DNA of 64,000 nt. Origin: Candidatus Limiplasma pullicola (GTDB lineage Bacteria > Bacillota > Clostridia > Christensenellales > Aristaeellaceae). The translations under genes and the position numbers were made by a program. Of this stretch, positions 1 to 64,000 are shown piece by piece. A model generated the notes under the pieces. It was not told the origin of the DNA and did not search any database. It saw only the letters and a list, made by a program, of their open reading frames with translations. Location: assembly GCA_018710985.1 (NCBI GenBank), contig DVIV01000030.1, forward strand, positions 62,001-126,000, given 5' to 3'. Every line of letters begins with the position of its first letter. Within the stretch, counting starts at the first letter, position 1.

Positions 1-1088
1 TCAATATTGGCCTTCATCCGCTCCCAGCGGGTGGGAAAGGACACGGAATAGCTCACGTCCCACCGGTAGTAGCTGCCGTTGGTTTCCTCGTTGAGCCCCA
101 TCATCAGGAAGTGCGACGCGCCCAACGCTTCCTCCGGCGCGAGCTCAAAGCCGAACAGGGGAGCCAGTCCGCCGATGAGCCCAAAACACACGGCGGCGGT
201 CAGACACAGCGCCACGCACGCGGCGGCCCAGCGGCGCAGCTTACCGGAAGAACGCCTGCGCCAGGCCGGCAGCACATCGCAGATCAGGCGTGCAAGGACA
301 ATGGCAATCAGCATGACCGCTCCCTGCGGCTTGACGGCATAGGCCAGCGCGCCCACGCCGCCCAGCAGGGACCAGCGCACCCAGTTCCTGCGAAAGGGAC
401 GCAGGCTGATGAAGAGCAGCAGCGTGGGAAACAGCAGCGAGAGCGAATCGGAATAGGGCACGATCAGCCAGGGCGACAGGCCGATCAGCACGGCATAGAG
501 CAGCCATACGGCGTCGGCGGCACCCCTGCTGCCTGTGAGCCGGTGCGCACAGCGCCACAGCAAAACGCCGGTCAGGGTGCTTAAAATGCAGTTGAGAATG
601 CTGAAAGCTGCGATATCCACCGGAAAGCCGATGGTTTCCCACAGCCCGGTCGCCCTGAGCAGCAGGCTGACCGCGCCGTAAAGATAGACGCTCATGAGGT
701 TGTTGGGATACATCGAATAATAGTCATGCTGCAGCGCGCCGCCGTTGGCCAGGGCGCGCGTGCTTGCCACGACGCCCGCCACGTCCCAGCCAGCTTCAAA
801 GAGGTTGTTGAGGCACAGGGCGATCTGCACGCCAAAGAGCACCGCCGCCATCAGGATGCGCGCGACCCTTGCAGCGGCGCCCGGAGAAATCGGCAGAACC
901 CCTTTGCGGCGCATAAGCGCGGCGATCGCAGCCAGCAAGGCCAGCACTGCTGCATCCAGCGCCAGCAAAGCGGCGTTGCTCAAGGCAAACTCACGCTTGT
1001 AGATATGGTCCAGATGTTCCCAAAACAGCAGCAGCGCAAGGGTAATGCCCATGGCTGACGCATAGACAAGCCGCAGCAGCGCTTTCAT
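1..1088 (-). CDS. polytopic membrane protein, GT-C glycosyltransferase-like (C-terminus cut by window start)
   Basis: The reading frame starts with MKALLRLVYASAMG at 1088 and stays open to the first base, so about 362 N-terminal residues are visible and the end is missing. It is a chain of hydrophobic segments separated by short charged loops, as in GT-C or family 39 glycosyltransferases that use lipid-linked sugars. The first long extracytoplasmic loop carries DVAGVV and a later one LNEETNGSYYRWD, which resembles loops of Bacillota membrane mannosyl/glucosyltransferases. An AAAGGA ribosome site precedes the ATG, and a good promoter lies at 1139-1167. It is divergent from gltX. The enzyme class is an inference from topology; donor and acceptor are unknown. 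Confidence 0.6.
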   Translation of the reverse strand, partial: MKALLRLVYASAMGITLALLLFWEHLDHIYKREFALSNAALLALDAAVLALLAAIAALMRRKGVLPISPGAAARVARILMAAVLFGVQIALCLNNLFEAGWDVAGVVASTRALANGGALQHDYYSMYPNNLMSVYLYGAVSLLLRATGLWETIGFPVDIAAFSILNCILSTLTGVLLWRCAHRLTGSRGAADAVWLLYAVLIGLSPWLIVPYSDSLSLLFPTLLLFISLRPFRRNWVRWSLLGGVGALAYAVKPQGAVMLIAIVLARLICDVLPAWRRRSSGKLRRWAAACVALCLTAAVCFGLIGGLAPLFGFELAPEEALGASHFLMMGLNEETNGSYYRWDVSYSVSFPTRWERMKANI

Positions 1089-1138
1089 GACTGGACCGCA
1101 TCCTTTCCGCGTTTCCAAAATTAACAGCGGTTGATCAA

Positions 1139-1167
1139 ATGATAAGCATACGAAGCGGGCTTGTCAA
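1139..1167 (-). promoter_or_regulatory. SigA-type promoter for the membrane protein ending at 1
   Basis: On the minus strand a perfect -35 TTGACA (1167-1162) is followed after 17 bases by TATCAT (1144-1139). It lies about 50 bases upstream of the ATG at 1088. Confidence 0.7.
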
Positions 1168-1210
1168 GGCGAGCGGGAGAGATGCTGGCAAGACTTGTTG
1201 TCAAAGACCA

Positions 1211-1238
1211 TCGACAAATTCTCGTTTCTGGATATAAT
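1211..1238 (+). promoter_or_regulatory. SigA-type promoter for gltX
   Basis: TCGACA (1211-1216), a 16-base spacer and a perfect TATAAT (1233-1238). The start codon is about 55 bases downstream, too short a leader for a T-box, and no T-box core sequence is visible. Confidence 0.75.
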
Positions 1239-1293
1239 ATATAAGTTGGATGCCTGAAATCCCATTTCTGTTGATCACGAAGGAGGCTCCCCC

Positions 1294-2742
1294 ATGACCG
1301 TACGCACCCGGTTCGCACCCAGCCCCACGGGTTACCTGCATCTGGGCGGACTGCGAACCGCCCTCTACACCTACCTGTTCGCCAAGAAGAACGGGGGCAA
1401 GTTCATCCTGCGCATTGAGGACACCGATCAGGAGCGCGAGGTGCCCGGCGCGGTGGAGCTGATCTACAAGAGCCTGCGCGAGGCGGGCCTGGAATACGAC
1501 GAGGGCCCGGATGTGGGCGGCGACTACGGTCCCTACATCCAGACCCAGCGGCGGGATACCTACCTGCCCTACGCCATGCAGCTGGTGGAAAGCGGCGCGG
1601 CCTACCCGTGCTTCTGCACCAAGGAGGAGCTTCAGGCACGGCGTGACGCGGCCACGGCCCGCGGCGAGCAGTGGAAATACGACAAGCACTGCCTGAACAT
1701 CCCCAAAGACGAGGCCCTGCGCCGCATGCAGAGCGGCGAGCCCTTCGTCATCCGGCAGAACATCCCGCTTACCGGCACAGCCAGCTTTGACGACGCGCTC
1801 TACGGCCATGTCGAGGCCCCCTGCGACACGCTGGACGACAACGTGCTCATCAAGGCCGACGGCCTGCCCACCTACAATTTCGCCAACGTCATCGACGATC
1901 ACCTCATGGGCATCACCCACGTGATGCGCGGCACCGAGTACCTGAGCTCCGCGCCCAAGTACAACCTGCTCTACGAGGCGTTCGGCTGGCAACCGCCCGT
2001 CTACATTCACTTAAGCCCCGTTATGAAGGACGCCTCCCGTAAGCTCAGCAAGCGCTACGGCGACCCCAGCTTCGAGGACCTGCTGGCCCAGGGCTATGTA
2101 CGCGACGCCATCATCAACTTTATCGCGCTTCTGGGCTGGAGCCCGGGAGACGAGCGGGAGTTCTTCACCCTGCAGGAGCTGGTGGAGGCCTTTGATCTCA
2201 AGGGACTTAGCAAGGCCCCGGCCATCTTCAACACCGAAAAGCTGGTGTGGTTCAACCATGAGTACATCACCCGCATGCCCTTTGAGGACTATCTGGCCAT
2301 GGCCACGCCCTGGTTTGACCGGGTGCTGGCGGGCAAGGGCATCGACTACCGTCGCCTGGCCGAGCTGATGCACACCCGTACCGAGGTCTTTGACCGGGTG
2401 CCGGACATGGTGCGCTTTCTGGCCGAGCTGCCGGAGTACGGCATCGAGCTCTACACCCACAAGAAGATGAAAACCGACAGCGCCGTGGCCCTGCGCGCGC
2501 TGGAGCTGGCCCGGCCCGCGCTGGCCGCGCTGGAGAATTTCAGCGAAGAGGCCGTCAAGGACCTCCTGATGACCCTGGCCGCGGAAAACGGCCTCAAGAC
2601 CGGTCAGATGATGTGGCCCGTGCGCACGGCCCTCTCCGGCCAGGCCTCCACGCCCGGCGGCGCAACCGAGATCGCCTACCTCCTGGGCAGGGAGGAAAGC
2701 CTGCGCCGGATCGACAAGGGCATTGAGATGCTGCGGGGATAA
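1294..2742 (+). CDS. gltX: glutamate--tRNA ligase
   Basis: This class I aminoacyl-tRNA synthetase attaches glutamate to tRNA(Glu), and in many Bacillota also to tRNA(Gln), in the cytoplasm. The 482-residue protein has the usual family length. Its HIGH-type motif is in PSPTGYLHLGG near the N-terminus, and its KMSKS-type motif is KLSKR at about residue 250. The C-terminal half is the helical anticodon-binding region. An AAGGAGG ribosome site sits seven bases before the ATG. The gene lies alone behind its own promoter, 36 bases ahead of a membrane-protein gene on the same strand. Whether the enzyme is discriminating or not cannot be told by eye, since no gatCAB genes are in the window. Confidence 0.97.
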   Translation: MTVRTRFAPSPTGYLHLGGLRTALYTYLFAKKNGGKFILRIEDTDQEREVPGAVELIYKSLREAGLEYDEGPDVGGDYGPYIQTQRRDTYLPYAMQLVESGAAYPCFCTKEELQARRDAATARGEQWKYDKHCLNIPKDEALRRMQSGEPFVIRQNIPLTGTASFDDALYGHVEAPCDTLDDNVLIKADGLPTYNFANVIDDHLMGITHVMRGTEYLSSAPKYNLLYEAFGWQPPVYIHLSPVMKDASRKLSKRYGDPSFEDLLAQGYVRDAIINFIALLGWSPGDEREFFTLQELVEAFDLKGLSKAPAIFNTEKLVWFNHEYITRMPFEDYLAMATPWFDRVLAGKGIDYRRLAELMHTRTEVFDRVPDMVRFLAELPEYGIELYTHKKMKTDSAVALRALELARPALAALENFSEEAVKDLLMTLAAENGLKTGQMMWPVRTALSGQASTPGGATEIAYLLGREESLRRIDKGIEMLRG

Positions 2743-2778
2743 GAGGGTTACGGAGGAACCTCTGAGGGGAGATTGTTG

Positions 2779-4428
2779 ATGAAGGCCTGCATCAGGGGCG
2801 TGTTAAGACAGTGGCACTGGCTCTTCTTTGCCGCTGTCGTGCTGCTCACGATCGGAATGGACGTGTTCGTCGCCCATAATATCCTGGACGGAGACGCGTC
2901 CGATCATATGTTACGAGGATGGATTATTGCGCAGGAGAAGAATCCGTTTACGCGTAACTATTACTACACAACCGAAGTGAGTTTGCCGGGTATTGGCTGG
3001 TTCTTTTCCCTGTTTTTCTTCTTTCTCAGCGACTGGTCCATGGTGCGTATCTGCGGAACGCTTACGTTGCAGGCTCTGTTTGTGCTTTCGTTTTTGTATT
3101 TGTGCAAACGGGCGCACATTGGCTCCCTGCGCGCCAGGGTTGTTACGGCCGCGCTGCTGCTGCTCCCCTTCAGCGTTCCCTATGCTCGAATCGTGCTCTA
3201 TCACCTGTACTATGCGCTCTATCTGACCAACGCCTTTTGGATGGTCGGACTCACGCTTGGGCTGATGGAGGTGCGCGGCGCGCGCAAGGCGGCGTTGCCT
3301 GTCTGTCTTTTGGCGGTGTTGTGGTTCGTTGCCGGCCTGAACGGAATCCGCCACATGATGATCCTGGGGGCGCCTCTGCTTGCGTTTGCAGTGGTGCAGG
3401 TGCTGCTCGCGCTAAGGCGGTATCGGTGGGAAAAGGGAAAGCTGGTGGGAGGGGAACCTTTCCTGCGCAGCGACGCCATGCGGCTGGTATGGATTCTGAC
3501 AGGCAGTTTCCTGTTTTTCCTGATTGGCTATGCCCTGAACATCAAGGTGCTCCTGCCCTACTATGGAATCCGGGATTCTTCGGCCACCTTCTTCTTTCCC
3601 AGCGAAAGTGCCGAACACTACGCCGACATCTTCAACTCCTGGCTGATCGCAACCGGGGTCAGAAGTTCCAATCTGCCCACAGTGGGCATTGCGGGTATTT
3701 CGTTGCTCGCGGCGCTTATAAGCTTTGGTTACCTGCTGTGCGCATCGGCTTCAAACGTATGGGACATGAGCGTTCCCGTAGCCTCGCGGGTTGCCCCGGC
3801 TCTGCTTTCTGCAGCGTTTGTGACCACCACCCTGATTTTTATTTTCGACTCGACTTGGCGGTATTATCCGCTATACTATGTACCGGTGGTTGCGTTCGCC
3901 TATCCGGCGTTGGCCACGGAGCTTGCCCGGCTGAAGGAAAGCGCTGTGTCAGCCTGCAGGAAGCTGTTGATTTTGCTGACCTGCATGTGCTTTTTGTTCC
4001 AGGGGGCCTACACCGTTTACTATATTTCAATTGACCGCTGGGACATGGATAGCTGGACAGGCCTGTTCGATCAGGATATCTTCCTGGCGGATACGGCGCG
4101 TGTCTATGCGAATTTCATGGAAGAAAACGGTTACACTCATGCCCTTGCACCCTACTGGTATGCCAATGTGATGATGGAATTGACGGATGGTAAGCTGACG
4201 GTGGGTTCCATAGAACTGGATGAGAATGAGGGGAAACTTGTCCTAAGAGCGGGCAAGTGGGCGACTTCCAAAGCGGCATTCGAGAGGGAGAATCTTCCCG
4301 AAAGGCTGCTTGTGTTTATCGAAGAGGATTATGTGAAGCGCTTTGAAGAAAGCTTTCCTCATTTTCCCAGAGTATTTGAGTACTGGCATACCTGCGCGTA
4401 TGAGATCACACCCGACGTACTCTTTTGA
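2779..4428 (+). CDS. polytopic membrane protein, GT-C glycosyltransferase-like
   Basis: The protein has 549 residues with about ten hydrophobic segments and a soluble C-terminal tail of about 120 residues. After the first membrane helix comes a loop with DGDASDHM; acidic residues in this loop are typical of GT-C enzymes. I chose the ATG at 2779 over two preceding TTG codons because of its spacing from GAGGGGAG. The base composition is visibly less GC-rich than gltX and leuS on either side, and codon choice is more mixed, which hints at separate ancestry. It shares strand and close spacing with both synthetase genes but probably not function. It could also be a non-catalytic polysaccharide-related membrane protein; substrate unknown. 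Confidence 0.6.
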   Translation: MKACIRGVLRQWHWLFFAAVVLLTIGMDVFVAHNILDGDASDHMLRGWIIAQEKNPFTRNYYYTTEVSLPGIGWFFSLFFFFLSDWSMVRICGTLTLQALFVLSFLYLCKRAHIGSLRARVVTAALLLLPFSVPYARIVLYHLYYALYLTNAFWMVGLTLGLMEVRGARKAALPVCLLAVLWFVAGLNGIRHMMILGAPLLAFAVVQVLLALRRYRWEKGKLVGGEPFLRSDAMRLVWILTGSFLFFLIGYALNIKVLLPYYGIRDSSATFFFPSESAEHYADIFNSWLIATGVRSSNLPTVGIAGISLLAALISFGYLLCASASNVWDMSVPVASRVAPALLSAAFVTTTLIFIFDSTWRYYPLYYVPVVAFAYPALATELARLKESAVSACRKLLILLTCMCFLFQGAYTVYYISIDRWDMDSWTGLFDQDIFLADTARVYANFMEENGYTHALAPYWYANVMMELTDGKLTVGSIELDENEGKLVLRAGKWATSKAAFERENLPERLLVFIEEDYVKRFEESFPHFPRVFEYWHTCAYEITPDVLF

Positions 4429-4465
4429 AACAAGCCGGTTATAAAACAAAGAAGGAGAGAGCATT

Positions 4466-6886
<2,421 letters not shown>

Positions 6887-6893
6887 GCGGCGA

Positions 6894-6931
6894 CGCGGGG
6901 GAGAGGCATACCTGTCCCCCGCGCGCTTTTC
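6894..6931 (+). terminator. intrinsic terminator after leuS
   Basis: The arms CGCGGGGGA (6894-6902) and TCCCCCGCG (6915-6923) pair over nine bases and are followed by GCGCTTTTCT. The weak T run makes it a moderate terminator. Confidence 0.6.
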
Positions 6932-6946
6932 TGAAAGGAACGTTTC

Positions 6947-7849
6947 ATGATGGAAACCAATGCTGCGCCCGCCATCCGCGTCCGCGGCCTCACAAGGCGC
7001 TTCGGCCGGGCCGTGGCCCTGGATGAGCTGACGTTTTCGGTGGCTTCGGGTCAGGTGGTGGGCCTTTTGGGCCGAAACGGCGCGGGCAAGAGCACGCTGC
7101 TGCGCATCCTGAGCGGCCAGCTTCGCCCGTCGGGCGGAGAAGCCGAGCTTTTGGGCGCGCCGGTGGGCGTGGGAACGCTGGGACGCCTGTGCCTGATCGG
7201 AGATACCCCGGACTTTGGCGGGCTGAAAAACGCCGCGTCGTTTCTCGCCGTGTGCCGAAGCCTGTTTCCAGCCTGGCAGGAGGAGGAGGCCGTCCGGCTG
7301 GTGCCCCTGTTCGGCCTTCCCCTGAAGAAGCCGCTCAAGGGATACAGCCGCGGCATGCAGACGGCATTGCTCCTGTGCGCGGGCCTGGCCTCCGGCGCAG
7401 AGCTGACGGTGTTTGACGAGCCGAGCCTGGGCCTGGACGCGGTCATGCGCGAACGGTTCTATGACGCGGTCGTGGAGGCGCACCGGAGAGAGCCCGGGCG
7501 CACCTTTTTGATCAGCACGCATCTGATTGACGAGGTAGCGCGCACGCTGGACTATGCCGTGATGATCGACGGCGGACGCCTGCTGGACGAGGGCACGCCG
7601 GAGGCGCTGACGCGCCTGTACCTGTGCGTATCGGGAGCGGCCGATGATGTGCGCGCCGCCACGGCGGGGTTTGCCACGCTCCGGGACGAAGAGGTGGCGG
7701 GCTCGCTGGTGCGCTATGTGCATTTGAACAGGCCGGAGGACGCCGAAGAGATTCGGGCCTGCGGACGGGTACAGACCGCGCCGGTGAGCCTGCAGCGGCT
7801 GTTTGTGTTCCTGACCGGGGAAAAGGAGGCGGAGCGTGATGCTGGTTGA
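6947..7849 (+). CDS. ABC transporter ATP-binding protein
   Basis: A 300-residue single ATPase domain of the exporter or multidrug type. Walker A is GRNGAGKST (about residues 45-53), the signature motif is the degenerate YSRGMQTALLLCAG, and Walker B is LTVFDEPSLGLD with ISTHLID as the H-loop. The last 80 residues are a C-terminal regulatory-like extension. The start is one of two adjacent ATGs after AAAGGA. It overlaps the next gene, a six-helix membrane protein, so the pair probably forms one transporter. The arrangement is like the GntR-controlled YtrB/BcrA type, but no GntR gene is adjacent. The substrate is unknown. Confidence 0.85.
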   Translation: MMETNAAPAIRVRGLTRRFGRAVALDELTFSVASGQVVGLLGRNGAGKSTLLRILSGQLRPSGGEAELLGAPVGVGTLGRLCLIGDTPDFGGLKNAASFLAVCRSLFPAWQEEEAVRLVPLFGLPLKKPLKGYSRGMQTALLLCAGLASGAELTVFDEPSLGLDAVMRERFYDAVVEAHRREPGRTFLISTHLIDEVARTLDYAVMIDGGRLLDEGTPEALTRLYLCVSGAADDVRAATAGFATLRDEEVAGSLVRYVHLNRPEDAEEIRACGRVQTAPVSLQRLFVFLTGEKEAERDAG

Positions 7850-8660
7850 ACAGGCGGGCTGGATGCGGCGTTCGCGCTTTCTGGGCGCCATGCGCTATCA
7901 CCGGGCGTGGATGGGCCGGCTGGCTGGATGGGGCCTCATGGTGCTGCTGGCGGGCAATGCGCTCACGATCGTTCTGGCGCTGGCGGGCGCGGGCGAATTG
8001 AACATGGTCGGCGTATCGTCCGACTTTTCCCTGACGATGGCGCTGCTGCTGGTATGCGCGTGCCTGACGGCGCATAGCCGCACACGGTTTTTGCTCCGGT
8101 TTGGCACGGCGCGCTTTCCGGTGTGGCTGAGCAATGTGGTGGCGCTGTTTCTGGGGACGGCGGCCTTTTTGCTGGGAACGCTGCTGATCAACCTGGCGGT
8201 GGGCGGGACGGTGCTGGCCCTCTCCGGCGCGATGCCGGACCGCTTCAGCCTGACGGCCTATACCGAAGCGCTCCCGTCGGGCGCGGCGCTGCTGGGCTAC
8301 ACCCTGCGGGAGTCGCTGGAGCAGCTGCCCCGGCAGCTCATGTGGCTGCTGGAGTGGACATGCCTGTTTTATCTGCTGGCGTGCTGTCTCCGGCGCAGGC
8401 GCGGGCTGACGCTGGCGGTGGTGCTGGGCGTGCCGTTCGTGTGCTTCATGCTGACGCTGATGCCCTTCATCCGCGAAACGACCGCCGCGCTGGAAAGCGG
8501 AACGGATGGGCAGATCATGGCCATGGGTTTTGAATGGATGCAGTGGCTGGCCAGGGTTGCCCGCTTTGTGACGGAGCAGTGGCAATGGGTTCAACTGGGC
8601 GGGGCGGCGGTTTCTCTGCCGCTGAGCTACCTGTGCATGCGCACGACGCCGCAGCCGTAG
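7839..8660 (+). CDS. ABC transporter membrane subunit (six-helix permease-like)
   Basis: This protein of about 273 residues has roughly six hydrophobic segments and overlaps the end of the ATPase gene by 11 bases, which suggests translational coupling. AAGGAGG at 7823 serves either the GTG at 7836 or the ATG at 7839. No conserved motif stands out, as is normal for ABC-2 type membrane subunits. I infer that it forms the channel for the ATPase encoded just upstream, perhaps for a peptide, lipid or drug. It could instead be a partner-less membrane protein, but the overlap argues against that. Confidence 0.65.
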   Translation: MLVEQAGWMRRSRFLGAMRYHRAWMGRLAGWGLMVLLAGNALTIVLALAGAGELNMVGVSSDFSLTMALLLVCACLTAHSRTRFLLRFGTARFPVWLSNVVALFLGTAAFLLGTLLINLAVGGTVLALSGAMPDRFSLTAYTEALPSGAALLGYTLRESLEQLPRQLMWLLEWTCLFYLLACCLRRRRGLTLAVVLGVPFVCFMLTLMPFIRETTAALESGTDGQIMAMGFEWMQWLARVARFVTEQWQWVQLGGAAVSLPLSYLCMRTTPQP

Positions 8661-8690
8661 CATGCCGATATTTGGGAAAGGATGATCGCG

Positions 8691-9155
8691 ATGAGCTTTG
8701 AACAGGTTCGGGAGTATCTGGCGGGAATGGGGCTGAAGGCGCTGGAGTTTGACGTCTCCAGCGCCACGGTGGAGCTGGCGGCGGTGGCTGTGGGGTGCGA
8801 GCCGCAGCGCATCGCCAAGACGATGAGCTTCCTGGTGGACGGCGCGCCTGTTTTGATCGTGCTGGCGGGCGACGCGAAGGTGAACAACACCAAGTTCAAG
8901 GCGGTTTTTCATCAGAAGGCCAAAATGCTCGGCCACGAGCAGGTGGCCGAGCTGACGGGATTCCCGGTGGGCGGCGTGTGCCCCTTCCTGGCTCCGGAGG
9001 GCGTGAAGATATACCTGGACGAATCGCTCAGGCGGTTCGACACGGTGTTCCCCGCCGCGGGCACGCGCAACAGCGCCGTGGAAGTGACGCTGCCCCAGCT
9101 GGAGGCGGCCTCGCATGCCGCGGGCTGGGTGGACGTGTCGCAGATCATGGAGTAA
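8691..9155 (+). CDS. YbaK/ProX-type aminoacyl-tRNA deacylase
   Basis: A 154-residue stand-alone editing domain of the YbaK/ProRS-INS superfamily, whose members hydrolyse mischarged tRNAs such as Cys-tRNA(Pro) or Ala-tRNA(Pro). Family marks are the central KTMSFLVDG strand, LVLAGD-like ...VLAGDAKVN with the conserved lysine, and the GFPVGGVCPF loop that lines the pocket. The C-terminal half ends with the usual AAGTRNSAVEVT strand. I chose the second ATG because the first (8682) overlaps the GGGAAAGGA ribosome site. Its stop abuts the stop of the convergent FMN-binding gene with no spacer. Exact tRNA specificity cannot be read from the sequence. Confidence 0.85.
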   Translation: MSFEQVREYLAGMGLKALEFDVSSATVELAAVAVGCEPQRIAKTMSFLVDGAPVLIVLAGDAKVNNTKFKAVFHQKAKMLGHEQVAELTGFPVGGVCPFLAPEGVKIYLDESLRRFDTVFPAAGTRNSAVEVTLPQLEAASHAAGWVDVSQIME

Positions 9156-9599
9156 TCAGGTCTGTGCGGGCGCGGCCGTGGCTTCGGGCGTGCCTTCCGC
9201 GGGGGTGGTTTCAGGCGCGGTGGTAGCCATGGCTCCGCCCTCCGTGGGACCCGTATACGCCATTTGCTCCAGAATGCCCTTCATGGCGGTGAGGATGCTG
9301 TCGCTGGTGCCGGTCGCGCCCGCCACCGCGTCCACCCCGTCGATGGACTGCTTTTCCAGAATCGCTTTGGAAAGCCCCTCCTCGGCCTTGACGAAGTATT
9401 CGCTCTTCTCCCCGCCGCCCCGGTTTTCGGCGGTCAGCTCGGTCATCTCGCCGCCCCGCACGGTGACGGTGACCACGACCTCATCCTTGTAGCCGGGGCC
9501 CAGGTCGCGGTAGACGCCGTCCTGATACGGCTGGGCCAGCGCGGAGGGGGCCGCCATCAGCATCAGGGCCAGAAAAAGGGCAATACGCTTTTTTGACAT
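9156..9599 (-). CDS. secreted FMN-binding domain protein
   Basis: A 147-residue protein with an N-terminal Sec signal (MSKKRIALFLALMLMAA, cleavage near ALAQ), one FMN_bind domain, and an Ala/Thr/Pro-rich tail of about 30 residues. The flavinylation motif is DAVAGATGTS; in this family ApbE joins FMN to the conserved Thr of the GAT motif, as in NqrC and RnfG. The start is fixed by AGGAGG nine bases before the ATG; upstream codons run into the purA promoter. It could carry electrons at the cell surface. No redox partner is adjacent, but a second FMN_bind flavoprotein lies at 28987. Confidence 0.85.
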   Translation of the reverse strand: MSKKRIALFLALMLMAAPSALAQPYQDGVYRDLGPGYKDEVVVTVTVRGGEMTELTAENRGGGEKSEYFVKAEEGLSKAILEKQSIDGVDAVAGATGTSDSILTAMKGILEQMAYTGPTEGGAMATTAPETTPAEGTPEATAAPAQT

Positions 9600-9619
9600 G
9601 TGGTTTTCCTCCTGTTTGC

Positions 9620-9648
9620 TTGACTTTCCATACACGGTATAGTATAAA
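9620..9648 (+). promoter_or_regulatory. SigA-type promoter for purA
   Basis: TTGACT (9620-9625), a 17-base spacer and TATAAA (9643-9648), about 75 bases before the purA start. The leader shows no recognisable purine riboswitch core. Confidence 0.75.
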
Positions 9649-9722
9649 GAAAGATGGGGCTTCAGCCCTGCTTCCGCGCCGCCGGGCGGCACGGAAAAAC
9701 CATCGGAAAGGGGATCATTTTA

Positions 9723-10997
9723 ATGGTCCGTAGCATCGTAGGCGCAAACTGGGGCGACGAGGGCAAGGGCAAGATCACCGACGTGCTGGCCGAACGCAGC
9801 GACGTTGTCGTGCGCTTTCAGGGCGGCGCCAACGCCGGGCACACCATCATCAACAACTATGGCAAGTTTGCCCTGCATTTGCTTCCGTCAGGCGTTTTCC
9901 ATCAGAACATCGCCAACATCATTGGACCGGGCGTAGCGCTGGATATCGAAAAGCTGCTCGCCGAGTACGACAGCGTGGTTCAGCGCGGGGTTCCCAATCC
10001 CAAGCTGTATATCTCCGACCGGGCGCAGGTGATGCTTCCTTACCATGTGGATTTTGACCGCTATGAGGAAGAGCGCCTGGGCAAGGCGGGCTTTGGTTCG
10101 ACCAAGAGCGGCATCGCGCCGTTCTATGGGGACAAGTACCTCAAGATCGGCATTCAGGTCTGCCAGATCTATGACGAGGAGATTTTGCGCCAGCGCCTTT
10201 CCAGCGCCGTGGAGCAGAAGAACGTGACGCTGTCCAACCTCTACCACAAGCCGCCCATCGACCTGGAGGCGCTCATCGCGCATGTCAAGACCCTGGGCGA
10301 GCGCATCCGGCCCATGGTGATCGACACCACCCTTTACCTACACAAGGCGCTCAAGGAGGGCAAGACCGTGCTCCTTGAGGGTCAGCTGGGCAGCCTGCGC
10401 GATCCGGACCACGGCATCTATCCCTATACCACCTCCTCCTCTCCGCTGGCCGGTTACGGCACGGTGGGTGCCGGCGTGCCCGCCTCCGCCATCAAGGACG
10501 TGTACTGCGTCACCAAGGCTTACTCCAGCTGTGTGGGCGCGGGTCCCTTCACCACGGAGCTGTTCGGCGATGAGGCAAAGGAGCTGCGCGACCGCGGCGG
10601 CGACGCGGGCGAATACGGCGCGACCACGGGCCGCCCGCGCCGGGTGGGCTGGTTTGACGCCGTGGCCACGCGCTATGGCTGCATGGTGCAGGGCGCGACC
10701 GAAGCGGTCCTGACCAACCTGGACGTGCTGGGCTACCTGGACCAGATCCCCGTGTGCACAGCATATGAGGTGGACGGCAAAACCATCACCGATTTCCCCT
10801 CCACGCCCACGCTGATGCGCTGCAAGCCGGTCTACACCCTGCTGCCCGGCTGGAAGTGCGACGTGCGCGGCGTGACCGAATGGGACAAGCTGCCCGAAAA
10901 CTGCAAAAACTACATCGCCTTCATCGAAAAGGAGCTTCAGGTGCCCATTCATATGATCTCCACCGGCCCCAAGCGCGAGGAGATGCTGTATCGCTAA
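9723..10997 (+). CDS. purA: adenylosuccinate synthase
   Basis: This enzyme joins IMP and aspartate using GTP, the first committed step from IMP to AMP. The protein has 424 residues, the usual size. The N-terminal P-loop is GANWGDEGKGK with the catalytic Asp and the NAGHTI switch; IMP-site segments such as GSTKSGIAP and EGQLGSLRDPDHGIYPYTTSS follow; the base-specificity element TGRPRRVGW is near residue 305. The start at 9723 follows AAAGGGG and places GxNWGDEGKG where the family has it. Residues upstream of this ATG are not family-like. A terminator follows at 11006. Confidence 0.97.
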   Translation: MVRSIVGANWGDEGKGKITDVLAERSDVVVRFQGGANAGHTIINNYGKFALHLLPSGVFHQNIANIIGPGVALDIEKLLAEYDSVVQRGVPNPKLYISDRAQVMLPYHVDFDRYEEERLGKAGFGSTKSGIAPFYGDKYLKIGIQVCQIYDEEILRQRLSSAVEQKNVTLSNLYHKPPIDLEALIAHVKTLGERIRPMVIDTTLYLHKALKEGKTVLLEGQLGSLRDPDHGIYPYTTSSSPLAGYGTVGAGVPASAIKDVYCVTKAYSSCVGAGPFTTELFGDEAKELRDRGGDAGEYGATTGRPRRVGWFDAVATRYGCMVQGATEAVLTNLDVLGYLDQIPVCTAYEVDGKTITDFPSTPTLMRCKPVYTLLPGWKCDVRGVTEWDKLPENCKNYIAFIEKELQVPIHMISTGPKREEMLYR

Positions 10998-11005
10998 GAC
11001 AGGGC

Positions 11006-11042
11006 GCAGGAGGAGCGCGCGAGCGCTCCCCCTGCTTTTGTC
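11006..11042 (+). terminator. terminator or attenuator between purA and the first gtrII-like gene
   Basis: GCAGGAGGAGCG (11006-11017) pairs with CGCTCCCCCTGC (11024-11035) with one mismatch, followed by TTTTGTCT. A similar hairpin precedes the third gtrII-like gene (15285-15316). Confidence 0.65.
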
Positions 11043-11068
11043 TGCCTAGGGAAGAGGGCTGAAACGCT

Positions 11069-12634
11069 TTGAAAAGATATCTGCGCGTGGTGGAAAACCG
11101 GCTCAATACCAACCTCAGCCGCCGCCAGCTGCTGAAATTCTGCCTGATTGCGGGCATGCTGCTGGGCGTGTTGGCCCATGGCTTCATGTTTGCCAACAAG
11201 ATTCCCAACCATGACGACATGAGGTTCGGCATGGACCTGACCGGCGCTGGCCTGGAATCGGGGCGGTTTGTGCTGTACTTTTTCTGGAAGCTGCTCTCCA
11301 CCATGAGCGTCCCGTGGCTGAACGGCCTCCTCGGCGTGCTGTTTTTGAGCCTGGCTGCCTGGCTGGCGTGCGACGCCTTCGACCTCAGGCGTGTATGGCA
11401 GGCTGGCGCCCTTCTGTGCGTGCTGATCGTCTATCCGCTCAACGCGACCATCTTCTGCTTCATGTATGAGGCGCACGTCTTTTCACTGGGCATTCTGCTG
11501 GCCATGGCGGCGCCCTGGCTGACCCGCCGCGCGCGCCTGGGATTCCTGTGGGCCGCCCTGTGCGTTATGCTGTGCACGGGCATCTACCAGGGCTTTTTGA
11601 TGCTAGCCATTGGGATGCTGATCCTTCTGGTCATCCAACGCACGGCCTATGGACAGGCGCAGAGCGGATGGGCCGCCTGGCGGTTCGCTATTGGCTGCGC
11701 GGCCGCTGCGATTGCGGGGGTGCTGCTGTATCTGGGCGCGATGGCGCTGCTGACCCGCGTGGGCGCCGTTGTGCTAAGCGACTACCAGAGCATCAACCAG
11801 ATGGGCAAGCTGGATGTCTCCACGCTTCCTTCCAAGCTGGCCATGGCCTGGAACACGGTGTGGGACCACTATCTGTGGGATGTACCCGACTACACCACAC
11901 GGCTGATGCGGCTGGCGCAGATCACGCTGGTGGCGCTGGGCTACGGCTGGCTGGCGGTACGCGTGGTTTTGAGCGCGGTCAGGCGCCGCTGGGGCCATGC
12001 CGCGCTGCTGGCGGTCTGCGGCGTGCTGCTGGTGCTGTCCGCCGCCGGCGTCTTCATGATGGGGGAAAACATTAACGCGCATCAGCTCACGCTGTATTCG
12101 CTCATTGTGATTTTGCTGCTGCCGGTGACCTGCCTCCCCCACGAGGCGGAGCGGCCCGGCAGGCAGATGCTGCGCAGGCTGTGCGCCGCGGCGCTGGCGG
12201 CGGCGTGTCTGGGGTACGGGTTTCAGTGCACCATCCTCGACAATCAGGCGTATTACCAGTTGTACAGCTCCTTTACGCGCATCAGTCACGCGATGAACCG
12301 CCTGGCCCTGAGCATCGAGGAGGAGCCCCAATACCGCCCCGGCCTGCGGATTGCGACGGTGGGCTTCATGTCCTGGGAGGACCCTCCCGTCTATTTTGAT
12401 TATGAGTTGGCCAGCCGGTTCCGGCCCTTTGGGGGCGTCCTCAACGAGATCGACTTTGCGGCGCCCAGCTGTGCGCCGTATCTGCTCACCCGCGTAATCG
12501 GCCTGCCGCTCACGCCCGTGGACAACTGGCAGCCCACCGAGGCGGAACAGGCCATTGTGGACGCCATGCCCTGCTATCCGGCGGAGGGGTGCGTTACGAT
12601 CATTGGCGATCTGTGCGTCGTCCGCTTTTCCTGA
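11069..12634 (+). CDS. GtrII-like membrane glucosyltransferase, paralogue 1
   Basis: A 521-residue protein with about eleven membrane segments, belonging by eye to the Gtr type II family (Glucos_trans_II), which moves glucose from undecaprenyl-phosphate-glucose to surface polymers outside the membrane. The first external loop has NKIPNHDDMRF; the HDD acid pair is the GT-C catalytic hallmark. The start codon appears to be TTG: it gives an N-terminus (KRYLRVVENRLN) that aligns with both paralogues at 13659 and 15346. The ribosome site is weak. It opens a four-gene cluster with a GtrB-like donor synthase. The acceptor glycan is unknown. Confidence 0.75.
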   Translation: MKRYLRVVENRLNTNLSRRQLLKFCLIAGMLLGVLAHGFMFANKIPNHDDMRFGMDLTGAGLESGRFVLYFFWKLLSTMSVPWLNGLLGVLFLSLAAWLACDAFDLRRVWQAGALLCVLIVYPLNATIFCFMYEAHVFSLGILLAMAAPWLTRRARLGFLWAALCVMLCTGIYQGFLMLAIGMLILLVIQRTAYGQAQSGWAAWRFAIGCAAAAIAGVLLYLGAMALLTRVGAVVLSDYQSINQMGKLDVSTLPSKLAMAWNTVWDHYLWDVPDYTTRLMRLAQITLVALGYGWLAVRVVLSAVRRRWGHAALLAVCGVLLVLSAAGVFMMGENINAHQLTLYSLIVILLLPVTCLPHEAERPGRQMLRRLCAAALAAACLGYGFQCTILDNQAYYQLYSSFTRISHAMNRLALSIEEEPQYRPGLRIATVGFMSWEDPPVYFDYELASRFRPFGGVLNEIDFAAPSCAPYLLTRVIGLPLTPVDNWQPTEAEQAIVDAMPCYPAEGCVTIIGDLCVVRFS

Positions 12635-12666
12635 AAGCGACCACACGAAGGAAGAAGGAATTGCCC

Positions 12667-13638
12667 ATGGATGCGATTCTCTACATCGTGGTGCCCTGCT
12701 ACAATGAGGAGGCCTGCATCGACCATTGCGCCGGACGCCTGCTGGAAAAACTGGATGAGCTGGCACAAAAGGGGCTGTGCTCGCCCAAAAGCCGGCTGCT
12801 GTTTGTCAACGACGGGTCCTCCGACACCACGCGGGACCGGCTGGCCGCGTTGCGCCAAAAGGACGGGCGGGTGTGCTTTCTGTCCCTGTCGACCAACTGC
12901 GGCCATCAGAACGCGCTGCTGGCGGGCATGCTGTACGCCAAGGAGTACGCCGACTGCGTCATCACCATCGACGCGGATCTGCAGCAGGACGTGAACGCCA
13001 TGGACGAGTTCCTGCGTTGCTATGCCCGGGGTGTGGACATCGTGTTCGGCGTGCGGCGCTCGCGGGACACGGACGGCTTTTTCAAGCGGGTTACCGCCCA
13101 GGTATTTTACGGGCTGATGCACGCGATGGGCGCGAACGTTATCCGCAACCACGCGGATTACCGGCTCCTGTCCAAGCGCGTGTTGCTGGCGCTGGACCAG
13201 TATACGGAGGTCAACCTCTTTCTGCGGGGGCTGATCCGCAGCTTCGGCTTTGTATCGTGCGAGGTTCCCTTTGATGTGAGCGAGCGCTACGCGGGCCAGT
13301 CTAAATATTCCCCCGCCAAGATGATGCGCCTGGCGGTGGACGGCATCACCTCCTTTTCCGCCAGGCCGCTTCGGATCATCTCCATCATGGGTTTCATCTG
13401 CGTGTTTTTCTGCCTGTGCTTCATCATCTACGATCTTGTGGTGTTTTTGCAGGGAGAGACCATCACCGGCTGGACCTCCATGATGATCAGCATGTGGCTG
13501 ATCGGCGGCATGCTGATGATCTCGCTGGGCTGCGTGGGCGAATATGTCGGAAAGATCTACATGGAAGCCAAACACCGGCCACGTTACCTGATCGCGGAGG
13601 TGCAGCATGAGGCGCCCCGGGAAACCAGGGATGCCTGA
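12667..13638 (+). CDS. GtrB-like polyprenyl-phosphate glycosyltransferase (GT2, DPM1-like)
   Basis: A 323-residue family 2 glycosyltransferase with two C-terminal membrane helices. It would transfer glucose or a similar sugar from UDP-sugar to undecaprenyl phosphate on the inner face. The GT-A domain has VVPCYNEE at the N-terminus, FVNDGSSDTT, and the metal-binding TIDADLQQD; the loop ERYAGQSKYSP precedes the membrane part (about residues 230-310), which is typical of GtrB/ArnC-like proteins. I chose the ATG at 12667 after GAAGGAAG; an upstream in-frame ATG inside the previous gene adds an unlikely tail. It sits between GtrII-like genes and probably supplies their lipid-linked donor. Confidence 0.9.
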   Translation: MDAILYIVVPCYNEEACIDHCAGRLLEKLDELAQKGLCSPKSRLLFVNDGSSDTTRDRLAALRQKDGRVCFLSLSTNCGHQNALLAGMLYAKEYADCVITIDADLQQDVNAMDEFLRCYARGVDIVFGVRRSRDTDGFFKRVTAQVFYGLMHAMGANVIRNHADYRLLSKRVLLALDQYTEVNLFLRGLIRSFGFVSCEVPFDVSERYAGQSKYSPAKMMRLAVDGITSFSARPLRIISIMGFICVFFCLCFIIYDLVVFLQGETITGWTSMMISMWLIGGMLMISLGCVGEYVGKIYMEAKHRPRYLIAEVQHEAPRETRDA

Positions 13639-13658
13639 ACGGAGAGGAGGGAGAAATC

Positions 13659-15230
13659 ATGGAAAAGCATCTGAGGGTGGCCGGAGAGTGGCTCAATACG
13701 GAAATGAACCGCCGCAGGCTGCTTAGGCTGTGTCTGATCGCCGGAATGCTGGCGGGCCTGCTTGCGCACGGCTTCATGTTTGTCAACAAGATCCCCAACC
13801 ATGATGATCTGTATTATGACATGGACATCACGGGCGTGGGGGTTGAGCTGGGACGCTTTGCGCTGTATTTTTTCTGGAAGCTGTTTTCCAATTTGAGCAC
13901 GCCGTGGCTCAACGGCGTGCTGGGCGTTATGTTCCTCTCCGGCGCGGCGGCGCTGCTGGCGGATGCCTTCGGACTGCGCCGGCGCTGGCAGGCGCTGTCG
14001 CTGACGCTGATTGTGGTGGTTTTCCCGGAAAACATCTCCCTGTTCTGCTTCATGTATGAGGCGCATGTCTTTGCGCTGGGCGTGATGCTGGCCGCGCTGG
14101 CGGCATGGCTGGCGCCGCGCGGCCGGTTCGGCTGGCTATGGGCGATCATCCCCGTGGTGCTGGCCACGGGCATCTATCAGGTCTATCTGCTGCTGTCTGT
14201 GGGACTGATGGTGATCGCCATATTGCGCGAGATTTCCGCGGACGGTCATGCGTGGAAGCTGACCATCCGCTGTGCGGCGGCGGCATTGGCCGGGCTGCTT
14301 CTGTACCTCTTGGCCGCCAAACTGGCGCTGCGCCTGACGGGAAGCGCGCTCAACCAGTACCAGGGCGTCGACAAAATGGGCTCGCTGGATGTATCGGCCA
14401 TCCCGCAGAAGCTGGCGCAGGCGTATGGGACGGTCTGGAACTATTTTATCGGTGACGTGCCGATCTATTTTACCAAGCTGATGCGCCTGGCGCAGGGAAT
14501 GCTGGCGCTGGGCGGCGCGGCGGCGGCCGTCTGGATCGCGGCGCGGGCCTTCATGCGAAAAAGGGCCCTGGACGGGCTGCTGGCCCTGGGCTGCCTGGCC
14601 ATTCTCCCCTTGCTGGCTGCAGGTATCTACTTCATGGGCGACGACATCATCATTCACAGCCTGGTGCTGTATCCGCTGGTGCTGCTGCTTCTGGCCCCGG
14701 CGCTGCTGATTCCCGGCCTGCTTGAAACCCTGCCGCATCCCGTGCCCCGGCGCGTGCTGGCGGTCGCGCTGGCGGGAGTCTGCGCGGTGTACGGCCTGTG
14801 GGGCGTGGTGCTGAGCAATCAGGCGTATTACAAGCTCTACCTGGCCTATACCCGCGGCGAACACTTTGCCAACCGGCTGGCGGCGCGCATCGAGCGGACG
14901 GAGGGGTATGTGCCCGGCGTGACGGTGGCGCTGTGCGGGTATTCATACGGCTACATCCCCGAAGGGCTGGTGTATTTTGAGCCGGAGGATACCCATCGCT
15001 TCACCCCCATGTCCGGCATGAACACGGAACTGGACTATGTCAATTTCCTCAGCATGCCCAAGCTGCTGACCCGCATGATCGGCCTGCCGGTGGAGGCGAC
15101 GACCACCTGGCAGCCCCGGACGGAGGAGGAAGCCGCCGCGCTGGCTGCCATGCCCAGCTATCCGCGCGAGGGCAGCATCGGCATGATCGGGGACGTGTGC
15201 GTGGTGAAATTTGGGCTGCTGGACCCGTAG
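13659..15230 (+). CDS. GtrII-like membrane glucosyltransferase, paralogue 2
   Basis: 523 residues with the same layout as paralogue 1: an amphipathic N-terminus with WLNTEMNRRRLLRLCLI, an HDD external loop (NKIPNHDDLYYDMD), about eleven helices, a conserved SNQAYYKLYLAYTR segment before the soluble C-terminal domain, and LLTRMIGLPVE near the end. The acid pair is intact, so it is probably active. AGGAGGGAG precedes the ATG, 20 bases after the GtrB-like gene, so the two are likely co-translated. Divergence from its paralogues is largest in the variable external C-terminal domain, which would fit different acceptors or linkages; that is inference. Confidence 0.75.
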   Translation: MEKHLRVAGEWLNTEMNRRRLLRLCLIAGMLAGLLAHGFMFVNKIPNHDDLYYDMDITGVGVELGRFALYFFWKLFSNLSTPWLNGVLGVMFLSGAAALLADAFGLRRRWQALSLTLIVVVFPENISLFCFMYEAHVFALGVMLAALAAWLAPRGRFGWLWAIIPVVLATGIYQVYLLLSVGLMVIAILREISADGHAWKLTIRCAAAALAGLLLYLLAAKLALRLTGSALNQYQGVDKMGSLDVSAIPQKLAQAYGTVWNYFIGDVPIYFTKLMRLAQGMLALGGAAAAVWIAARAFMRKRALDGLLALGCLAILPLLAAGIYFMGDDIIIHSLVLYPLVLLLLAPALLIPGLLETLPHPVPRRVLAVALAGVCAVYGLWGVVLSNQAYYKLYLAYTRGEHFANRLAARIERTEGYVPGVTVALCGYSYGYIPEGLVYFEPEDTHRFTPMSGMNTELDYVNFLSMPKLLTRMIGLPVEATTTWQPRTEEEAAALAAMPSYPREGSIGMIGDVCVVKFGLLDP

Positions 15231-15284
15231 GTTTGCTACCGGAAGGGGCGCCCGGACGAGAGCGCGACCGCAACGTGAGAACAT

Positions 15285-15316
15285 CGAGGAACGCGCAGGC
15301 GCTCCTCCTGTTTTTC
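15285..15316 (+). terminator. terminator or attenuator before the third gtrII-like gene
   Basis: AGGAACGC (15287-15294), the loop GCAG, then GCGCTCCT (15299-15306) with one mismatch, followed by CCTGTTTTT. The sequence around it resembles the hairpin before paralogue 1. Confidence 0.55.
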
Positions 15317-15345
15317 TATGGGAAGCTGGAAAGAGGAGGATGAAA

Positions 15346-16920
15346 ATGAAAATCGTTCAAAGAGCGGCAGATTGGCTCAACATCACGCTTAGCCGCCGCG
15401 CATTGCTGAAATTGTGCCTGATTTCGGGGATGATCGTCGGTCTGTTCGCTCACGGGTTCATGTTTGCCAACAAACTGCCCAACCATGATGATCTGCATTG
15501 GTACAATGACTTTTCTGTGGATGCTTTGATTCTGGGAAGATATGTGCTGTATTTTTTCTGGAAACTGTTTTCCAATTTGAGCACGCCATGGTTCAACGGG
15601 CTGCTGGGGATTTTGTTTCTGAGCCTGGCTTCTTTTTTCCTCTGCGATGCCTTCGATGTGAGAAAGGCCTGGCGCGCGTTGGGCGTGGTATGCATTATGC
15701 TTGCCTTTCCGGTCAACGCCACCATCTTTGGCTTCATGTTTGAGGCGCACCTCAAGATGCTCGGTATCCTCTTTGCCTGCTGCGTTCCCTGGGCGATCCG
15801 GCGACTCAAAGGAGGCTGGTTCTGGGCGGCCGGCTTTGCTTTTCTGGCTACGGGCATTTATCAGGTCTATATCATGCTGGCAATCGGCCTGCTCATTTTG
15901 CTGGTAATGCGCAGGGCGGTGTGCAGCGCGCTGGAGGGAAAGCCCGGAAGGCAGGTCTGGGGCTTTGCGCTGGCGTGCGCGGGAGCGGCGATCGCGGGAC
16001 TGGTTGTCTATATCGCGGGCAACTGGGCGATGACGCATCTGGGCGGCGTGGAGATGCGAAGCTATCAGGGACTGGACCAGATGGGTTCGCTGGATATCGC
16101 CAGGCTTCCGGAAAAAATCATGGGCGCCTATGAGACGGTGTGGGACTACTTTTATGCCGACATGCCGGTCTACACCACCAAGCTGATGCAGGTGGCGCAA
16201 TGGGTGCTGGTGGGGGCGGGAATCGCGTGCGTGGCCGTCGCCGTGATTGGCTGTTTCCGTGCGGGCCGGTTTGCGCATGCGGGATTGCTGCTGATCTGCG
16301 CGGCACTGCTTCCCCTGGCGGCAGCGGGCATCTACTTTATGGGCGACAGCATCGAAAGGCATCAGATTACATTGTATCCGCTGATTATTCTGTTGCTGCT
16401 TCCTCTTTTGTGTGTGGATGGGTTTGCGGCAGGCCTCCCGCCGCTTCCCGCGCCGCGCCGGATCTGCGCCGCGGCGCTGGCCACCGCATGCCTGATATAC
16501 GGCTTTGCGTTTTCCATGCTGAGCAATCAGGCGTATTACCGCATGCATCTGGCCTTTACGCGGGCGGAAAACTTCGGCAACCGCCTGGCTACGCGCATTG
16601 AGAGCATGGAAGGCTATCGTTCCGGCATGAGGCTGGCCACCATCGGGCATCTGTCCCAGGAAGAGCCGCTGATCTATTACGAATATGAGCTTGTCAACCG
16701 CTTTCAGCCCTTCCTCGGCGTGCGCAATGAGTTTGACTATTACTGGTATGATACGGGCCTGTGGATGCTGACCCGCATCGTGGGCCTGCCCATGACGCCC
16801 GAATATGGCTGGCAGCCGGAGACGGAGGAGGAAACGGCGCTGCTGGAGAGCATGCCCTGCTATCCCGCGGAGGGAAGCATCGTTTTTATTGACGATCTGT
16901 GCGTGGTCAAATTTTCCTGA
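15346..16920 (+). CDS. GtrII-like membrane glucosyltransferase, paralogue 3
   Basis: 524 residues, third copy of the family in 6 kb. It keeps the HDD loop (NKLPNHDDLHWYND), the FFWKLFSNLSTPW segment shared almost unchanged with paralogue 2, the central TGIYQVYIMLAIG helix and the SNQAYYRMHLAFTR element. The start at 15346 has AGGAGG at the right spacing; the ATG six bases earlier is too close. Unlike copies 1 and 2 it has its own leader with a hairpin, so it may be expressed separately. Its stop is followed by the promoter of the nucleoside transporter operon. Confidence 0.75.
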   Translation: MKIVQRAADWLNITLSRRALLKLCLISGMIVGLFAHGFMFANKLPNHDDLHWYNDFSVDALILGRYVLYFFWKLFSNLSTPWFNGLLGILFLSLASFFLCDAFDVRKAWRALGVVCIMLAFPVNATIFGFMFEAHLKMLGILFACCVPWAIRRLKGGWFWAAGFAFLATGIYQVYIMLAIGLLILLVMRRAVCSALEGKPGRQVWGFALACAGAAIAGLVVYIAGNWAMTHLGGVEMRSYQGLDQMGSLDIARLPEKIMGAYETVWDYFYADMPVYTTKLMQVAQWVLVGAGIACVAVAVIGCFRAGRFAHAGLLLICAALLPLAAAGIYFMGDSIERHQITLYPLIILLLLPLLCVDGFAAGLPPLPAPRRICAAALATACLIYGFAFSMLSNQAYYRMHLAFTRAENFGNRLATRIESMEGYRSGMRLATIGHLSQEEPLIYYEYELVNRFQPFLGVRNEFDYYWYDTGLWMLTRIVGLPMTPEYGWQPETEEETALLESMPCYPAEGSIVFIDDLCVVKFS

Positions 16921-16952
16921 GCGCGCCGCCCGGCAGCCGGCGCCGAAAAGCC

Positions 16953-16981
16953 TTGCGAAAGCACAGCCGCCATAGTATAAT
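16953..16981 (+). promoter_or_regulatory. SigA-type promoter for the BMP transporter operon
   Basis: TTGCGA (16953-16958), exactly 17 bases, then a perfect TATAAT (16976-16981). Transcription would start about 45 bases before the ATG at 17031. Confidence 0.75.
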
Positions 16982-17030
16982 GATCCCATGGACAAGCGAA
17001 CCTATCAGACGGAAAGGATGGACGAACGCA

Positions 17031-18029
17031 ATGAAAAAAATCCTCTCTTTGCTTCTGTGCCTGGCGATGCTTCTGACGTTGGGACTGACCGCCATGGGAC
17101 AGGCCGAGGATGGCGGCGAGCTGCGGGTGTCCCTGTGCATCGCTGAAACGCTGGGCGACCTTGGCTTTTATGACAGCGCCAACGAGGGCCTCAAGCGTCT
17201 GGAGGCCGACTACGGCGTGATCGGCAGCGTCGTGGAGTGCAAGAGCGACGCCAGCATGTATCAGGTGGCGCTGGTGGAGGCCGCCGAGCAGAGCGATGTA
17301 GTGGTGGCCGTGGGCTGGCAGTTCTGGGACGGCCTGACCGCGGTCGTGCCTGAGATGCCCGACACCAAGTTCATCTTCGTGGATAACGGCCTGGACGGCG
17401 TGGGCGACAACCTGATGTCCATTACCTATGCCGAAAACGAGGGCAGCTTCCTGGCGGGCTATGTGGCCATGAAGCTGGCGCAGAGCGGCGTGGTGGGCGT
17501 CATTGGCGGCGAAAACAGCGATACCATCAACAACTTCGTCGTGGGCTACAAGCAGGGCGCGCTCTACGCCAATCCCGAGGGAACCGTGCTCGATCCCGTC
17601 TATACCGACGACTATGAGGCGCCCGACAAGGGCAAGGAAGCCGCGCTGTCGCTCTACAGCCAGGGCGCGGACGTGGTGTACGCCGTGGCGGGCAAGACCG
17701 GCCTGGGCGTGTTTGAGGCGGCACAGGAGCAGGGCAAGTACGCCGTGGGCGTGGACAGCGACCAGAAGTATATCAACCCCGACGTCATCATCTGCTCCAT
17801 GCTCAAGCGCGTGGGCGACAGCGTATACGACGTGATCAGCAACTACCTGGAGGACAGCGTGTTTGAGGGCGGCACCATCTGGAACGCCGATATGTCCAGC
17901 GGCCTGGTCGGCCTGGGATATGGCGACGACACCATGACCCAGCAGGTGTCCGACGAGCTGAAGGCCGAGGTGGAGGCGCTGGCTGAAAAGATTATCGCGG
18001 GCGAGATCGTGGTCGAGAGCACCCGCTGA
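17031..18029 (+). CDS. BMP-family substrate-binding protein (nucleoside importer)
   Basis: A 332-residue protein of the Bmp/PnrA family (Med-type), which binds purine nucleosides for ABC import. Visible family features are the two-lobed alternating beta/alpha pattern, SITYAENEGSFLAGYVAM, and the ...GADVVYAVAGKTGLGVFEAAQ segment. It begins with a Sec signal (MKKILSLLLCLAMLLTLGLTAMG), but there is no cysteine at a lipobox position, so it does not look lipid-anchored as most Gram-positive members are. The start follows GGAAAGGA with a slightly long spacing. It opens the operon with a lipoprotein, a double ATPase and two permeases. Confidence 0.9.
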   Translation: MKKILSLLLCLAMLLTLGLTAMGQAEDGGELRVSLCIAETLGDLGFYDSANEGLKRLEADYGVIGSVVECKSDASMYQVALVEAAEQSDVVVAVGWQFWDGLTAVVPEMPDTKFIFVDNGLDGVGDNLMSITYAENEGSFLAGYVAMKLAQSGVVGVIGGENSDTINNFVVGYKQGALYANPEGTVLDPVYTDDYEAPDKGKEAALSLYSQGADVVYAVAGKTGLGVFEAAQEQGKYAVGVDSDQKYINPDVIICSMLKRVGDSVYDVISNYLEDSVFEGGTIWNADMSSGLVGLGYGDDTMTQQVSDELKAEVEALAEKIIAGEIVVESTR

Positions 18030-18049
18030 ACCGCTATGGAAAAAATCAG

Positions 18050-18087
18050 GGGCCCCTTGCAGGCGTTTGCCGCGCAAGGGGCCTTTG
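18050..18087 (+). terminator. hairpin between binding protein and transporter genes
   Basis: GGCCCCTTGC (18051-18060) and GCAAGGGGCC (18074-18083) pair perfectly, with only TTT after them. It probably acts as a partial terminator or 3'-end stabiliser that gives more binding protein than permease, a known pattern in importer operons. Confidence 0.6.
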
Positions 18088-18106
18088 CCAAACGGAGGAG
18101 ATGCGC

Positions 18107-18718
18107 ATGAACCGAGGACGAACCGCCGCCGCTCTGCTGCTGTGCCTGACGCTTTTGTGCGGCTGCGCGCGGGCGGACTGGGCCGGCGATACGGCGGAGG
18201 CGCTGAGCGCGCGCATGACGGCGCTGGCGGTGGACGAGGCGTATGTGAGCCTGTTCACCGGCAGCGAGGAGGTGCTCGCGCAGGTGGAGCGCATGGCGGC
18301 CAACGAGGGTCTGGAAGCCGGACAGGTCCGGCGCTTTACGCTGCGCAGCGAATCCAGCTACGCGGATTATGCGGAGTGGGAAGGGCTGGAGCTGCCGGCG
18401 CTGAGCGCGGTGGCGGGCGAGGAGCTTGAGCGGCGGCTGGCCGCGATGCCGCCCAGCCTGCTCAACGGGCAGGCGGGCGCGGACTGGTTGGCGGCGGCCA
18501 GCCTGCTCACCGTGAGCGAGACGTACCTGATGCCCGAAGATTTCGTGCCCTGCATCGTGCTGATGGACTTTGGCACGGATGCGGACGTGATGGTGGTCTT
18601 TACCCGGACGGGCGAGGAGACCGTCACCGCGCAGGCCGCCTTTGTCAGCGCCGCCGTGGTGGACGCGGGGATGGAAGCGGTGCTGCTTCTGTATACGGAA
18701 GATGAGCCGGAGGAATAA
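18107..18718 (+). CDS. putative lipoprotein of unknown function in nucleoside transporter operon
   Basis: 203 residues with a short signal sequence and the lipobox LLCGC, so it should be a lipid-anchored surface protein. The mature part is acidic and alpha/beta, with strands such as VPCIVLMDFGTDADVMVVFTR near the end. I do not recognise the family. The ATG at 18107 has GGAGGAG at the right distance; the ATG at 18101 touches it. It ends three bases before the ATPase gene. The position suggests an accessory role in nucleoside uptake or in anchoring the unlipidated binding protein, which is speculation. Confidence 0.65.
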   Translation: MNRGRTAAALLLCLTLLCGCARADWAGDTAEALSARMTALAVDEAYVSLFTGSEEVLAQVERMAANEGLEAGQVRRFTLRSESSYADYAEWEGLELPALSAVAGEELERRLAAMPPSLLNGQAGADWLAAASLLTVSETYLMPEDFVPCIVLMDFGTDADVMVVFTRTGEETVTAQAAFVSAAVVDAGMEAVLLLYTEDEPEE

Positions 18719-18721
18719 CCG

Positions 18722-20281
18722 ATGAACGACGCTGCAACGGGCGCGGAGATTGTCCGCTTTTCCCATGTGAGCAAGCAGTACCCCGGCACGCTGGCCAACG
18801 ACGATGTGAGCCTGTCCATCCGCCGGGGCGAGGTGTTCGCGCTGGTGGGCGAAAACGGCGCGGGCAAATCCACGCTGATGAACCTGCTCTACGGCCTGCA
18901 GGCGCCCACGCTGGGCGATATCTACATCAAGGGAGAAAAGACCGGTCCCCAGCACGGGCCGGAAAGCGCCATGCGCATGGGCGTGAGCATGGTGCACCAG
19001 CATTTCAAGCTGGTGCCCAGCTTTACCGTGGCCCAGAACGTCATGCTGGGTCACGAGCCCCGGCGCGGCCTGTTTTACGACGGGCGCGAGGCGGAGGAAA
19101 CGGTGCGCAGGCTCTCGGCCGAATACGGCCTCAAGGTGGAGCCGGGCGACGTGGTGCGCGACCTGAGCGTGGGCATCCAGCAGCGCGTGGAGATTCTCAA
19201 GGCGCTGCGAACGGGCGCGGACGTGCTGATTTTGGATGAACCCACCGCCGTCCTCACCCCGCAGGAGGCCGAGGAGCTGTTCGAGGTCATCCGCCGGGTG
19301 GTGGAGGAGAAGGACATGACCGTCATCCTCATCACGCACCGCCTGCCCGAAGTGATGCGCGTGAGCGACCGGGTGGGCGTGATGCGGCGCGGCAGGCTGG
19401 AAAAGGTCATGGAGACGCGCGAAACCAGCGAGCGGGAGATCGCCTCGCTCATGGTGGGGCGGGACGTGCTTTTCAGCGACCTGCCCGGCGGACAGGCGGC
19501 GGGGGAGGAACGGCTGGTCATCCGCGGCCTGTGCGCCCTGAGCGACCGGGGCCTTCCGGCGCTTCGCGGCATGGACCTGACCGTACATGCGGGCGAGGTG
19601 GTCGGCGTGTGCGGCGTGGAGGGCAACGGCCAGACCGAGCTGGCCGAATGCGTGGCGGGCATGCGGCCCGTTACGGGCGGCAGCGTCGTCCTGTGCGGGC
19701 GCGACGTGACCGGGCAGGCCCCCGGACGTATCCGCGAGGCGGGCCTGAGCTACATTCCGGAGGACCGCATTTCCACCGGCGTGGACGTGAAAGCCAGCGT
19801 TGCCGAAAACCTGGTCGTGGGCAAGCAGCGCACGCCGGCGTTCAGCCGCCTGGGCGTTCACCTCAGGCGCGGGCAGGTGAAGAAATACGCGCAGGAGCTG
19901 TCGCAGGCATTTGATATCCGCACCTCCGGCGTGGACGAGCCCGCCGGCTCCCTCAGCGGCGGCAACATGCAGAAGGTCGTGCTCGCGCGGGAGTTTTCCT
20001 TCGGGTCGCCCGTGCTGCTGGTGTGCCAGCCCACGCGCGGCGTGGACATCGGCGCGACGGAGTTCATTCATGAGCGCATCGTGGAAAAGCGCGATCAGGG
20101 CTGCGCCGTGCTGCTCATCAGCGCGGACCTGGACGAGCTGATGCGCCTGAGCGACCGGCTGGTCACGGTGTTTGAAGGCAGGGTGACGGGCCGTTTCCGC
20201 ACGGCGGATGTGACGAGGGAAGAAATCGGGTACTACATGACGGGCGGCCATCAGGATACGAAGGAGGCGGAGGCGCAGTGA
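18722..20281 (+). CDS. nucleoside ABC importer, duplicated ATP-binding protein (NupO/YufO-like)
   Basis: 519 residues with two fused ATPase domains. Domain 1 has Walker A GENGAGKST, signature LSVGIQQRVEIL and Walker B LILDEPTAVL. Domain 2 lacks a classic P-loop lysine (GVEGNGQTEL), keeps the signature LSGGNMQKVVLAREF, and reads LLVCQPTRGVD where Walker B lies. This asymmetric layout is normal for the ribose/BMP class of importers. It is coupled to the permease by a GTGA overlap at 20278. Confidence 0.93.
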   Translation: MNDAATGAEIVRFSHVSKQYPGTLANDDVSLSIRRGEVFALVGENGAGKSTLMNLLYGLQAPTLGDIYIKGEKTGPQHGPESAMRMGVSMVHQHFKLVPSFTVAQNVMLGHEPRRGLFYDGREAEETVRRLSAEYGLKVEPGDVVRDLSVGIQQRVEILKALRTGADVLILDEPTAVLTPQEAEELFEVIRRVVEEKDMTVILITHRLPEVMRVSDRVGVMRRGRLEKVMETRETSEREIASLMVGRDVLFSDLPGGQAAGEERLVIRGLCALSDRGLPALRGMDLTVHAGEVVGVCGVEGNGQTELAECVAGMRPVTGGSVVLCGRDVTGQAPGRIREAGLSYIPEDRISTGVDVKASVAENLVVGKQRTPAFSRLGVHLRRGQVKKYAQELSQAFDIRTSGVDEPAGSLSGGNMQKVVLAREFSFGSPVLLVCQPTRGVDIGATEFIHERIVEKRDQGCAVLLISADLDELMRLSDRLVTVFEGRVTGRFRTADVTREEIGYYMTGGHQDTKEAEAQ

Positions 20282-21399
20282 GCGGGTTGATGCAGTCCCT
20301 GCGGGCGCTGGCGCGCCTCAAGCCCGCGCAGAAACTGACGCGGGACTATCTGGTTTCGCTGCTCACCGCGGTGCTGCTGGCGCTGGCGGTGGGCGCGGGC
20401 ATCATGCTGGTGTGCGGGCATAACCCCATCGAGGGCTATGGCGCGCTGATTGAGGGCGCGCTGGGCAAGCCCCGCGCCATCGGAAACACCCTGGCCAAGA
20501 CCATGACGTTGTGCCTGACGGGCCTGGCCATGAGCCTGGCGGCCAAGGCGGGCGTATTCAACGTGGGCGGCGAGGGCCAGCTCTACCTCGGCGCGATGGC
20601 GGCGGCCGTGGTGGGCGCGCAGGTGGATGCGCCCGCATGGCTGGTCACGCTGCTGGCGCTGCTGGCGGCCATGGCGGCGGGCGGGCTGTACGCCCTGCTG
20701 CCCGGCGCGCTGAAGGTCAAATGGAAGGTGGATGAGGTCATCACCACCATCATGCTCAACTCCGTGGCCATCTATTTTTGCAGCTACCTGGCCAACGGGC
20801 CGCTCAAGACCGCTGAGCGCGGCATCGCCACCGGCACCGACAGCATCATGGCCGAGGCGGCCTTCACGCCCCTCATCAGGCTGAGCAATCTGACCACGGG
20901 CGTGTTCTATGCCGCGGCGGTCGCGCTGATCGTGTGGTATGTGATGAGCCGGTCGTCCGTGGGCTTTGAAATGAAGCTGACCGGCGAAAACGACCGCTTC
21001 GCGCGCTACGGCGGCATCCGCACCGGAAGCCTCATGCTGTGGGCCATGGTCTTCAGCGGCGCCATCTGCGGGCTGGTGGGCATGCTGGAGGTATTCGGCC
21101 TGCACAAGCGCTTTTTGACCACCGTGAGCAACGAGTTCTACTTCGACGGCATGCTGGTGGCCATGATCATGCGCTACAGTCCCTTTGGCGTGATCGTGAT
21201 GAGCTTCTTTTTCGCGGTGCTCAGCATCGGCAGCAAGTCCATGGAGCTGAGCGCCGGGGTGTCCAGCGAGCTGATTCTGATCGTGCAGTCCATCATCATC
21301 TTCTTCATGGCGGCGGAGGGCGGCATCCGCAAGGCGCTGGGCGAGAGGGCGGCGCTCAGGCGCGCGCGCGCCGCGGCCGGGGAAAGGGGGCGCGGCTGA
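20278..21399 (+). CDS. nucleoside ABC importer permease 1 (NupP/YufP-like)
   Basis: 373 residues starting with GTG inside the ATPase stop. It is a BPD_transp_2 permease with about ten helices; family segments include ALIEGALGKPRAIGNTLAKTM, AAKAGVFNVGGEGQLYLGA and VDEVITTIMLNSVAIY. The EAA-like cytoplasmic loop that contacts the ATPase is around GENDRFARYGGI. It would form a heterodimer with the next gene product. The C-terminal 20 residues are Arg/Ala-rich. Confidence 0.92.
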   Translation: MSGLMQSLRALARLKPAQKLTRDYLVSLLTAVLLALAVGAGIMLVCGHNPIEGYGALIEGALGKPRAIGNTLAKTMTLCLTGLAMSLAAKAGVFNVGGEGQLYLGAMAAAVVGAQVDAPAWLVTLLALLAAMAAGGLYALLPGALKVKWKVDEVITTIMLNSVAIYFCSYLANGPLKTAERGIATGTDSIMAEAAFTPLIRLSNLTTGVFYAAAVALIVWYVMSRSSVGFEMKLTGENDRFARYGGIRTGSLMLWAMVFSGAICGLVGMLEVFGLHKRFLTTVSNEFYFDGMLVAMIMRYSPFGVIVMSFFFAVLSIGSKSMELSAGVSSELILIVQSIIIFFMAAEGGIRKALGERAALRRARAAAGERGRG

Positions 21400-22304
21400 T
21401 GGGTGACGTGCTCAACATACTGCTGCTTCAAAACACGCTGCGCACCGCCACGCCCGTGGTGCTGGCGGCACTGGGCTGCCTGATGACCCAGCATGTGAAC
21501 ATCACCAACATCGGCATTGAGGGCATGATGCTGACTGGCGCGTTCTTCGCGGTGCTGGGCAGCTACTTCGCGGGCAGCTGGGTCGCGGGCATCGCGTGCG
21601 CGCTGCTGGTGGGGCTGCTGCTGGGCCTGTTTTACTATGTGTTCGTCATCAAGTTCAAAAGCGACGAATTTATTATCGGCGTGGCGCTGAACATCTTCGC
21701 GGGCGGGCTGACGGTGTTCCTCCTGCGCAACATCTTTGACGTGAAGGGCTCGTTCTCCGATCCCGCCATCGTGCCCCTGCCCACGATCGAGATTCCGCTG
21801 ATCAAAGACATCCCCGTGATCGGCCCCCTGCTCAGCGGCAACACGCTGCTGGTCTATGTCAGCTGGCTGCTGGTGCCCATATGCTGGGCCTTTATCTACA
21901 AAACGCCCATGGGATTCCACCTGCGGGCATCGGGCGAATATCCTGACGCGCTGACTGCCGCGGGCCGGAGCCCCGAACGCATGAAATGCCTGGCCAGCGT
22001 GCTGTGTGGGCTGCTCAGCGCTTTGGCGGGCGCGCACCTGTCGCTGGGCTATCTGACGATGTTCTCGGAGAACATGAGCGCTTCGCGCGGATATGTGGCG
22101 TTCGCCTGCGTCATCTTTGGCAGGGGCAACCCGCCGAAGGTGTTTCTGGCGGCGCTGCTGTTCGGCTTCATCGAGGCGCTGGGCCTGCGCATGCAGAAGT
22201 ACATGCCCAGCGACCTGACCGCCATGGCGCCCTACGTGGTCACGGTGGTCATGATGGTGGCCGTGGTGCTCCTGGAGCGCAGAAAGCGCCGTCGCGCGGC
22301 GTGA
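21399..22304 (+). CDS. nucleoside ABC importer permease 2 (NupQ/YufQ-like)
   Basis: 301 residues; its ATG overlaps the previous stop as TGATG. About nine helices of the BPD_transp_2 family with the usual N-terminus RTATPVVLAALGCLMTQH and NIGIEGMMLTGAF. The loop ASGEYPDALTAAGRSPERMK contacts the ATPase. A terminator follows at 22338. Together with 17031-21399 it makes a complete importer, probably for purine or pyrimidine nucleosides. Confidence 0.92.
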   Translation: MGDVLNILLLQNTLRTATPVVLAALGCLMTQHVNITNIGIEGMMLTGAFFAVLGSYFAGSWVAGIACALLVGLLLGLFYYVFVIKFKSDEFIIGVALNIFAGGLTVFLLRNIFDVKGSFSDPAIVPLPTIEIPLIKDIPVIGPLLSGNTLLVYVSWLLVPICWAFIYKTPMGFHLRASGEYPDALTAAGRSPERMKCLASVLCGLLSALAGAHLSLGYLTMFSENMSASRGYVAFACVIFGRGNPPKVFLAALLFGFIEALGLRMQKYMPSDLTAMAPYVVTVVMMVAVVLLERRKRRRAA

Positions 22305-22337
22305 GGAAACCGCGGAAATACGCCGGTCGTGCGGGCT

Positions 22338-22367
22338 GAAAAGGCCGCGCGGCCGGTTTTCTTTTTT
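22338..22367 (+). terminator. terminator between convergent transporter and minus-strand genes
   Basis: A GAAAA-GGCC arm, a GCGC loop and a GGCC-GG-TTTTC arm followed by TTTTTT on the plus strand; the minus strand also reads a short T run, so it may work both ways. Confidence 0.55.
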
Positions 22368-22392
22368 GGCAGGGCGGCTCGCGCGGCGCGGC

Positions 22393-24534
22393 TTATTCAG
22401 TTTCGGCCGTGGGATCGATCAGGCCGGAACGGCCTATGCCGATCAGCTCCGTGGTGGTGCGCGGGTAGGTGCGGCCGCCGCTGTAGGTGCCTACGCGCGT
22501 GATGCGCTGGCCCATGAAGGTGAAGGCGGCCGTCTGCCCGCCGTCGAGGTTGATGGCAAGCGTGCAGCCGGTCTGACGCATCAGCTCGCAAAGATCCGGC
22601 AGGCTGACGCCCGCGCTTTCCTTGCCCATGCGCCCTTCCACCACCACGGCGACATAGTGGCCGTTTTCATACATTCCCAGGGCGCAGCGCGGCTCCTGGT
22701 ATATGCCGCGCGGCGATTCGAACACATAGGGATTGAAGTCCTCGCCCCGAAACAGCCAGGGACCGAAGGAAAACACATCCACCGCACCCATGTTCAGATA
22801 ATCCTGGGCAAGATGGGCGTTGAAATCAAACACATCCCATTCCCCGTTGGAAAACATGGCCAGGGTATCAAGATTGGGAAACTTGTCCCGCTGGGTCTTG
22901 GGCGCATCGTCATAGAGCACCTCTCCGCCCCGGATGATGATGCCCACCGAAAGCCCCCTCCCGGTGCGATAGGTGTAGTAATCCGTGTTCATGCCGAAAA
23001 CCACCTGGTTTTCCGTGGCGATGCGCGCCGGCTGTACATGCTGGCGTTCGGGGTCGGAGGGGTCGAAGAGAACGGACCCGAAGCGGTTGACCGATGTGTC
23101 GGCAAAGACTTCGGCCTCATACCAGACGACGGGCCCCTCCGGATTGGAAAAGCGGTCGATGCGCACCACCAGCGAGGGCGAGGCGTAGAACCAGAGCCCC
23201 GCCTCCTCATCCTTGAGCACGTGTTCTCCCTGCGTGGGATAGCCCAGCGCGTCCCGGCCGCAGGTGAGGGCAGACGGCCAGTCGCAGGTGACCTCCGGTC
23301 TGGCGAAGTCCACATGCTCGGGGCTGGGGGTGGCGTAGGCCGATGGGTTGACGCCACCAGGAACAACGTTTTCAAACAGGTCGCCGCGCTGCACGTCGTC
23401 GCCCACGGTGGTGTAGGCCAGCCCGAAGAGCGCACAGCTGTACGGGCCTTCGTCGGTCACGACATAATCGGTGTTCTGCTGCGTCACATGCAGCGCGTAG
23501 GCATCCTGCGCCGCCTGCAGGCCCGTGCGCCCGCCCAGCGAGGAGAGCGGCACTTTCCAGTCCAGCTCCAGCGGTTCGTCACCGTAAAGGTGCAGGTAGA
23601 GCTTCTGCACGGTCCACAGGCCATATTTTGCGGCGGAGTCGCTCTCCACGTCCGGCCGCATGCAGTTCTGCACGCAGTACAGCGCCACATCCGCGCATAC
23701 GCGGTGAGCGCCGTGGCCGTATTCGCCCTCCACATCGTGGCTGACCACCACGTCAGGCCGGAAACGGCGAATCTGCTCCATCACAAAGGCGCGGGCCTGG
23801 GTTTTCGGCCATTTTTTATACCCTTCCTCCAGAGAGCGGGAATAGCCGTCGTAAAACGGGCCGACGACCGGATAGCTGTGCACGCCCATCTCCCACAGGC
23901 CGTTGAGCAGCTCGCTCATCCGGGTGGTGTTGGAATCGGTCATGTAGACAACGACAGTCTTTTTGCCCTGCTCCGTGGCATAGGTGGGAAGCAGGCCGCC
24001 AAAGTAGATCAGCTCGTCATCGGGATGGGCGGCCAGCACCAGCAGATCCGCCTTTTCCGGCGCGGGCTCCCATACCTGCACCCAGGAGGGCAAATCCCCC
24101 TCCCCCAGCACGAACAGCTCATTGATGATGAGCTGCTGAGCCTTGTCAAAGCGTGCCCACAGCCTGAAATGCGTGGCGCCGCCAAGCTCCACGACGGTAT
24201 GCATATAGGTTGTGCCGCCGGAAACCAGCGCAACCCATTCGCCGTCTACCTGCGTTTCCACGCGCCATTCATCGGGCATAACCGCAAAGCATACATAGAG
24301 GAACCCGGCAGGCACGGCGTCAGCCGTGGTAAATTCAATCCAGGTTTCCCGGCGCTCGCGGCCGGTCCAGCGGGTGGTGTACTGACGGTCGTACAGGCGC
24401 ACAACGTCGCTCCCGCCGGAGGTCCGGATCTCGCAGTCAGCGGTAATGTCCTGCGCCTCAGAGGCGGCGCTGCATACGGCAGGGACCAGCAGCAGCGCCG
24501 CAAGAAGCAGCAGACACCAAAATGACTTTTTCAT
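22393..24534 (-). CDS. secreted PIG-L deacetylase fused to NAGPA-type phosphodiester glycosidase
   Basis: 713 residues with a Sec signal (about 1-24). Residues 30-150 look like a beta-rich carbohydrate-binding (F5/8-type) module. Residues 160-390 are a PIG-L/LmbE zinc deacetylase, with AHPDDE at 169-174 and the second metal motif HGAHR at 274-278. Residues about 480-710 match the NAGPA/DUF2233 phosphodiester glycosidase domain, with INLDGGQTAAF at 661-671. Known relatives de-N-acetylate GlcNAc-containing lipids or sugars and uncap GlcNAc-phosphodiesters, so the pair could work on one surface or mucosal glycan; that is inference. GAGGTGAGG precedes the ATG. It lies eight bases after the DUF6273 gene. 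Confidence 0.85.
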   Translation of the reverse strand: MKKSFWCLLLLAALLLVPAVCSAASEAQDITADCEIRTSGGSDVVRLYDRQYTTRWTGRERRETWIEFTTADAVPAGFLYVCFAVMPDEWRVETQVDGEWVALVSGGTTYMHTVVELGGATHFRLWARFDKAQQLIINELFVLGEGDLPSWVQVWEPAPEKADLLVLAAHPDDELIYFGGLLPTYATEQGKKTVVVYMTDSNTTRMSELLNGLWEMGVHSYPVVGPFYDGYSRSLEEGYKKWPKTQARAFVMEQIRRFRPDVVVSHDVEGEYGHGAHRVCADVALYCVQNCMRPDVESDSAAKYGLWTVQKLYLHLYGDEPLELDWKVPLSSLGGRTGLQAAQDAYALHVTQQNTDYVVTDEGPYSCALFGLAYTTVGDDVQRGDLFENVVPGGVNPSAYATPSPEHVDFARPEVTCDWPSALTCGRDALGYPTQGEHVLKDEEAGLWFYASPSLVVRIDRFSNPEGPVVWYEAEVFADTSVNRFGSVLFDPSDPERQHVQPARIATENQVVFGMNTDYYTYRTGRGLSVGIIIRGGEVLYDDAPKTQRDKFPNLDTLAMFSNGEWDVFDFNAHLAQDYLNMGAVDVFSFGPWLFRGEDFNPYVFESPRGIYQEPRCALGMYENGHYVAVVVEGRMGKESAGVSLPDLCELMRQTGCTLAINLDGGQTAAFTFMGQRITRVGTYSGGRTYPRTTTELIGIGRSGLIDPTAETE

Positions 24535-24541
24535 GCCCGCC

Positions 24542-25243
24542 TCACCTCGCCAGGCGATAGGGGGCCTCAAGCGTGCCGCTGCCGGTGAGCGCCAGGTCCG
24601 TCAGGGACAGCCGAATGGCGGGACGCACCCCTTCGTTCATCACCACGCAGCGAATATAGCCCAGCTTTCCGTCCACCTTGGTGCAGCGGGTGCCGTACGC
24701 CTTGGTGGCGGATTGCGACCGCGTCCAGTAGGGCGAGGAACCGTTGGAATAGCGGAACAGCCCGTTGGCGAGCGCGTAGGGGGTGCCGTACCCCTGACGG
24801 GTCTTGTCGCTGGAGAAACCGTATTCCCGGTTTTTCAGATCCTCTCCAGACGCCAGAAAGAGATAGCCAAGCTCATCGCTGAACACCAGGCGCTCCATTT
24901 CTTCCGGGGTGAACCACTGGTCCAGCTTCTCCCCGTGCAGCAGCTGATACAGCTCTGTCCGGTTCCACTGGCCGCCGAAGTCCTCATATTCCTCGTCATC
25001 CTCATGTACGCGGTGGTTGAACAGGATGTATTCGCTCAGCAGATAGGCTTCATCGTCCGAAACGTCCAGCACACGCCAGAGAATGTCGCGCTCACCGCCG
25101 TCTTCATCCTGCGGGCAACGGCCCAGAGCCACGTATTCATAGCCCAGCTCGGAATCATAGCCACGCAGCTCCAGCGCATGGGACAGGGCAGGCCAGCACG
25201 CCAGCATCAGCACGGACAGCAGAAGAGACAGCATCTTTTTCAC
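24542..25243 (-). CDS. secreted DUF6273 protein
   Basis: 233 residues. The likely start is GTG at 25243, eight bases after GGAGG, giving VKKMLSLLLSVLMLACWPALSHA as signal peptide. The mature part has the pattern of DUF6273: YEYVALGRCPQDEDGGERDI..W.VL, DFGGQWNRTELYQLL, and the C-terminal MNEGVRPAIRLSLTDL followed by GSGTLEAPYRL. This family is common in gut Clostridia and related to formylglycine-enzyme folds, but its function is unknown. It is transcribed ahead of the PIG-L/NAGPA fusion from a good promoter at 25300. Confidence 0.75.
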   Translation of the reverse strand: MKKMLSLLLSVLMLACWPALSHALELRGYDSELGYEYVALGRCPQDEDGGERDILWRVLDVSDDEAYLLSEYILFNHRVHEDDEEYEDFGGQWNRTELYQLLHGEKLDQWFTPEEMERLVFSDELGYLFLASGEDLKNREYGFSSDKTRQGYGTPYALANGLFRYSNGSSPYWTRSQSATKAYGTRCTKVDGKLGYIRCVVMNEGVRPAIRLSLTDLALTGSGTLEAPYRLAR

Positions 25244-25299
25244 AACAAACGCCTCCTTAAAAAGCAAAGAAAAAAGCAAAAATGGAAATGTTTTCTGTA

Positions 25300-25328
25300 A
25301 ATATACAATGAATGGCAGCGCAAGTCAA
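25300..25328 (-). promoter_or_regulatory. SigA-type promoter for DUF6273 and PIG-L/NAGPA genes
   Basis: Minus strand: TTGACT (25328-25323), 17 bases, TATATT (25305-25300), about 55 bases before the GTG start. The local sequence is AT-rich against a GC-rich background. Confidence 0.75.
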
Positions 25329-25400
25329 TTCCACAATTTGGCTTTTTGATGTTTTCTTTCTCTGGAAAAAGCTATGACCGGCGAAGGACAGATATTCCCG

Positions 25401-25436
25401 AAAAAAGAAAGGACCCGGTCCTTTTGGACCGGGTCC
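25401..25436 (-). terminator. strong terminator after DUF1015 gene
   Basis: A perfect 11-base stem (GGACCCGGTCC, 25411-25421, with GGACCGGGTCC, 25426-25436), a four-base loop, and on the minus strand the tail TTTCTTTTTT. Confidence 0.9.
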
Positions 25437-25448
25437 GGGGCAGACGGC

Positions 25449-26708
25449 TCACAGCCGGCGGCATTCCATATAATACCGCTTTTCGTTGGCGGAACCCAGA
25501 GAGAATGTCTTGCGGGGCAGCGCGCCCTCCGCGCGGATGGTGTCAAACAGGCGGTCCCTTTCGGGGGTGGGCAGCAAAAAGCCCACGGCGCCTTCGCCCG
25601 CCACCAGCATGCGGACGGTGTCCTCACCATGGATATAGTCCAGCCTGGCCTGGGGATGGGAAAGCAGCCACCAGTCCAGGAATGCCTGCAGCGTGCCCAC
25701 AGCCAGGTTGTAGGGCGAGCCCTCGATGCTCAGGGTCACTTCCTTGCCCTCGTAGACGACTGTGATCTCCTGTGCCTGGGGGCCCGCGGCCAGCGTGGCG
25801 CCCTTTTCGGCGGCAAAGGCGGCGATTTCGTTGAGCAGGTCGTCGCCGTCACATCCGAAAAGCACGCGGTGAATGGGCTCCATGCGGAGGGCGTCGTCGT
25901 GGATGTTCTCCAGCTCCACCATGGCAAAGCGCGCGGGGTGCACCACCGTTTCCGCGGGCGTCAGGCGGGGCTTGATCTCCTCCCAGCAGGCCTTGGCAGC
26001 CGCCAGGCTGTGATTGCCGTCGCCCACGGCAAAGAGCAGCGGATCATCCGGCGAAAGCCGCGCGCGCAGGCGGTCCAGCGCAGCGTAGACGGAGGCGATG
26101 TCGGCCGGGTCGGTGACGGCATAGCCCGTCAGATGCCCGCCTCCCATCATCAGCGGGAAATCGTAGAGCCGGTCCAGCTCATCATGCTTCTGGAACAGCG
26201 GCTCAATCACGCTGTGCATGGGATCGTCCATCAGCATCAGCACGTGGCTGGTTTCCAGCGCCGCGCCGCGCCGCACGGTCATGCGGGGAGGCACCCGCTC
26301 CGCGATGGTTTCCTCCGATGCGCGCACCAGCGCCTTGCTTCCCCTGGCGGGGTCGTAGCATTCCAGATCCAGCAGCGCCACCAGGCCCACGCGCGCGCCG
26401 CTGGAGGTGTTGCGCTCCACCAGGATAAAGCCGTTGGACACGGCGGGAACCAGCACGCCCCGCTCCAAATCGTCGCGCATGGCCTGATGGATGCGCCCGA
26501 TGCGCTCGGACGCTTCGCTCAGATAGCATTCGGGCAAAATCAGATCCAGCGTGGAAGGGTGGCTGCCGACAAACCGGCGCACATCTTCCCAGTACCTGGG
26601 CTGGGAGGTAAACTGGTCACAGGCTACGCAGGCCCATTCCGTCAGACTGGAACGGTCGGCGGGCAGCAAAAGCTCTCCGGGGTAAAGCACCACATTCGAA
26701 TCGGGCAT
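25449..26708 (-). CDS. DUF1015 family protein
   Basis: 419 residues, full length for DUF1015, a widespread bacterial family of unknown function sometimes called SerC-associated or putative kinase-like. Marks are the N-terminal LYPGELLLPADRSS, ACVACDQFTSQPRYW and the strongly conserved VGDGNHSLAAAKACWE near residue 250. The second of two ATGs fits the AAGGAGG spacing. The gene lies 40 bases after the pseudo-sortase gene and ends at a strong terminator, so both probably share a transcript. No catalytic function can be stated. Confidence 0.85.
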   Translation of the reverse strand: MPDSNVVLYPGELLLPADRSSLTEWACVACDQFTSQPRYWEDVRRFVGSHPSTLDLILPECYLSEASERIGRIHQAMRDDLERGVLVPAVSNGFILVERNTSSGARVGLVALLDLECYDPARGSKALVRASEETIAERVPPRMTVRRGAALETSHVLMLMDDPMHSVIEPLFQKHDELDRLYDFPLMMGGGHLTGYAVTDPADIASVYAALDRLRARLSPDDPLLFAVGDGNHSLAAAKACWEEIKPRLTPAETVVHPARFAMVELENIHDDALRMEPIHRVLFGCDGDDLLNEIAAFAAEKGATLAAGPQAQEITVVYEGKEVTLSIEGSPYNLAVGTLQAFLDWWLLSHPQARLDYIHGEDTVRMLVAGEGAVGFLLPTPERDRLFDTIRAEGALPRKTFSLGSANEKRYYMECRRL

Positions 26709-26748
26709 ATCCATACCTCCTTGATCGGTCCGAGGATCAAAAACCGTG

Positions 26749-28734
26749 TCAGCGCATCTGGCGGAACAAAAGCACCAGGCTTTCGGTGCCGTTGCCCAGC
26801 GTGGCGAGCGTCAAAAGCCTGTCCGAGGCGGTTACATCCACGTTGAACGAATACAGGCTGTGCGCGCGCGCTGACTCGACGTAGGACAGCATGTCCGCGT
26901 CGGTGACGAAGCTGGTGTAACCGGCATAGTTGAAATAGTCCGGGCTGGAGGGGTTGCTGCTGGCCACAATCACCGCAAAGAGCACATAGTCCGCTTCTTC
27001 GTACAGGGTGGTCAGGTGCGCGGAGGTGGCGGAGGCTACAAAGTCGCGTCCGGCGGTGGCATACTGCCACAGGGGGGCGAACACCTTTCCTTCCACGGCG
27101 CTTTGTCCCCGCAAGAGCAGGTTTTCGGGCGGAGAGCGAAGGGAGCAGCTTTCGTCCACAAAGACCGCACCGGCGTCCGACGAGCTGCCGCGATAGTTAT
27201 GGGTCAGATAGTAGGTATTGTTGCGCTGAACCACCACTTCATCCAGCACGCCGGGAATGGTCAGCCTGCCGACGACCTCTTCGTTTTCCTCCAACAGGGG
27301 AAGCAGGCTTTCCATGATGTTTTTCAGCGGATTGCCGGGATACTCGCTCAGGCGGGTGCGCGGGCTGGGGGTGTCCGTGGGAGCGGAAACCTCCTGCACG
27401 TTGCTGATATCACGCTTGTTCAGGCTCTGAATGGCGTTTTCACGGATGGGGATGACGGGGGTGGGCGAAGGGGTCTGCACGGCCTGGGTGACAGCCGACG
27501 TGGGCGAGGGGGCATAGGTCTGCCCGGCAGGCAGCAGGTCCACACGGGCAGCTCCGCTTTGCAGCTCCATGCCGGTGCGCTCCAGAAAGTCCTCCCGAAC
27601 GTCCTCCATCTCGCGCTCGTTGCGGGCCAGGTCGGTGAGAATCCTGCTGCCCTGCACCAGGCAGAAAACCACCATCATAAACGCGGCGATCAGTGCGACC
27701 ACGCGGGCGGGACGCACCGGCGGGCGCTGGGGGCGTGAAGCGCTCGACTGGGGAGCGGCGGGCTTGCGGGGCGGTGGATTGGCCGGCGCATCCCCGGCAG
27801 GAACGCGGGACGGTTCCGCCTGTGGCACGGTGTTTGCGGGGGCAAAGGGGTCCCGCAGCGGAGGCGCGGGCGTTTCGTGTTCCTCAGCGGCAGGCGTCTC
27901 CTCCGCGTCGGAAAAGAAGGCGCTCACCTCGTCCATGGGCTGGGCCGGAGGTTCCTGACCAAAGGGGCCGGCATCATCCGCCGGGCCGGGCCGGTAAGGG
28001 GCGCCGGGCTGAAGCGGCGGCGCATAGGGCGCTCCGGGTTCGCCTCCCGCAGGGAACAGCGGGGCCTCCGGCGCGGAGGTGCCATCCCAGGCGGGCTGGA
28101 AGGAAAATCCGGACGACATTTCCGGCAAGGGCGGCAGGGGAGCCGCAAAGGGCGCGGCAATGCTCTCGTCATTTGCCTGGGTCTGTGCCGCTTCCAGCTG
28201 ATGACGGGCGACCCGGCTGCGGCGGGGGTGGGTGGATGCCCTGGCCTGGGCGGCAGGGGCCTGAGCCTCCGGCTGAGCCCCGCTTGCTGGGGACGGTTCC
28301 TGGACGTCCGCGGCGCTGTAGAGCGCCACCTTTGCCTCCTCCGATGGCTGCGCCTGCACCGTGGCCCGGCCGATCGGGGGCCTGCGCTGCAGATAGGGCG
28401 GAAGATCGGATGCGGCGGGCGCACTTTGAGGCGCAGGATCAACCGGTGACGAATTCATATAGGAAGGGAGAGGAGCGGAGAAAACGGGCGGGTTCTGCTC
28501 CGCGGAGGGCGCTCCGCTCTCCTGGGACGCAGGAAAGGAGGGCAGGGGCTTGGGCGGGGTCATCCAGTGGGCGGTGCCGTAAAGCTGACCGGGCTGTAGC
28601 GGCTGCATGGCGTGAAAGGTACCCGTATGCCTGACGGGAGCCTTCAGCCGGGAGGTATAGTCTATGGGCGCAAAGGGATTGGTGGTATCGCCGGATGTCT
28701 GCGCAGCGTCGCTGCTTTTGGGAACCTCGCTCAT
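26749..28734 (-). CDS. membrane-anchored Pro-rich protein with degenerate sortase B-like domain
   Basis: 661 residues. Residues 1-340 are low-complexity, rich in Pro, Ala and Gln, and would lie in the cytoplasm. One membrane helix follows at about 344-362, then a Pro/Thr linker and a C-terminal domain (about 482-661) that follows class B sortases: EEVVGRLTIPGVLDEVVVQ, YYLTHNYRGSSSDAGAVFVD, NLLLRGQSA, ADYVLFAVIVAS and TASDRLLTLATL. In active SrtB these sites carry YGHN, TLSTC and a later Arg. Here His is Gln (544), Cys is Leu (646) and Arg looks like Ser (652). It is probably a non-catalytic, perhaps peptide-binding, sortase fold. GGGAGGGG sets the ATG at 28734. Confidence 0.75.
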   Translation of the reverse strand: MSEVPKSSDAAQTSGDTTNPFAPIDYTSRLKAPVRHTGTFHAMQPLQPGQLYGTAHWMTPPKPLPSFPASQESGAPSAEQNPPVFSAPLPSYMNSSPVDPAPQSAPAASDLPPYLQRRPPIGRATVQAQPSEEAKVALYSAADVQEPSPASGAQPEAQAPAAQARASTHPRRSRVARHQLEAAQTQANDESIAAPFAAPLPPLPEMSSGFSFQPAWDGTSAPEAPLFPAGGEPGAPYAPPLQPGAPYRPGPADDAGPFGQEPPAQPMDEVSAFFSDAEETPAAEEHETPAPPLRDPFAPANTVPQAEPSRVPAGDAPANPPPRKPAAPQSSASRPQRPPVRPARVVALIAAFMMVVFCLVQGSRILTDLARNEREMEDVREDFLERTGMELQSGAARVDLLPAGQTYAPSPTSAVTQAVQTPSPTPVIPIRENAIQSLNKRDISNVQEVSAPTDTPSPRTRLSEYPGNPLKNIMESLLPLLEENEEVVGRLTIPGVLDEVVVQRNNTYYLTHNYRGSSSDAGAVFVDESCSLRSPPENLLLRGQSAVEGKVFAPLWQYATAGRDFVASATSAHLTTLYEEADYVLFAVIVASSNPSSPDYFNYAGYTSFVTDADMLSYVESARAHSLYSFNVDVTASDRLLTLATLGNGTESLVLLFRQMR

Positions 28735-28902
28735 GGTCACCCCTCCCTTCGGCGTAGATTCATTCAGTTTCCATCATACCGTTTTCCCGCCGTGATGTCA
28801 AATCTCTCCCGGCGGCGATTTACAAGGGCTTATCTGAGAAAAAGGGGCCGAAGGGGGGGAGCGTTATATGTTTTTGAATATGATATTATATTGAAAACGA
28901 TA

Positions 28903-28931
28903 TTGACGAAATCTTAACAATATGGTATGAA
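28903..28931 (+). promoter_or_regulatory. SigA-type promoter for the flavoprotein gene
   Basis: TTGACG (28903-28908), 17 bases, TATGAA (28926-28931) in an AT-rich stretch; the gene starts about 50 bases downstream after AAGGGGG. Confidence 0.6.
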
Positions 28932-28986
28932 TTATACAGTTCGTTTCACTTAGTCAACAACATAACAAATAAGGGGGTAAGAAAAA

Positions 28987-30858
28987 ATGAAACGAATACT
29001 GGCTATTATCCTTTGCTTGACGCTGATGCTGGCGCTTCCTGCAATGGCGGAAGGCATGAAGGCGGGCACCTACACCGAGACCGTCAAAGGCATGTTTGAC
29101 GGCCTGGTGGTCGAGGTGACGCTTACCGACAGCGCGATCGAGAGCGTTGTGATCAAGGAGCACAACGAAACCTCGCCCGGCTATCCCGCCCTGGAAAAAC
29201 TTCCCGGCATGATCGTGGAAGCCCAGAGCATCGCGGTGGACGGCATCAGCGGCGCGACCATGACCTCCAACGGCGTGAAAGCCGCGGTGGAAGCGGCGCT
29301 GACCGAGGCCGGCGCGGATCTGGCCGCCTTCTCCAAGGCGCCGGAGGCCGAAGAGGACCTTGCGCCGGATTACTATCCTGTGATGGGCTCCTTTGAAGTG
29401 CCCGAAACCTGGGACGAGAGCTACGACGTTGTCGTGGTCGGCGGCGGCTTCGCGGGCCTGGCGGCGGCGTACAGCGCGGTGGAGTCCGGGTCCAGCACGG
29501 TGCTGGTGGAAAAGCTCTCCACCACCGGCGGCAACAGCGCCATCAACGGCGGCCAGTACGCGGCCTATACCTCTAAGGTCGCGGCGGAGCTGCAGGAGAA
29601 GTTCAATCTGGAACCTGACACCGCTGAAAAGCACATCGAGGACACCATCAAGGGCGGCGACAACATGAGCGTGCCCGAGCTGGTAACGGAAATGGTTTAC
29701 GGATCGCCCTACTATCTGGACCTGCTGCTGGATAACGGCCTGGTCATCCGCGACACGCTGGCCCGTCCCGGCGGACACTACGGCTACCGCACCTATGTGA
29801 CCGAAAACCAGGTGGGCTCCGATATCACCGATCTCCAGCTCAAGATGCTCAAGAATACCGACGCCGTCATCGAGCTGGAAACCAAGATGGTTGAGATCTA
29901 CCGTACCCGCGATGAGGCCAATCGCGTGGTGGGCATCCGCGTGGCTACGGCGGACGGCTACAAGACCATCGAGGCCAGGAAGGGCGTCATTCTGGCCACG
30001 GGCGGCTTCTCCTCCAATGTGGACATGCGTCAGACCCAGGTGCCCTACCTGACCGCCGACCTGCCCACCACCAACATCAAGGCCGCCTCCACCGGCGAGG
30101 GCATCTACCTTGCGCAGGCCATCGGCGCCAACACCACCCAGATGAGCAACATCCAGCGCTATCCCTGGGCCGATCCCAACACCGGCGTGCTGGACAGCTA
30201 CGCCGTGTGGCCCTTCACCGGGCCCTCCTACGGCGTGATCTACGTGGATTACAACGGCAACCGCTACGTCAACGAGGGCGACCGCCGCGACGTGTGCGCC
30301 AACGCGGCCGTCAACAGCGGCTTTATCTCCACCTATGCCCTGTTCACCGAGCCGGTGGTCAGCGCGTTCGTCAAGCCCGAAGAGCTGGAGGCCGGCGTGC
30401 AGAGCGGCCGCGTGCTCAAGGGCGAAACGCTGGAGGAGCTGGCCGAGAAGATCAACGCCTTCGCGGTCAAGGGCGAATACCCCAGCGTGACGGCGGAAAA
30501 CCTCAAGGCCACCATCGACAAGCATAACGGCTACATCGACAGCGGCTCCGATCCCGATTTCGGCAAGGTGATGGCCTCCACCATGGTCAAGATGGAGGAA
30601 GGCCCGTACTATGCCATTCCGCAGTATCCGTCCGTGCACCACACCATGGGCGGCCTGGTGATCGACGGCAACACCAGCGTCAAGGACATCTACGGCCAGG
30701 TCATCCCCGGCCTGTTCGCGGCGGGCGAGGTCACCGGCGGCGTGCACGGCACCAACCGCCTGGGCTCCAACGCCGACGCGGACGCGTGCGCCTTCGGCTA
30801 TATCTCCGGCTACTTTGTCTCCACCGGCGAGCTGCCCGACTTCATTCCCGAAATGTAA
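28987..30858 (+). CDS. secreted FMN/FAD flavoprotein reductase (fumarate/urocanate reductase family)
   Basis: 623 residues with a Sec signal (about 1-21), an FMN_bind domain (25-110) with the flavinylation motif DGISGATMTS at 85-94, and an FAD_binding_2 reductase domain from about 145. The dinucleotide fold begins VVVVGGGFAGLAAA; the flavin end motif is PGLFAAGEVTGGVHGTNRLG. Relatives such as UrdA and extracellular fumarate, cinnamate or urocanate reductases accept electrons through covalent FMN and reduce a C=C bond for anaerobic respiration. The substrate cannot be read by eye. It lacks heme motifs. It has its own promoter and terminator, so it is probably monocistronic. Confidence 0.9.
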   Translation: MKRILAIILCLTLMLALPAMAEGMKAGTYTETVKGMFDGLVVEVTLTDSAIESVVIKEHNETSPGYPALEKLPGMIVEAQSIAVDGISGATMTSNGVKAAVEAALTEAGADLAAFSKAPEAEEDLAPDYYPVMGSFEVPETWDESYDVVVVGGGFAGLAAAYSAVESGSSTVLVEKLSTTGGNSAINGGQYAAYTSKVAAELQEKFNLEPDTAEKHIEDTIKGGDNMSVPELVTEMVYGSPYYLDLLLDNGLVIRDTLARPGGHYGYRTYVTENQVGSDITDLQLKMLKNTDAVIELETKMVEIYRTRDEANRVVGIRVATADGYKTIEARKGVILATGGFSSNVDMRQTQVPYLTADLPTTNIKAASTGEGIYLAQAIGANTTQMSNIQRYPWADPNTGVLDSYAVWPFTGPSYGVIYVDYNGNRYVNEGDRRDVCANAAVNSGFISTYALFTEPVVSAFVKPEELEAGVQSGRVLKGETLEELAEKINAFAVKGEYPSVTAENLKATIDKHNGYIDSGSDPDFGKVMASTMVKMEEGPYYAIPQYPSVHHTMGGLVIDGNTSVKDIYGQVIPGLFAAGEVTGGVHGTNRLGSNADADACAFGYISGYFVSTGELPDFIPEM

Positions 30859-30880
30859 GAAAATCTTATGGCATAACGCC

Positions 30881-30938
30881 TGCGGGGGCGCTGCCTCCGG
30901 CCCGGTCCGCCGGGCCGGGGCGGCGCCCCGCAATTTTT
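30881..30938 (+). terminator. long hairpin terminator after the flavoprotein gene
   Basis: A GC-rich imperfect stem of about 23 pairs, from TGCGGGGGCGCTGCC to GGCGGCGCCCCGCA, followed by ATTTTT. Confidence 0.85.
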
Positions 30939-30968
30939 GCGCCGCCTCTACCCAAGCGGGACAAACTT

Positions 30969-30977
30969 TGGTATAAT
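30969..30977 (+). promoter_or_regulatory. extended -10 promoter for fba
   Basis: TGGTATAAT is an extended -10 element with a perfect TATAAT (30972-30977). No good -35 lies 16-18 bases upstream, which extended -10 promoters tolerate. Confidence 0.6.
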
Positions 30978-31011
30978 AAGGGTACTACCAAGCAGCAAGG
31001 AGGAGTTACCC

Positions 31012-31941
31012 ATGCCAATGGTCAACAGCAAAGAGATGTTCAAAAAGGCTTATGAGGGCGGTTACGCCATCGGCGCCTTCAACGTCAACAACATGGAAAT
31101 CATCCAGGGCATCACCGAGGGCGCGAAGATGGAAAACGCCCCCCTCATTTTGCAGGTGAGTGCGGGCGCGCGCAAGTATGCCAAGCATGTCTACCTCATG
31201 AAGATGATTGAGGCCGCCATCGCGGATACCGACCTGCCCATCGTGGTGCATCTGGACCACGGCCCCGACTTCGAGACCTGCAAGAGCTGCATCGACGGCG
31301 GCTTCACCAGCGTCATGATCGACGGCAGCCACCTGCCCTTCGAGGAGAACATCGCCCTGACCCGCAAGGTCGTCGAGTACGCGCACGACCGCAACGTGAC
31401 CGTCGAGGCAGAGCTTGGCCGTCTGGCCGGCGTGGAGGACGACGTGAAGGTGTCCGCCGAGGATTCCAGCTACACCCGTCCCGAAGAGGTCGAGGAGTTC
31501 GCCACCCGCACCGGCTGCGACAGCCTGGCCATCGCCATCGGCACCAGCCACGGCGCCTTCAAGTTCAAGGGCGAGCCCAAGCTGCGCTTTGACATCCTGG
31601 AGGAAGTCTCCAAGCGCCTGCCCGGTTTCCCCATCGTGCTGCACGGCGCCAGCAGCGTCATTCCCAGCTATGTGGACATGATCAACCAGTACGGCGGCAA
31701 CATGCCCGGCGCGCAGGGCGTGCCCGAGGAGATGCTGCGCAAGGCTGCCAGCATGGCCGTCTGCAAGATCAACATCGACAGCGACCTGCGCCTGGCCTTT
31801 ACCGGCGAGATCCGCAAGCACATGGCCGAGCATCCCGACCACTTCGATCCCCGTCAGTACCTGACCGACGCTCGCAACGGCATCCGCCAGATGGTCCGTC
31901 ACAAGATCGTCAACGTTCTGGGCTGCAACGGCAAGGCGTAA
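31012..31941 (+). CDS. fba: class II fructose-bisphosphate aldolase
   Basis: This zinc enzyme splits fructose 1,6-bisphosphate into two triose phosphates in glycolysis. The protein has 309 residues. Metal-binding and catalytic segments are VVHLDHGPD (Zn His and catalytic Asp), the AELGRLAGVED loop, GTSHGAFKFKG and the VLHGASSV strand; INIDSDLRLAFTG binds phosphate. The start follows AAGGAGGAG at ideal distance. It is flanked by its own promoter and a perfect terminator. With the PPi-type phosphofructokinase at 61102 it suggests an energy-saving anaerobic glycolysis. Confidence 0.95.
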   Translation: MPMVNSKEMFKKAYEGGYAIGAFNVNNMEIIQGITEGAKMENAPLILQVSAGARKYAKHVYLMKMIEAAIADTDLPIVVHLDHGPDFETCKSCIDGGFTSVMIDGSHLPFEENIALTRKVVEYAHDRNVTVEAELGRLAGVEDDVKVSAEDSSYTRPEEVEEFATRTGCDSLAIAIGTSHGAFKFKGEPKLRFDILEEVSKRLPGFPIVLHGASSVIPSYVDMINQYGGNMPGAQGVPEEMLRKAASMAVCKINIDSDLRLAFTGEIRKHMAEHPDHFDPRQYLTDARNGIRQMVRHKIVNVLGCNGKA

Positions 31942-31963
31942 GCCATTCCACTAAGCCACAAGC

Positions 31964-31999
31964 GCGGCGCGACTGAACCAGTCGCGCCGCAATTTTTTT
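31964..31999 (+). terminator. strong terminator after fba
   Basis: A perfect 12-base stem GCGGCGCGACTG/CAGTCGCGCCGC with a three-base loop, then AATTTTTTT. Confidence 0.92.
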
Positions 32000-32073
32000 C
32001 CGCCGCTCAATCAAACGCCCCCGCCGCGCGTCTAATGGGTGAAAGCGCGCTTGACCGGAAGGAGGGGAAGCCT

Positions 32074-32541
32074 GTGACAAGGGACGACTTTGAGGGCCGC
32101 GTCCTGGACGCGCGGGAGAAGATGTACCGCGTGGCCAGGAGCTACCTTCAAGGGGAGCAGGACTGCCTGGACGCGGTGTCCGAGGCGGTGCTCAGGGCCT
32201 GGCAGAAGCGCTCGTCCCTTCGCCGGGAGGAGTTCTTCGACACGTGGCTCATGCGGATTCTGATGCGCGAATGTGTCAACATCCAGCGCAGGCAAAGGCG
32301 CATGGTGCCCGTGGAGAACGTGCCGGAGAGGCCCGCGCCCGATGGGAATGTCGCCGCCCTGCGCGACGCGCTGGACGCCCTGTCCCCGAAGCTGCGCACC
32401 GTGACGGTGCTGCACTACATGGAGGGGTATGACGTTTCGGAGCTTTCGCGGCTGCTGCGCGTTCCCAAAGGAACCGTCACCTCCCGGCTGCACATGGCCC
32501 GCGGACGCCTGCGGGAGCTTTTGAAGGAGGATATCGAATGA
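32074..32541 (+). CDS. ECF-type RNA polymerase sigma factor
   Basis: 155 residues starting at GTG 32074, eight bases after GGAAGGAGG. Region 2 spans about residues 10-75 (SEAVLRAWQKRSSL, FFDTWLMRILMRECVN) and region 4 lies at about 100-150 (LSPKLRTVTVLHYMEGYDVSELSRLL, then VPKGTVTSRLHMARGRLRELL, the helix-turn-helix that binds -35). It overlaps the DUF4179 gene by ATGA, the usual layout for a sigma and its membrane-bound regulator. The regulon is unknown; I see no clear self-recognised promoter upstream. Confidence 0.88.
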   Translation: MTRDDFEGRVLDAREKMYRVARSYLQGEQDCLDAVSEAVLRAWQKRSSLRREEFFDTWLMRILMRECVNIQRRQRRMVPVENVPERPAPDGNVAALRDALDALSPKLRTVTVLHYMEGYDVSELSRLLRVPKGTVTSRLHMARGRLRELLKEDIE

Positions 32542-33329
32542 AACAATCCCAGTGGCGGCGCGCATATGATCCGGACCCGGTCCATCTGGAGGCGCGCGTG
32601 AGGCATACGCTCAAAAATCTTGATGCGGACCCGGCCGCGCGGCCGCATGCGCTGCGCACGGCGCTGATCGCGGCGCTGGTGCTGGCGCTCCTGTGCGGGA
32701 TCGCGCTGGCGGTGTACGAGAGCCGCACGGCCGACCTGGTGGGGTGGTTCGGCGGTGAGGAGAGAAAGGAAGCGCTGCTTTCGGGCGACATCGCGCCTTC
32801 AGGCGAAAGCACGCGGCTGGGCGATGTGGTCTATACGCTGGACGACGTGATCTACAAGGACGGCACGATCTACGGCAGCGGCGTCATCCGCGCGGCGGAG
32901 GGCGCCAACATCGTGCTGATTGACGAAAATTCGGGCATCTATGAGCCCGCGGGCTATCCCCTGCACTACGGCAAGGACTACACCGTGCCCGACGACGCGC
33001 CCAGCTACGTCGAGCTGGCGAAGGAGCGGGGGGCCAGGCTCATTCTGGCCAAATGCGTGGCGGACGGCGTGCTGAATGAAAACGGCGAGCCGGACAGCGT
33101 CGGCTACGACCAGGTTCCCCAGATAGACGGCACCATTCGCTTCTACTTTGAGTTCGCGGGCCGCGAGGGCGGCATTGAGCGCGCAGAGAGCTATGACGTG
33201 ATCCTCTCCATCGCCAACTGGGAGGTCACGCCCGAGGGCGAATGGCTGCGCGAGGACCCCGACAACACCTGGCTCAAGGACGAATGGGTCGTGACGGTCA
33301 CGCCCGATAGGAAAGGAGATGCCCAATGA
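32538..33329 (+). CDS. DUF4179-like membrane protein, probable anti-sigma factor
   Basis: 263 residues: a short charged cytoplasmic N-terminus (about 1-40), one membrane helix (about 42-62), and an outer beta-rich domain with acidic loops, for example VVYTLDDVIYKDGTIYGSGVI. This is the layout of DUF4179 proteins, which sit beside ECF sigma factors in Clostridia and are thought to hold the sigma at the membrane. No zinc (ZAS) HxxxCxxC motif is visible, so it is not a ZAS-type anti-sigma. It is coupled at both ends by ATGA overlaps. Confidence 0.75.
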   Translation: MKQSQWRRAYDPDPVHLEARVRHTLKNLDADPAARPHALRTALIAALVLALLCGIALAVYESRTADLVGWFGGEERKEALLSGDIAPSGESTRLGDVVYTLDDVIYKDGTIYGSGVIRAAEGANIVLIDENSGIYEPAGYPLHYGKDYTVPDDAPSYVELAKERGARLILAKCVADGVLNENGEPDSVGYDQVPQIDGTIRFYFEFAGREGGIERAESYDVILSIANWEVTPEGEWLREDPDNTWLKDEWVVTVTPDRKGDAQ

Positions 33330-34579
33330 AAAAACGTGGACTTTGCCTCGCGCTGTGCCTGTGCCTGCTGACGGGCGCCCTGCCTGCGCTGGCGCAGGAC
33401 GGCGGCGCGCTGTGCGTGCTCAATGACGGCTGGTTCGTAAACGAGGATTATCTGGCGCAGTACCCGGACCGAAGCCTGGAGATGATCCCCGCCGAGTATC
33501 TTGACAACGGCATCGACACCAACCTCCGGGAGCTGCTCTTCACCACCGATTGGGACGTGGCCCGCATCACGACGGACGAGTTCACCCTTCGGGAGCTGGA
33601 CGAGGCCGGGCTGCTCATGGACCTGACGGAGCTGTTCGGGGAGGAGAAGCTCTATCCCGCCGTGCGAGAGGCGGTCACGGTGGACGACCGCATGATGGGC
33701 GTGCCCACGATGGGCTGGTACATAGGCGCCCGTTACAGCATGCAGTGGCTGGATGGGGACCCCTACGGCCTGGGGGAAAAGCTGGGGCTTACGGAGGCGG
33801 ACGAGCCGCATACCTACGCGGAGCTTTACGCCCTTGCGCAGAAGTATTTTGCGCTGGATGCGGAAATACGGCGCGGCACTATGTTTTTTGATGGTATGCT
33901 GAATGGGCAGGCGGGCGTTTTGCTGCTTTCGAGCTTTATCGATCAATATGCCGGGGAGTTTGCGGACGCGGAGGGAAACGTCGATTATGATACCGACGCC
34001 TTCCGCGACGGGGTGAGGCAGATCGACGAACTGACGGCGCTGCTTGGCGACAACCTCAAGCCCCTCTATAATGAAGGCTCCACCAGGCTGTACATGCTGG
34101 TCAGCGACGCGGCCAACCACCCGCTGGGGAACGAGACGCTGTTTTCCGTCGGAATGGAGCGAAAGGTGCCCATGCGGCTGGAGGTCTGGGTCATGAACGC
34201 CCGGACCGATAAGGCGGACGAGGCCGCCGACTACATCCGCGCGGCCATGGCGCGCACCGCCCCGGAATTTGCCCCGGCGCTGTACGAGGAATATGACTAT
34301 ACTGCCCTGCTGCGCGCCAGCCTCGACCGCGACATCGAGGCGCAGAAGGAGCAAAACGAGGCCCAGAGCGTGATCGACGAGCTCATCCGCCTGCGCGACG
34401 CCGGGGAGGCCGACGGGCACTACTACAGCCGGGAACAGCTCGAACGCTACCGCACGGAGGTCGCCCCCTACCTGATCTTCCCGAAATGCGGGTATGTGGG
34501 TGGCTGGACGCCCGCAAACAGCTACATGAAGGGCAAGCTGGACATAGACGGGCTGATCGCGGAGATGAACGGGCAATAA
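33326..34579 (+). CDS. secreted extracellular solute-binding-like protein
   Basis: 417 residues with a signal sequence (MKKRGLCLALCLCLLTGALPALA) and a two-lobed pattern resembling family 1 solute-binding proteins, with DVARITTDEFTLRELDEAGLLMDLTELF and the mid-protein GVPTMGWYIGARYS. The cysteines are in the hydrophobic core of the signal, not at a lipobox, so the mature protein seems unanchored. There is no ABC transporter next to it. It is coupled to the DUF4179 gene by ATGA, so it belongs to the sigma/anti-sigma operon and may be its sensor or output; that is inference. Confidence 0.7.
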   Translation: MKKRGLCLALCLCLLTGALPALAQDGGALCVLNDGWFVNEDYLAQYPDRSLEMIPAEYLDNGIDTNLRELLFTTDWDVARITTDEFTLRELDEAGLLMDLTELFGEEKLYPAVREAVTVDDRMMGVPTMGWYIGARYSMQWLDGDPYGLGEKLGLTEADEPHTYAELYALAQKYFALDAEIRRGTMFFDGMLNGQAGVLLLSSFIDQYAGEFADAEGNVDYDTDAFRDGVRQIDELTALLGDNLKPLYNEGSTRLYMLVSDAANHPLGNETLFSVGMERKVPMRLEVWVMNARTDKADEAADYIRAAMARTAPEFAPALYEEYDYTALLRASLDRDIEAQKEQNEAQSVIDELIRLRDAGEADGHYYSREQLERYRTEVAPYLIFPKCGYVGGWTPANSYMKGKLDIDGLIAEMNGQ

Positions 34580-34583
34580 AGGT

Positions 34584-34640
34584 AATAAAAAAAGAAGGCC
34601 GCCGCACTCGTCAGGGTGCGGCGGTCGTTGTTGCTTTTTT
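34584..34640 (+). terminator. bidirectional terminator between convergent genes
   Basis: GGCCGCCGCAC (34597-34607) pairs with GTGCGGCGGTC (34616-34626). A poly-T tract follows on the plus strand (34634-34640), and the A-rich tract before it gives a T run on the minus strand. Confidence 0.85.
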
Positions 34641-35932
34641 GTGTTTTTTCCCTCTGACGGAAAACGGAGTATGCTGCGGCGTGAGCCGAGCGAGACAAAC
34701 AGGCACGAGGAGGCAAAAAACGTCACCCCCAGCGACCGGTAGGTAAAGAACGAATGGATATAGCTGTGATTGCCGGTAAACAGGTACCAGCCAAAGGGCA
34801 GCAGGGCCGCTGCCAGAAACAGGGCGGCGTTGCGCACGGCATTGCCGGATGGCCGCCGCAGGAGCGCCAGCGCCAGGTACAGCGCGTCCAGGACAAAAAT
34901 GGCATAGAGCAGCGGACTATCCTTTATATAGTGCAGATTGCGGGCCAGCACGTCCGCATAGCTGGACCCCGCGCCGGATTCGTTCAATAGGGGGGAGTGC
35001 ATTTTTATGGCGCTGATTGCATTGAGGAAAATGGACGGACTCACCAGCAGAGCGGTCAGCATCCACTTGCCGGCCCACATGCCGCCATAGCCTACCGCCC
35101 AGCACAGGCACAGCGTCAGGAACTTCCGCGCGCTGATGCGCGCGCACGATTGCCCGCAAAGGCACAGCTGCAGCGCAAGCGGAAAGCCCAGCGTCATCAG
35201 CGGGGCCGTCAGCAGATCGACATAAGAGGTGGCGCAGCCGATGCAGGCAAAGAAGAGGGGCAGACGAAACCCCTTTTTGAACCAGTTTGCAAAAAACAGC
35301 AGCAGAAGCATCGCCGCCAGCATGATCATGTTCACGGAAGAGAATTGCAGCGACTGGAAGATGAGCGAGGGAGAAAGCAGCAGGATGGAAAGCAGCCACG
35401 GCAGCAGGTACCGTCCCAGACCGCGTCTGAACATGAGAAAGACTATGCCCGTTCCCAGCAGAAGCTGCACCGCCCTGTAAACAATGCGGATCTGATCATA
35501 GCGAAATACGCAGAGCAGCGGCTTGAGCCACGCGAGGTACCCGTGCCAGTAGCGGGCATAATCCACGTACTGCACGGCGGGACGCTCCTGTTCGCCGCCA
35601 TAGATGGGATAAAGGGAAAAATAGGGGCCTGCACCGGTATCAGCGCGCATGCAAAGAAGCGCCCGCTGCACGACCGGACCTTCATAATCGCAGGCGGCTG
35701 TCATGAGCATCAGCGCGTCTGTATAATTATCCAGCTGCCCTATGCCGTTGAGGGTGCTCACCTGCGGATAGATTCCCTCCCGATCAATGGTATAGGCGGA
35801 GGGCGCCATGTTGGAAACCATGGGAGCAAGGGGCAGGGCACAGGCCGCCAGCAGCAGGGAAAAACCCAGAACCACGCAAACGGCTACCGTTCCCGCAAGC
35901 TGCAAGACGCTTTTGATCCGGTTGCGCCACAT
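34634..35932 (-). CDS. polytopic membrane protein with lost stop codon
   Basis: From ATG 35932 (after GGAAGGAGG) the frame gives about ten membrane helices, a large first external loop with DREGIYPQVSTLNG, and a last helix near GVTFFASSCLFVSLG. By topology it resembles uncharacterised GT-C-like proteins. There is no stop: the frame runs through the terminator at 34584-34640 and far into the antisense of the solute-binding gene, to 33191. I therefore end the feature at the terminator; the true end should lie just before it. A small indel in the A-rich tail, real or a sequencing error, would explain this. It is the last gene of the secA-to-tsaD unit. Confidence 0.55.
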
Positions 35933-35966
35933 GGGCAAGGCCTCCTTCCGGTGGAATAAACCGCCT

Positions 35967-37025
<1,059 letters not shown>

Positions 37026-37039
37026 GGAAAAGGGCCTCC

Positions 37040-37786
37040 TTAGCGGTTCGCGCCGCCGGCGGACTGGGCGCGTGACTGCGCGATGCGCGCGCTCACCGGC
37101 GAAAGAATCAGCGGCAGCACCAGCACCGCCGCCAGCATCAGCACCAGCATCAGCATAACGGGCGGCCGGTATGCCGAAAACAGCGTCTCCGGGAACAGGC
37201 GCATCACCAGCTCATCCGCGGGGAAGATTCCGTCGGGGATGAGCGTGCGGTGCAGCATCTCCCACATGCCGCCAAAATCCAGGCTGGCCCACAGGCCCAC
37301 CCCGGCGATGAACAGCAGCGGCAAAAGCGTTCCCGCATAATACCCCTGCATAGAGAAGCCGCCCCGGCGGCCGGAGGTGGCCAGCGCCCAGGCAAGCAGC
37401 AGGACCGCTGCCGCCGCGCCGCACACAAGCAGCGTGGAAGCGGCGCTCACCCAGCCCTTGACCGTGACCATATGGTCGCGGAAATCCTGGGGAATGAAGC
37501 GGCTGGCCGGGAAGCCCGCAACGGTGATGCTGGGCTCCCAGCTGTCCTGCGCGTCGGTGAGAAAGAGGATGGTTTCGTCCGCAAAGCTGCTTACGCTGGC
37601 TGCGTCCATGCCCAGCGCGGCGTAATCCACATTTTCCAGCAGGGCGGTTTCAAGGAGCTGCCCGTCCACCGCGTTGAGGTACACGGAAGCCCCGGCGGCG
37701 ACCAGCACCAGCAGGAGGGAAGCGAGAAAGCAGCGGAAAAACGCAGCGCGGCGGGGCCGCGCGGCGGAGCTTGGGTCATGCGGCAT
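37040..37786 (-). CDS. DUF1461 (TIGR01906/Lit-like) integral membrane protein
   Basis: 248 residues with about four to five helices and an external loop between the first two. Family marks are the loop motif DHMVTVKGW (His105) and MLHRTLIPDG followed by DELVMRLFPETLF (His179). The characterised member Lit moves an acyl chain within lipoproteins using two conserved histidines, and both His positions appear present here. Whether this protein is a true Lit or another DUF1461 member is uncertain. GGGAGGAAAGCGC precedes the ATG. It lies between prfB and tsaD with gaps of 17 and 14 bases. Confidence 0.65.
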   Translation of the reverse strand: MPHDPSSAARPRRAAFFRCFLASLLLVLVAAGASVYLNAVDGQLLETALLENVDYAALGMDAASVSSFADETILFLTDAQDSWEPSITVAGFPASRFIPQDFRDHMVTVKGWVSAASTLLVCGAAAAVLLLAWALATSGRRGGFSMQGYYAGTLLPLLFIAGVGLWASLDFGGMWEMLHRTLIPDGIFPADELVMRLFPETLFSAYRPPVMLMLVLMLAAVLVLPLILSPVSARIAQSRAQSAGGANR

Positions 37787-37803
37787 GCGCTTTCCTCCCA
37801 TGA

Positions 37804-38901
37804 TCACTGCATTTTCAGATAGGCGGTGATGAAGCCGTCGAGGTTGCCGTCCATCACGTCATCCACGTTGCCGCTCTCATAGCCGGTGCGGTGGTCCTTG
37901 ACCATGGTGTAGGGCTGGAACACATAGGAGCGGATCTGGCTGCCCCATTCGATCTTCTTCATCTCGCCCTTGATATCGGCCATCTGCTCTTCCTTCTCGC
38001 GCTCGCGCAGCTCAAGCAGGCGGCTTTTGAGGATGCGCAGGCAGACCTCGCGGTTCTGCACCTGGCTGCGCTCGTTCTGGCACTGGGCCACGATGCCGGT
38101 GGGAATGTGCGTCATGCGCACGGCGCTGTCGGTGCGGTTGACGTGCTGGCCGCCCGCGCCGCCGGCGCGGTAGGTGTCGATGCGCACTTCCTCCATGTTG
38201 ACTTCAAAGTCCTGGTCGTCCTCCAGAATGGGGGACACGTCCAGGGAGCTGAAGGAGGTGTGGCGGCGCGCGTTGGCGTCAAAGGGAGAGATGCGCACCA
38301 GCCGGTGCACGCCCTTTTCGCTGCGCAGGAAGCCGTAGGCGTTTTCGCCGTCCACCTGGAAGGTCACGCTCTTGATGCCCGCCTCGTCGCCGTCCAAAAG
38401 GTCGTTGACGGTCACCTTGAAGCCGTGGCGCTCGCAGTAACGGGTGTACATGCGGTAGAGCATCTGCGTCCAGTCCTGCGCCTCGGTGCCGCCCGCGCCT
38501 GCGTGCAAGGAGAGCACGGCGTTGCAGCTGTCGTAGTCGCCCCGCATGAGCGTTTCCAGCTCCAGCGCGTCGGCATCCTTGGCAAGGCTTTCCAGCTCCT
38601 GCTCGCACTCGGCGGCGATGCCCTCGTCCTCGTCTTCGGCAAGCAGCTCCAGCATGGCCTCCACATCGTCGGCGCGCGTCTCCAGGCGCTTGACGTGGTC
38701 CAGCTTGCCCTCAATCTGGCTCACCTTGCGGTTGACGGCGGTGGAGCGCTCCAGGTTGTTCCAGAAATCCGGGGCGTTCATCTCCTCCTTGAGCTCGGTC
38801 AGTTCCTCGCGCAAAAGGGGGAGCTTGAGCGCGTCGGCCGCCTTGGCTACGGTATCGCGCAGACGGGCGAGGTCCTGTTTCATCCGTTCCTGATCAATCA
38901 T
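37804..38901 (-). CDS. prfB: peptide chain release factor 2, without programmed frameshift
   Basis: RF2 ends translation at UGA and UAA. The protein has 365 residues in one uninterrupted frame. The stop-codon recognition tripeptide SPF is in RISPFDANARRHTSF, and the hydrolysis motif GGQ is in GAGGQHVNRTDSAVR. The N-terminus aligns in length with Bacillus RF2, yet no in-frame UGA or CUU-UGA slippery site interrupts it, so the classic +1 frameshift autoregulation is missing. AGGAGAGG precedes the ATG. It is 43 bases downstream of two secreted-protein genes in the secA unit. Confidence 0.96.
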   Translation of the reverse strand: MIDQERMKQDLARLRDTVAKAADALKLPLLREELTELKEEMNAPDFWNNLERSTAVNRKVSQIEGKLDHVKRLETRADDVEAMLELLAEDEDEGIAAECEQELESLAKDADALELETLMRGDYDSCNAVLSLHAGAGGTEAQDWTQMLYRMYTRYCERHGFKVTVNDLLDGDEAGIKSVTFQVDGENAYGFLRSEKGVHRLVRISPFDANARRHTSFSSLDVSPILEDDQDFEVNMEEVRIDTYRAGGAGGQHVNRTDSAVRMTHIPTGIVAQCQNERSQVQNREVCLRILKSRLLELREREKEEQMADIKGEMKKIEWGSQIRSYVFQPYTMVKDHRTGYESGNVDDVMDGNLDGFITAYLKMQ

Positions 38902-38944
38902 AGAATCCTCTCCTGATTTGTTTCTCTCCGGTATGACAGAGGCG

Positions 38945-39715
38945 CTAAAGAGCCTGATGGCCTTCGGTCAGCAGGCTGTCAGGGGCCGATATGCAGCGGG
39001 GCACATCCAGCAGTCCGATATCCTCCAGAATGGACAGATAGCTTCGCTCTTCCTCAGCAATGTTGCCGTTTTCGTCCACATAGCCCGACCGGGTTAGGCC
39101 GTCATAGAACAGATCAAAGGCCGTGACGCTCGAATCGCCGGCCTCATCCCAGGGCGGCAACGGCCCTATCCGCGCCTTCGCGCAGGTCCCGTCCCATCGC
39201 GTAAAGATGAGGTCAACGGCGCCTTCCTGCCATAGCGTCTCCTGCCACAGATCCATCCCCACTGTTCCCAGGGGACACATGAGCGAAAACTCGTACTCGC
39301 CATCATATTCTTCCCATTGGTTCAAGCGGTGATCCACCGGCAGAAAGTCGAAGAGAAGCGCGCTGTTCCCCGCGGAAAGCACCAGAGAGGAAAGGTCGGC
39401 CGGCGCGTCCAGGACACCCTTGAGCATTGCGTAGGGAACGGGGACGAGATCCGAATCCGCGAGGGCAAAGTCCAGACTGAACACACCGGACGTTCCGTCG
39501 TCAAAGGTCAAAGCGCAGCCGTCGTATTCGTCAAACCTGGTCTGGTAGGTCCAAAAGCCGCTTTGTGACCACTCAAAAGTGGTCACGAAGCCCGCGTCCG
39601 TTTCGTCGCTGCGCACATAGGCTTCCAGCTCTGTCGCGTCAAAGGAGGTACCCTGCGCCAGCGCGGCTGTGCCAAGCAGGACGGTCAGCACTCCAAGTCC
39701 GATGAGCCGCTTCAT
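38945..39715 (-). CDS. secreted protein of unknown function, related to the next gene upstream
   Basis: 256 residues with a signal peptide (MKRLIGLGVLTVLLGTAALAQG). The mature part is acidic and beta-rich, with YEFSLMCPLGTVGMDLWQETLWQEGAVDLIFTRWDG. It shares a pattern with the larger protein at 39725 (SDLVPVPYAMLKG against SDFGVPFLCLEG; PLG..G...L), so they look like diverged paralogues. GGAGG five bases before ATG 39715 fixes the start; an upstream GTG touches it. I do not recognise the family. Confidence 0.7.
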   Translation of the reverse strand: MKRLIGLGVLTVLLGTAALAQGTSFDATELEAYVRSDETDAGFVTTFEWSQSGFWTYQTRFDEYDGCALTFDDGTSGVFSLDFALADSDLVPVPYAMLKGVLDAPADLSSLVLSAGNSALLFDFLPVDHRLNQWEEYDGEYEFSLMCPLGTVGMDLWQETLWQEGAVDLIFTRWDGTCAKARIGPLPPWDEAGDSSVTAFDLFYDGLTRSGYVDENGNIAEEERSYLSILEDIGLLDVPRCISAPDSLLTEGHQAL

Positions 39716-39724
39716 GGCCACCTC

Positions 39725-40915
39725 CTATTTGACATCCCAGCGCCAGAAGTCCAGGTCGCGGTCCGAAACGGTTTCCACAGTTCCGTCGTCGTAACGGACC
39801 TCGCGGATGGCCGTAAAGATCACGCGCGCGTCCGCGCCATAGCCCTCAAGGCTGTATTTGGAAAGCATTTTTTTCTTTCCGGGACGGATGGATTCCTCAA
39901 TCGTCATCTCGTTATACACCTCGCCGGTGAGCGTGCTTGCGATGGGGTTGCCGCTTCTGTCCGTGCAGTAATACACGAAGGTAACGGACTGCATTGCGCG
40001 CTGCTTATCCGTGTTTTTCAGCTCAATGCGAATCCAGGGCACTGTTTTGACGCGGCCCCAATCCCCCGACAAGGTGCTTTCCAGATGGAGGCGCGGCGTC
40101 CAGAGAACGTCCTCCAGAGGCTTGACGCTCTTGCCGGGCTTGGGAATACCGGATGCTCCGTCGGGAAGCCAGACCTTTTCTCCGCTGGGATAGACCGTAA
40201 TGGCCGGCATGAGGCTGTCGCCGTCCAGCACGGCTACCGAGGTGGCGATGCTCTCCTGCACCTGCCCGTCCCTGTCCAGGAAACGGGAACGCACAAGCCC
40301 CTCGTAAAATACCGGATAGCCGCCGTCCGCCTCCGTTACGGCAGGCTGCTCGATGGCAAAGCACAGCTTCCTGGCGTCGTAGAGGCGCAGGGAGAAGGCG
40401 AAGTCCGCGTCATGCAGATCCCTGAGAAGCGCGATTCCCGGATTGCCCAGAGGCAGGATCAGATCAAAATCGTAGCCGTCCGCCCCGTCCGGCTCCAGCA
40501 GAAAACCGTCCGTGTAGCGCTTCAGGTCCAGCCAGTACACGCGATCCCCGATCAGCAGCTGCAGGAGCTTGGCCGAAAACTTCTGATCGCTCCAGCCCTC
40601 CAGGCAAAGAAATGGAACGCCGAAATCGCTTTTGCTTCCGCTGATCACGAAAGACAGATCCACGTACCCCGCCAGCGTTCCGCTGGAAAAGTCGTACTGC
40701 ATGGAGCCATCATAGGTCAGGTACTGCCAGTCCTCGAAGGTTTCGGTTTCTTCCGAGGAAAAGAGGGTCAGATCGTAGGCGGGCGTGTCCTCGGCGATAG
40801 AGTATGCGTACAGCAGTTCCACGTCAAAGCGGTCGTCAAACGGTTCGGCTGTCGCCGGCACGGCAAGCTGCGTCAGCAACAGCACCACAAGCAACAAATA
40901 CCCCCATTTTTTCAT
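39725..40915 (-). CDS. secreted protein of unknown function, two-domain
   Basis: 396 residues with a signal peptide (MKKWGYLLLVVLLLTQLAVPATA). Residues about 30-215 resemble the 38945 protein (YDFDLILPLGNPGIALLRDL, then ADFAFSLRLYDARKLCFAI). The rest, about 250-396, is a second beta domain with WIRIELKNTDKQRAMQSVTFVYYCTD, similar to immunoglobulin-like folds in Clostridial surface proteins. GGGAGG precedes the ATG. It follows secA by 57 bases with no promoter or terminator seen. The function is unknown. Confidence 0.7.
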   Translation of the reverse strand: MKKWGYLLLVVLLLTQLAVPATAEPFDDRFDVELLYAYSIAEDTPAYDLTLFSSEETETFEDWQYLTYDGSMQYDFSSGTLAGYVDLSFVISGSKSDFGVPFLCLEGWSDQKFSAKLLQLLIGDRVYWLDLKRYTDGFLLEPDGADGYDFDLILPLGNPGIALLRDLHDADFAFSLRLYDARKLCFAIEQPAVTEADGGYPVFYEGLVRSRFLDRDGQVQESIATSVAVLDGDSLMPAITVYPSGEKVWLPDGASGIPKPGKSVKPLEDVLWTPRLHLESTLSGDWGRVKTVPWIRIELKNTDKQRAMQSVTFVYYCTDRSGNPIASTLTGEVYNEMTIEESIRPGKKKMLSKYSLEGYGADARVIFTAIREVRYDDGTVETVSDRDLDFWRWDVK

Positions 40916-40972
40916 GCTTTGCTCCCTCCCTGGCAGACCGTTCTTCCTGTTTCCGCGTCCGCGGACTTCGCG

Positions 40973-43705
<2,733 letters not shown>

Positions 43706-43761
43706 TGTCTTCCTCCAAAACGGCGGCGCGAAAGCGCGCGGGCCGGAATAGACCAGTTTCT

Positions 43762-43790
43762 ATTATAGCGGGAAGCGGCGCTTTTTTCAA
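43762..43790 (-). promoter_or_regulatory. SigA-type promoter for secA
   Basis: Minus strand: TTGAAA (43790-43785), 17 bases, perfect TATAAT (43767-43762), about 57 bases before the ATG at 43705. Confidence 0.8.
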
Positions 43791-43811
43791 TATCCGCCGG
43801 GGAATTTCCCC

Positions 43812-46220
43812 TTAGGGGATGGCGGTGATGTCGCCCAGCCCGTGCAGGGCGCGCCGCAGGTCAAAGCGCCACCGTTCGCTTCTGCGCACGCTTCTGCGCA
43901 TGCGGCGGTAGGCGCGCACGCCCGTTTCCAGATCGGCGGCGGAAAGCGGCGCGCGGGCGTAGCGGGCAAGCGTCAGCTTTTTGCAGAACGCCTCGAAGTC
44001 CGGGTTGGACAGCGCCCCCACGCAGACGCGGTGGGCAAAGGCGCTCAGTTCCTCGCCGCCCAGCGGCGCCTGCCCCGTGCGGGCCAGCAGCGTCAGCATG
44101 GCGCGGCAGAGGATCAGCCCCGCTTCCTCCGTGTTTCTGGCCCGCGCCGCCAGAACGGCGGGGTCGGTCTTTTGCAGACGCGAGCGCAGCCAGAAAACGG
44201 CGAGGGCGATCAGCGCCAGAAGCAGCAGTATGCCCAGCACCACCCACAGCCATACCGGCGGGCGGCGCTTATCGTCATCCGCGCTGTCGCTCTGCGGCTC
44301 CTGCTGCGGCTCAGGGGAAGGCTCGGGCGAGGGCGAAGGGCTGCTTTGCGCCGCAAAGGGGTCCGGCGGCGTCGGCGAGGGGGTGATGCTGCCGTCGTTG
44401 GGCGTGGGGGAGGGGGTCGGGGGCGTGAGGTCGAGGGTCGGCGTGGGCGCGCTGTCCGGGTGTTCCGGCGGCGGGGTCGGGTCGTTGTCCGCGTCCTCGG
44501 GCAGGAGGTTCACGCGTCCCGCCTCGCCCTCATGCTCGTGCGTGCCGCCGCCCTGCTGCGAAGTCCCCTGCGCGTCCTGCGCGGCGGCGGTGGGGTCGAA
44601 GGTGAGCCAGCCGACGCCGTTGAAGTATACTTCCACCCAGGCGTGGGCGTCCTCACCGGTGAGTACCACGCTCTCGCCGGGCGCGGCGTGCAGGGAATAG
44701 CCCTCCACATAGCGCGCAGGCAGCCCCGCCGCGCGGCATAGCACGGCCATGGCGCTGGCGAAATAGCTGCAATAGCCCTCGCGGGAATCGAGCAGGAAAT
44801 AGGAAACAAAGTCGCGCTCGGCGGGCGGGTAGTCCACCTCCAGCGTGTAGCGGCAGTTGTCCGCCAGCCAGTCGCGGATGGCGACGGCCTTGGAAAAGGC
44901 GTCCGGCGCGCCGGAAGTGATCTGCGCCGCCAGACTGTATACGCCATCTTCCACCGCGTCCGGCAGGGCAAGGCAGGTCTCCGCCGCCTCCTGCCAGCCC
45001 TCGTCCTCCGCCGGGGCGCGCTCCAAGGTCAGCGCGCGCAGCGCCGCCTCGTCGCCCTGCGCAAGGGCGGTAAAGGCGTACTCGTCGCCCGCTTCCACGT
45101 TGCGGGCGAGGAACACCTCGCCGATGGAGTTGTAGTACACGGCGTTTTGCAGGGCCATGGAAAAGTCCGTCAGCCGGTGGGCGGCAAAGAGGGTGCTGGT
45201 GCCCCCGTCCAGCATCTCCACTTCCGCCGTGCGGGCGGTGAAGGCAGTTTCGCCGCCGGGCACTTCGCCGGAGTCAAAGATGTCCGCGCGCGTGGCGCGG
45301 CGCGTGAAGTCGTAGTAGAGGTAGCGGGCCTTTTCGCCCGTGTCCACCCAGGAATAGCCGGTGTAATCGCGGCGGATGGTGCCGCGCAAGAGCAGGTCGC
45401 CGTCGGCGCGCACGCGCATCACCGGCGTGTCGTCCGGGTCGGCGGGGCCGCCCAGACGCGGCTCCGGCTCGCCGTCCTCGCCGGAGATGGTGTAGTTGTA
45501 GCCCCGCTCCTGCAAGGAGAAGGTCTGCCGCACCTCGCTGAAGTGAAAGTAATCCTCAAAGGCGTTGCGCAGGGCGTTGGCGGCGTTTTCCAGCGGCGTC
45601 CACGTCAGCCGCCCCTGCGGCACCAGCAAGAGCGCCAGCAATACCGCCAGCGCGGCGGGGATGAGCGCGCGCACGCAGCTCTTCAGATCGCGCTCGGCGT
45701 CGGAGATAAAGGCGTAGGCCGCCGCCAGACCGATGAGCGCCGGCACCGCCGCGCCCACGCTCGCGTCCTCGCCGATGGCGCAGGCGGCGAGAATGGCCAC
45801 CAGCGCCACCACCGCGGCGAAAAAGAGGCCGCCGCGCTTTCGCACCAGCAAAAAGAACAACAGCCCCAGCCCCACGCCCAGCAGCATGGCCGCCGCCGGG
45901 CCGTGCGCGGCGAGGGAGGCCGCGTCGCCGCTCTCCCCAAAGGCGCGCAGGGCCTCAAACAGCGCCCGCGCCCCGAAAACGCCGCCCAGCAGCACCGCCA
46001 GCAGATATACCGCCAGCGCGCAGAGCGCGGCGATCAGCCCGGGCGCGCCCGAGAACATCGCCGCGCCCAGCAGCGCCGCGCCAAAGGCCCACAGGTAGGC
46101 GAGCGGCCAGCTCGCCGCAAGGGGCGTCGCGCTGAGTATGGTGTTGGCCGCGCCGCCGGCCACCAGCGCCGCGATCAGCGCGGTGGCGAGCAGGCGGAGA
46201 AGTTTCTGTGTTCTGGTCAT
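43812..46220 (-). CDS. transglutaminase-like membrane protein (TgpA/DUF3488 type)
   Basis: 802 residues: about seven N-terminal helices, a large external transglutaminase-core domain (about 430-560), a Pro/Ser/Thr-rich linker (about 575-655), one helix and a cytoplasmic DUF4129-like tail. The Cys of [13 protein letters not shown], His of [12 protein letters not shown] and Asp of LTFDPTAA form the expected catalytic triad. The family is found with MoxR and DUF58 genes and is thought to act on cell-envelope proteins. It is the last gene of the moxR unit. No terminator is evident before secA. Confidence 0.9.
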
Positions 46221-46232
46221 CTGCGTCCTCCG

Positions 46233-47393
46233 TCAGGCGGCGGCTTCCCAGGGATCGACCGCCCTCGCCTCGACGTTTTCCATCTTCAGCCGCTCGATCA
46301 TTTCCAGCGACTGGTCGTTGCGGCTGTCCGTCACCCACAGAAGCCGCACGCGCACGCCTGTGCGCGAAAGTTTCAGCGCCATGTCGGCCACGCGCGTGGT
46401 CAACCGCGGCGTGACCAGCACGCAGCCGCCCGTGCGCGTGGTGCGCCGCAGCATCTGCACAAGCACCTGCTCGTAGGGGTAGGGGCTGTCGAACTGCGCG
46501 CGCATCAGCGCTTCGGCGAACATGGGAACATCCTGCGGAAACTGCCCGGACGGCTCGCCGGGCCGCGATGAGAGCAGCGGCATGCGCACAGGATAGCCCT
46601 CGTTGAGCTGCGCGCGCGCCTGCGAAAGACAGGCCTCGCACACGCAGTCCTCAATGGTCAGCGCCTGATCCGGCAGTGCCTGGATCTCGGAAAGGTCGGG
46701 CACGATCAACGTGTCCGGCCGCGAGGATTCCTCAAACGTGCGCACCATCAGTTCGCGCCGCCGCATCGTCAGTTTCCAGTGGACTTTTTTCAGCACGTCG
46801 CCCTCCTGCCATTTGCGCACGTCCGAGGGCGAGGAAGCGTCCTCCGTGGCGCGCGAGCGCAGTTCCGGCCCGGTGTCCCCGGCCTTCAATTCCAGAAAGG
46901 GCACGTCGTAGCTCTTGGGATACACGTCCACGCGCAAAAGTTTCATGCCGCTCTTGCGGGAGATGGAGAACAGCCCAAAGGCGTCGCGGGCGCGCAGGCG
47001 GGTGATGCCCACCTCATAGCTGCCCCGGTGCGGGCAGCGCACCATGTAGCGGAAGGTGCGCGTCTTGAACGCCGGGGTGGAAACGCTGATCTCCTGCGCG
47101 GCGGAAAAGGCCGAGGGCACGTTGAGGCGCAGGCGCAGCGCCGCCACCGGCAAAGGCGATGTGTGGCGCACGGTGAAAATGGTCATCATCGCCTCGCCGC
47201 GCTCCACGCGGGGCTTGACCCCGCGCATCTCGATGCGCGCGCTGAACAAAAGCCACAGCACGGAGATGAGCGAAAGAAGGGTGAGCAGCAAAAGCGTGTA
47301 AAACAGCAGGTAGTAGATCTGCCCGCCCGTGGACAGCCCCGTCGCAAGCAGCGCCGCCATGGCGATGAGTACCCCGGTCAGCCGCGAGGTCAT
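46233..47393 (-). CDS. DUF58 (VWA-like) membrane protein
   Basis: 386 residues with two N-terminal helices and a DUF58 domain in the second half: VRKWQEGDVLKKVHWKLTMRR followed by ELMVRTFEES and DTLIVPDLS. The family is an atypical von Willebrand A domain that partners MoxR ATPases, probably in assembling an envelope complex. The ATG overlaps the moxR stop as ATGA, so the two are coupled. The C-terminal 150 residues form a Rossmann-like sheet with VLVTPRLTTRV. Confidence 0.9.
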   Translation of the reverse strand: MTSRLTGVLIAMAALLATGLSTGGQIYYLLFYTLLLLTLLSLISVLWLLFSARIEMRGVKPRVERGEAMMTIFTVRHTSPLPVAALRLRLNVPSAFSAAQEISVSTPAFKTRTFRYMVRCPHRGSYEVGITRLRARDAFGLFSISRKSGMKLLRVDVYPKSYDVPFLELKAGDTGPELRSRATEDASSPSDVRKWQEGDVLKKVHWKLTMRRRELMVRTFEESSRPDTLIVPDLSEIQALPDQALTIEDCVCEACLSQARAQLNEGYPVRMPLLSSRPGEPSGQFPQDVPMFAEALMRAQFDSPYPYEQVLVQMLRRTTRTGGCVLVTPRLTTRVADMALKLSRTGVRVRLLWVTDSRNDQSLEMIERLKMENVEARAVDPWEAAA

Positions 47394-48337
47394 CTGGCCT
47401 TCACCGGCACCTGCACGGAGCCGAGGATGTTGCCAAGCACGCGCTGCGCCGTCATGTTGCGCATGCGCGCCTCGGGGCTCAAAACCAGCCTGTGCGCCAG
47501 CACCGGCTCGGCCATTTTCTGGATGTCCTCGGGGGACACGTAGTCGCGCCCCTGCAAGAGCGCCCGCGCCTGCCCCGCGCGCAAAAGCGAGATGGCCGCG
47601 CGCGTGGAAACGCCCAATTGCAAGGCCCCGTTCCTGCGCGAGGCGGCGGCGATGGCGGAGATGTAGGCGCGCACTTCGCGCGAGGTGTACACCGTGTCCA
47701 CCTGCTGCTGCAGCTTCACGATGTCCTGCGAGGAGCAGATGGGCTTTAACTCCTCCATGGGCCGCGCCCCGGAGGTGTAGCGCTCAAGGATGTCGATCTC
47801 CTCCTCCTGCGAAGGGTAGCCGATGGACACGCGCATGAAGAAGCGGTCCAGCTGCGCCTCCGGCAAAGGATAGGTGCCCACGAAGTCCACCGGGTTCTGC
47901 GTCGCCAGCACGATGAAGGGGCTGGGCATGCGGTAGGTGGTGCCGTCCACCGTCACCTGTCCTTCCTCCATCACTTCCAGCAGGCTGGACTGGGTCTTGG
48001 GCGAGGTGCGGTTGATCTCGTCGGCGAGGACGATCTGGCTCATCACCAGCCCGGGCCGGTATTCCAGTTCGCCCGTCTTGAAGTTGACGATGGAAAAGCC
48101 GGTGATGTCGCTGGGGGTGATGTCCGGCGTGAACTGTATGCGCTTGAACGAGCAGTCCAAAGAGCGCGCCAGTGCCGAGGCCAGCGTGGTCTTGCCCACG
48201 CCGGGCACGTCCTCGATCAGTACATGCCCCCGGCACAGAAGCGCGATCATCATCAGCTCCACGGCGTCCTCCTTGCCGACGATGACCCTGCCCACGTTTT
48301 TGATCAGAAGCTGCGCGAAGCGCTGCGTTACCTGCAT
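47390..48337 (-). CDS. MoxR-family AAA+ ATPase
   Basis: 315 residues. Walker A is EDVPGVGKTTLA, Walker B VLADEINR, and the sensor 1 region is ATQNPVDFVGTYPL. The pattern RIQFTPDITPSDITGF is diagnostic for the MoxR (RavA-like) family, chaperone-type ATPases that activate or assemble protein complexes with VWA partners. A C-terminal lid domain follows. A promoter lies at 48432-48460; the start follows a weak AAGGAG. It heads the MoxR-DUF58-transglutaminase unit. Confidence 0.93.
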   Translation of the reverse strand: MQVTQRFAQLLIKNVGRVIVGKEDAVELMMIALLCRGHVLIEDVPGVGKTTLASALARSLDCSFKRIQFTPDITPSDITGFSIVNFKTGELEYRPGLVMSQIVLADEINRTSPKTQSSLLEVMEEGQVTVDGTTYRMPSPFIVLATQNPVDFVGTYPLPEAQLDRFFMRVSIGYPSQEEEIDILERYTSGARPMEELKPICSSQDIVKLQQQVDTVYTSREVRAYISAIAAASRRNGALQLGVSTRAAISLLRAGQARALLQGRDYVSPEDIQKMAEPVLAHRLVLSPEARMRNMTAQRVLGNILGSVQVPVKAR

Positions 48338-48431
48338 GGCGGCGTTCTCCTTGCGTTATTTGCATTTTCTTGGACGCGCGCGCGGCGGATGCGGTTCCCC
48401 GCCGCCCGGCGCGCACACGTACTCAGTTTCC

Positions 48432-48460
48432 AGTATACAAATTTGCGCCGGGAATGACAA
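48432..48460 (-). promoter_or_regulatory. SigA-type promoter for the moxR unit
   Basis: Minus strand: TTGTCA (48460-48455), 17 bases, TATACT (48437-48432), about 95 bases before moxR. Confidence 0.72.
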
Positions 48461-48527
48461 GCGAATCTGTTCAAATGCGCGGGAATGTGCTACAATATTC
48501 AAAGGAAGGTCACATTTGGGAGGCACT

Positions 48528-49250
48528 ATGCGCAAGATCATCACCTATCCGTCCGTGGATTCCACCAACGCCGTGGCCAAGCGCCTGGCGCTGGCGGGGG
48601 AGGGCGAGTGCGCCGTCACGGCGGCGGAACAGACCGCCGGGCGCGGCCGTCTCGCGCGCTCATGGCAGTCCCCGGCGGGCGAGGGGCTGTGGGTGTCGCT
48701 CTTGCTGCGCCCGAGGGATGTCCCCGCTTCACAGGCGGGCGGCGCGGTGTTCGTCGCCGCGCTTGCCATGGCCGAGGCGCTCTGTGCCTACGGCCCGGCG
48801 AAGATCAAGTGGCCCAACGATCTGGTCATGGGCGGCAAAAAGATATGCGGCATGCTCGCCGAAGCCGGGTTCCGGGAAGGAAAATGCGACTGGCTCGTCC
48901 TCGGCGCGGGCGTCAACCTTTTGCAAACGGGTTTTCCCGAGGAGCTTCCCCACGCCACCTCCCTTTTCCTTGAGACCGGCGCGCGCGTCCCGCCCGAGGA
49001 ACTTCTTCCTGTATTTCTTGAACGCTTCGAGCCGTGGTACGCCACTTGGCAAAAACGCGGCCTTGCCCCCATCCTCGAGGGCATCCGCCCCCGCTCGGCG
49101 ACGCTGGGGCAGGGCATACGCATAGATGGCCGCGAGGGCAAGGCGTTGGATTTCCGCGAGGACGGCGCGCTGATCTGGCAGGTGGACGGCAAAACGGAAA
49201 CCGTGCTGGCCGGCGACGTCTCCGTGCGCGGCCTGTACGGATATGTGTGA
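48528..49250 (+). CDS. birA: biotin--protein ligase without DNA-binding domain
   Basis: 240 residues of the class I type, lacking the N-terminal helix-turn-helix that represses biotin genes in E. coli, so it should only biotinylate carrier proteins. The biotin-AMP loop is TAGRGRLARSW; KWPNDLVMGGKK and the CGMLAEAG strand form the pocket; the small C-terminal SH3-like domain ends the protein. GGGAGG sets the ATG at 48528. The natural substrate would be a biotin carrier of a decarboxylase or carboxylase; an OadB-like pump subunit lies at 56834. Confidence 0.92.
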   Translation: MRKIITYPSVDSTNAVAKRLALAGEGECAVTAAEQTAGRGRLARSWQSPAGEGLWVSLLLRPRDVPASQAGGAVFVAALAMAEALCAYGPAKIKWPNDLVMGGKKICGMLAEAGFREGKCDWLVLGAGVNLLQTGFPEELPHATSLFLETGARVPPEELLPVFLERFEPWYATWQKRGLAPILEGIRPRSATLGQGIRIDGREGKALDFREDGALIWQVDGKTETVLAGDVSVRGLYGYV

Positions 49251-49259
49251 GGTGATGGC

Positions 49260-50852
49260 ATGGCATTGGGCACGCTCATTTTGACCCCGGAACAGATGCG
49301 CAAAATGGAACAGTTCTATTTCGCCGAGTCCGGCGTTGCGTCCATTGAGGTGATGGAGCAGGCGGCTTCGGCGCTCGCCTCCCTGCTCGTGGAACGCTTC
49401 GGCAACTTTCGCACCATCTTCTTCGCCTGCGGCCCCGGCGGCAACGGCGGCGACGGCCTGGCGGCGGCGCGCCTGCTCAAGCCGCGCGGCGCGGACGTGG
49501 CCTTCGTGCTTGCGGAGGAGCCGAAAAGCCCGGACGCCATCGAAAACCTGCGCCGCGCCCGCGAGGCCGGCGTGCGCGAACTCTCCGTTAACAGCCGCGA
49601 GCGCCCGGACGTGTGGGTGGACGCGCTCTTTGGCACCGGCCTTTCCCGCGCCCCGGCGGGCAACGCCGCCGCGCTCATCCGCCGCATGAATCAAGACCGC
49701 CTCCGCCACGGCTCGAAGGTCGTCGCCGTGGACATCCCCTCCGGCCTTTCCGGCCTCTCCGGGCAGGGCTTCCCCTCGGCGCACGATAATACGGAACACC
49801 CCGGCATTTGCGTGTATGCCGACGTGACCCTCGCCCTGCGCTACGCCAAGACCGGCCACTACCTCAACGATGGTCTGGACGTCTGCGGCGAAGTGCGCAC
49901 GGCCAACATCGACATCCGCCCCACGCAGGCGTGGCGGGAATTTCTCGACGCCACGGGCCGCAACTACCTTTTTGACGCCCCGCAGGACTTCATGCCCCAG
50001 TACCCGCGCAACACCCACAAGGGCGAGCGCGGCCACGTGCTGGTGGTCGCCGGCAGCGTGGGCATGGCGGGCGCGGCGGCGCTGTGTGCGGGCGCGGCGC
50101 TCAGAAGCGGCGCGGGGCTGGTGACGGTGGCCTGCCCGGCCTCCATCGTGCCCATCCTGCAAGTGCTGGAACCCTGCGCCATGTGCGTCCCCATGCCGGA
50201 AAAGGACGGCGCGCTCGCGGCGGAGGCGGCGGATCTTCTCTGGGAACTGCGCGATGGAAAGCGGATCGTCGCCGGTCCCGGCCTTTCCCGCCGCTGCGCC
50301 CCGCAGGTGCTGGAAGCGCTGCTCGCCCCCAAGGACGGACAGCCCGCCAGCCTCGTTCTGGACGCGGACGCCCTCAACATACTTGCCGAACATCGGGAAC
50401 TGCTCGCCATGGCGAGCCTGTCCTGCGTCCTCACCCCGCACCCCGGCGAGGCCCGCCGCCTGCTGGGCCGCGAACTGACCGACCCCGTCTCCGACGCGCG
50501 CGCGCTGGCGGCGCTGGGTGATGAACTGGGCTGCAAGGTGGTACTCAAGGGCGCGAGCCGCGTCGTCTGCGAGGGCGCGCCGGTCAATGGCCGCGCCCAG
50601 CCGGTGTTTATCAGCACCACGGGCGGCTCAGGCATGGCCAAGGGCGGCTCGGGCGACGTCTTTGCCGGCCTGCTGGCGGGCCTGCGCTGCTGCGAGTGGT
50701 ACAACATCGCCGCCGCCTGCGAAGTCCACGGCCTCGCCGGGTTGCTGGCGGAAGAAAAGTACGGCGACACGGCCATGACCTCCCGCAACATCCTCGAAAT
50801 GCTCCCCGAGGCCTTCCGCCGCCTCGCCGCGCGGCGGGAAGAACAGCCGTGA
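49260..50852 (+). CDS. nnr: bifunctional NAD(P)H-hydrate epimerase/dehydratase
   Basis: 530 residues that repair hydrated NAD(P)H. The epimerase (YjeF_N) is residues about 1-215, with CGPGGNGGDGLAAARLL and VDIPSGLSG. The ADP-dependent dehydratase (ribokinase-like YjeF_C) is about 230-530, with HVLVVAGSVGMAGAAAL, SLVLDADALN, LTPHPGEARRL and the end motif GGSGMAKGGSGDVFAG. Both halves look intact. It follows birA by nine bases and is coupled to the next gene by GTGA. Confidence 0.95.
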   Translation: MALGTLILTPEQMRKMEQFYFAESGVASIEVMEQAASALASLLVERFGNFRTIFFACGPGGNGGDGLAAARLLKPRGADVAFVLAEEPKSPDAIENLRRAREAGVRELSVNSRERPDVWVDALFGTGLSRAPAGNAAALIRRMNQDRLRHGSKVVAVDIPSGLSGLSGQGFPSAHDNTEHPGICVYADVTLALRYAKTGHYLNDGLDVCGEVRTANIDIRPTQAWREFLDATGRNYLFDAPQDFMPQYPRNTHKGERGHVLVVAGSVGMAGAAALCAGAALRSGAGLVTVACPASIVPILQVLEPCAMCVPMPEKDGALAAEAADLLWELRDGKRIVAGPGLSRRCAPQVLEALLAPKDGQPASLVLDADALNILAEHRELLAMASLSCVLTPHPGEARRLLGRELTDPVSDARALAALGDELGCKVVLKGASRVVCEGAPVNGRAQPVFISTTGGSGMAKGGSGDVFAGLLAGLRCCEWYNIAAACEVHGLAGLLAEEKYGDTAMTSRNILEMLPEAFRRLAARREEQP

Positions 50853-51256
50853 CCGCCCCGCGCGCCTGCCTGCCCCCGGGCGTGAACGCGCGCCGCGACC
50901 GGGGAGAAGGGCTGTTCGTCGTCCGCGAGCGGGTGGAAAGCCCTTACTTCACCTGCGCGCCCGCCGGGGACGTCTGGCGGCTCACCCCCACCGAAGCGCT
51001 CCTGCGCGAATACGAAGGGGAAGCCCCGCAAAGCGCCCTTTCCCGCACGTTTCTGCGCTTTCGCGGCCTTCCCGTGGAGCGGGAAAGCCTTTTCCTCTTC
51101 TGCGAGGCGGCCAAACTTCTGGAAGCCCCGGAGCGCGCCCGTCTCGCAGCGCTTGACAAGGCCCTGCGCCAGCGCGCGGCGGTCTGCCTGCGAACGGGCG
51201 GCGGCGGCGGTCTCTACGCCTGCGCGACGATGCTCGACTTTATAAAAGGAGAATGA
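50849..51256 (+). CDS. hypothetical protein in the birA-nnr operon
   Basis: 135 residues starting with GTG that overlaps the nnr stop, so it is probably translated by coupling. It is cytoplasmic, Arg- and Ala-rich, with SPYFTCAPAGDVWRLTPTEALLREYEG near the start and a helical middle. Cysteines occur at several places without a metal pattern. I do not recognise the family. It ends three bases before the UPF0173 gene. The strict spacing on both sides argues that it is real rather than a chance frame. Confidence 0.6.
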   Translation: MTAPRACLPPGVNARRDRGEGLFVVRERVESPYFTCAPAGDVWRLTPTEALLREYEGEAPQSALSRTFLRFRGLPVERESLFLFCEAAKLLEAPERARLAALDKALRQRAAVCLRTGGGGGLYACATMLDFIKGE

Positions 51257-51259
51257 GAT

Positions 51260-51901
51260 ATGAAGCTCAAATGGTACGGACATTCCTGCTTTGCCCTCAC
51301 CTACGCGGACGGCACCGCCATCGTCATCGACCCCTTCGACGCTTCCGTCGGCTACCCCCTCTGCAAGGCGCGCGCCGACGCGGCGCTGTGCAGCCACGGG
51401 CACTATGATCACAACTACGTCCAGTCCCTGCAGGGCGAGCCGCAGGTGATCGCCGACGTCGCGCCGCGCACGGTCGGCAGCGTGAAGATACACGGCATTC
51501 CCTGCTTTCACGACGAAGCGCAGGGCGCGAAGCGCGGCAAAAACATAGCCTTCATCCTCGAAGGCGACGGCCTGCGCATTGCCCACCTCGGCGACCTTGG
51601 CCACCTGCCCACGCCGGAGATGTACGCGGCCCTGCGCGGCGTGGATCTGCTGCTCATCCCCATCGGCGGCACCTACACCATCACCACGCCCGAGGCCGTG
51701 GAGGTCATCCGCGAGGTCAGGCCCCACACCGCCATCGCCATGCACTTCAAGACCGTGCTGTGCAACCTGCCCATCACCGACGAAGGGGAATTTGTGCGCC
51801 TGACGCACGCGCAGTACCTGCCCAATGAACTGGACATCACCCCGGAAACGCTCGACAGCCTGCCCGCCGCGGCGGTGTTGCTCTGCCCCTCCGCCGGTTA
51901 A
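51260..51901 (+). CDS. UPF0173 metallo-beta-lactamase-fold hydrolase
   Basis: 213 residues with the metal-binding signature SHGHYDHN (about 46-53), further ligands in GIPCFHDEA, AHLGDLGHLP and IAMHFKT. This is the YtkL/UPF0173 family, predicted metal-dependent hydrolases whose substrates are mostly unknown. AAGGAG precedes the ATG. It is the last gene before the terminator at 51931, so its operon is birA-nnr-orphan-hydrolase. Confidence 0.87.
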   Translation: MKLKWYGHSCFALTYADGTAIVIDPFDASVGYPLCKARADAALCSHGHYDHNYVQSLQGEPQVIADVAPRTVGSVKIHGIPCFHDEAQGAKRGKNIAFILEGDGLRIAHLGDLGHLPTPEMYAALRGVDLLLIPIGGTYTITTPEAVEVIREVRPHTAIAMHFKTVLCNLPITDEGEFVRLTHAQYLPNELDITPETLDSLPAAAVLLCPSAG

Positions 51902-51930
51902 CCCAAAGTTTATCCTTCATCCGCCGCAGA

Positions 51931-51982
51931 CCGCCGCGCGCCTCCTCACACCGGGCGCGGGAGGGGTCGCGGCGGTTTTTTT
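51931..51982 (+). terminator. terminator of the birA operon
   Basis: CCGCCGCG...CCTCC pairs with GGGAGG...CGCGGCGG around a loop of about 13 bases, followed by seven T residues. Confidence 0.88.
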
Positions 51983-52005
51983 CTGCGCGCCATGGGAAGA
52001 ACGCC

Positions 52006-52226
52006 CATGCGAAATGTGTCGGCGCTGTGACGCAAATTTGCGCGAAATATGCGCGGAATGTATAAAATATGCGCGAAAGTGGGTGAATATACCATGTATA
52101 TATGCAATTATTTCACAACTTTCCCGCAGGAATTTCTACCATCCCGTCGTAATTTATACGTATATGCAGTGCATATTCACGCTGCACGCAGCATATACTT
52201 TCTCATCAAATGTGGGAGGGAAAACC
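52006..52226 (+). promoter_or_regulatory. AT-rich control region with phased repeats, palindromes and a hairpin
   Basis: This gap between the birA terminator and the gene at 52227 is much more AT-rich than its surroundings. It holds a perfect palindrome CGCAAATTTGCG (52031-52042); three copies of TGCGCGRAA at 52039, 52050 and 52070, spaced 11 and 20 bases, about one and two helical turns; a possible promoter TTGCGC-17-TATAAA (52038-52066); the palindrome ATATAC-CAT-GTATAT (52087-52101); and a stem-loop GTATATGC-A-GTGCA...TGCAC-GCA-GCATATAC (52160-52198). The parts are visible; that they are operators and a structured leader is inference. Confidence 0.55.
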
Positions 52227-52730
52227 ATGGAGCCACAAAAGCGTGTAATACAACTGTTAAATCCACACGTGCTGCTGCCCATCATCGCGGCATTGATTGC
52301 TCTGATACTCATCGTGCTGATTTGCATATTCGCCTCGGAGGCAAACAGCGTTCGGAATGAATATGCACTGGCGCGCGACAGCGTGGGCGAAGACCTGTAT
52401 ACCAGCCTCTACATGTTCGCCCGCAGTTACGATGGCGTGACGCTGGCCGGCGCGGACGTGCAGGGCAGCATACTGCCCACCATGCGCAGTTACTACACCG
52501 CCGCCACCGCTCTGGACGACGCCATCGTCAACGCCTACGGCCAGCGCTACCGCCTGCTCGACGGCACGACGCGCGACGCCATCGAGGCTGCCTTCGAGGC
52601 CTTCGACGATGCCTTCGCCCAGGGCGACACCACGAGCGATGCCGTCAGCAGCATGAGCGCCTGCGTGCAGGGCGTGGAACAGCTGCTCACCACCCGCTAC
52701 GACGACGCCACCCGCCTGCTGCCCGCCTGA
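52227..52730 (+). CDS. small membrane-anchored protein, LemA-like
   Basis: 167 residues: one membrane helix (about 15-38, LPIIAALIALILIVLICIF) and a helical outer domain that starts with NSVRNEYALARDSVGEDL and ends with VQGVEQLLTTRYDDATRLLPA. The size and the helix-then-coiled arrangement resemble LemA family proteins, but the diagnostic LemA loops are weak, so the family is uncertain. GGGAGGG precedes the ATG. It is monocistronic between the elaborate control region and the bidirectional terminator at 52798. Confidence 0.65.
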   Translation: MEPQKRVIQLLNPHVLLPIIAALIALILIVLICIFASEANSVRNEYALARDSVGEDLYTSLYMFARSYDGVTLAGADVQGSILPTMRSYYTAATALDDAIVNAYGQRYRLLDGTTRDAIEAAFEAFDDAFAQGDTTSDAVSSMSACVQGVEQLLTTRYDDATRLLPA

Positions 52731-52797
52731 AACGCCGCCCAACGCGCCGTTCGCTGTTTTGCGGGAGGCGCGTCAAAGCGTCGATAAAGCCCTCGAC

Positions 52798-52842
52798 TGC
52801 AAAAATCGCCCTGATAAAACGGAGATCAGGGCGATTTTTGCA
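52798..52842 (+). terminator. bidirectional terminator
   Basis: A perfect 18-base inverted repeat (TGCAAAAATCGCCCTGAT and its complement) around a nine-base loop; the T run on either strand is part of the stem, so it ends both the 52227 gene and the converging tmcAL gene. Confidence 0.88.
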
Positions 52843-52931
52843 TCCTTTATCTGCGGGCTTTCTCAACGCTCTGGCCGCCTGCCCGCTTTGCCAGCATATT
52901 GGATCGGAGCCGCGCATGGCCCCGGCCTTTT

Positions 52932-54080
52932 TTACGCCTCCACGCGCACAAAGGGCCGCGTCAACTCCTGCCCGGCGCGGCGCGCCTCGCTCTCCGGCTC
53001 GCCCAGCGCCCACAGGTCGGTAAAGCGCTGTTCGGCCTCAAAGCAGGTGTCCCCGCGCAGGCGCGTGGCGTCGGAAACGATGGGCAGCGCCGCCCGCCGC
53101 GAAAGCTCCCGCAACACGCCCTCCGCCCCGGCGCGCACTCCCAAGAGCCGCGCGTAGGCGGGGCGTTGGCAGGCTGCGGCCACTTCCTTCGTCAGCCCCG
53201 CCGCCGCGTGCGCCATGGCCCGCACGATGCGCGCGCGCGTGTAGCGGCGCGACTTGACGCGCTCAATGACCTCCTCCAGCGAGCCGCTCTCCCGCGCCGC
53301 GCGCATGAGCAGCCCGTCCAGCCCCTCGCCCGCGTCCGGCAGGGAAAGCCCGCCCTGCCGCAGCCGGTAGAGGAACACCGCGTCCAGCGGCAGGCGCGGT
53401 TTTTCCGGCAACAGCGGCAGACACTCCGCCGGCACCGCCATGGAAACGTCTTCTCCGCCCGCCAGCGCCTTGCGCACCGCCGTGGCCGAACAGATGGGGG
53501 CGAGAAGCGCGCCGTGGTAGTCGCCCACGCGGGGAATGACCAGCGGCCTTGTCTCCGTCCCCCGCAGGCAGCGCAGGTATTCCACCGCCAGCGCCATGTT
53601 GGGCGCGTTCAATTCCTCCGCGGGCAGGCCGAGGTATTCCGCCACCGCCTCGCCGCGCGCCCGGGCGTGGCTCATGCCCGCCTCCAGCCGCGCGCGCACC
53701 CCTCTGGAAAGCGCCTCCGGCTCCGTCTCCCGCAGTTCGGCGAGCGTTTCCAGCAATTTAAGGTCCGCCGTCTCGCAGCCGAAGGAAAGGATGTCGCAGG
53801 AAAGCCCCGCCAGCACGCCCACGCCGCCGCGGGCGAAGAAGTCCGCCGTGCGCACGGCAAAGGGCGCAGGCAATTCAAACACGGCGTCCGCACCGCACAA
53901 AAGCGCCATGCGCGCGCGCGCCCATTTGGAGAGCATGGCCGGTTCTCCGCGCTGGGTGAAGCTGCCGCCCAGGCAGACGACCAGCCCCTCGCAGCCCGTG
54001 AGATACCGCGTTTCCCGCAAATGATGCAGATGCCCGTTGTGAAAGGGATTGTATTCGGCGATGACGCCGGCGATGGTCAT
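52932..54080 (-). CDS. tmcAL: tRNA(Met) cytidine acetate ligase (TmcAL/YlbM)
   Basis: 382 residues. TmcAL uses acetate and ATP to acetylate the wobble cytidine (ac4C34) of elongator tRNA(Met) in Bacillota. The nucleotidyltransferase-like N-terminus has AEYNPFHNGHLHHL with HxGH, and CLGGSFTQRGEPA; the SATAVRKAL element and the Arg-rich C-terminal RNA-binding region follow. The start at 54080 puts TIAGVIAEYNPFHNGH at the N-terminus, as in the family; GGAGGTG is eight bases upstream. Promoter at 54100-54128. The C-terminal 40 residues are variable. Confidence 0.92.
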   Translation of the reverse strand: MTIAGVIAEYNPFHNGHLHHLRETRYLTGCEGLVVCLGGSFTQRGEPAMLSKWARARMALLCGADAVFELPAPFAVRTADFFARGGVGVLAGLSCDILSFGCETADLKLLETLAELRETEPEALSRGVRARLEAGMSHARARGEAVAEYLGLPAEELNAPNMALAVEYLRCLRGTETRPLVIPRVGDYHGALLAPICSATAVRKALAGGEDVSMAVPAECLPLLPEKPRLPLDAVFLYRLRQGGLSLPDAGEGLDGLLMRAARESGSLEEVIERVKSRRYTRARIVRAMAHAAAGLTKEVAAACQRPAYARLLGVRAGAEGVLRELSRRAALPIVSDATRLRGDTCFEAEQRFTDLWALGEPESEARRAGQELTRPFVRVEA

Positions 54081-54099
54081 TTTTTCCACCTCCGCCTCT

Positions 54100-54128
54100 A
54101 TTGTAACCGTTAAATCTGCCGCTGGCAA
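54100..54128 (-). promoter_or_regulatory. SigA-type promoter for tmcAL
   Basis: Minus strand: TTGCCA (54128-54123), 17 bases, TACAAT (54105-54100), 20 bases before the ATG, so the leader is short. Confidence 0.7.
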
Positions 54129-54217
54129 GCGGCGGGCAGGAATCTTCCCCTCTTTTGTCGAATACAAGGCGGAAACCGTTTCCCGGTCCGCCGGGCAAGC
54201 TGCCAAAGGGGATAAAC

Positions 54218-55207
54218 ATGGCCAAACTCTATTTCCGCTACGGAGCGATGGGCTCCTCCAAGACCGCCAACGCCATCATGGTGCAGTACAACTACCGCGA
54301 GCGCGGCCAGAACGCGCTCCTTCTCAAGCCGCGCCTCGACAGCCGCGATGGCGAAAAACTGGTCGGCTCGCGCTCGGGGCTGTGCGCGCCCTGTGAATTT
54401 GTCGAGGACCTTCCCGGCATCGACCTCAGCCTCTACGATTGCCTCATCGTCGATGAGGCGCAGTTCCTCACCAAGGCGCAGGTGGAGCAGCTCGTGGACA
54501 TCGTGGACGGGCGCGGCATCCCCGTCATCTGCTACGGTCTGCGCGCCGACTTTCAGGGCAACCTCTTTGAGGGCAGCCACTGGCTGTTGGCCTGGGCGGA
54601 CACCATCGAGGAGATCAAGACCGTCTGCTGGTGCGGCCGCAAGGCCACCTGCAACGCCCGCGTGGCAAACGGCAAGGTGGTCAAGGCCGGGGAACAGATC
54701 GTCCTTGGCGGCAACGAAAGCTACGTCGCCCTCTGCCGCAAGCACTGGAAGAACGGCGAACTGGCCCCGGAGGAGATCCGCCGCATCGCCGCCGGCAAGC
54801 GCGAATACCTGCCGCTTTTGCTCGACGCCGACCCCAGTGAGGCGATGATCGACCGCTATCTGGACGCGGGCGACATGTACGTGCTGTTCGCCCATGGCCG
54901 CGCCGTGGCCGAGGCCGTCATCACCCGCCGCGAGGACGGCTGCGAACTGAAAAACCTCGCCACGGAAAAGGACGCGCGTGGAAAAGGCTACGCCACGCGC
55001 CTGCTCATGCACCTGTTCCGCCTGCTGGCCGCGGAGCATGAGCGCATGTACGTCGGCACCTGCGAGGACCTTCTGCCCTTCTATGAAAAACTGGGCTTTG
55101 AATACGCCTGGACCGCGCCGCACTTCTTCCGCGACAACTACCCCGGCGTGACCTTTGAAGAAGGCGAATTGGACGACATGACCTATCTTGTGAGGACGCT
55201 GCGATGA
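54218..55207 (+). CDS. tdk: thymidine kinase fused to a GNAT acetyltransferase
   Basis: 329 residues. Residues 1-195 are a complete type II thymidine kinase: P-loop GAMGSSKTA (9-17), Walker B DEAQ (79-82), FQGNLFEGS (substrate region), and zinc ligands Cys137, Cys139, Cys173 and His176. Residues 200-329 are a GNAT domain with the acetyl-CoA loop ARGKGYATRLL (253-263) and PFYEKLGFEYA (287-297). The kinase salvages thymidine; the partner domain's acceptor is unknown. AAAGGGG precedes ATG 54218. It overlaps gtrA by ATGA. A fusion of these two is not one I know. Confidence 0.88.
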   Translation: MAKLYFRYGAMGSSKTANAIMVQYNYRERGQNALLLKPRLDSRDGEKLVGSRSGLCAPCEFVEDLPGIDLSLYDCLIVDEAQFLTKAQVEQLVDIVDGRGIPVICYGLRADFQGNLFEGSHWLLAWADTIEEIKTVCWCGRKATCNARVANGKVVKAGEQIVLGGNESYVALCRKHWKNGELAPEEIRRIAAGKREYLPLLLDADPSEAMIDRYLDAGDMYVLFAHGRAVAEAVITRREDGCELKNLATEKDARGKGYATRLLMHLFRLLAAEHERMYVGTCEDLLPFYEKLGFEYAWTAPHFFRDNYPGVTFEEGELDDMTYLVRTLR

Positions 55208-55668
55208 TCAAAAAGCTCTGGAACAACGAGCGCCTGCGGGAGATCTTCCTTTACTGCCTCGTGGGCGGGCTGACCACGGTGGTCAACTACGTGGTCTACT
55301 TCCTCTTTACCCGTCTGGTGGGCGGGGAGGGGAGCAGCCCCGGCCTTGCCGCGCTGATCATGGACGACAGTTTCCAGAACGTGGGCCTGATCGTCGCCGG
55401 CACGCTGGTTGCCTGGCTGGCGGCGGTGGCCTTCGCCTTTTACCCCAACAAGCGCTGGGTGTTCAAAAGCAAAGGCGGCAATGTCAGGCGCGAACTTGCC
55501 CAGTTCCTCTCCGCGCGCGTTCTCTCTCTGGTCATGGACGTTTTGCTCATGCTGCTCTTCGTGGGCGCGTGGCGCATGAACGACATGCTCGCCAAGCTCA
55601 TCGTGCAGGTGGTCGTCATCGCCGCCAACTACTTCGCCAGCAAGTTCTGGATCTTCAGGCGGCGCTGA
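55204..55668 (+). CDS. GtrA-family membrane protein
   Basis: 154 residues with four helices: FLYCLVGGLTTVVNYVVYF, a second after the loop, AFAFYPNKRWVFKSK between helices 2 and 3, and ANYFASKFWIFRRR at the C-terminus. The WVF and FWIF ends are GtrA hallmarks. GtrA proteins are thought to flip undecaprenyl-phosphate-glucose, so it could serve the GtrB/GtrII cluster at 11069-16920, about 39 kb away. It is coupled to the thymidine kinase fusion by ATGA, an odd partner. Confidence 0.88.
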   Translation: MIKKLWNNERLREIFLYCLVGGLTTVVNYVVYFLFTRLVGGEGSSPGLAALIMDDSFQNVGLIVAGTLVAWLAAVAFAFYPNKRWVFKSKGGNVRRELAQFLSARVLSLVMDVLLMLLFVGAWRMNDMLAKLIVQVVVIAANYFASKFWIFRRR

Positions 55669-55709
55669 AAAGGGGCGGCGTTTCCCCGCTGTGGTGGAAA
55701 CGCCGCCCC
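55668..55709 (-). terminator. terminator after the five-repeat protein gene
   Basis: A perfect 14-base stem (GGGGCGGCGTTTCC at 55672-55685, GGAAACGCCGCCCC at 55696-55709) and, on the minus strand, TTTTC. The T run overlaps the gtrA stop codon. Confidence 0.75.
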
Positions 55710-55737
55710 AGAGCGCTGATAAAGCCCGCAACCGCTT

Positions 55738-56562
55738 TCAGACCGCGTCGCCCCCGAGCGTATAGGCGATGACGGCCAGCAGCTCCACGCAGCGGTAGGA
55801 ACCGTTGACGGTCTGCTGCGGCGCGCTTTCGCAGGCGGCCTCGTTGGCGGAAAAGCGCTCGAGCGTGCCGGAGATGACGTCCGAATAAAGTCCGGCTGTA
55901 TCCAACTCATAAGCGATGATGGCCAAAAGCTCCACGCAGCGATAGGAGCCGTTGGCGCTCTGCTGGGGCGCGCTCTCGCAGCGCGCGTCGTTCTGGGAGA
56001 GCAGATCCAGCGTGTCGCCCACCAGAGAGCCGTAGAGACCGCTGGTATCCAGTTCGTAGGCGATGATGGCCAGCAGCTCCGCGCAGCGGTAAAAGCCGTT
56101 GGCGCTCTGCTGGGGCGCGCTCTCGCAGCGCGCGTCGTTCTGGGAAAGCAGCTCCAGCGTGTCGTCCACGAGAGGACCGTAGACGCCGCTGGTATCCAAT
56201 TCATAAGCGATGATGGCCAGCAGCTCCGCGCAGCGGTAGATGCCGTTGGCGCTCTGTTGGGGCGCGCTCTCGCAGCGCGCGTCGTTGCTGGCGAAGGTAT
56301 CCAGCACGTCGCCAATGAGGTCTCCATACGCGCCCTCATCGTCCAGCCTGTAGGCGATGATGGCCAGCAGTTCCACGCAGCGGTAGACGCCGTTGACGCT
56401 CTGCTGGGGCGCGCTCTCACAGCGCGCGTCGTTGCTGGCGAAGCGGTCAAGCACGTCCTCTACGAGGGAGCTATACGACTGCGCGTGGCCGGTGGTCAGC
56501 AATGTGAGCGCGAGCAGGATGGAAAGGGTCAGCGCCGCGAGGCGGCGAAAGCGGATGTTCAT
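55738..56562 (-). CDS. secreted protein of five tandem 49-residue Cys-paired repeats
   Basis: 274 residues: a 29-residue signal (MNIRFRRLAALTLSILLALT, cleaved near GHAQ), then exactly five 49-residue repeats and nothing else. Each repeat reads Y..L....LD..S.NDARCESAPQQS.NG.YRC.ELLAIIAY.LD, with two cysteines 14 positions apart, so each unit could hold one disulfide. Units 2, 3 and 4 are nearly identical; unit 5 is the most diverged. I do not recognise the family. AAAGGAGG precedes the ATG, and a perfect-consensus promoter drives it, so it may be abundant. A peptide- or ligand-binding outer surface role is speculation. Confidence 0.8.
   Translation of the reverse strand: MNIRFRRLAALTLSILLALTLLTTGHAQSYSSLVEDVLDRFASNDARCESAPQQSVNGVYRCVELLAIIAYRLDDEGAYGDLIGDVLDTFASNDARCESAPQQSANGIYRCAELLAIIAYELDTSGVYGPLVDDTLELLSQNDARCESAPQQSANGFYRCAELLAIIAYELDTSGLYGSLVGDTLDLLSQNDARCESAPQQSANGSYRCVELLAIIAYELDTAGLYSDVISGTLERFSANEAACESAPQQTVNGSYRCVELLAVIAYTLGGDAV
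55741..56475 (-). repeat. five in-frame 147-bp tandem repeats
   Basis: The units are 56329-56475, 56182-56328, 56035-56181, 55888-56034 and 55741-55887. The middle units are most alike at the DNA level, so the array probably grew by unequal crossing over. Confidence 0.85.
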
Positions 56563-56608
56563 GGATGGCCTCCTTTGTATCCAAGCGTGTTTTCAAGCCC
56601 TCAACATG

Positions 56609-56637
56609 ATTATAAAGAATGTGGCGAAATATGTCAA
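56609..56637 (-). promoter_or_regulatory. perfect-consensus SigA promoter for the repeat protein
   Basis: Minus strand: TTGACA (56637-56632), 17 bases, TATAAT (56614-56609), all twelve bases consensus, about 47 bases before the ATG. Confidence 0.88.
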
Positions 56638-56687
56638 TACGAAAAAGCCGGCATCTAAAGAAAGTATAAAGGAACTTTGCGCGCATA

Positions 56688-56717
56688 TTGACACGCTTCC
56701 GCCCGGTATGTTATACT
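56688..56717 (+). promoter_or_regulatory. strong promoter for the OadB-like gene
   Basis: TTGACA (56688-56693), 18 bases, TATACT (56712-56717) with the extended -10 TG at 56709-56710. Confidence 0.82.
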
Positions 56718-56740
56718 CATTTTTATAAAGGGAAGTCTTG

Positions 56741-56800
56741 GCTCCGGCAAAAACGCGCCGGAGGCGGCGGTCACAGTGGCACGGCCACAGGCCGCCTTTT
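56741..56800 (+). promoter_or_regulatory. structured leader with attenuator-like hairpins
   Basis: The roughly 105-base leader holds CTCCGGC/GCCGGAG (a perfect seven-base stem) followed by AGGCGGC...GCCGCCT around GTGGC/GCCAC and then TTTTGC. The second could end transcription early. No known riboswitch class is recognised. Confidence 0.4.
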
Positions 56801-56833
56801 GCAAGCGCCCGAAAAACACCAAGGGGGATGTCT

Positions 56834-57940
56834 ATGGACTGGCTGGACTGGCTGCTTGAAAACATTCAGGGCATCACGTGGCAGATGGCGGTCATGTGGG
56901 TGATCGGCGGCGCGCTGATCTACTGCGCCATCAAAAAGGAAATGGAGCCGACGCTGCTCCTGCCCATGGGTCTGGGCGCGATCCTCGTGAACCTGCCCTT
57001 GGACGGCGCGCTCAAGGAGCTGCAGATCCTCTACGACGCGGGCATCGTTACCGAGCTTTTCCCGCTGTTGCTCTTCATCGGCATCGGCGCGATGATCGAC
57101 TTTGGACCGCTGCTCTCCAACCCAAAGATGATCCTCTGCGGCGCGGCGGCGCAGTTTGGCATCTTCTTTACGCTGTCGCTGGCGCGCCTGCTGGGCTTTA
57201 CTTTGCAGGACGCGGCCTCCATCGCCATCATCGGCGCGGCGGACGGCCCGACCTCCATTTTCGTGGCGCAGCACTTTGGCACGCAGTACATCGGCGCCAT
57301 CATCGTGGCGGCCTATTCCTACATGGCGCTGGTGCCCATGGTGCAGCCGCCCTGCATCCGCCTGGTCACCACCAAGAAAGAGCGCATGATGAAGATGGAA
57401 TACAACCCCGCCAACATCTCGCGCACCACGCGCATCCTCTTCCCCATCTTCGTCACCTTCATCGCCGGCATCGCCGCCCCCAAGAGCGTGGCGCTGGTCG
57501 GTTTCCTGATGTTCGGCAACCTCCTGCGCGAGTGCCTGGTGCTTGATTCGCTCTCCGAGACGGCGCAGAAGGTGCTGGCCAACCTCATCTCGCTGCTGCT
57601 GGGCCTGTCCGTGGCCCCGGTGATGGTGTGGTCGAAGTTCCTCAAAATCAACACCATCGTCATCCTTGCCCTGGGCCTGGTGGCCTTCTGCTTCGACACC
57701 ATTGGCGGTGTGTTCTTCGTCAAGTTCCTCAACCTCTTCCTCAAGAAGAAGATCAACCCCATGGTCGGCGCGGCGGGCATCTCCGCCTTCCCGATGTCCT
57801 CCCGCGTGGTCCATAAGATGGGCCTCAAGGAAGACCCGCAGAACTTCCTGCTCATGCACGCGGCGGGCGCCAACGTGGCCGGGCAGATCGCCTCGGTCAT
57901 CGCCGGCGGCATGATCATTTCCCTCATCCCCACGCTTTAA
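56834..57940 (+). CDS. sodium-pumping decarboxylase beta subunit (OadB/GcdB family)
   Basis: 368 residues and about ten to eleven helices. OadB-type subunits decarboxylate a carboxybiotin carrier and pump sodium out. Family marks are GIGAMIDFGPLLSNP, AAIIGAADGPTSIFV with the catalytic Asp region GAADGPT, and ISAFPMSSRVVHKMG followed by NFLLMHAAGANVAGQI. The ATG at 56834 has AAGGGGG at the right spacing; the ATG six bases earlier touches it. Alpha and biotin-carrier subunits are not in the window, so the substrate acid is unknown (oxaloacetate, methylmalonyl-CoA or glutaconyl-CoA are possible). Confidence 0.93.
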   Translation: MDWLDWLLENIQGITWQMAVMWVIGGALIYCAIKKEMEPTLLLPMGLGAILVNLPLDGALKELQILYDAGIVTELFPLLLFIGIGAMIDFGPLLSNPKMILCGAAAQFGIFFTLSLARLLGFTLQDAASIAIIGAADGPTSIFVAQHFGTQYIGAIIVAAYSYMALVPMVQPPCIRLVTTKKERMMKMEYNPANISRTTRILFPIFVTFIAGIAAPKSVALVGFLMFGNLLRECLVLDSLSETAQKVLANLISLLLGLSVAPVMVWSKFLKINTIVILALGLVAFCFDTIGGVFFVKFLNLFLKKKINPMVGAAGISAFPMSSRVVHKMGLKEDPQNFLLMHAAGANVAGQIASVIAGGMIISLIPTL

Positions 57941-57958
57941 GCAGAAGGAGGTACGCAT

Positions 57959-58276
57959 ATGCCTACGGTTGAAGAACAGGCCCTCGTGGCTTCGGAAGAA
58001 ATGCTGCTCACCGAGGAGCAGGAGTTGCTGGATTCCCTCGCGGAACAGGTTGCGGAACACGACGAATACCTCCGCTCCATCGGCATGGGCGAGGAGGAAG
58101 CGGACCCGTCCGACGCGCATGTAGATATCCACATCGACGGCGCGGCCTTCGTGGATTCCCTTGGCTATATGCTCAAGGGCATGGTCGGCATCTTCCTGGT
58201 CATCGCCATCATCATGGCCGTCATCATGACCCTCAACAAGGTGACGGGCAAGGAAAAGAAGAAAAAGGAAGCGTAA
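57959..58276 (+). CDS. OadG-like gamma subunit with acidic N-terminus
   Basis: 105 residues: a Glu-rich N-terminal part (about 1-60) that is unusual for the family, then the segment SLGYMLKGMVGIFLVIAIIMAV that resembles the OAD gamma helix, then a Lys-rich tail. Gamma subunits stabilise the pump and bind zinc in some enzymes. GAAGGAGG precedes the ATG, 18 bases after the beta gene. The family call rests on one helix and position. Confidence 0.65.
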   Translation: MPTVEEQALVASEEMLLTEEQELLDSLAEQVAEHDEYLRSIGMGEEEADPSDAHVDIHIDGAAFVDSLGYMLKGMVGIFLVIAIIMAVIMTLNKVTGKEKKKKEA

Positions 58277-58282
58277 GGAAAC

Positions 58283-58325
58283 GCGACGCGGCCCGTGGGA
58301 CGAAATGCCCACGGGTCGTTTTTTC
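58283..58325 (+). terminator. terminator of the OadB/OadG-like pair
   Basis: CCCGTGGG (58292-58299) and CCCACGGG (58308-58315), followed by TCGTTTTTT. Confidence 0.88.
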
Positions 58326-58367
58326 ATCGCGCGGCGGGGGAACGTTCCTCCGCCGCGCGCTTTTGCG

Positions 58368-60089
58368 TCAGGCGATGCGCTCCGCCGAGAGCGTAACCGA
58401 GGCGTTGGCTGCGGTGTCGGCGATGTTGATCGCCGCGGAACTGGTCAGGCGCACCAGCGTATCCGCGCCCGCCACCAGCAGCGCCTGACCGCCAAAGGTG
58501 GCGCTCTGGCCCGCTCCGGCGCTCTTCACGGCGTGGACGACGCTGGAAAGCAGCGTCTGCTCGTTGGCCTGCAATCGCAGCACCGTGTCGATGGCGGCCT
58601 GCTCCGGCACGAACACCGTGTAGCGCAGAAGATACGTGCCCGCCTCGCGCAGCGTCAGCGCGTTCTGCGAAAGCGCGTAGTCCTCCGCCGGTTCTGCCAG
58701 CAGCGTGGAGAGCGTCAGCGCGCCATCAGTTGCATCGTTGCGCAGTGAGCCGAGCTGATAGGCCAGCGCCGCCGTGCCCTTGCCAGCCGGGCCGGCCGGG
58801 CCGGTGGGACCTGCGGGGAGCACGAAGTCCAAAAGCCCCTGCCGCTCGTCGCCCGCGTCCCGCACACTGGGCGCGCCGTCCGGGCCGGTGATGCTGATGG
58901 AGCGCACAGCCAGACTGCGGCCGGAAAGGCCCATCGCGCCCGCTGGCCCGGTCGGCCCGGTGGGACCCGTGGGGCCGGTCGGCCCTTCATCGCCCTGCAG
59001 GCCCTGTGTGCCAGCGGTGCCCTGCGGCCCGGTGGGACCCGTGGGGCCGGTTGGTCCCGTGGGGCCTTCGTCGCCCTGCGCGCCTGCCGAACCCGCTGGT
59101 CCTTCAGATCCGGCCGGCCCGGTCGGCCCAGTGGGTCCTGTTGGCCCGGTCGGCCCTTCTGCGCCGGCAACGCCCTGTGCGCCGGCAGGACCCGTGGGGC
59201 CGGTAGGACCCTCGTCGCCCTGCGCGCCCTGTGTGCCGGCAGTGCCCTGCGGCCCGGTCGGTCCTGTGGGGCCGGTGGGGCCCGTGGGGCCCGTGGGGCC
59301 GGTGGGTCCCTCGTCGCCCTGTGCGCCGGTCGGCCCGGTCGGTCCTGCGCTGCCCTGTGCGCCAGCAGGGCCGGTCGGCCCGGTGGGACCCGTCGGTCCA
59401 TCGGAAGGGCCAGTGGGTCCCGTGGCTCCTGTGGGGCCGGTCGGCCCTTCTGCACCCGCTGCGCCGGTCGGCCCGGTGGGTCCGGCGACGCCGGAAGGCC
59501 CTGTCGCACCGGTCGGCCCGGTGGGTCCGGCGACGCCGGTCATGCCTGCGGGGCCGGTCGGTCCAATCATGCCAGACGGCCCGGTCGCGCCCATGACGCC
59601 CTGCGCGCCGGTGGGGCCAGTCAGGCCGATGGGGCCGGTCGGCCCGGTCGCGCCCGTGGGGCCCATGACGGTGACGAGATTGTAGTCCGCGGAGGAGCCG
59701 GGCGTGCCCGTGGGGTCGTTGATGTCGGCCTGATAGAGGCTGCCATCGTAAAACACCAGATCGCCCATCCTGTAAGAAGCCCCGGCGGCAAAGGGCTGCA
59801 GCGTTTCCAGACCCTCGCCCTGCGCGCCGGTCGGGCCGGTGGCGCCGGTGGGGCCCGTCGCGCCCGTCAAACCGACGGCGCCCTGCGCGCCCGCGGGGCC
59901 GGTGGGGCCAGTCGGGCCAGTCGGGCCGGTGGGGCCGGTCGCGCCGGGGCCGGTGGGGCCGGAAGGGCCGGAAGGCCCGCAGCAGCAACAGCCATAGGGG
60001 ATGGGGCGGCAGCTGGATTGACAGCAGCGGCCCGCCGCGCGTAGACCGCCGCCGGAAGATGTGTTATAATAATAGGAGTTGGGAAGCAT
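58368..60089 (-). CDS. collagen-like (Gly-Pro-Thr) surface protein, BclA-like
   Basis: 573 residues. A short Cys-rich head (CCQSSC, then four cysteines in a row at 34-37) precedes Gly-X-Y repeats mostly GPT (about 38-92); an inserted domain (about 93-143, [21 protein letters not shown]) looks like a carbohydrate-binding CBM5/12 strand unit; then a long Gly-X-Y tract to about residue 435 and a C-terminal BclA/C1q-like domain (about 438-573). No signal peptide is visible, as for exosporium proteins that are added in the mother cell. The ATG at 60089 has GAGGTG at the right spacing. BclA-like trimeric filaments coat spores in relatives. Confidence 0.82.
58785..59980 (-). repeat. DNA repeats coding for collagen-like Gly-X-Y triplets
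   Basis: Repeats of nine-base units coding GPT, GAQ and variants. The tract is broken once, by the CBM-like insert at about 59660-59815. Such arrays expand and contract readily. Confidence 0.85.
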
Positions 60090-60119
60090 CGACATCACCT
60101 CATCATCCTTGCTTCCCTG

Positions 60120-60147
60120 CATCGTATGCCGCCGCGTCGGGGGGAGT
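60120..60147 (-). promoter_or_regulatory. candidate SigmaK-like promoter for the collagen-like gene
   Basis: Minus strand: AC (60147-60146), 17 bases, CATACGATG (60128-60120), close to the SigmaK form AC-N16/17-CATANNNTA. The motif is short and GC-rich sequence could match by chance. Confidence 0.4.
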
Positions 60148-60171
60148 GCGGCGCGCCCTGGGGAGGAGATC

Positions 60172-61011
60172 ATGAAAAGAGGTTGGGGGATCGCCCTGTT
60201 CTGCATCTGCTTTTGCGCGCTTTTGCTCGTCTGCGCCCTCTGGCGCGGGCTGACGCTGCGCTTTTATCGCCTGGAGACGGACAAACTCACCGAAGACGCG
60301 CGCTTGCGCATCGCCCTGCTCACCGACCTGCACAGCGCCGTCTACGGCGAAGGCCACCGCGAGCTTCTCGACCTCGTGCTGGATCAGCGCCCGGACGCCA
60401 TCCTTCTGGGTGGCGACATCGTTGACGACGTGGCGCCGCTGGAAAACGCCCTGTCCTTCTTCGAGGCCCTTTCCCGCACCGGCATCCCCGCCTACTACGT
60501 CTCCGGCAACCACGACCGCTGGCGGCCGGACTTTGAAGATGTTCTGGAGAAGATTGAAGGTTACGGCGTAACCATACTGGAGGACGGCGTGCTGCCGCTG
60601 AACACCCCGTGGGGGCAGGTGAACCTCTGCGGCCTGCGCGAATACCGCACGGCGGAGGAATGCGCTTCCGCCCTCGCCGCCGCCTTTGAAAGCCTCTCCC
60701 CGGATGCTTACAACATCCTCCTCGCCCATCGCCCGGACTACATCGACCTCTACCGCCAGTATCCCTTCGACCTCGTGCTGTCCGGCCACACCCACGGCGG
60801 GCAGGTGCGCATCCCCCTGCTGGTCAACGGCCTCTTCGCCCCCGATCAGGGCTGGTTTCCCCAGTACGCCGGCGGGCTTTACGAGGTGGGGGAGACCTCC
60901 CTCGTCGTCAGCCGCGGCCTTTCCTACTACCCGCGCCTGCCGCGCGTGTTCGATCCGCCCGAGGTGGTGGTCATAGATGTCGAAGGAACGCGCAAAGCCG
61001 CGCAATCTTAA
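60172..61011 (+). CDS. membrane-anchored metallophosphoesterase (YkuE/YaeI-like)
   Basis: 279 residues: one N-terminal helix (about 4-22), then a calcineurin-type phosphoesterase with the five blocks [29 protein letters not shown] and SGHTHGGQ. Relatives include YkuE and lipid A or UDP-sugar hydrolases on the outer face; the true substrate is unknown. GGGGAGGAG precedes ATG 60172. It is divergent from the collagen-like gene by 82 bases; a TGTTATAAT extended -10 at 60062-60070 could serve it. Confidence 0.9.
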
Positions 61012-61022
61012 CCGCATCGCGT

Positions 61023-61051
61023 TTGACAAGGCGCGCAAACTGTGATAGATT
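61023..61051 (+). promoter_or_regulatory. promoter of the phosphofructokinase gene
   Basis: TTGACA (61023-61028), 17 bases, TAGATT (61046-61051) with an extended TG at 61043-61044. Confidence 0.65.
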
Positions 61052-61101
61052 TTGTATGTATGGGTATATCCCACCAACATGTTTGGAAAGGAAGGATCCT
61101 T

Positions 61102-62349
61102 ATGTCTCAGCTCAAGGGTGCCTGCATCATCGGCCAGTCCGGCGGCCCGACCTCCGTCATCAACGCCAGCGCTTACGGCGCAATCAAGACCGCGCTGGAG
61201 AGCGACTGCATCACCAAGGTGCTGGGCGCGCGCCACGGCATCAAGGGCGTGCTGGAAGACGACCTCATCGACATGGGCCAGGAAGACCCCCAGGAACTGG
61301 AAATGATGAAATACACGCCCTCCTCGGCGCTGGGCTCCTGCCGCTACAAGCTCAAGGACCCCGATGAGGACGATACCGACTACAAGCGCATCCTCGAGAT
61401 CTTCAAGAAGTACAACGTCCGCTATTTCTTCTACAATGGCGGCAACGACTCCATGGATACCTGCAACAAGATCTCCAAGTTCATGCTGAAGAACGGCTAT
61501 GAGTGCCGCGTGATGGGCATCCCCAAGACCATCGACAACGACCTGGCCGGCACCGACCACTGCCCGGGCTTTGCCTCCGCCGCCAAGTACATCGCCACCT
61601 CCATTATGGAAGTGTACTGCGACGCGCACGTCTACGATACCGGCATGATCACCATCATCGAGTGCATGGGCCGTCACGCGGGCTGGCTGACCGCCGCCGC
61701 CGCGCTGGCTGGCGTCAAGGGCTGCGGCCCGGACCTCATCTACCTCCCCGAGGTGGATTTCGACCTTGATGAGTTCACCAAAAAGGTCAAGGCCATCTAC
61801 GAGCAGAACAAGAACTGCATCGTCGCCGTCTCCGAGGGCATCCACGACAAGGACGGCACCTTCATCGCCGAGTACGCCAACAAGAACATGGCCAAGGACT
61901 CCTTCGGCCACGCGCAGCTGGGCGGTCTGGCGGCCTTCCTCGCCAACCACGTCAAGCAGGCCACCGGCGCCAAGGTGCGCGGCATCGAGCTTTCCCTGCT
62001 GCAGCGCTGCGCGGCGCACTGCGCCTCCCAGACCGACATCGACGAGTCCTTCATGTCCGGCAAGGCCGCCGTGGAGAACGCCGTCAATGGCGTCACCGAC
62101 AAGATGGTCGGCTTCGAGCGCGAGATGGTGGACGGCAAGTACACCTGCAAGATCAAGCTCTTCGACCTGAGCATCGTCGCCAACACCGAGAAGAAGGTGC
62201 CGCGCCAGTGGATCAACAACGAGGGCGACGGCATCACCGAAGGCTTCATCGACTACGCTCTGCCCCTCATTCAGGGCCAGACCAGGATGACCGTCGAAGA
62301 CGGTCTGCCCCGCTTCGTACACCTGAAGAAGGTCAAGGCCGAGGCGTAA
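61102..62349 (+). CDS. pfp: 6-phosphofructokinase, probably pyrophosphate-dependent
   Basis: 415 residues, longer than ATP-type PfkA (about 320). The phosphoryl-donor site reads GGNDSMDT, the PPi-type GG[DN]DS instead of GGDGS, and PKTIDNDLAGTDHCPGF and MGRHAGWLTAA are the catalytic and sugar-phosphate segments. PPi-type enzymes phosphorylate fructose 6-phosphate reversibly with pyrophosphate. The start at 61102 follows GAAAGGAAGG. It has its own promoter and terminator. Donor specificity is inferred from the motif only. Confidence 0.9.
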   Translation: MSQLKGACIIGQSGGPTSVINASAYGAIKTALESDCITKVLGARHGIKGVLEDDLIDMGQEDPQELEMMKYTPSSALGSCRYKLKDPDEDDTDYKRILEIFKKYNVRYFFYNGGNDSMDTCNKISKFMLKNGYECRVMGIPKTIDNDLAGTDHCPGFASAAKYIATSIMEVYCDAHVYDTGMITIIECMGRHAGWLTAAAALAGVKGCGPDLIYLPEVDFDLDEFTKKVKAIYEQNKNCIVAVSEGIHDKDGTFIAEYANKNMAKDSFGHAQLGGLAAFLANHVKQATGAKVRGIELSLLQRCAAHCASQTDIDESFMSGKAAVENAVNGVTDKMVGFEREMVDGKYTCKIKLFDLSIVANTEKKVPRQWINNEGDGITEGFIDYALPLIQGQTRMTVEDGLPRFVHLKKVKAEA

Positions 62350-62361
62350 GGCGCATTTCCA

Positions 62362-62391
62362 AAGGCTCCCGGAGATCCCGGGGGCCTTTTT
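62362..62391 (+). terminator. terminator after the phosphofructokinase gene
   Basis: AAGGCTCCCGG pairs with CCGGGGGCCTT (one G-T pair) across AGAT, then TTTTT. Confidence 0.85.
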
Positions 62392-62402
62392 GCGTGCGTG
62401 GC

Positions 62403-62431
62403 TTGACAACGCACTTTTTCCCCGTTACAAT
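62403..62431 (+). promoter_or_regulatory. SigA-type promoter of the redox operon
   Basis: TTGACA (62403-62408), 17 bases, TACAAT (62426-62431). The leader of about 90 bases shows no clear PerR or other box by eye. Confidence 0.8.
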
Positions 62432-62529
62432 GGACATGTGACCCATGATCATCCCATCTCATACCCGCCCCACGAACGCAGGACAGCCGCATAGACCGAC
62501 CGCCCCCCAAAAAAGAGAGGAGACCGAAC

Positions 62530-63180
62530 ATGAGATACGTCTGCTCCATCTGCGGCTATGTCTACGACGAGGCAAAGCAGGGCAAGCCCTTTGCCGCGCT
62601 GCCGGAAACGTGGACATGCCCCCTCTGCGGCGCGGCCAAGTCCGCCTTCGCCCCGGAAGCGGCGGCAAAGAGCGCCGCGCCCGCCCCGACCGTCGCCCCG
62701 CACGCGCCGGTGCATGGCGATATGCAAAAGCTCTCGCCCGGCGCGCTCTCCATCCTCTGCTCCAACCTCGCCCGCGGCTGCGAAAAGCAGTATAAGGAGG
62801 AAGAAGCCGCCCTCTTCCGCGAGATCGCCAATTGGTTTGCCGCCGCCGCGCCCGCCGCGCGGGAAACGGGCGTGGACGCCCTCGCCTCCCGCATCGGCGA
62901 AGACCTTGCCGCCTACCCCACCCTCAACGCCGCCGCCGTACAGGCGGGCGACCGCGGCACGCAGCGCATCTGCGTGTGGGGCGAAAAGGTGACCGCCATC
63001 CTCAAAACGCTTGTCGAGCGCTACCGCCGCGAGGGCGAGGCCATGCTGCGCGATACGGACATCTGGGTCTGCTCCGTCTGCGGCTTTGCCTACGTCGGCA
63101 AGGAACCGCCCCAGCTCTGCCCGGTCTGCAAAGTCCCGGCGTGGAAATTCGAGAAGATCGAAGGGAGGGCTTCCGCATGA
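62530..63180 (+). CDS. rubredoxin-helical-rubredoxin protein
   Basis: 216 residues. Residues 1-42 are a rubredoxin ([12 protein letters not shown], then [11 protein letters not shown]); an Ala/Pro linker follows; residues about 65-175 are helical and look like a degenerate ferritin-like bundle with few Glu/His ligands; residues about 177-210 are a rubrerythrin-type rubredoxin ([22 protein letters not shown]). It probably passes electrons to detoxify peroxide or superoxide. AGAGAGGAG precedes the ATG. It overlaps the next gene by ATGA. Confidence 0.85.
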
Positions 63181-64000
63181 AGCGCGTGGCGGTGCGCAAC
63201 CTGCGCCTGTGTACCAAGGATTGCCTCTGCCTCTACGTCTGCCCCACCGGAGCGACGGACACCGAGAACAGCGTCATCGACACGGGCAAATGCCTGGGCT
63301 GCGGCGACTGCGCCGGGGCCTGCCCCAGCGGAGCCATCTCCATGGTGCCCGTGGACTATCCGCCCCAGCAGAAAAAGGCGGAAAGCGTCGTCGCCCTTGC
63401 CAACGCCCTCGCCGAACGCAGAGCGGAGGAAGAAAAGATCGCCCTGCAAACGGCGGAGACAGCCGCGGAGGACGGCCTTTACCGCCTCTGCAAGGCCGTG
63501 GCCAGGTCCGTGCGCCTCGTCGGCGAGGACATCCTCCGCGAAGCGGGCTACATGCTGCCCCAGAGCGGCAACGCCCACAACCTGCTGGCCTCGTGGGCAG
63601 TCTCCCCGCCCGCCGAGGGCTTCCCGCTGGACGCGGTGTGGAAACTGATGGAAGTCGTCCCCTGCAATGATAAAAAGAAAAAAGGAGAGAAACCCATGAA
63701 GACCTACAAGTGCAAAGTCTGCGGCCACGTGTTCTCCGTTCCCGAGGGCGAAACGCCCGTCTGCCCCATCTGCAAGGCCACCGGCGACAAACTGGAGCTG
63801 GTCGGGGAAGCCAAGGCCAACCGCTACGCCGGCACGCAGACGGAAAAGAACCTCGAAGCCGCCTTCGCCGGCGAATCGCAGGCGCGCAACAAGTACACCT
63901 ACTTTGCCTCCGTGGCCAAAAAAGAGGGCTACGAGCAGATCGCCGCGCTCTTTGCCAAGACCGCCGAGAACGAGAAGGAACACGCCAAGATGTGGTTCAA
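63177..64000 (+). CDS. 4Fe-4S ferredoxin-like protein, in frame with reverse rubrerythrin (cut by window end)
   Basis: From ATG 63177 one frame runs to the window end without a stop. Residues 1-60 hold two cluster motifs: [15 protein letters not shown] and [16 protein letters not shown] helical region of about 100 residues follows, ending near MEVVPCND. In frame after it comes the start of reverse rubrerythrin ([27 protein letters not shown], then the ferritin helix [17 protein letters not shown]). A gene of this kind would normally stop shortly after PCND. The lack of a stop may be a true fusion, a stop-losing indel in the A-rich stretch, or a sequence error. Confidence 0.75.
63696..64000 (+). 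other. internal start of reverse rubrerythrin (partial)
   Basis: AAAAAAGGAGAG lies eight bases before ATG 63696, so rubrerythrin could be made on its own even within the longer frame. It has an N-terminal rubredoxin (two CxxC pairs) ahead of the diiron helices, the order seen in peroxide-reducing reverse rubrerythrins of Clostridium. About 101 residues are visible. Confidence 0.7.

Follow-up and report, generated by a model that had tools for sequence, protein, structure and literature searches.

The systems closest to the protein family described here come from protein design. sc-CC-5 (PDB 8QKD) is a five-helix, left-handed, de novo single-chain parallel barrel, and it bound no dye, according to the sections of PMC11288890 used here. 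Those sections state that a search by the designers through the PDB, AlphaFold2-Swiss-Prot and coiled-coil models of 48 proteomes brought up almost no natural counterparts of their barrels other than YhiM and some similar proteins (PMC11288890). YhiM of Escherichia coli is the natural AlphaFold model singled out there as closest to the designed parallel barrels, and it has five central helices, but it is a putative inner-membrane protein (PMC11288890) and is likened to our family by description only. Left-handed closed alpha-toroids were also designed, since none had been reported before, and those of Doyle et al. (2015) have 3, 6, 9 or 12 repeats, according to the part of PMC7734218 used here. 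Like the fold proposed below, these toroids are described as closed rings of left-handed helical repeats; none was recognised among the best 50 matches of either of our PDB searches. Their units are reportedly shorter and their holes wider than those of our family. In the prenyltransferase-type alpha-alpha toroid (PF00432) helical hairpins form a closed ring, as in the proposed fold, but we rejected this identity because the model was absent from the window-protein matches and matched only 3 of 27 family members (best E 0.019). Among the open-licence papers listed in literature searches, no natural left-handed closed toroid and no such proteins in Christensenellales were recognised.

The window, by which we mean the whole 64,000-nucleotide stretch of DNA analysed, carries a gene that the first-pass annotation had placed at 55738-56562. 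These coordinates are correct; the gene is read from the minus strand, with its ATG at 56562 and its stop codon at 55738-55740 (Table 1). The annotation had described the product as five equal 49-residue units and nothing else after a signal peptide, and both statements are borne out: residues 29-273 are exactly 5 x 49 and are filled by the five units. At a shift of 49 residues the protein has 146 identities in 197 positions, against a maximum of 32 in 1000 shuffles (shifts 20-129). The units are 0.66-0.86 identical to each other in DNA, and mismatches at the third codon position outnumber those at either other position in nine of ten unit pairs, with a tie in one. Because the mismatches concentrate at third positions, we conclude that the repeat is kept at the protein level.

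Table 1. Features of the five-repeat gene and its flanks, in window coordinates.
Feature	Position	Strand	Basis
Gene for predicted secreted five-repeat protein (274 aa, P0001)	55738..56562	-	Open frame starting at an ATG behind an RBS; 36 further genomes of the same family have relatives
Predicted signal peptide, residues 1-27, probable cleavage after Ala27 (HA|QS), no lipobox	56482..56562	-	By eye: three Arg, then hydrophobic core
Repeat unit 1, residues 29-77, helices 30-47 and 51-73	56332..56478	-	AlphaFold model, unit profile, unit DNA comparison
Repeat unit 2, residues 78-126, helices 80-96 and 100-122	56185..56331	-	AlphaFold model, unit profile, unit DNA comparison
Repeat unit 3, residues 127-175, helices 129-145 and 149-171	56038..56184	-	AlphaFold model, unit profile, unit DNA comparison
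Repeat unit 4, residues 176-224, helices 178-194 and 198-220	55891..56037	-	AlphaFold model, unit profile, unit DNA comparison
Repeat unit 5, residues 225-273, helices 227-243 and 247-270	55744..55890	-	AlphaFold model, unit profile, unit DNA comparison
Promoter TTGACA-17 bp-TATAAT, 12/12	56609..56637	-	Consensus scan and shuffles
Ribosome-binding site AAAGGAGG, 6 nt before ATG	56569..56576	-	Read from sequence
Terminator-like hairpin, UUUU tail, separating the five-repeat gene from the GtrA-family gene that converges on it	55668..55709	-	Folding

The signal-peptide-like start suggests that the protein is exported. Similar starts are seen by eye in the complete relatives except one (L049), and in the AlphaFold model of the window protein the predicted signal peptide has low pLDDT. 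The mature protein is acidic (pI about 4.05), free of lysine and 26.5 kDa in mass. No LPXTG motif, SLH domain or lipobox was found in it by eye and by Pfam scan. The earlier suggestion of a surface or secreted protein is thus best narrowed to a secreted one, because no surface anchor is seen.

On balance, we read the protein as belonging to a natural, novel and unnamed family of secreted, closed, five-hairpin barrels. Five identical two-helix hairpins would fold into a closed ring, in which helix 2 of each unit, carrying QQxxNGxYRxxE, would supply one of five parallel helices of an inner barrel, and the five copies of helix 1 would wrap it from outside. The conserved residues would form a hydrogen-bond network that sets the geometry of each unit, which is more likely than a catalytic site because they are found in all five units. 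The window protein would work like sc-CC-5, which is likewise a single chain with five inner helices joined by outer helices. sc-CC-5 differs in being artificial, 281 residues long and 12-15% identical to our models; its core was built from a designed coiled-coil seed, whereas the natural units have a conserved polar motif and the protein a signal-peptide-like start. As to function, we tentatively suggest an extracellular binding protein that would hold a small ligand or an ion within its narrow five-fold channel or at the channel mouth. This idea is weakened because sc-CC-5 bound no dye, its channel apparently being too narrow, as far as the sections used from that paper go (PMC11288890).

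The main interest is that an unnamed natural family appears to use a barrel plan so far known mainly from design. We advance with reserve the stronger claim that this could be the first natural example of a soluble, left-handed closed barrel in which a single chain supplies five parallel inner helices, a plan so far described only from design. Evolution in gut Clostridia would then have kept the unit number at five even as the units within many of these proteins were homogenised. If the natural family has the same five-helix plan as the designed barrel, the fold would be shown to be within reach of evolution. The relatives, 30-64% identical to the window protein, would supply diverse sequences for learning the rules of the fold, and a simple system for asking how unit number stays fixed while units homogenise. 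QQxxNGxYRxxE would serve as a signature for proteins named by no library searched here.

The first-pass annotation could not assign the protein to any family, and this is borne out: in scans of Pfam and NCBIfam, the window protein fell below every curated cut-off listed. For the 27 members scanned, 25 of 130 Pfam and 25 of 49 NCBIfam families are listed, with E-values taken without cut-offs. Among the families listed, ElaD_SseL-like_N was the most widely matched (13 of 27 members, best E 1.2e-4), and the best single values were scattered (gmhA, 5.3e-9 in one member; HTH_23, 3.5e-8 in two). We read these scattered matches to known families as probably reflecting repeat-inflated scores. Sequence homology to Pfam, NCBIfam, PHROGs and PDB entries was rejected, the matches being below cut-off for the window protein or scattered among members. 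A phage protein identity was likewise rejected: phrog_36150 and phrog_36895 match only 8 and 9 of the 27 members, and the best stretches that they match in the window protein span 26 and 9 residues. A PHROG match with an E-value of 1.7e-18 is made of five matched stretches, the best of 26 residues, and is present in 8 of the 27 members. We also rejected a mobile or phage origin, as searches of phage records, plasmids and viral contigs found no relative.

Relatives occur in 37 of 308 genomes of the same GTDB family (own genome included) and in 19 of its 50 genera, at one or two copies per genome. The distribution is patchy, with none in the 16 other genomes of the window genome's own genus. Searches at higher ranks found relatives in 6 of 396 genomes of the order, own included, and in 1 of 381 genomes of the class and 1 of 398 of the phylum, each time the own genome only; at most six candidates were scored per genome in the order and phylum searches, so remote relatives may be missed. 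The sole match of the order search outside the GTDB family is a 62-residue, one-unit frame in one genome (G507). The family is found mainly in one GTDB family of gut Clostridia, which record names suggest to be of the Christensenellales type. Its 26 named loci include Clostridia from water deer, roe deer, goat, sheep, water buffalo and rabbit (sources are given for part of them), as well as Candidatus Pullichristensenella avicola, whose genus NCBI places in Clostridia incertae sedis, and one Christensenella sp.

Some relatives depart from the simple plan. The protein at L049:4184-5413 lacks a signal peptide and has five units followed by a charged tail of about 170 residues, coiled-coil-like by eye, for which Pfam gave no match at E 0.01. 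Another, at L031:1042-2307 (minus strand), has five units and a C-terminal extension of about 150 residues. One relative (L038) lies on a contig of 503 kb whose record bears the name Murimonas intestini DSM 26524 but carries a contamination mark. The L049 and L038 genomes also carry five-unit members.

The claim of a perfect promoter was confirmed: all 12 consensus bases are present at 17-bp spacing (56637-56609). It is the only 12/12 promoter with a spacing of 16-18 on either strand of the 64 kb, and this score was never reached in 200 single-base shuffles of the 160 bases upstream of the gene. A 12/12 promoter also stands upstream of the relatives L038, there at spacing 18, and L046. Counting that of the window gene, 26 upstream regions were scanned, and 6 of them match at least 11 of 12 bases at a distance of 34-48 nt from the start codon; three of the other 20 (L037, L044 and L055) have p of 0.05 or less against shuffles, and 17 are above. 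The mean score over all 26 regions is 9.2, against 7.8 for shuffles. The promoter suggests strong expression of the window gene, so that the protein called abundant in the first-pass annotation is probably well expressed, judged from a 12/12 promoter shared with L038 and L046. The terminator had been described as clean. Its hairpin (55709-55672) has high predicted stability, the folded stretch of 61 nt reaching -41.4 kcal/mol (z -8.0), but the U-tract is only UUUU, which is why the hairpin is absent from the consensus scan list (5 T in 8).

The gene stands alone, with a GtrA-family gene convergent to it and a gene for the beta subunit of a Na+-transporting decarboxylase divergent from it. Ahead of the latter is a divergent near-perfect promoter at 56688-56717 on the plus strand, with 11/12 bases, spacing 18 and a TG preceding the -10. 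Some 50 bp separate it from the promoter of the five-repeat gene. Neighbour clusters are common only to close relatives, such as the window and L046, its closest relative, which share the locus, as matching flanking clusters indicate. No conserved neighbour was found beyond close relatives, with open-frame calling in GC-rich genomes that is crude and could miss a small partner. No orthologous site was found either in the 16 other genomes of the genus, whose best matches to GtrA are only 29-40% identical.

In a different role, the protein would bind no ligand and would serve the cell surface or the extracellular matrix as a rigid and acidic building block. A strong promoter and a very regular, repeat-only product would suit such a structural or coat protein, and the L042 relative lies in a run of small proteins with signal-peptide-like starts. 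The protein has no visible anchor, SLH domain, LPXTG motif or lipobox, however, and one or two copies per genome with a patchy distribution (0 of 16 other genomes of the genus) speak against it. We regard this role as rather unlikely, although nearly as likely as the binding barrel. In the L042 run (L042:4059-9654), several of the small proteins share a repeated 'GxYxVGEDIPAG'-like stretch.

Structure prediction, which had been proposed as a check, gave five helical hairpins for two members. The AlphaFold model of the window protein (from an alignment of 25 proteins) has ten helices in five hairpins after the signal peptide, with pLDDT 91.1 and pTM 0.86. That of a mature relative (L056), which is 34% identical to the window protein and has cysteine at neither of the two sites discussed below, reaches 95.0 and 0.93, though AlphaFold confidence on repeats can be too high. 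For both models 8qkd ranks first in the Foldseek PDB search with probability 1.00: TM is 0.48, E 0.035 and rmsd 6.2 A for the window model, which includes the signal peptide, and TM is 0.67/0.59, E 0.018 and rmsd 5.1 A for mature L056; both E-values are weak. No match to the PDB with E below 0.001 was found for either model, a search of the viral structure library gave none below that value, and no natural structure among the best 50 matches of either PDB search exceeds a TM of about 0.27. Next by TM in the L056 search are designed chlorophyll-dimer proteins (0.38-0.40), considered by name only. The right-handed nine-repeat toroid 6xr1 scores 0.24 and the right-handed design 8qag 0.23, against 0.67 for left-handed 8qkd, with the reservation that 8qag has six inner helices. 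At the level of models, then, one chain with five hairpins matches the sc-CC-5 plan (TM 0.67).

Tandem two-helix units most often form open solenoids. The five hairpins could accordingly be an open alpha-solenoid of the TPR or Sel1-like kind, whose concave face would bind a peptide or polysaccharide and in which five would simply be an inherited length. Designed armadillo and helical-repeat proteins do appear in the L056 fold list, and one member (L046) has four units. Those designs have TM values of only 0.16-0.24, against 0.67 for the closed 8qkd, and no TPR or Sel1 model is found among the window-protein matches or the 25 of 130 families listed for the 27 members. The end units of an open solenoid are expected to be capped by polar residues; here no polar end caps are seen, and the hydrophobic positions of units 1 and 5 are those of units 2-4. 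We consider an open solenoid unlikely.

A closed ring is instead argued for by the absence of end caps and by five units in 33 of 34 single-frame members. Together with the TM values, these arguments, each of them indirect, suggest that closure of the five-hairpin barrel is likely; left-handedness is probable. Hydrophobic residues surround helix 2 almost completely, the largest gap being 80 degrees, and are confined to one face of helix 1, where 260 degrees are free of them; helix 2 therefore likely lies inside and helix 1 outside. Which stripe of helix 2 would face the lumen is ambiguous, because the stripe of variable residues (unit positions 27, 31, 34, 38, 41 and 45) also has heptad spacing.

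The unit count was made with a unit profile. Of 31 distinct single-frame members, 30 gave five units and one gave four; three more divergent paralogues also have five, the fourth unit being weak, which gives the total above. L010 is a duplicate of L007, and all of L034-L059 except L035, L038, L049, L057 and L059 repeat L001-L033 and were counted once. L015/L040 ends with its contig inside unit five and was scored as five. Relatives with a broken frame (L008/L011 and L019), those truncated at contig ends (L033/L057 and L059), the degenerate L102-L104 (four units, two units and none reported) and the matches in G166, G298, G301 and G308 were left out. Two frame-broken relatives show remnants of five units. 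The four-unit member, L046/L002 of Ca. Pullichristensenella avicola (L046:7923-8588), contains a 59-nt exact internal repeat, and both a real loss and an assembly collapse are possible.

Units are on average 0.59 identical within a protein, against 0.39 for units of the same index in different proteins. The nearest unit (n = 134) is in the same protein for 62, at the same index of another protein for 52 and at another index of another protein for 20. Mean within-protein identity ranges from 0.22 to 0.91. This pattern indicates some within-protein homogenisation of units, but not everywhere. Family genes carry exact DNA repeats of up to 110 nt, which should make unit number drift, yet five is held. 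A constant five despite recombinogenic DNA repeats fits a ring that closes only with five; L046, with four, speaks against such a ring unless its assembly collapsed.

The most constant residues of the 134 units (27 members) are Gln25 (84%), Gln26 (94%), Asn29 (93%), Gly30 (97%), Tyr32 (95%), Arg33 (91%) and Glu36 (87%), and 106 of the units carry QQxxNGxYR exactly. In some branches the motif is degenerate, as five members keep it in no unit (L007, L009 and L032) or in one only (L006 and L030).

The cysteines that the first-pass annotation called invariant are so within the window protein (five of five units at each site) but not across the family. Ten cysteines in register behind a signal-peptide-like start would suit a small secreted or surface protein of Cys-paired, disulfide-stabilised units. 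Yet of the 134 units, 44 have cysteine at site 1 and 26 at site 2; just 11 have it at both, and 5 of those 11 are the window protein's own. It is the only one of the 27 members with both cysteines in every unit; 12 have none at either site. In the model, Cys48 lies just before helix 2 and Cys62 eleven residues into it, which by helix rise would place them roughly 16-20 angstrom apart, too far for a disulfide within the unit. Site 1 is most often Ala and next most often Cys, and site 2 is chiefly Thr, Cys, Ser or Ala; this alternation points to packing positions. Disulfide bonding as the organising principle was therefore dropped, and we judge it very improbable.

A secreted antagonistic factor, bacteriocin-like or pore-forming, would agree with the patchy distribution, with a small helical protein of predicted export and with helical toxins in the fold lists (though at TM 0.14-0.20), but is highly unlikely for an acidic mature protein with no membrane segment by eye and no conserved immunity-like neighbour.

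Two other genes near the locus deserve mention. At 58368-60206 (minus strand) lies a gene for a long collagen-like protein with GPTGPTG repeats and a Cys-rich start (Pfam Collagen, E 2.4e-42), which recalls exosporium or surface collagen-like proteins. At 54215-55207 (plus strand) a thymidine kinase and a GNAT acetyltransferase domain are fused in one frame.
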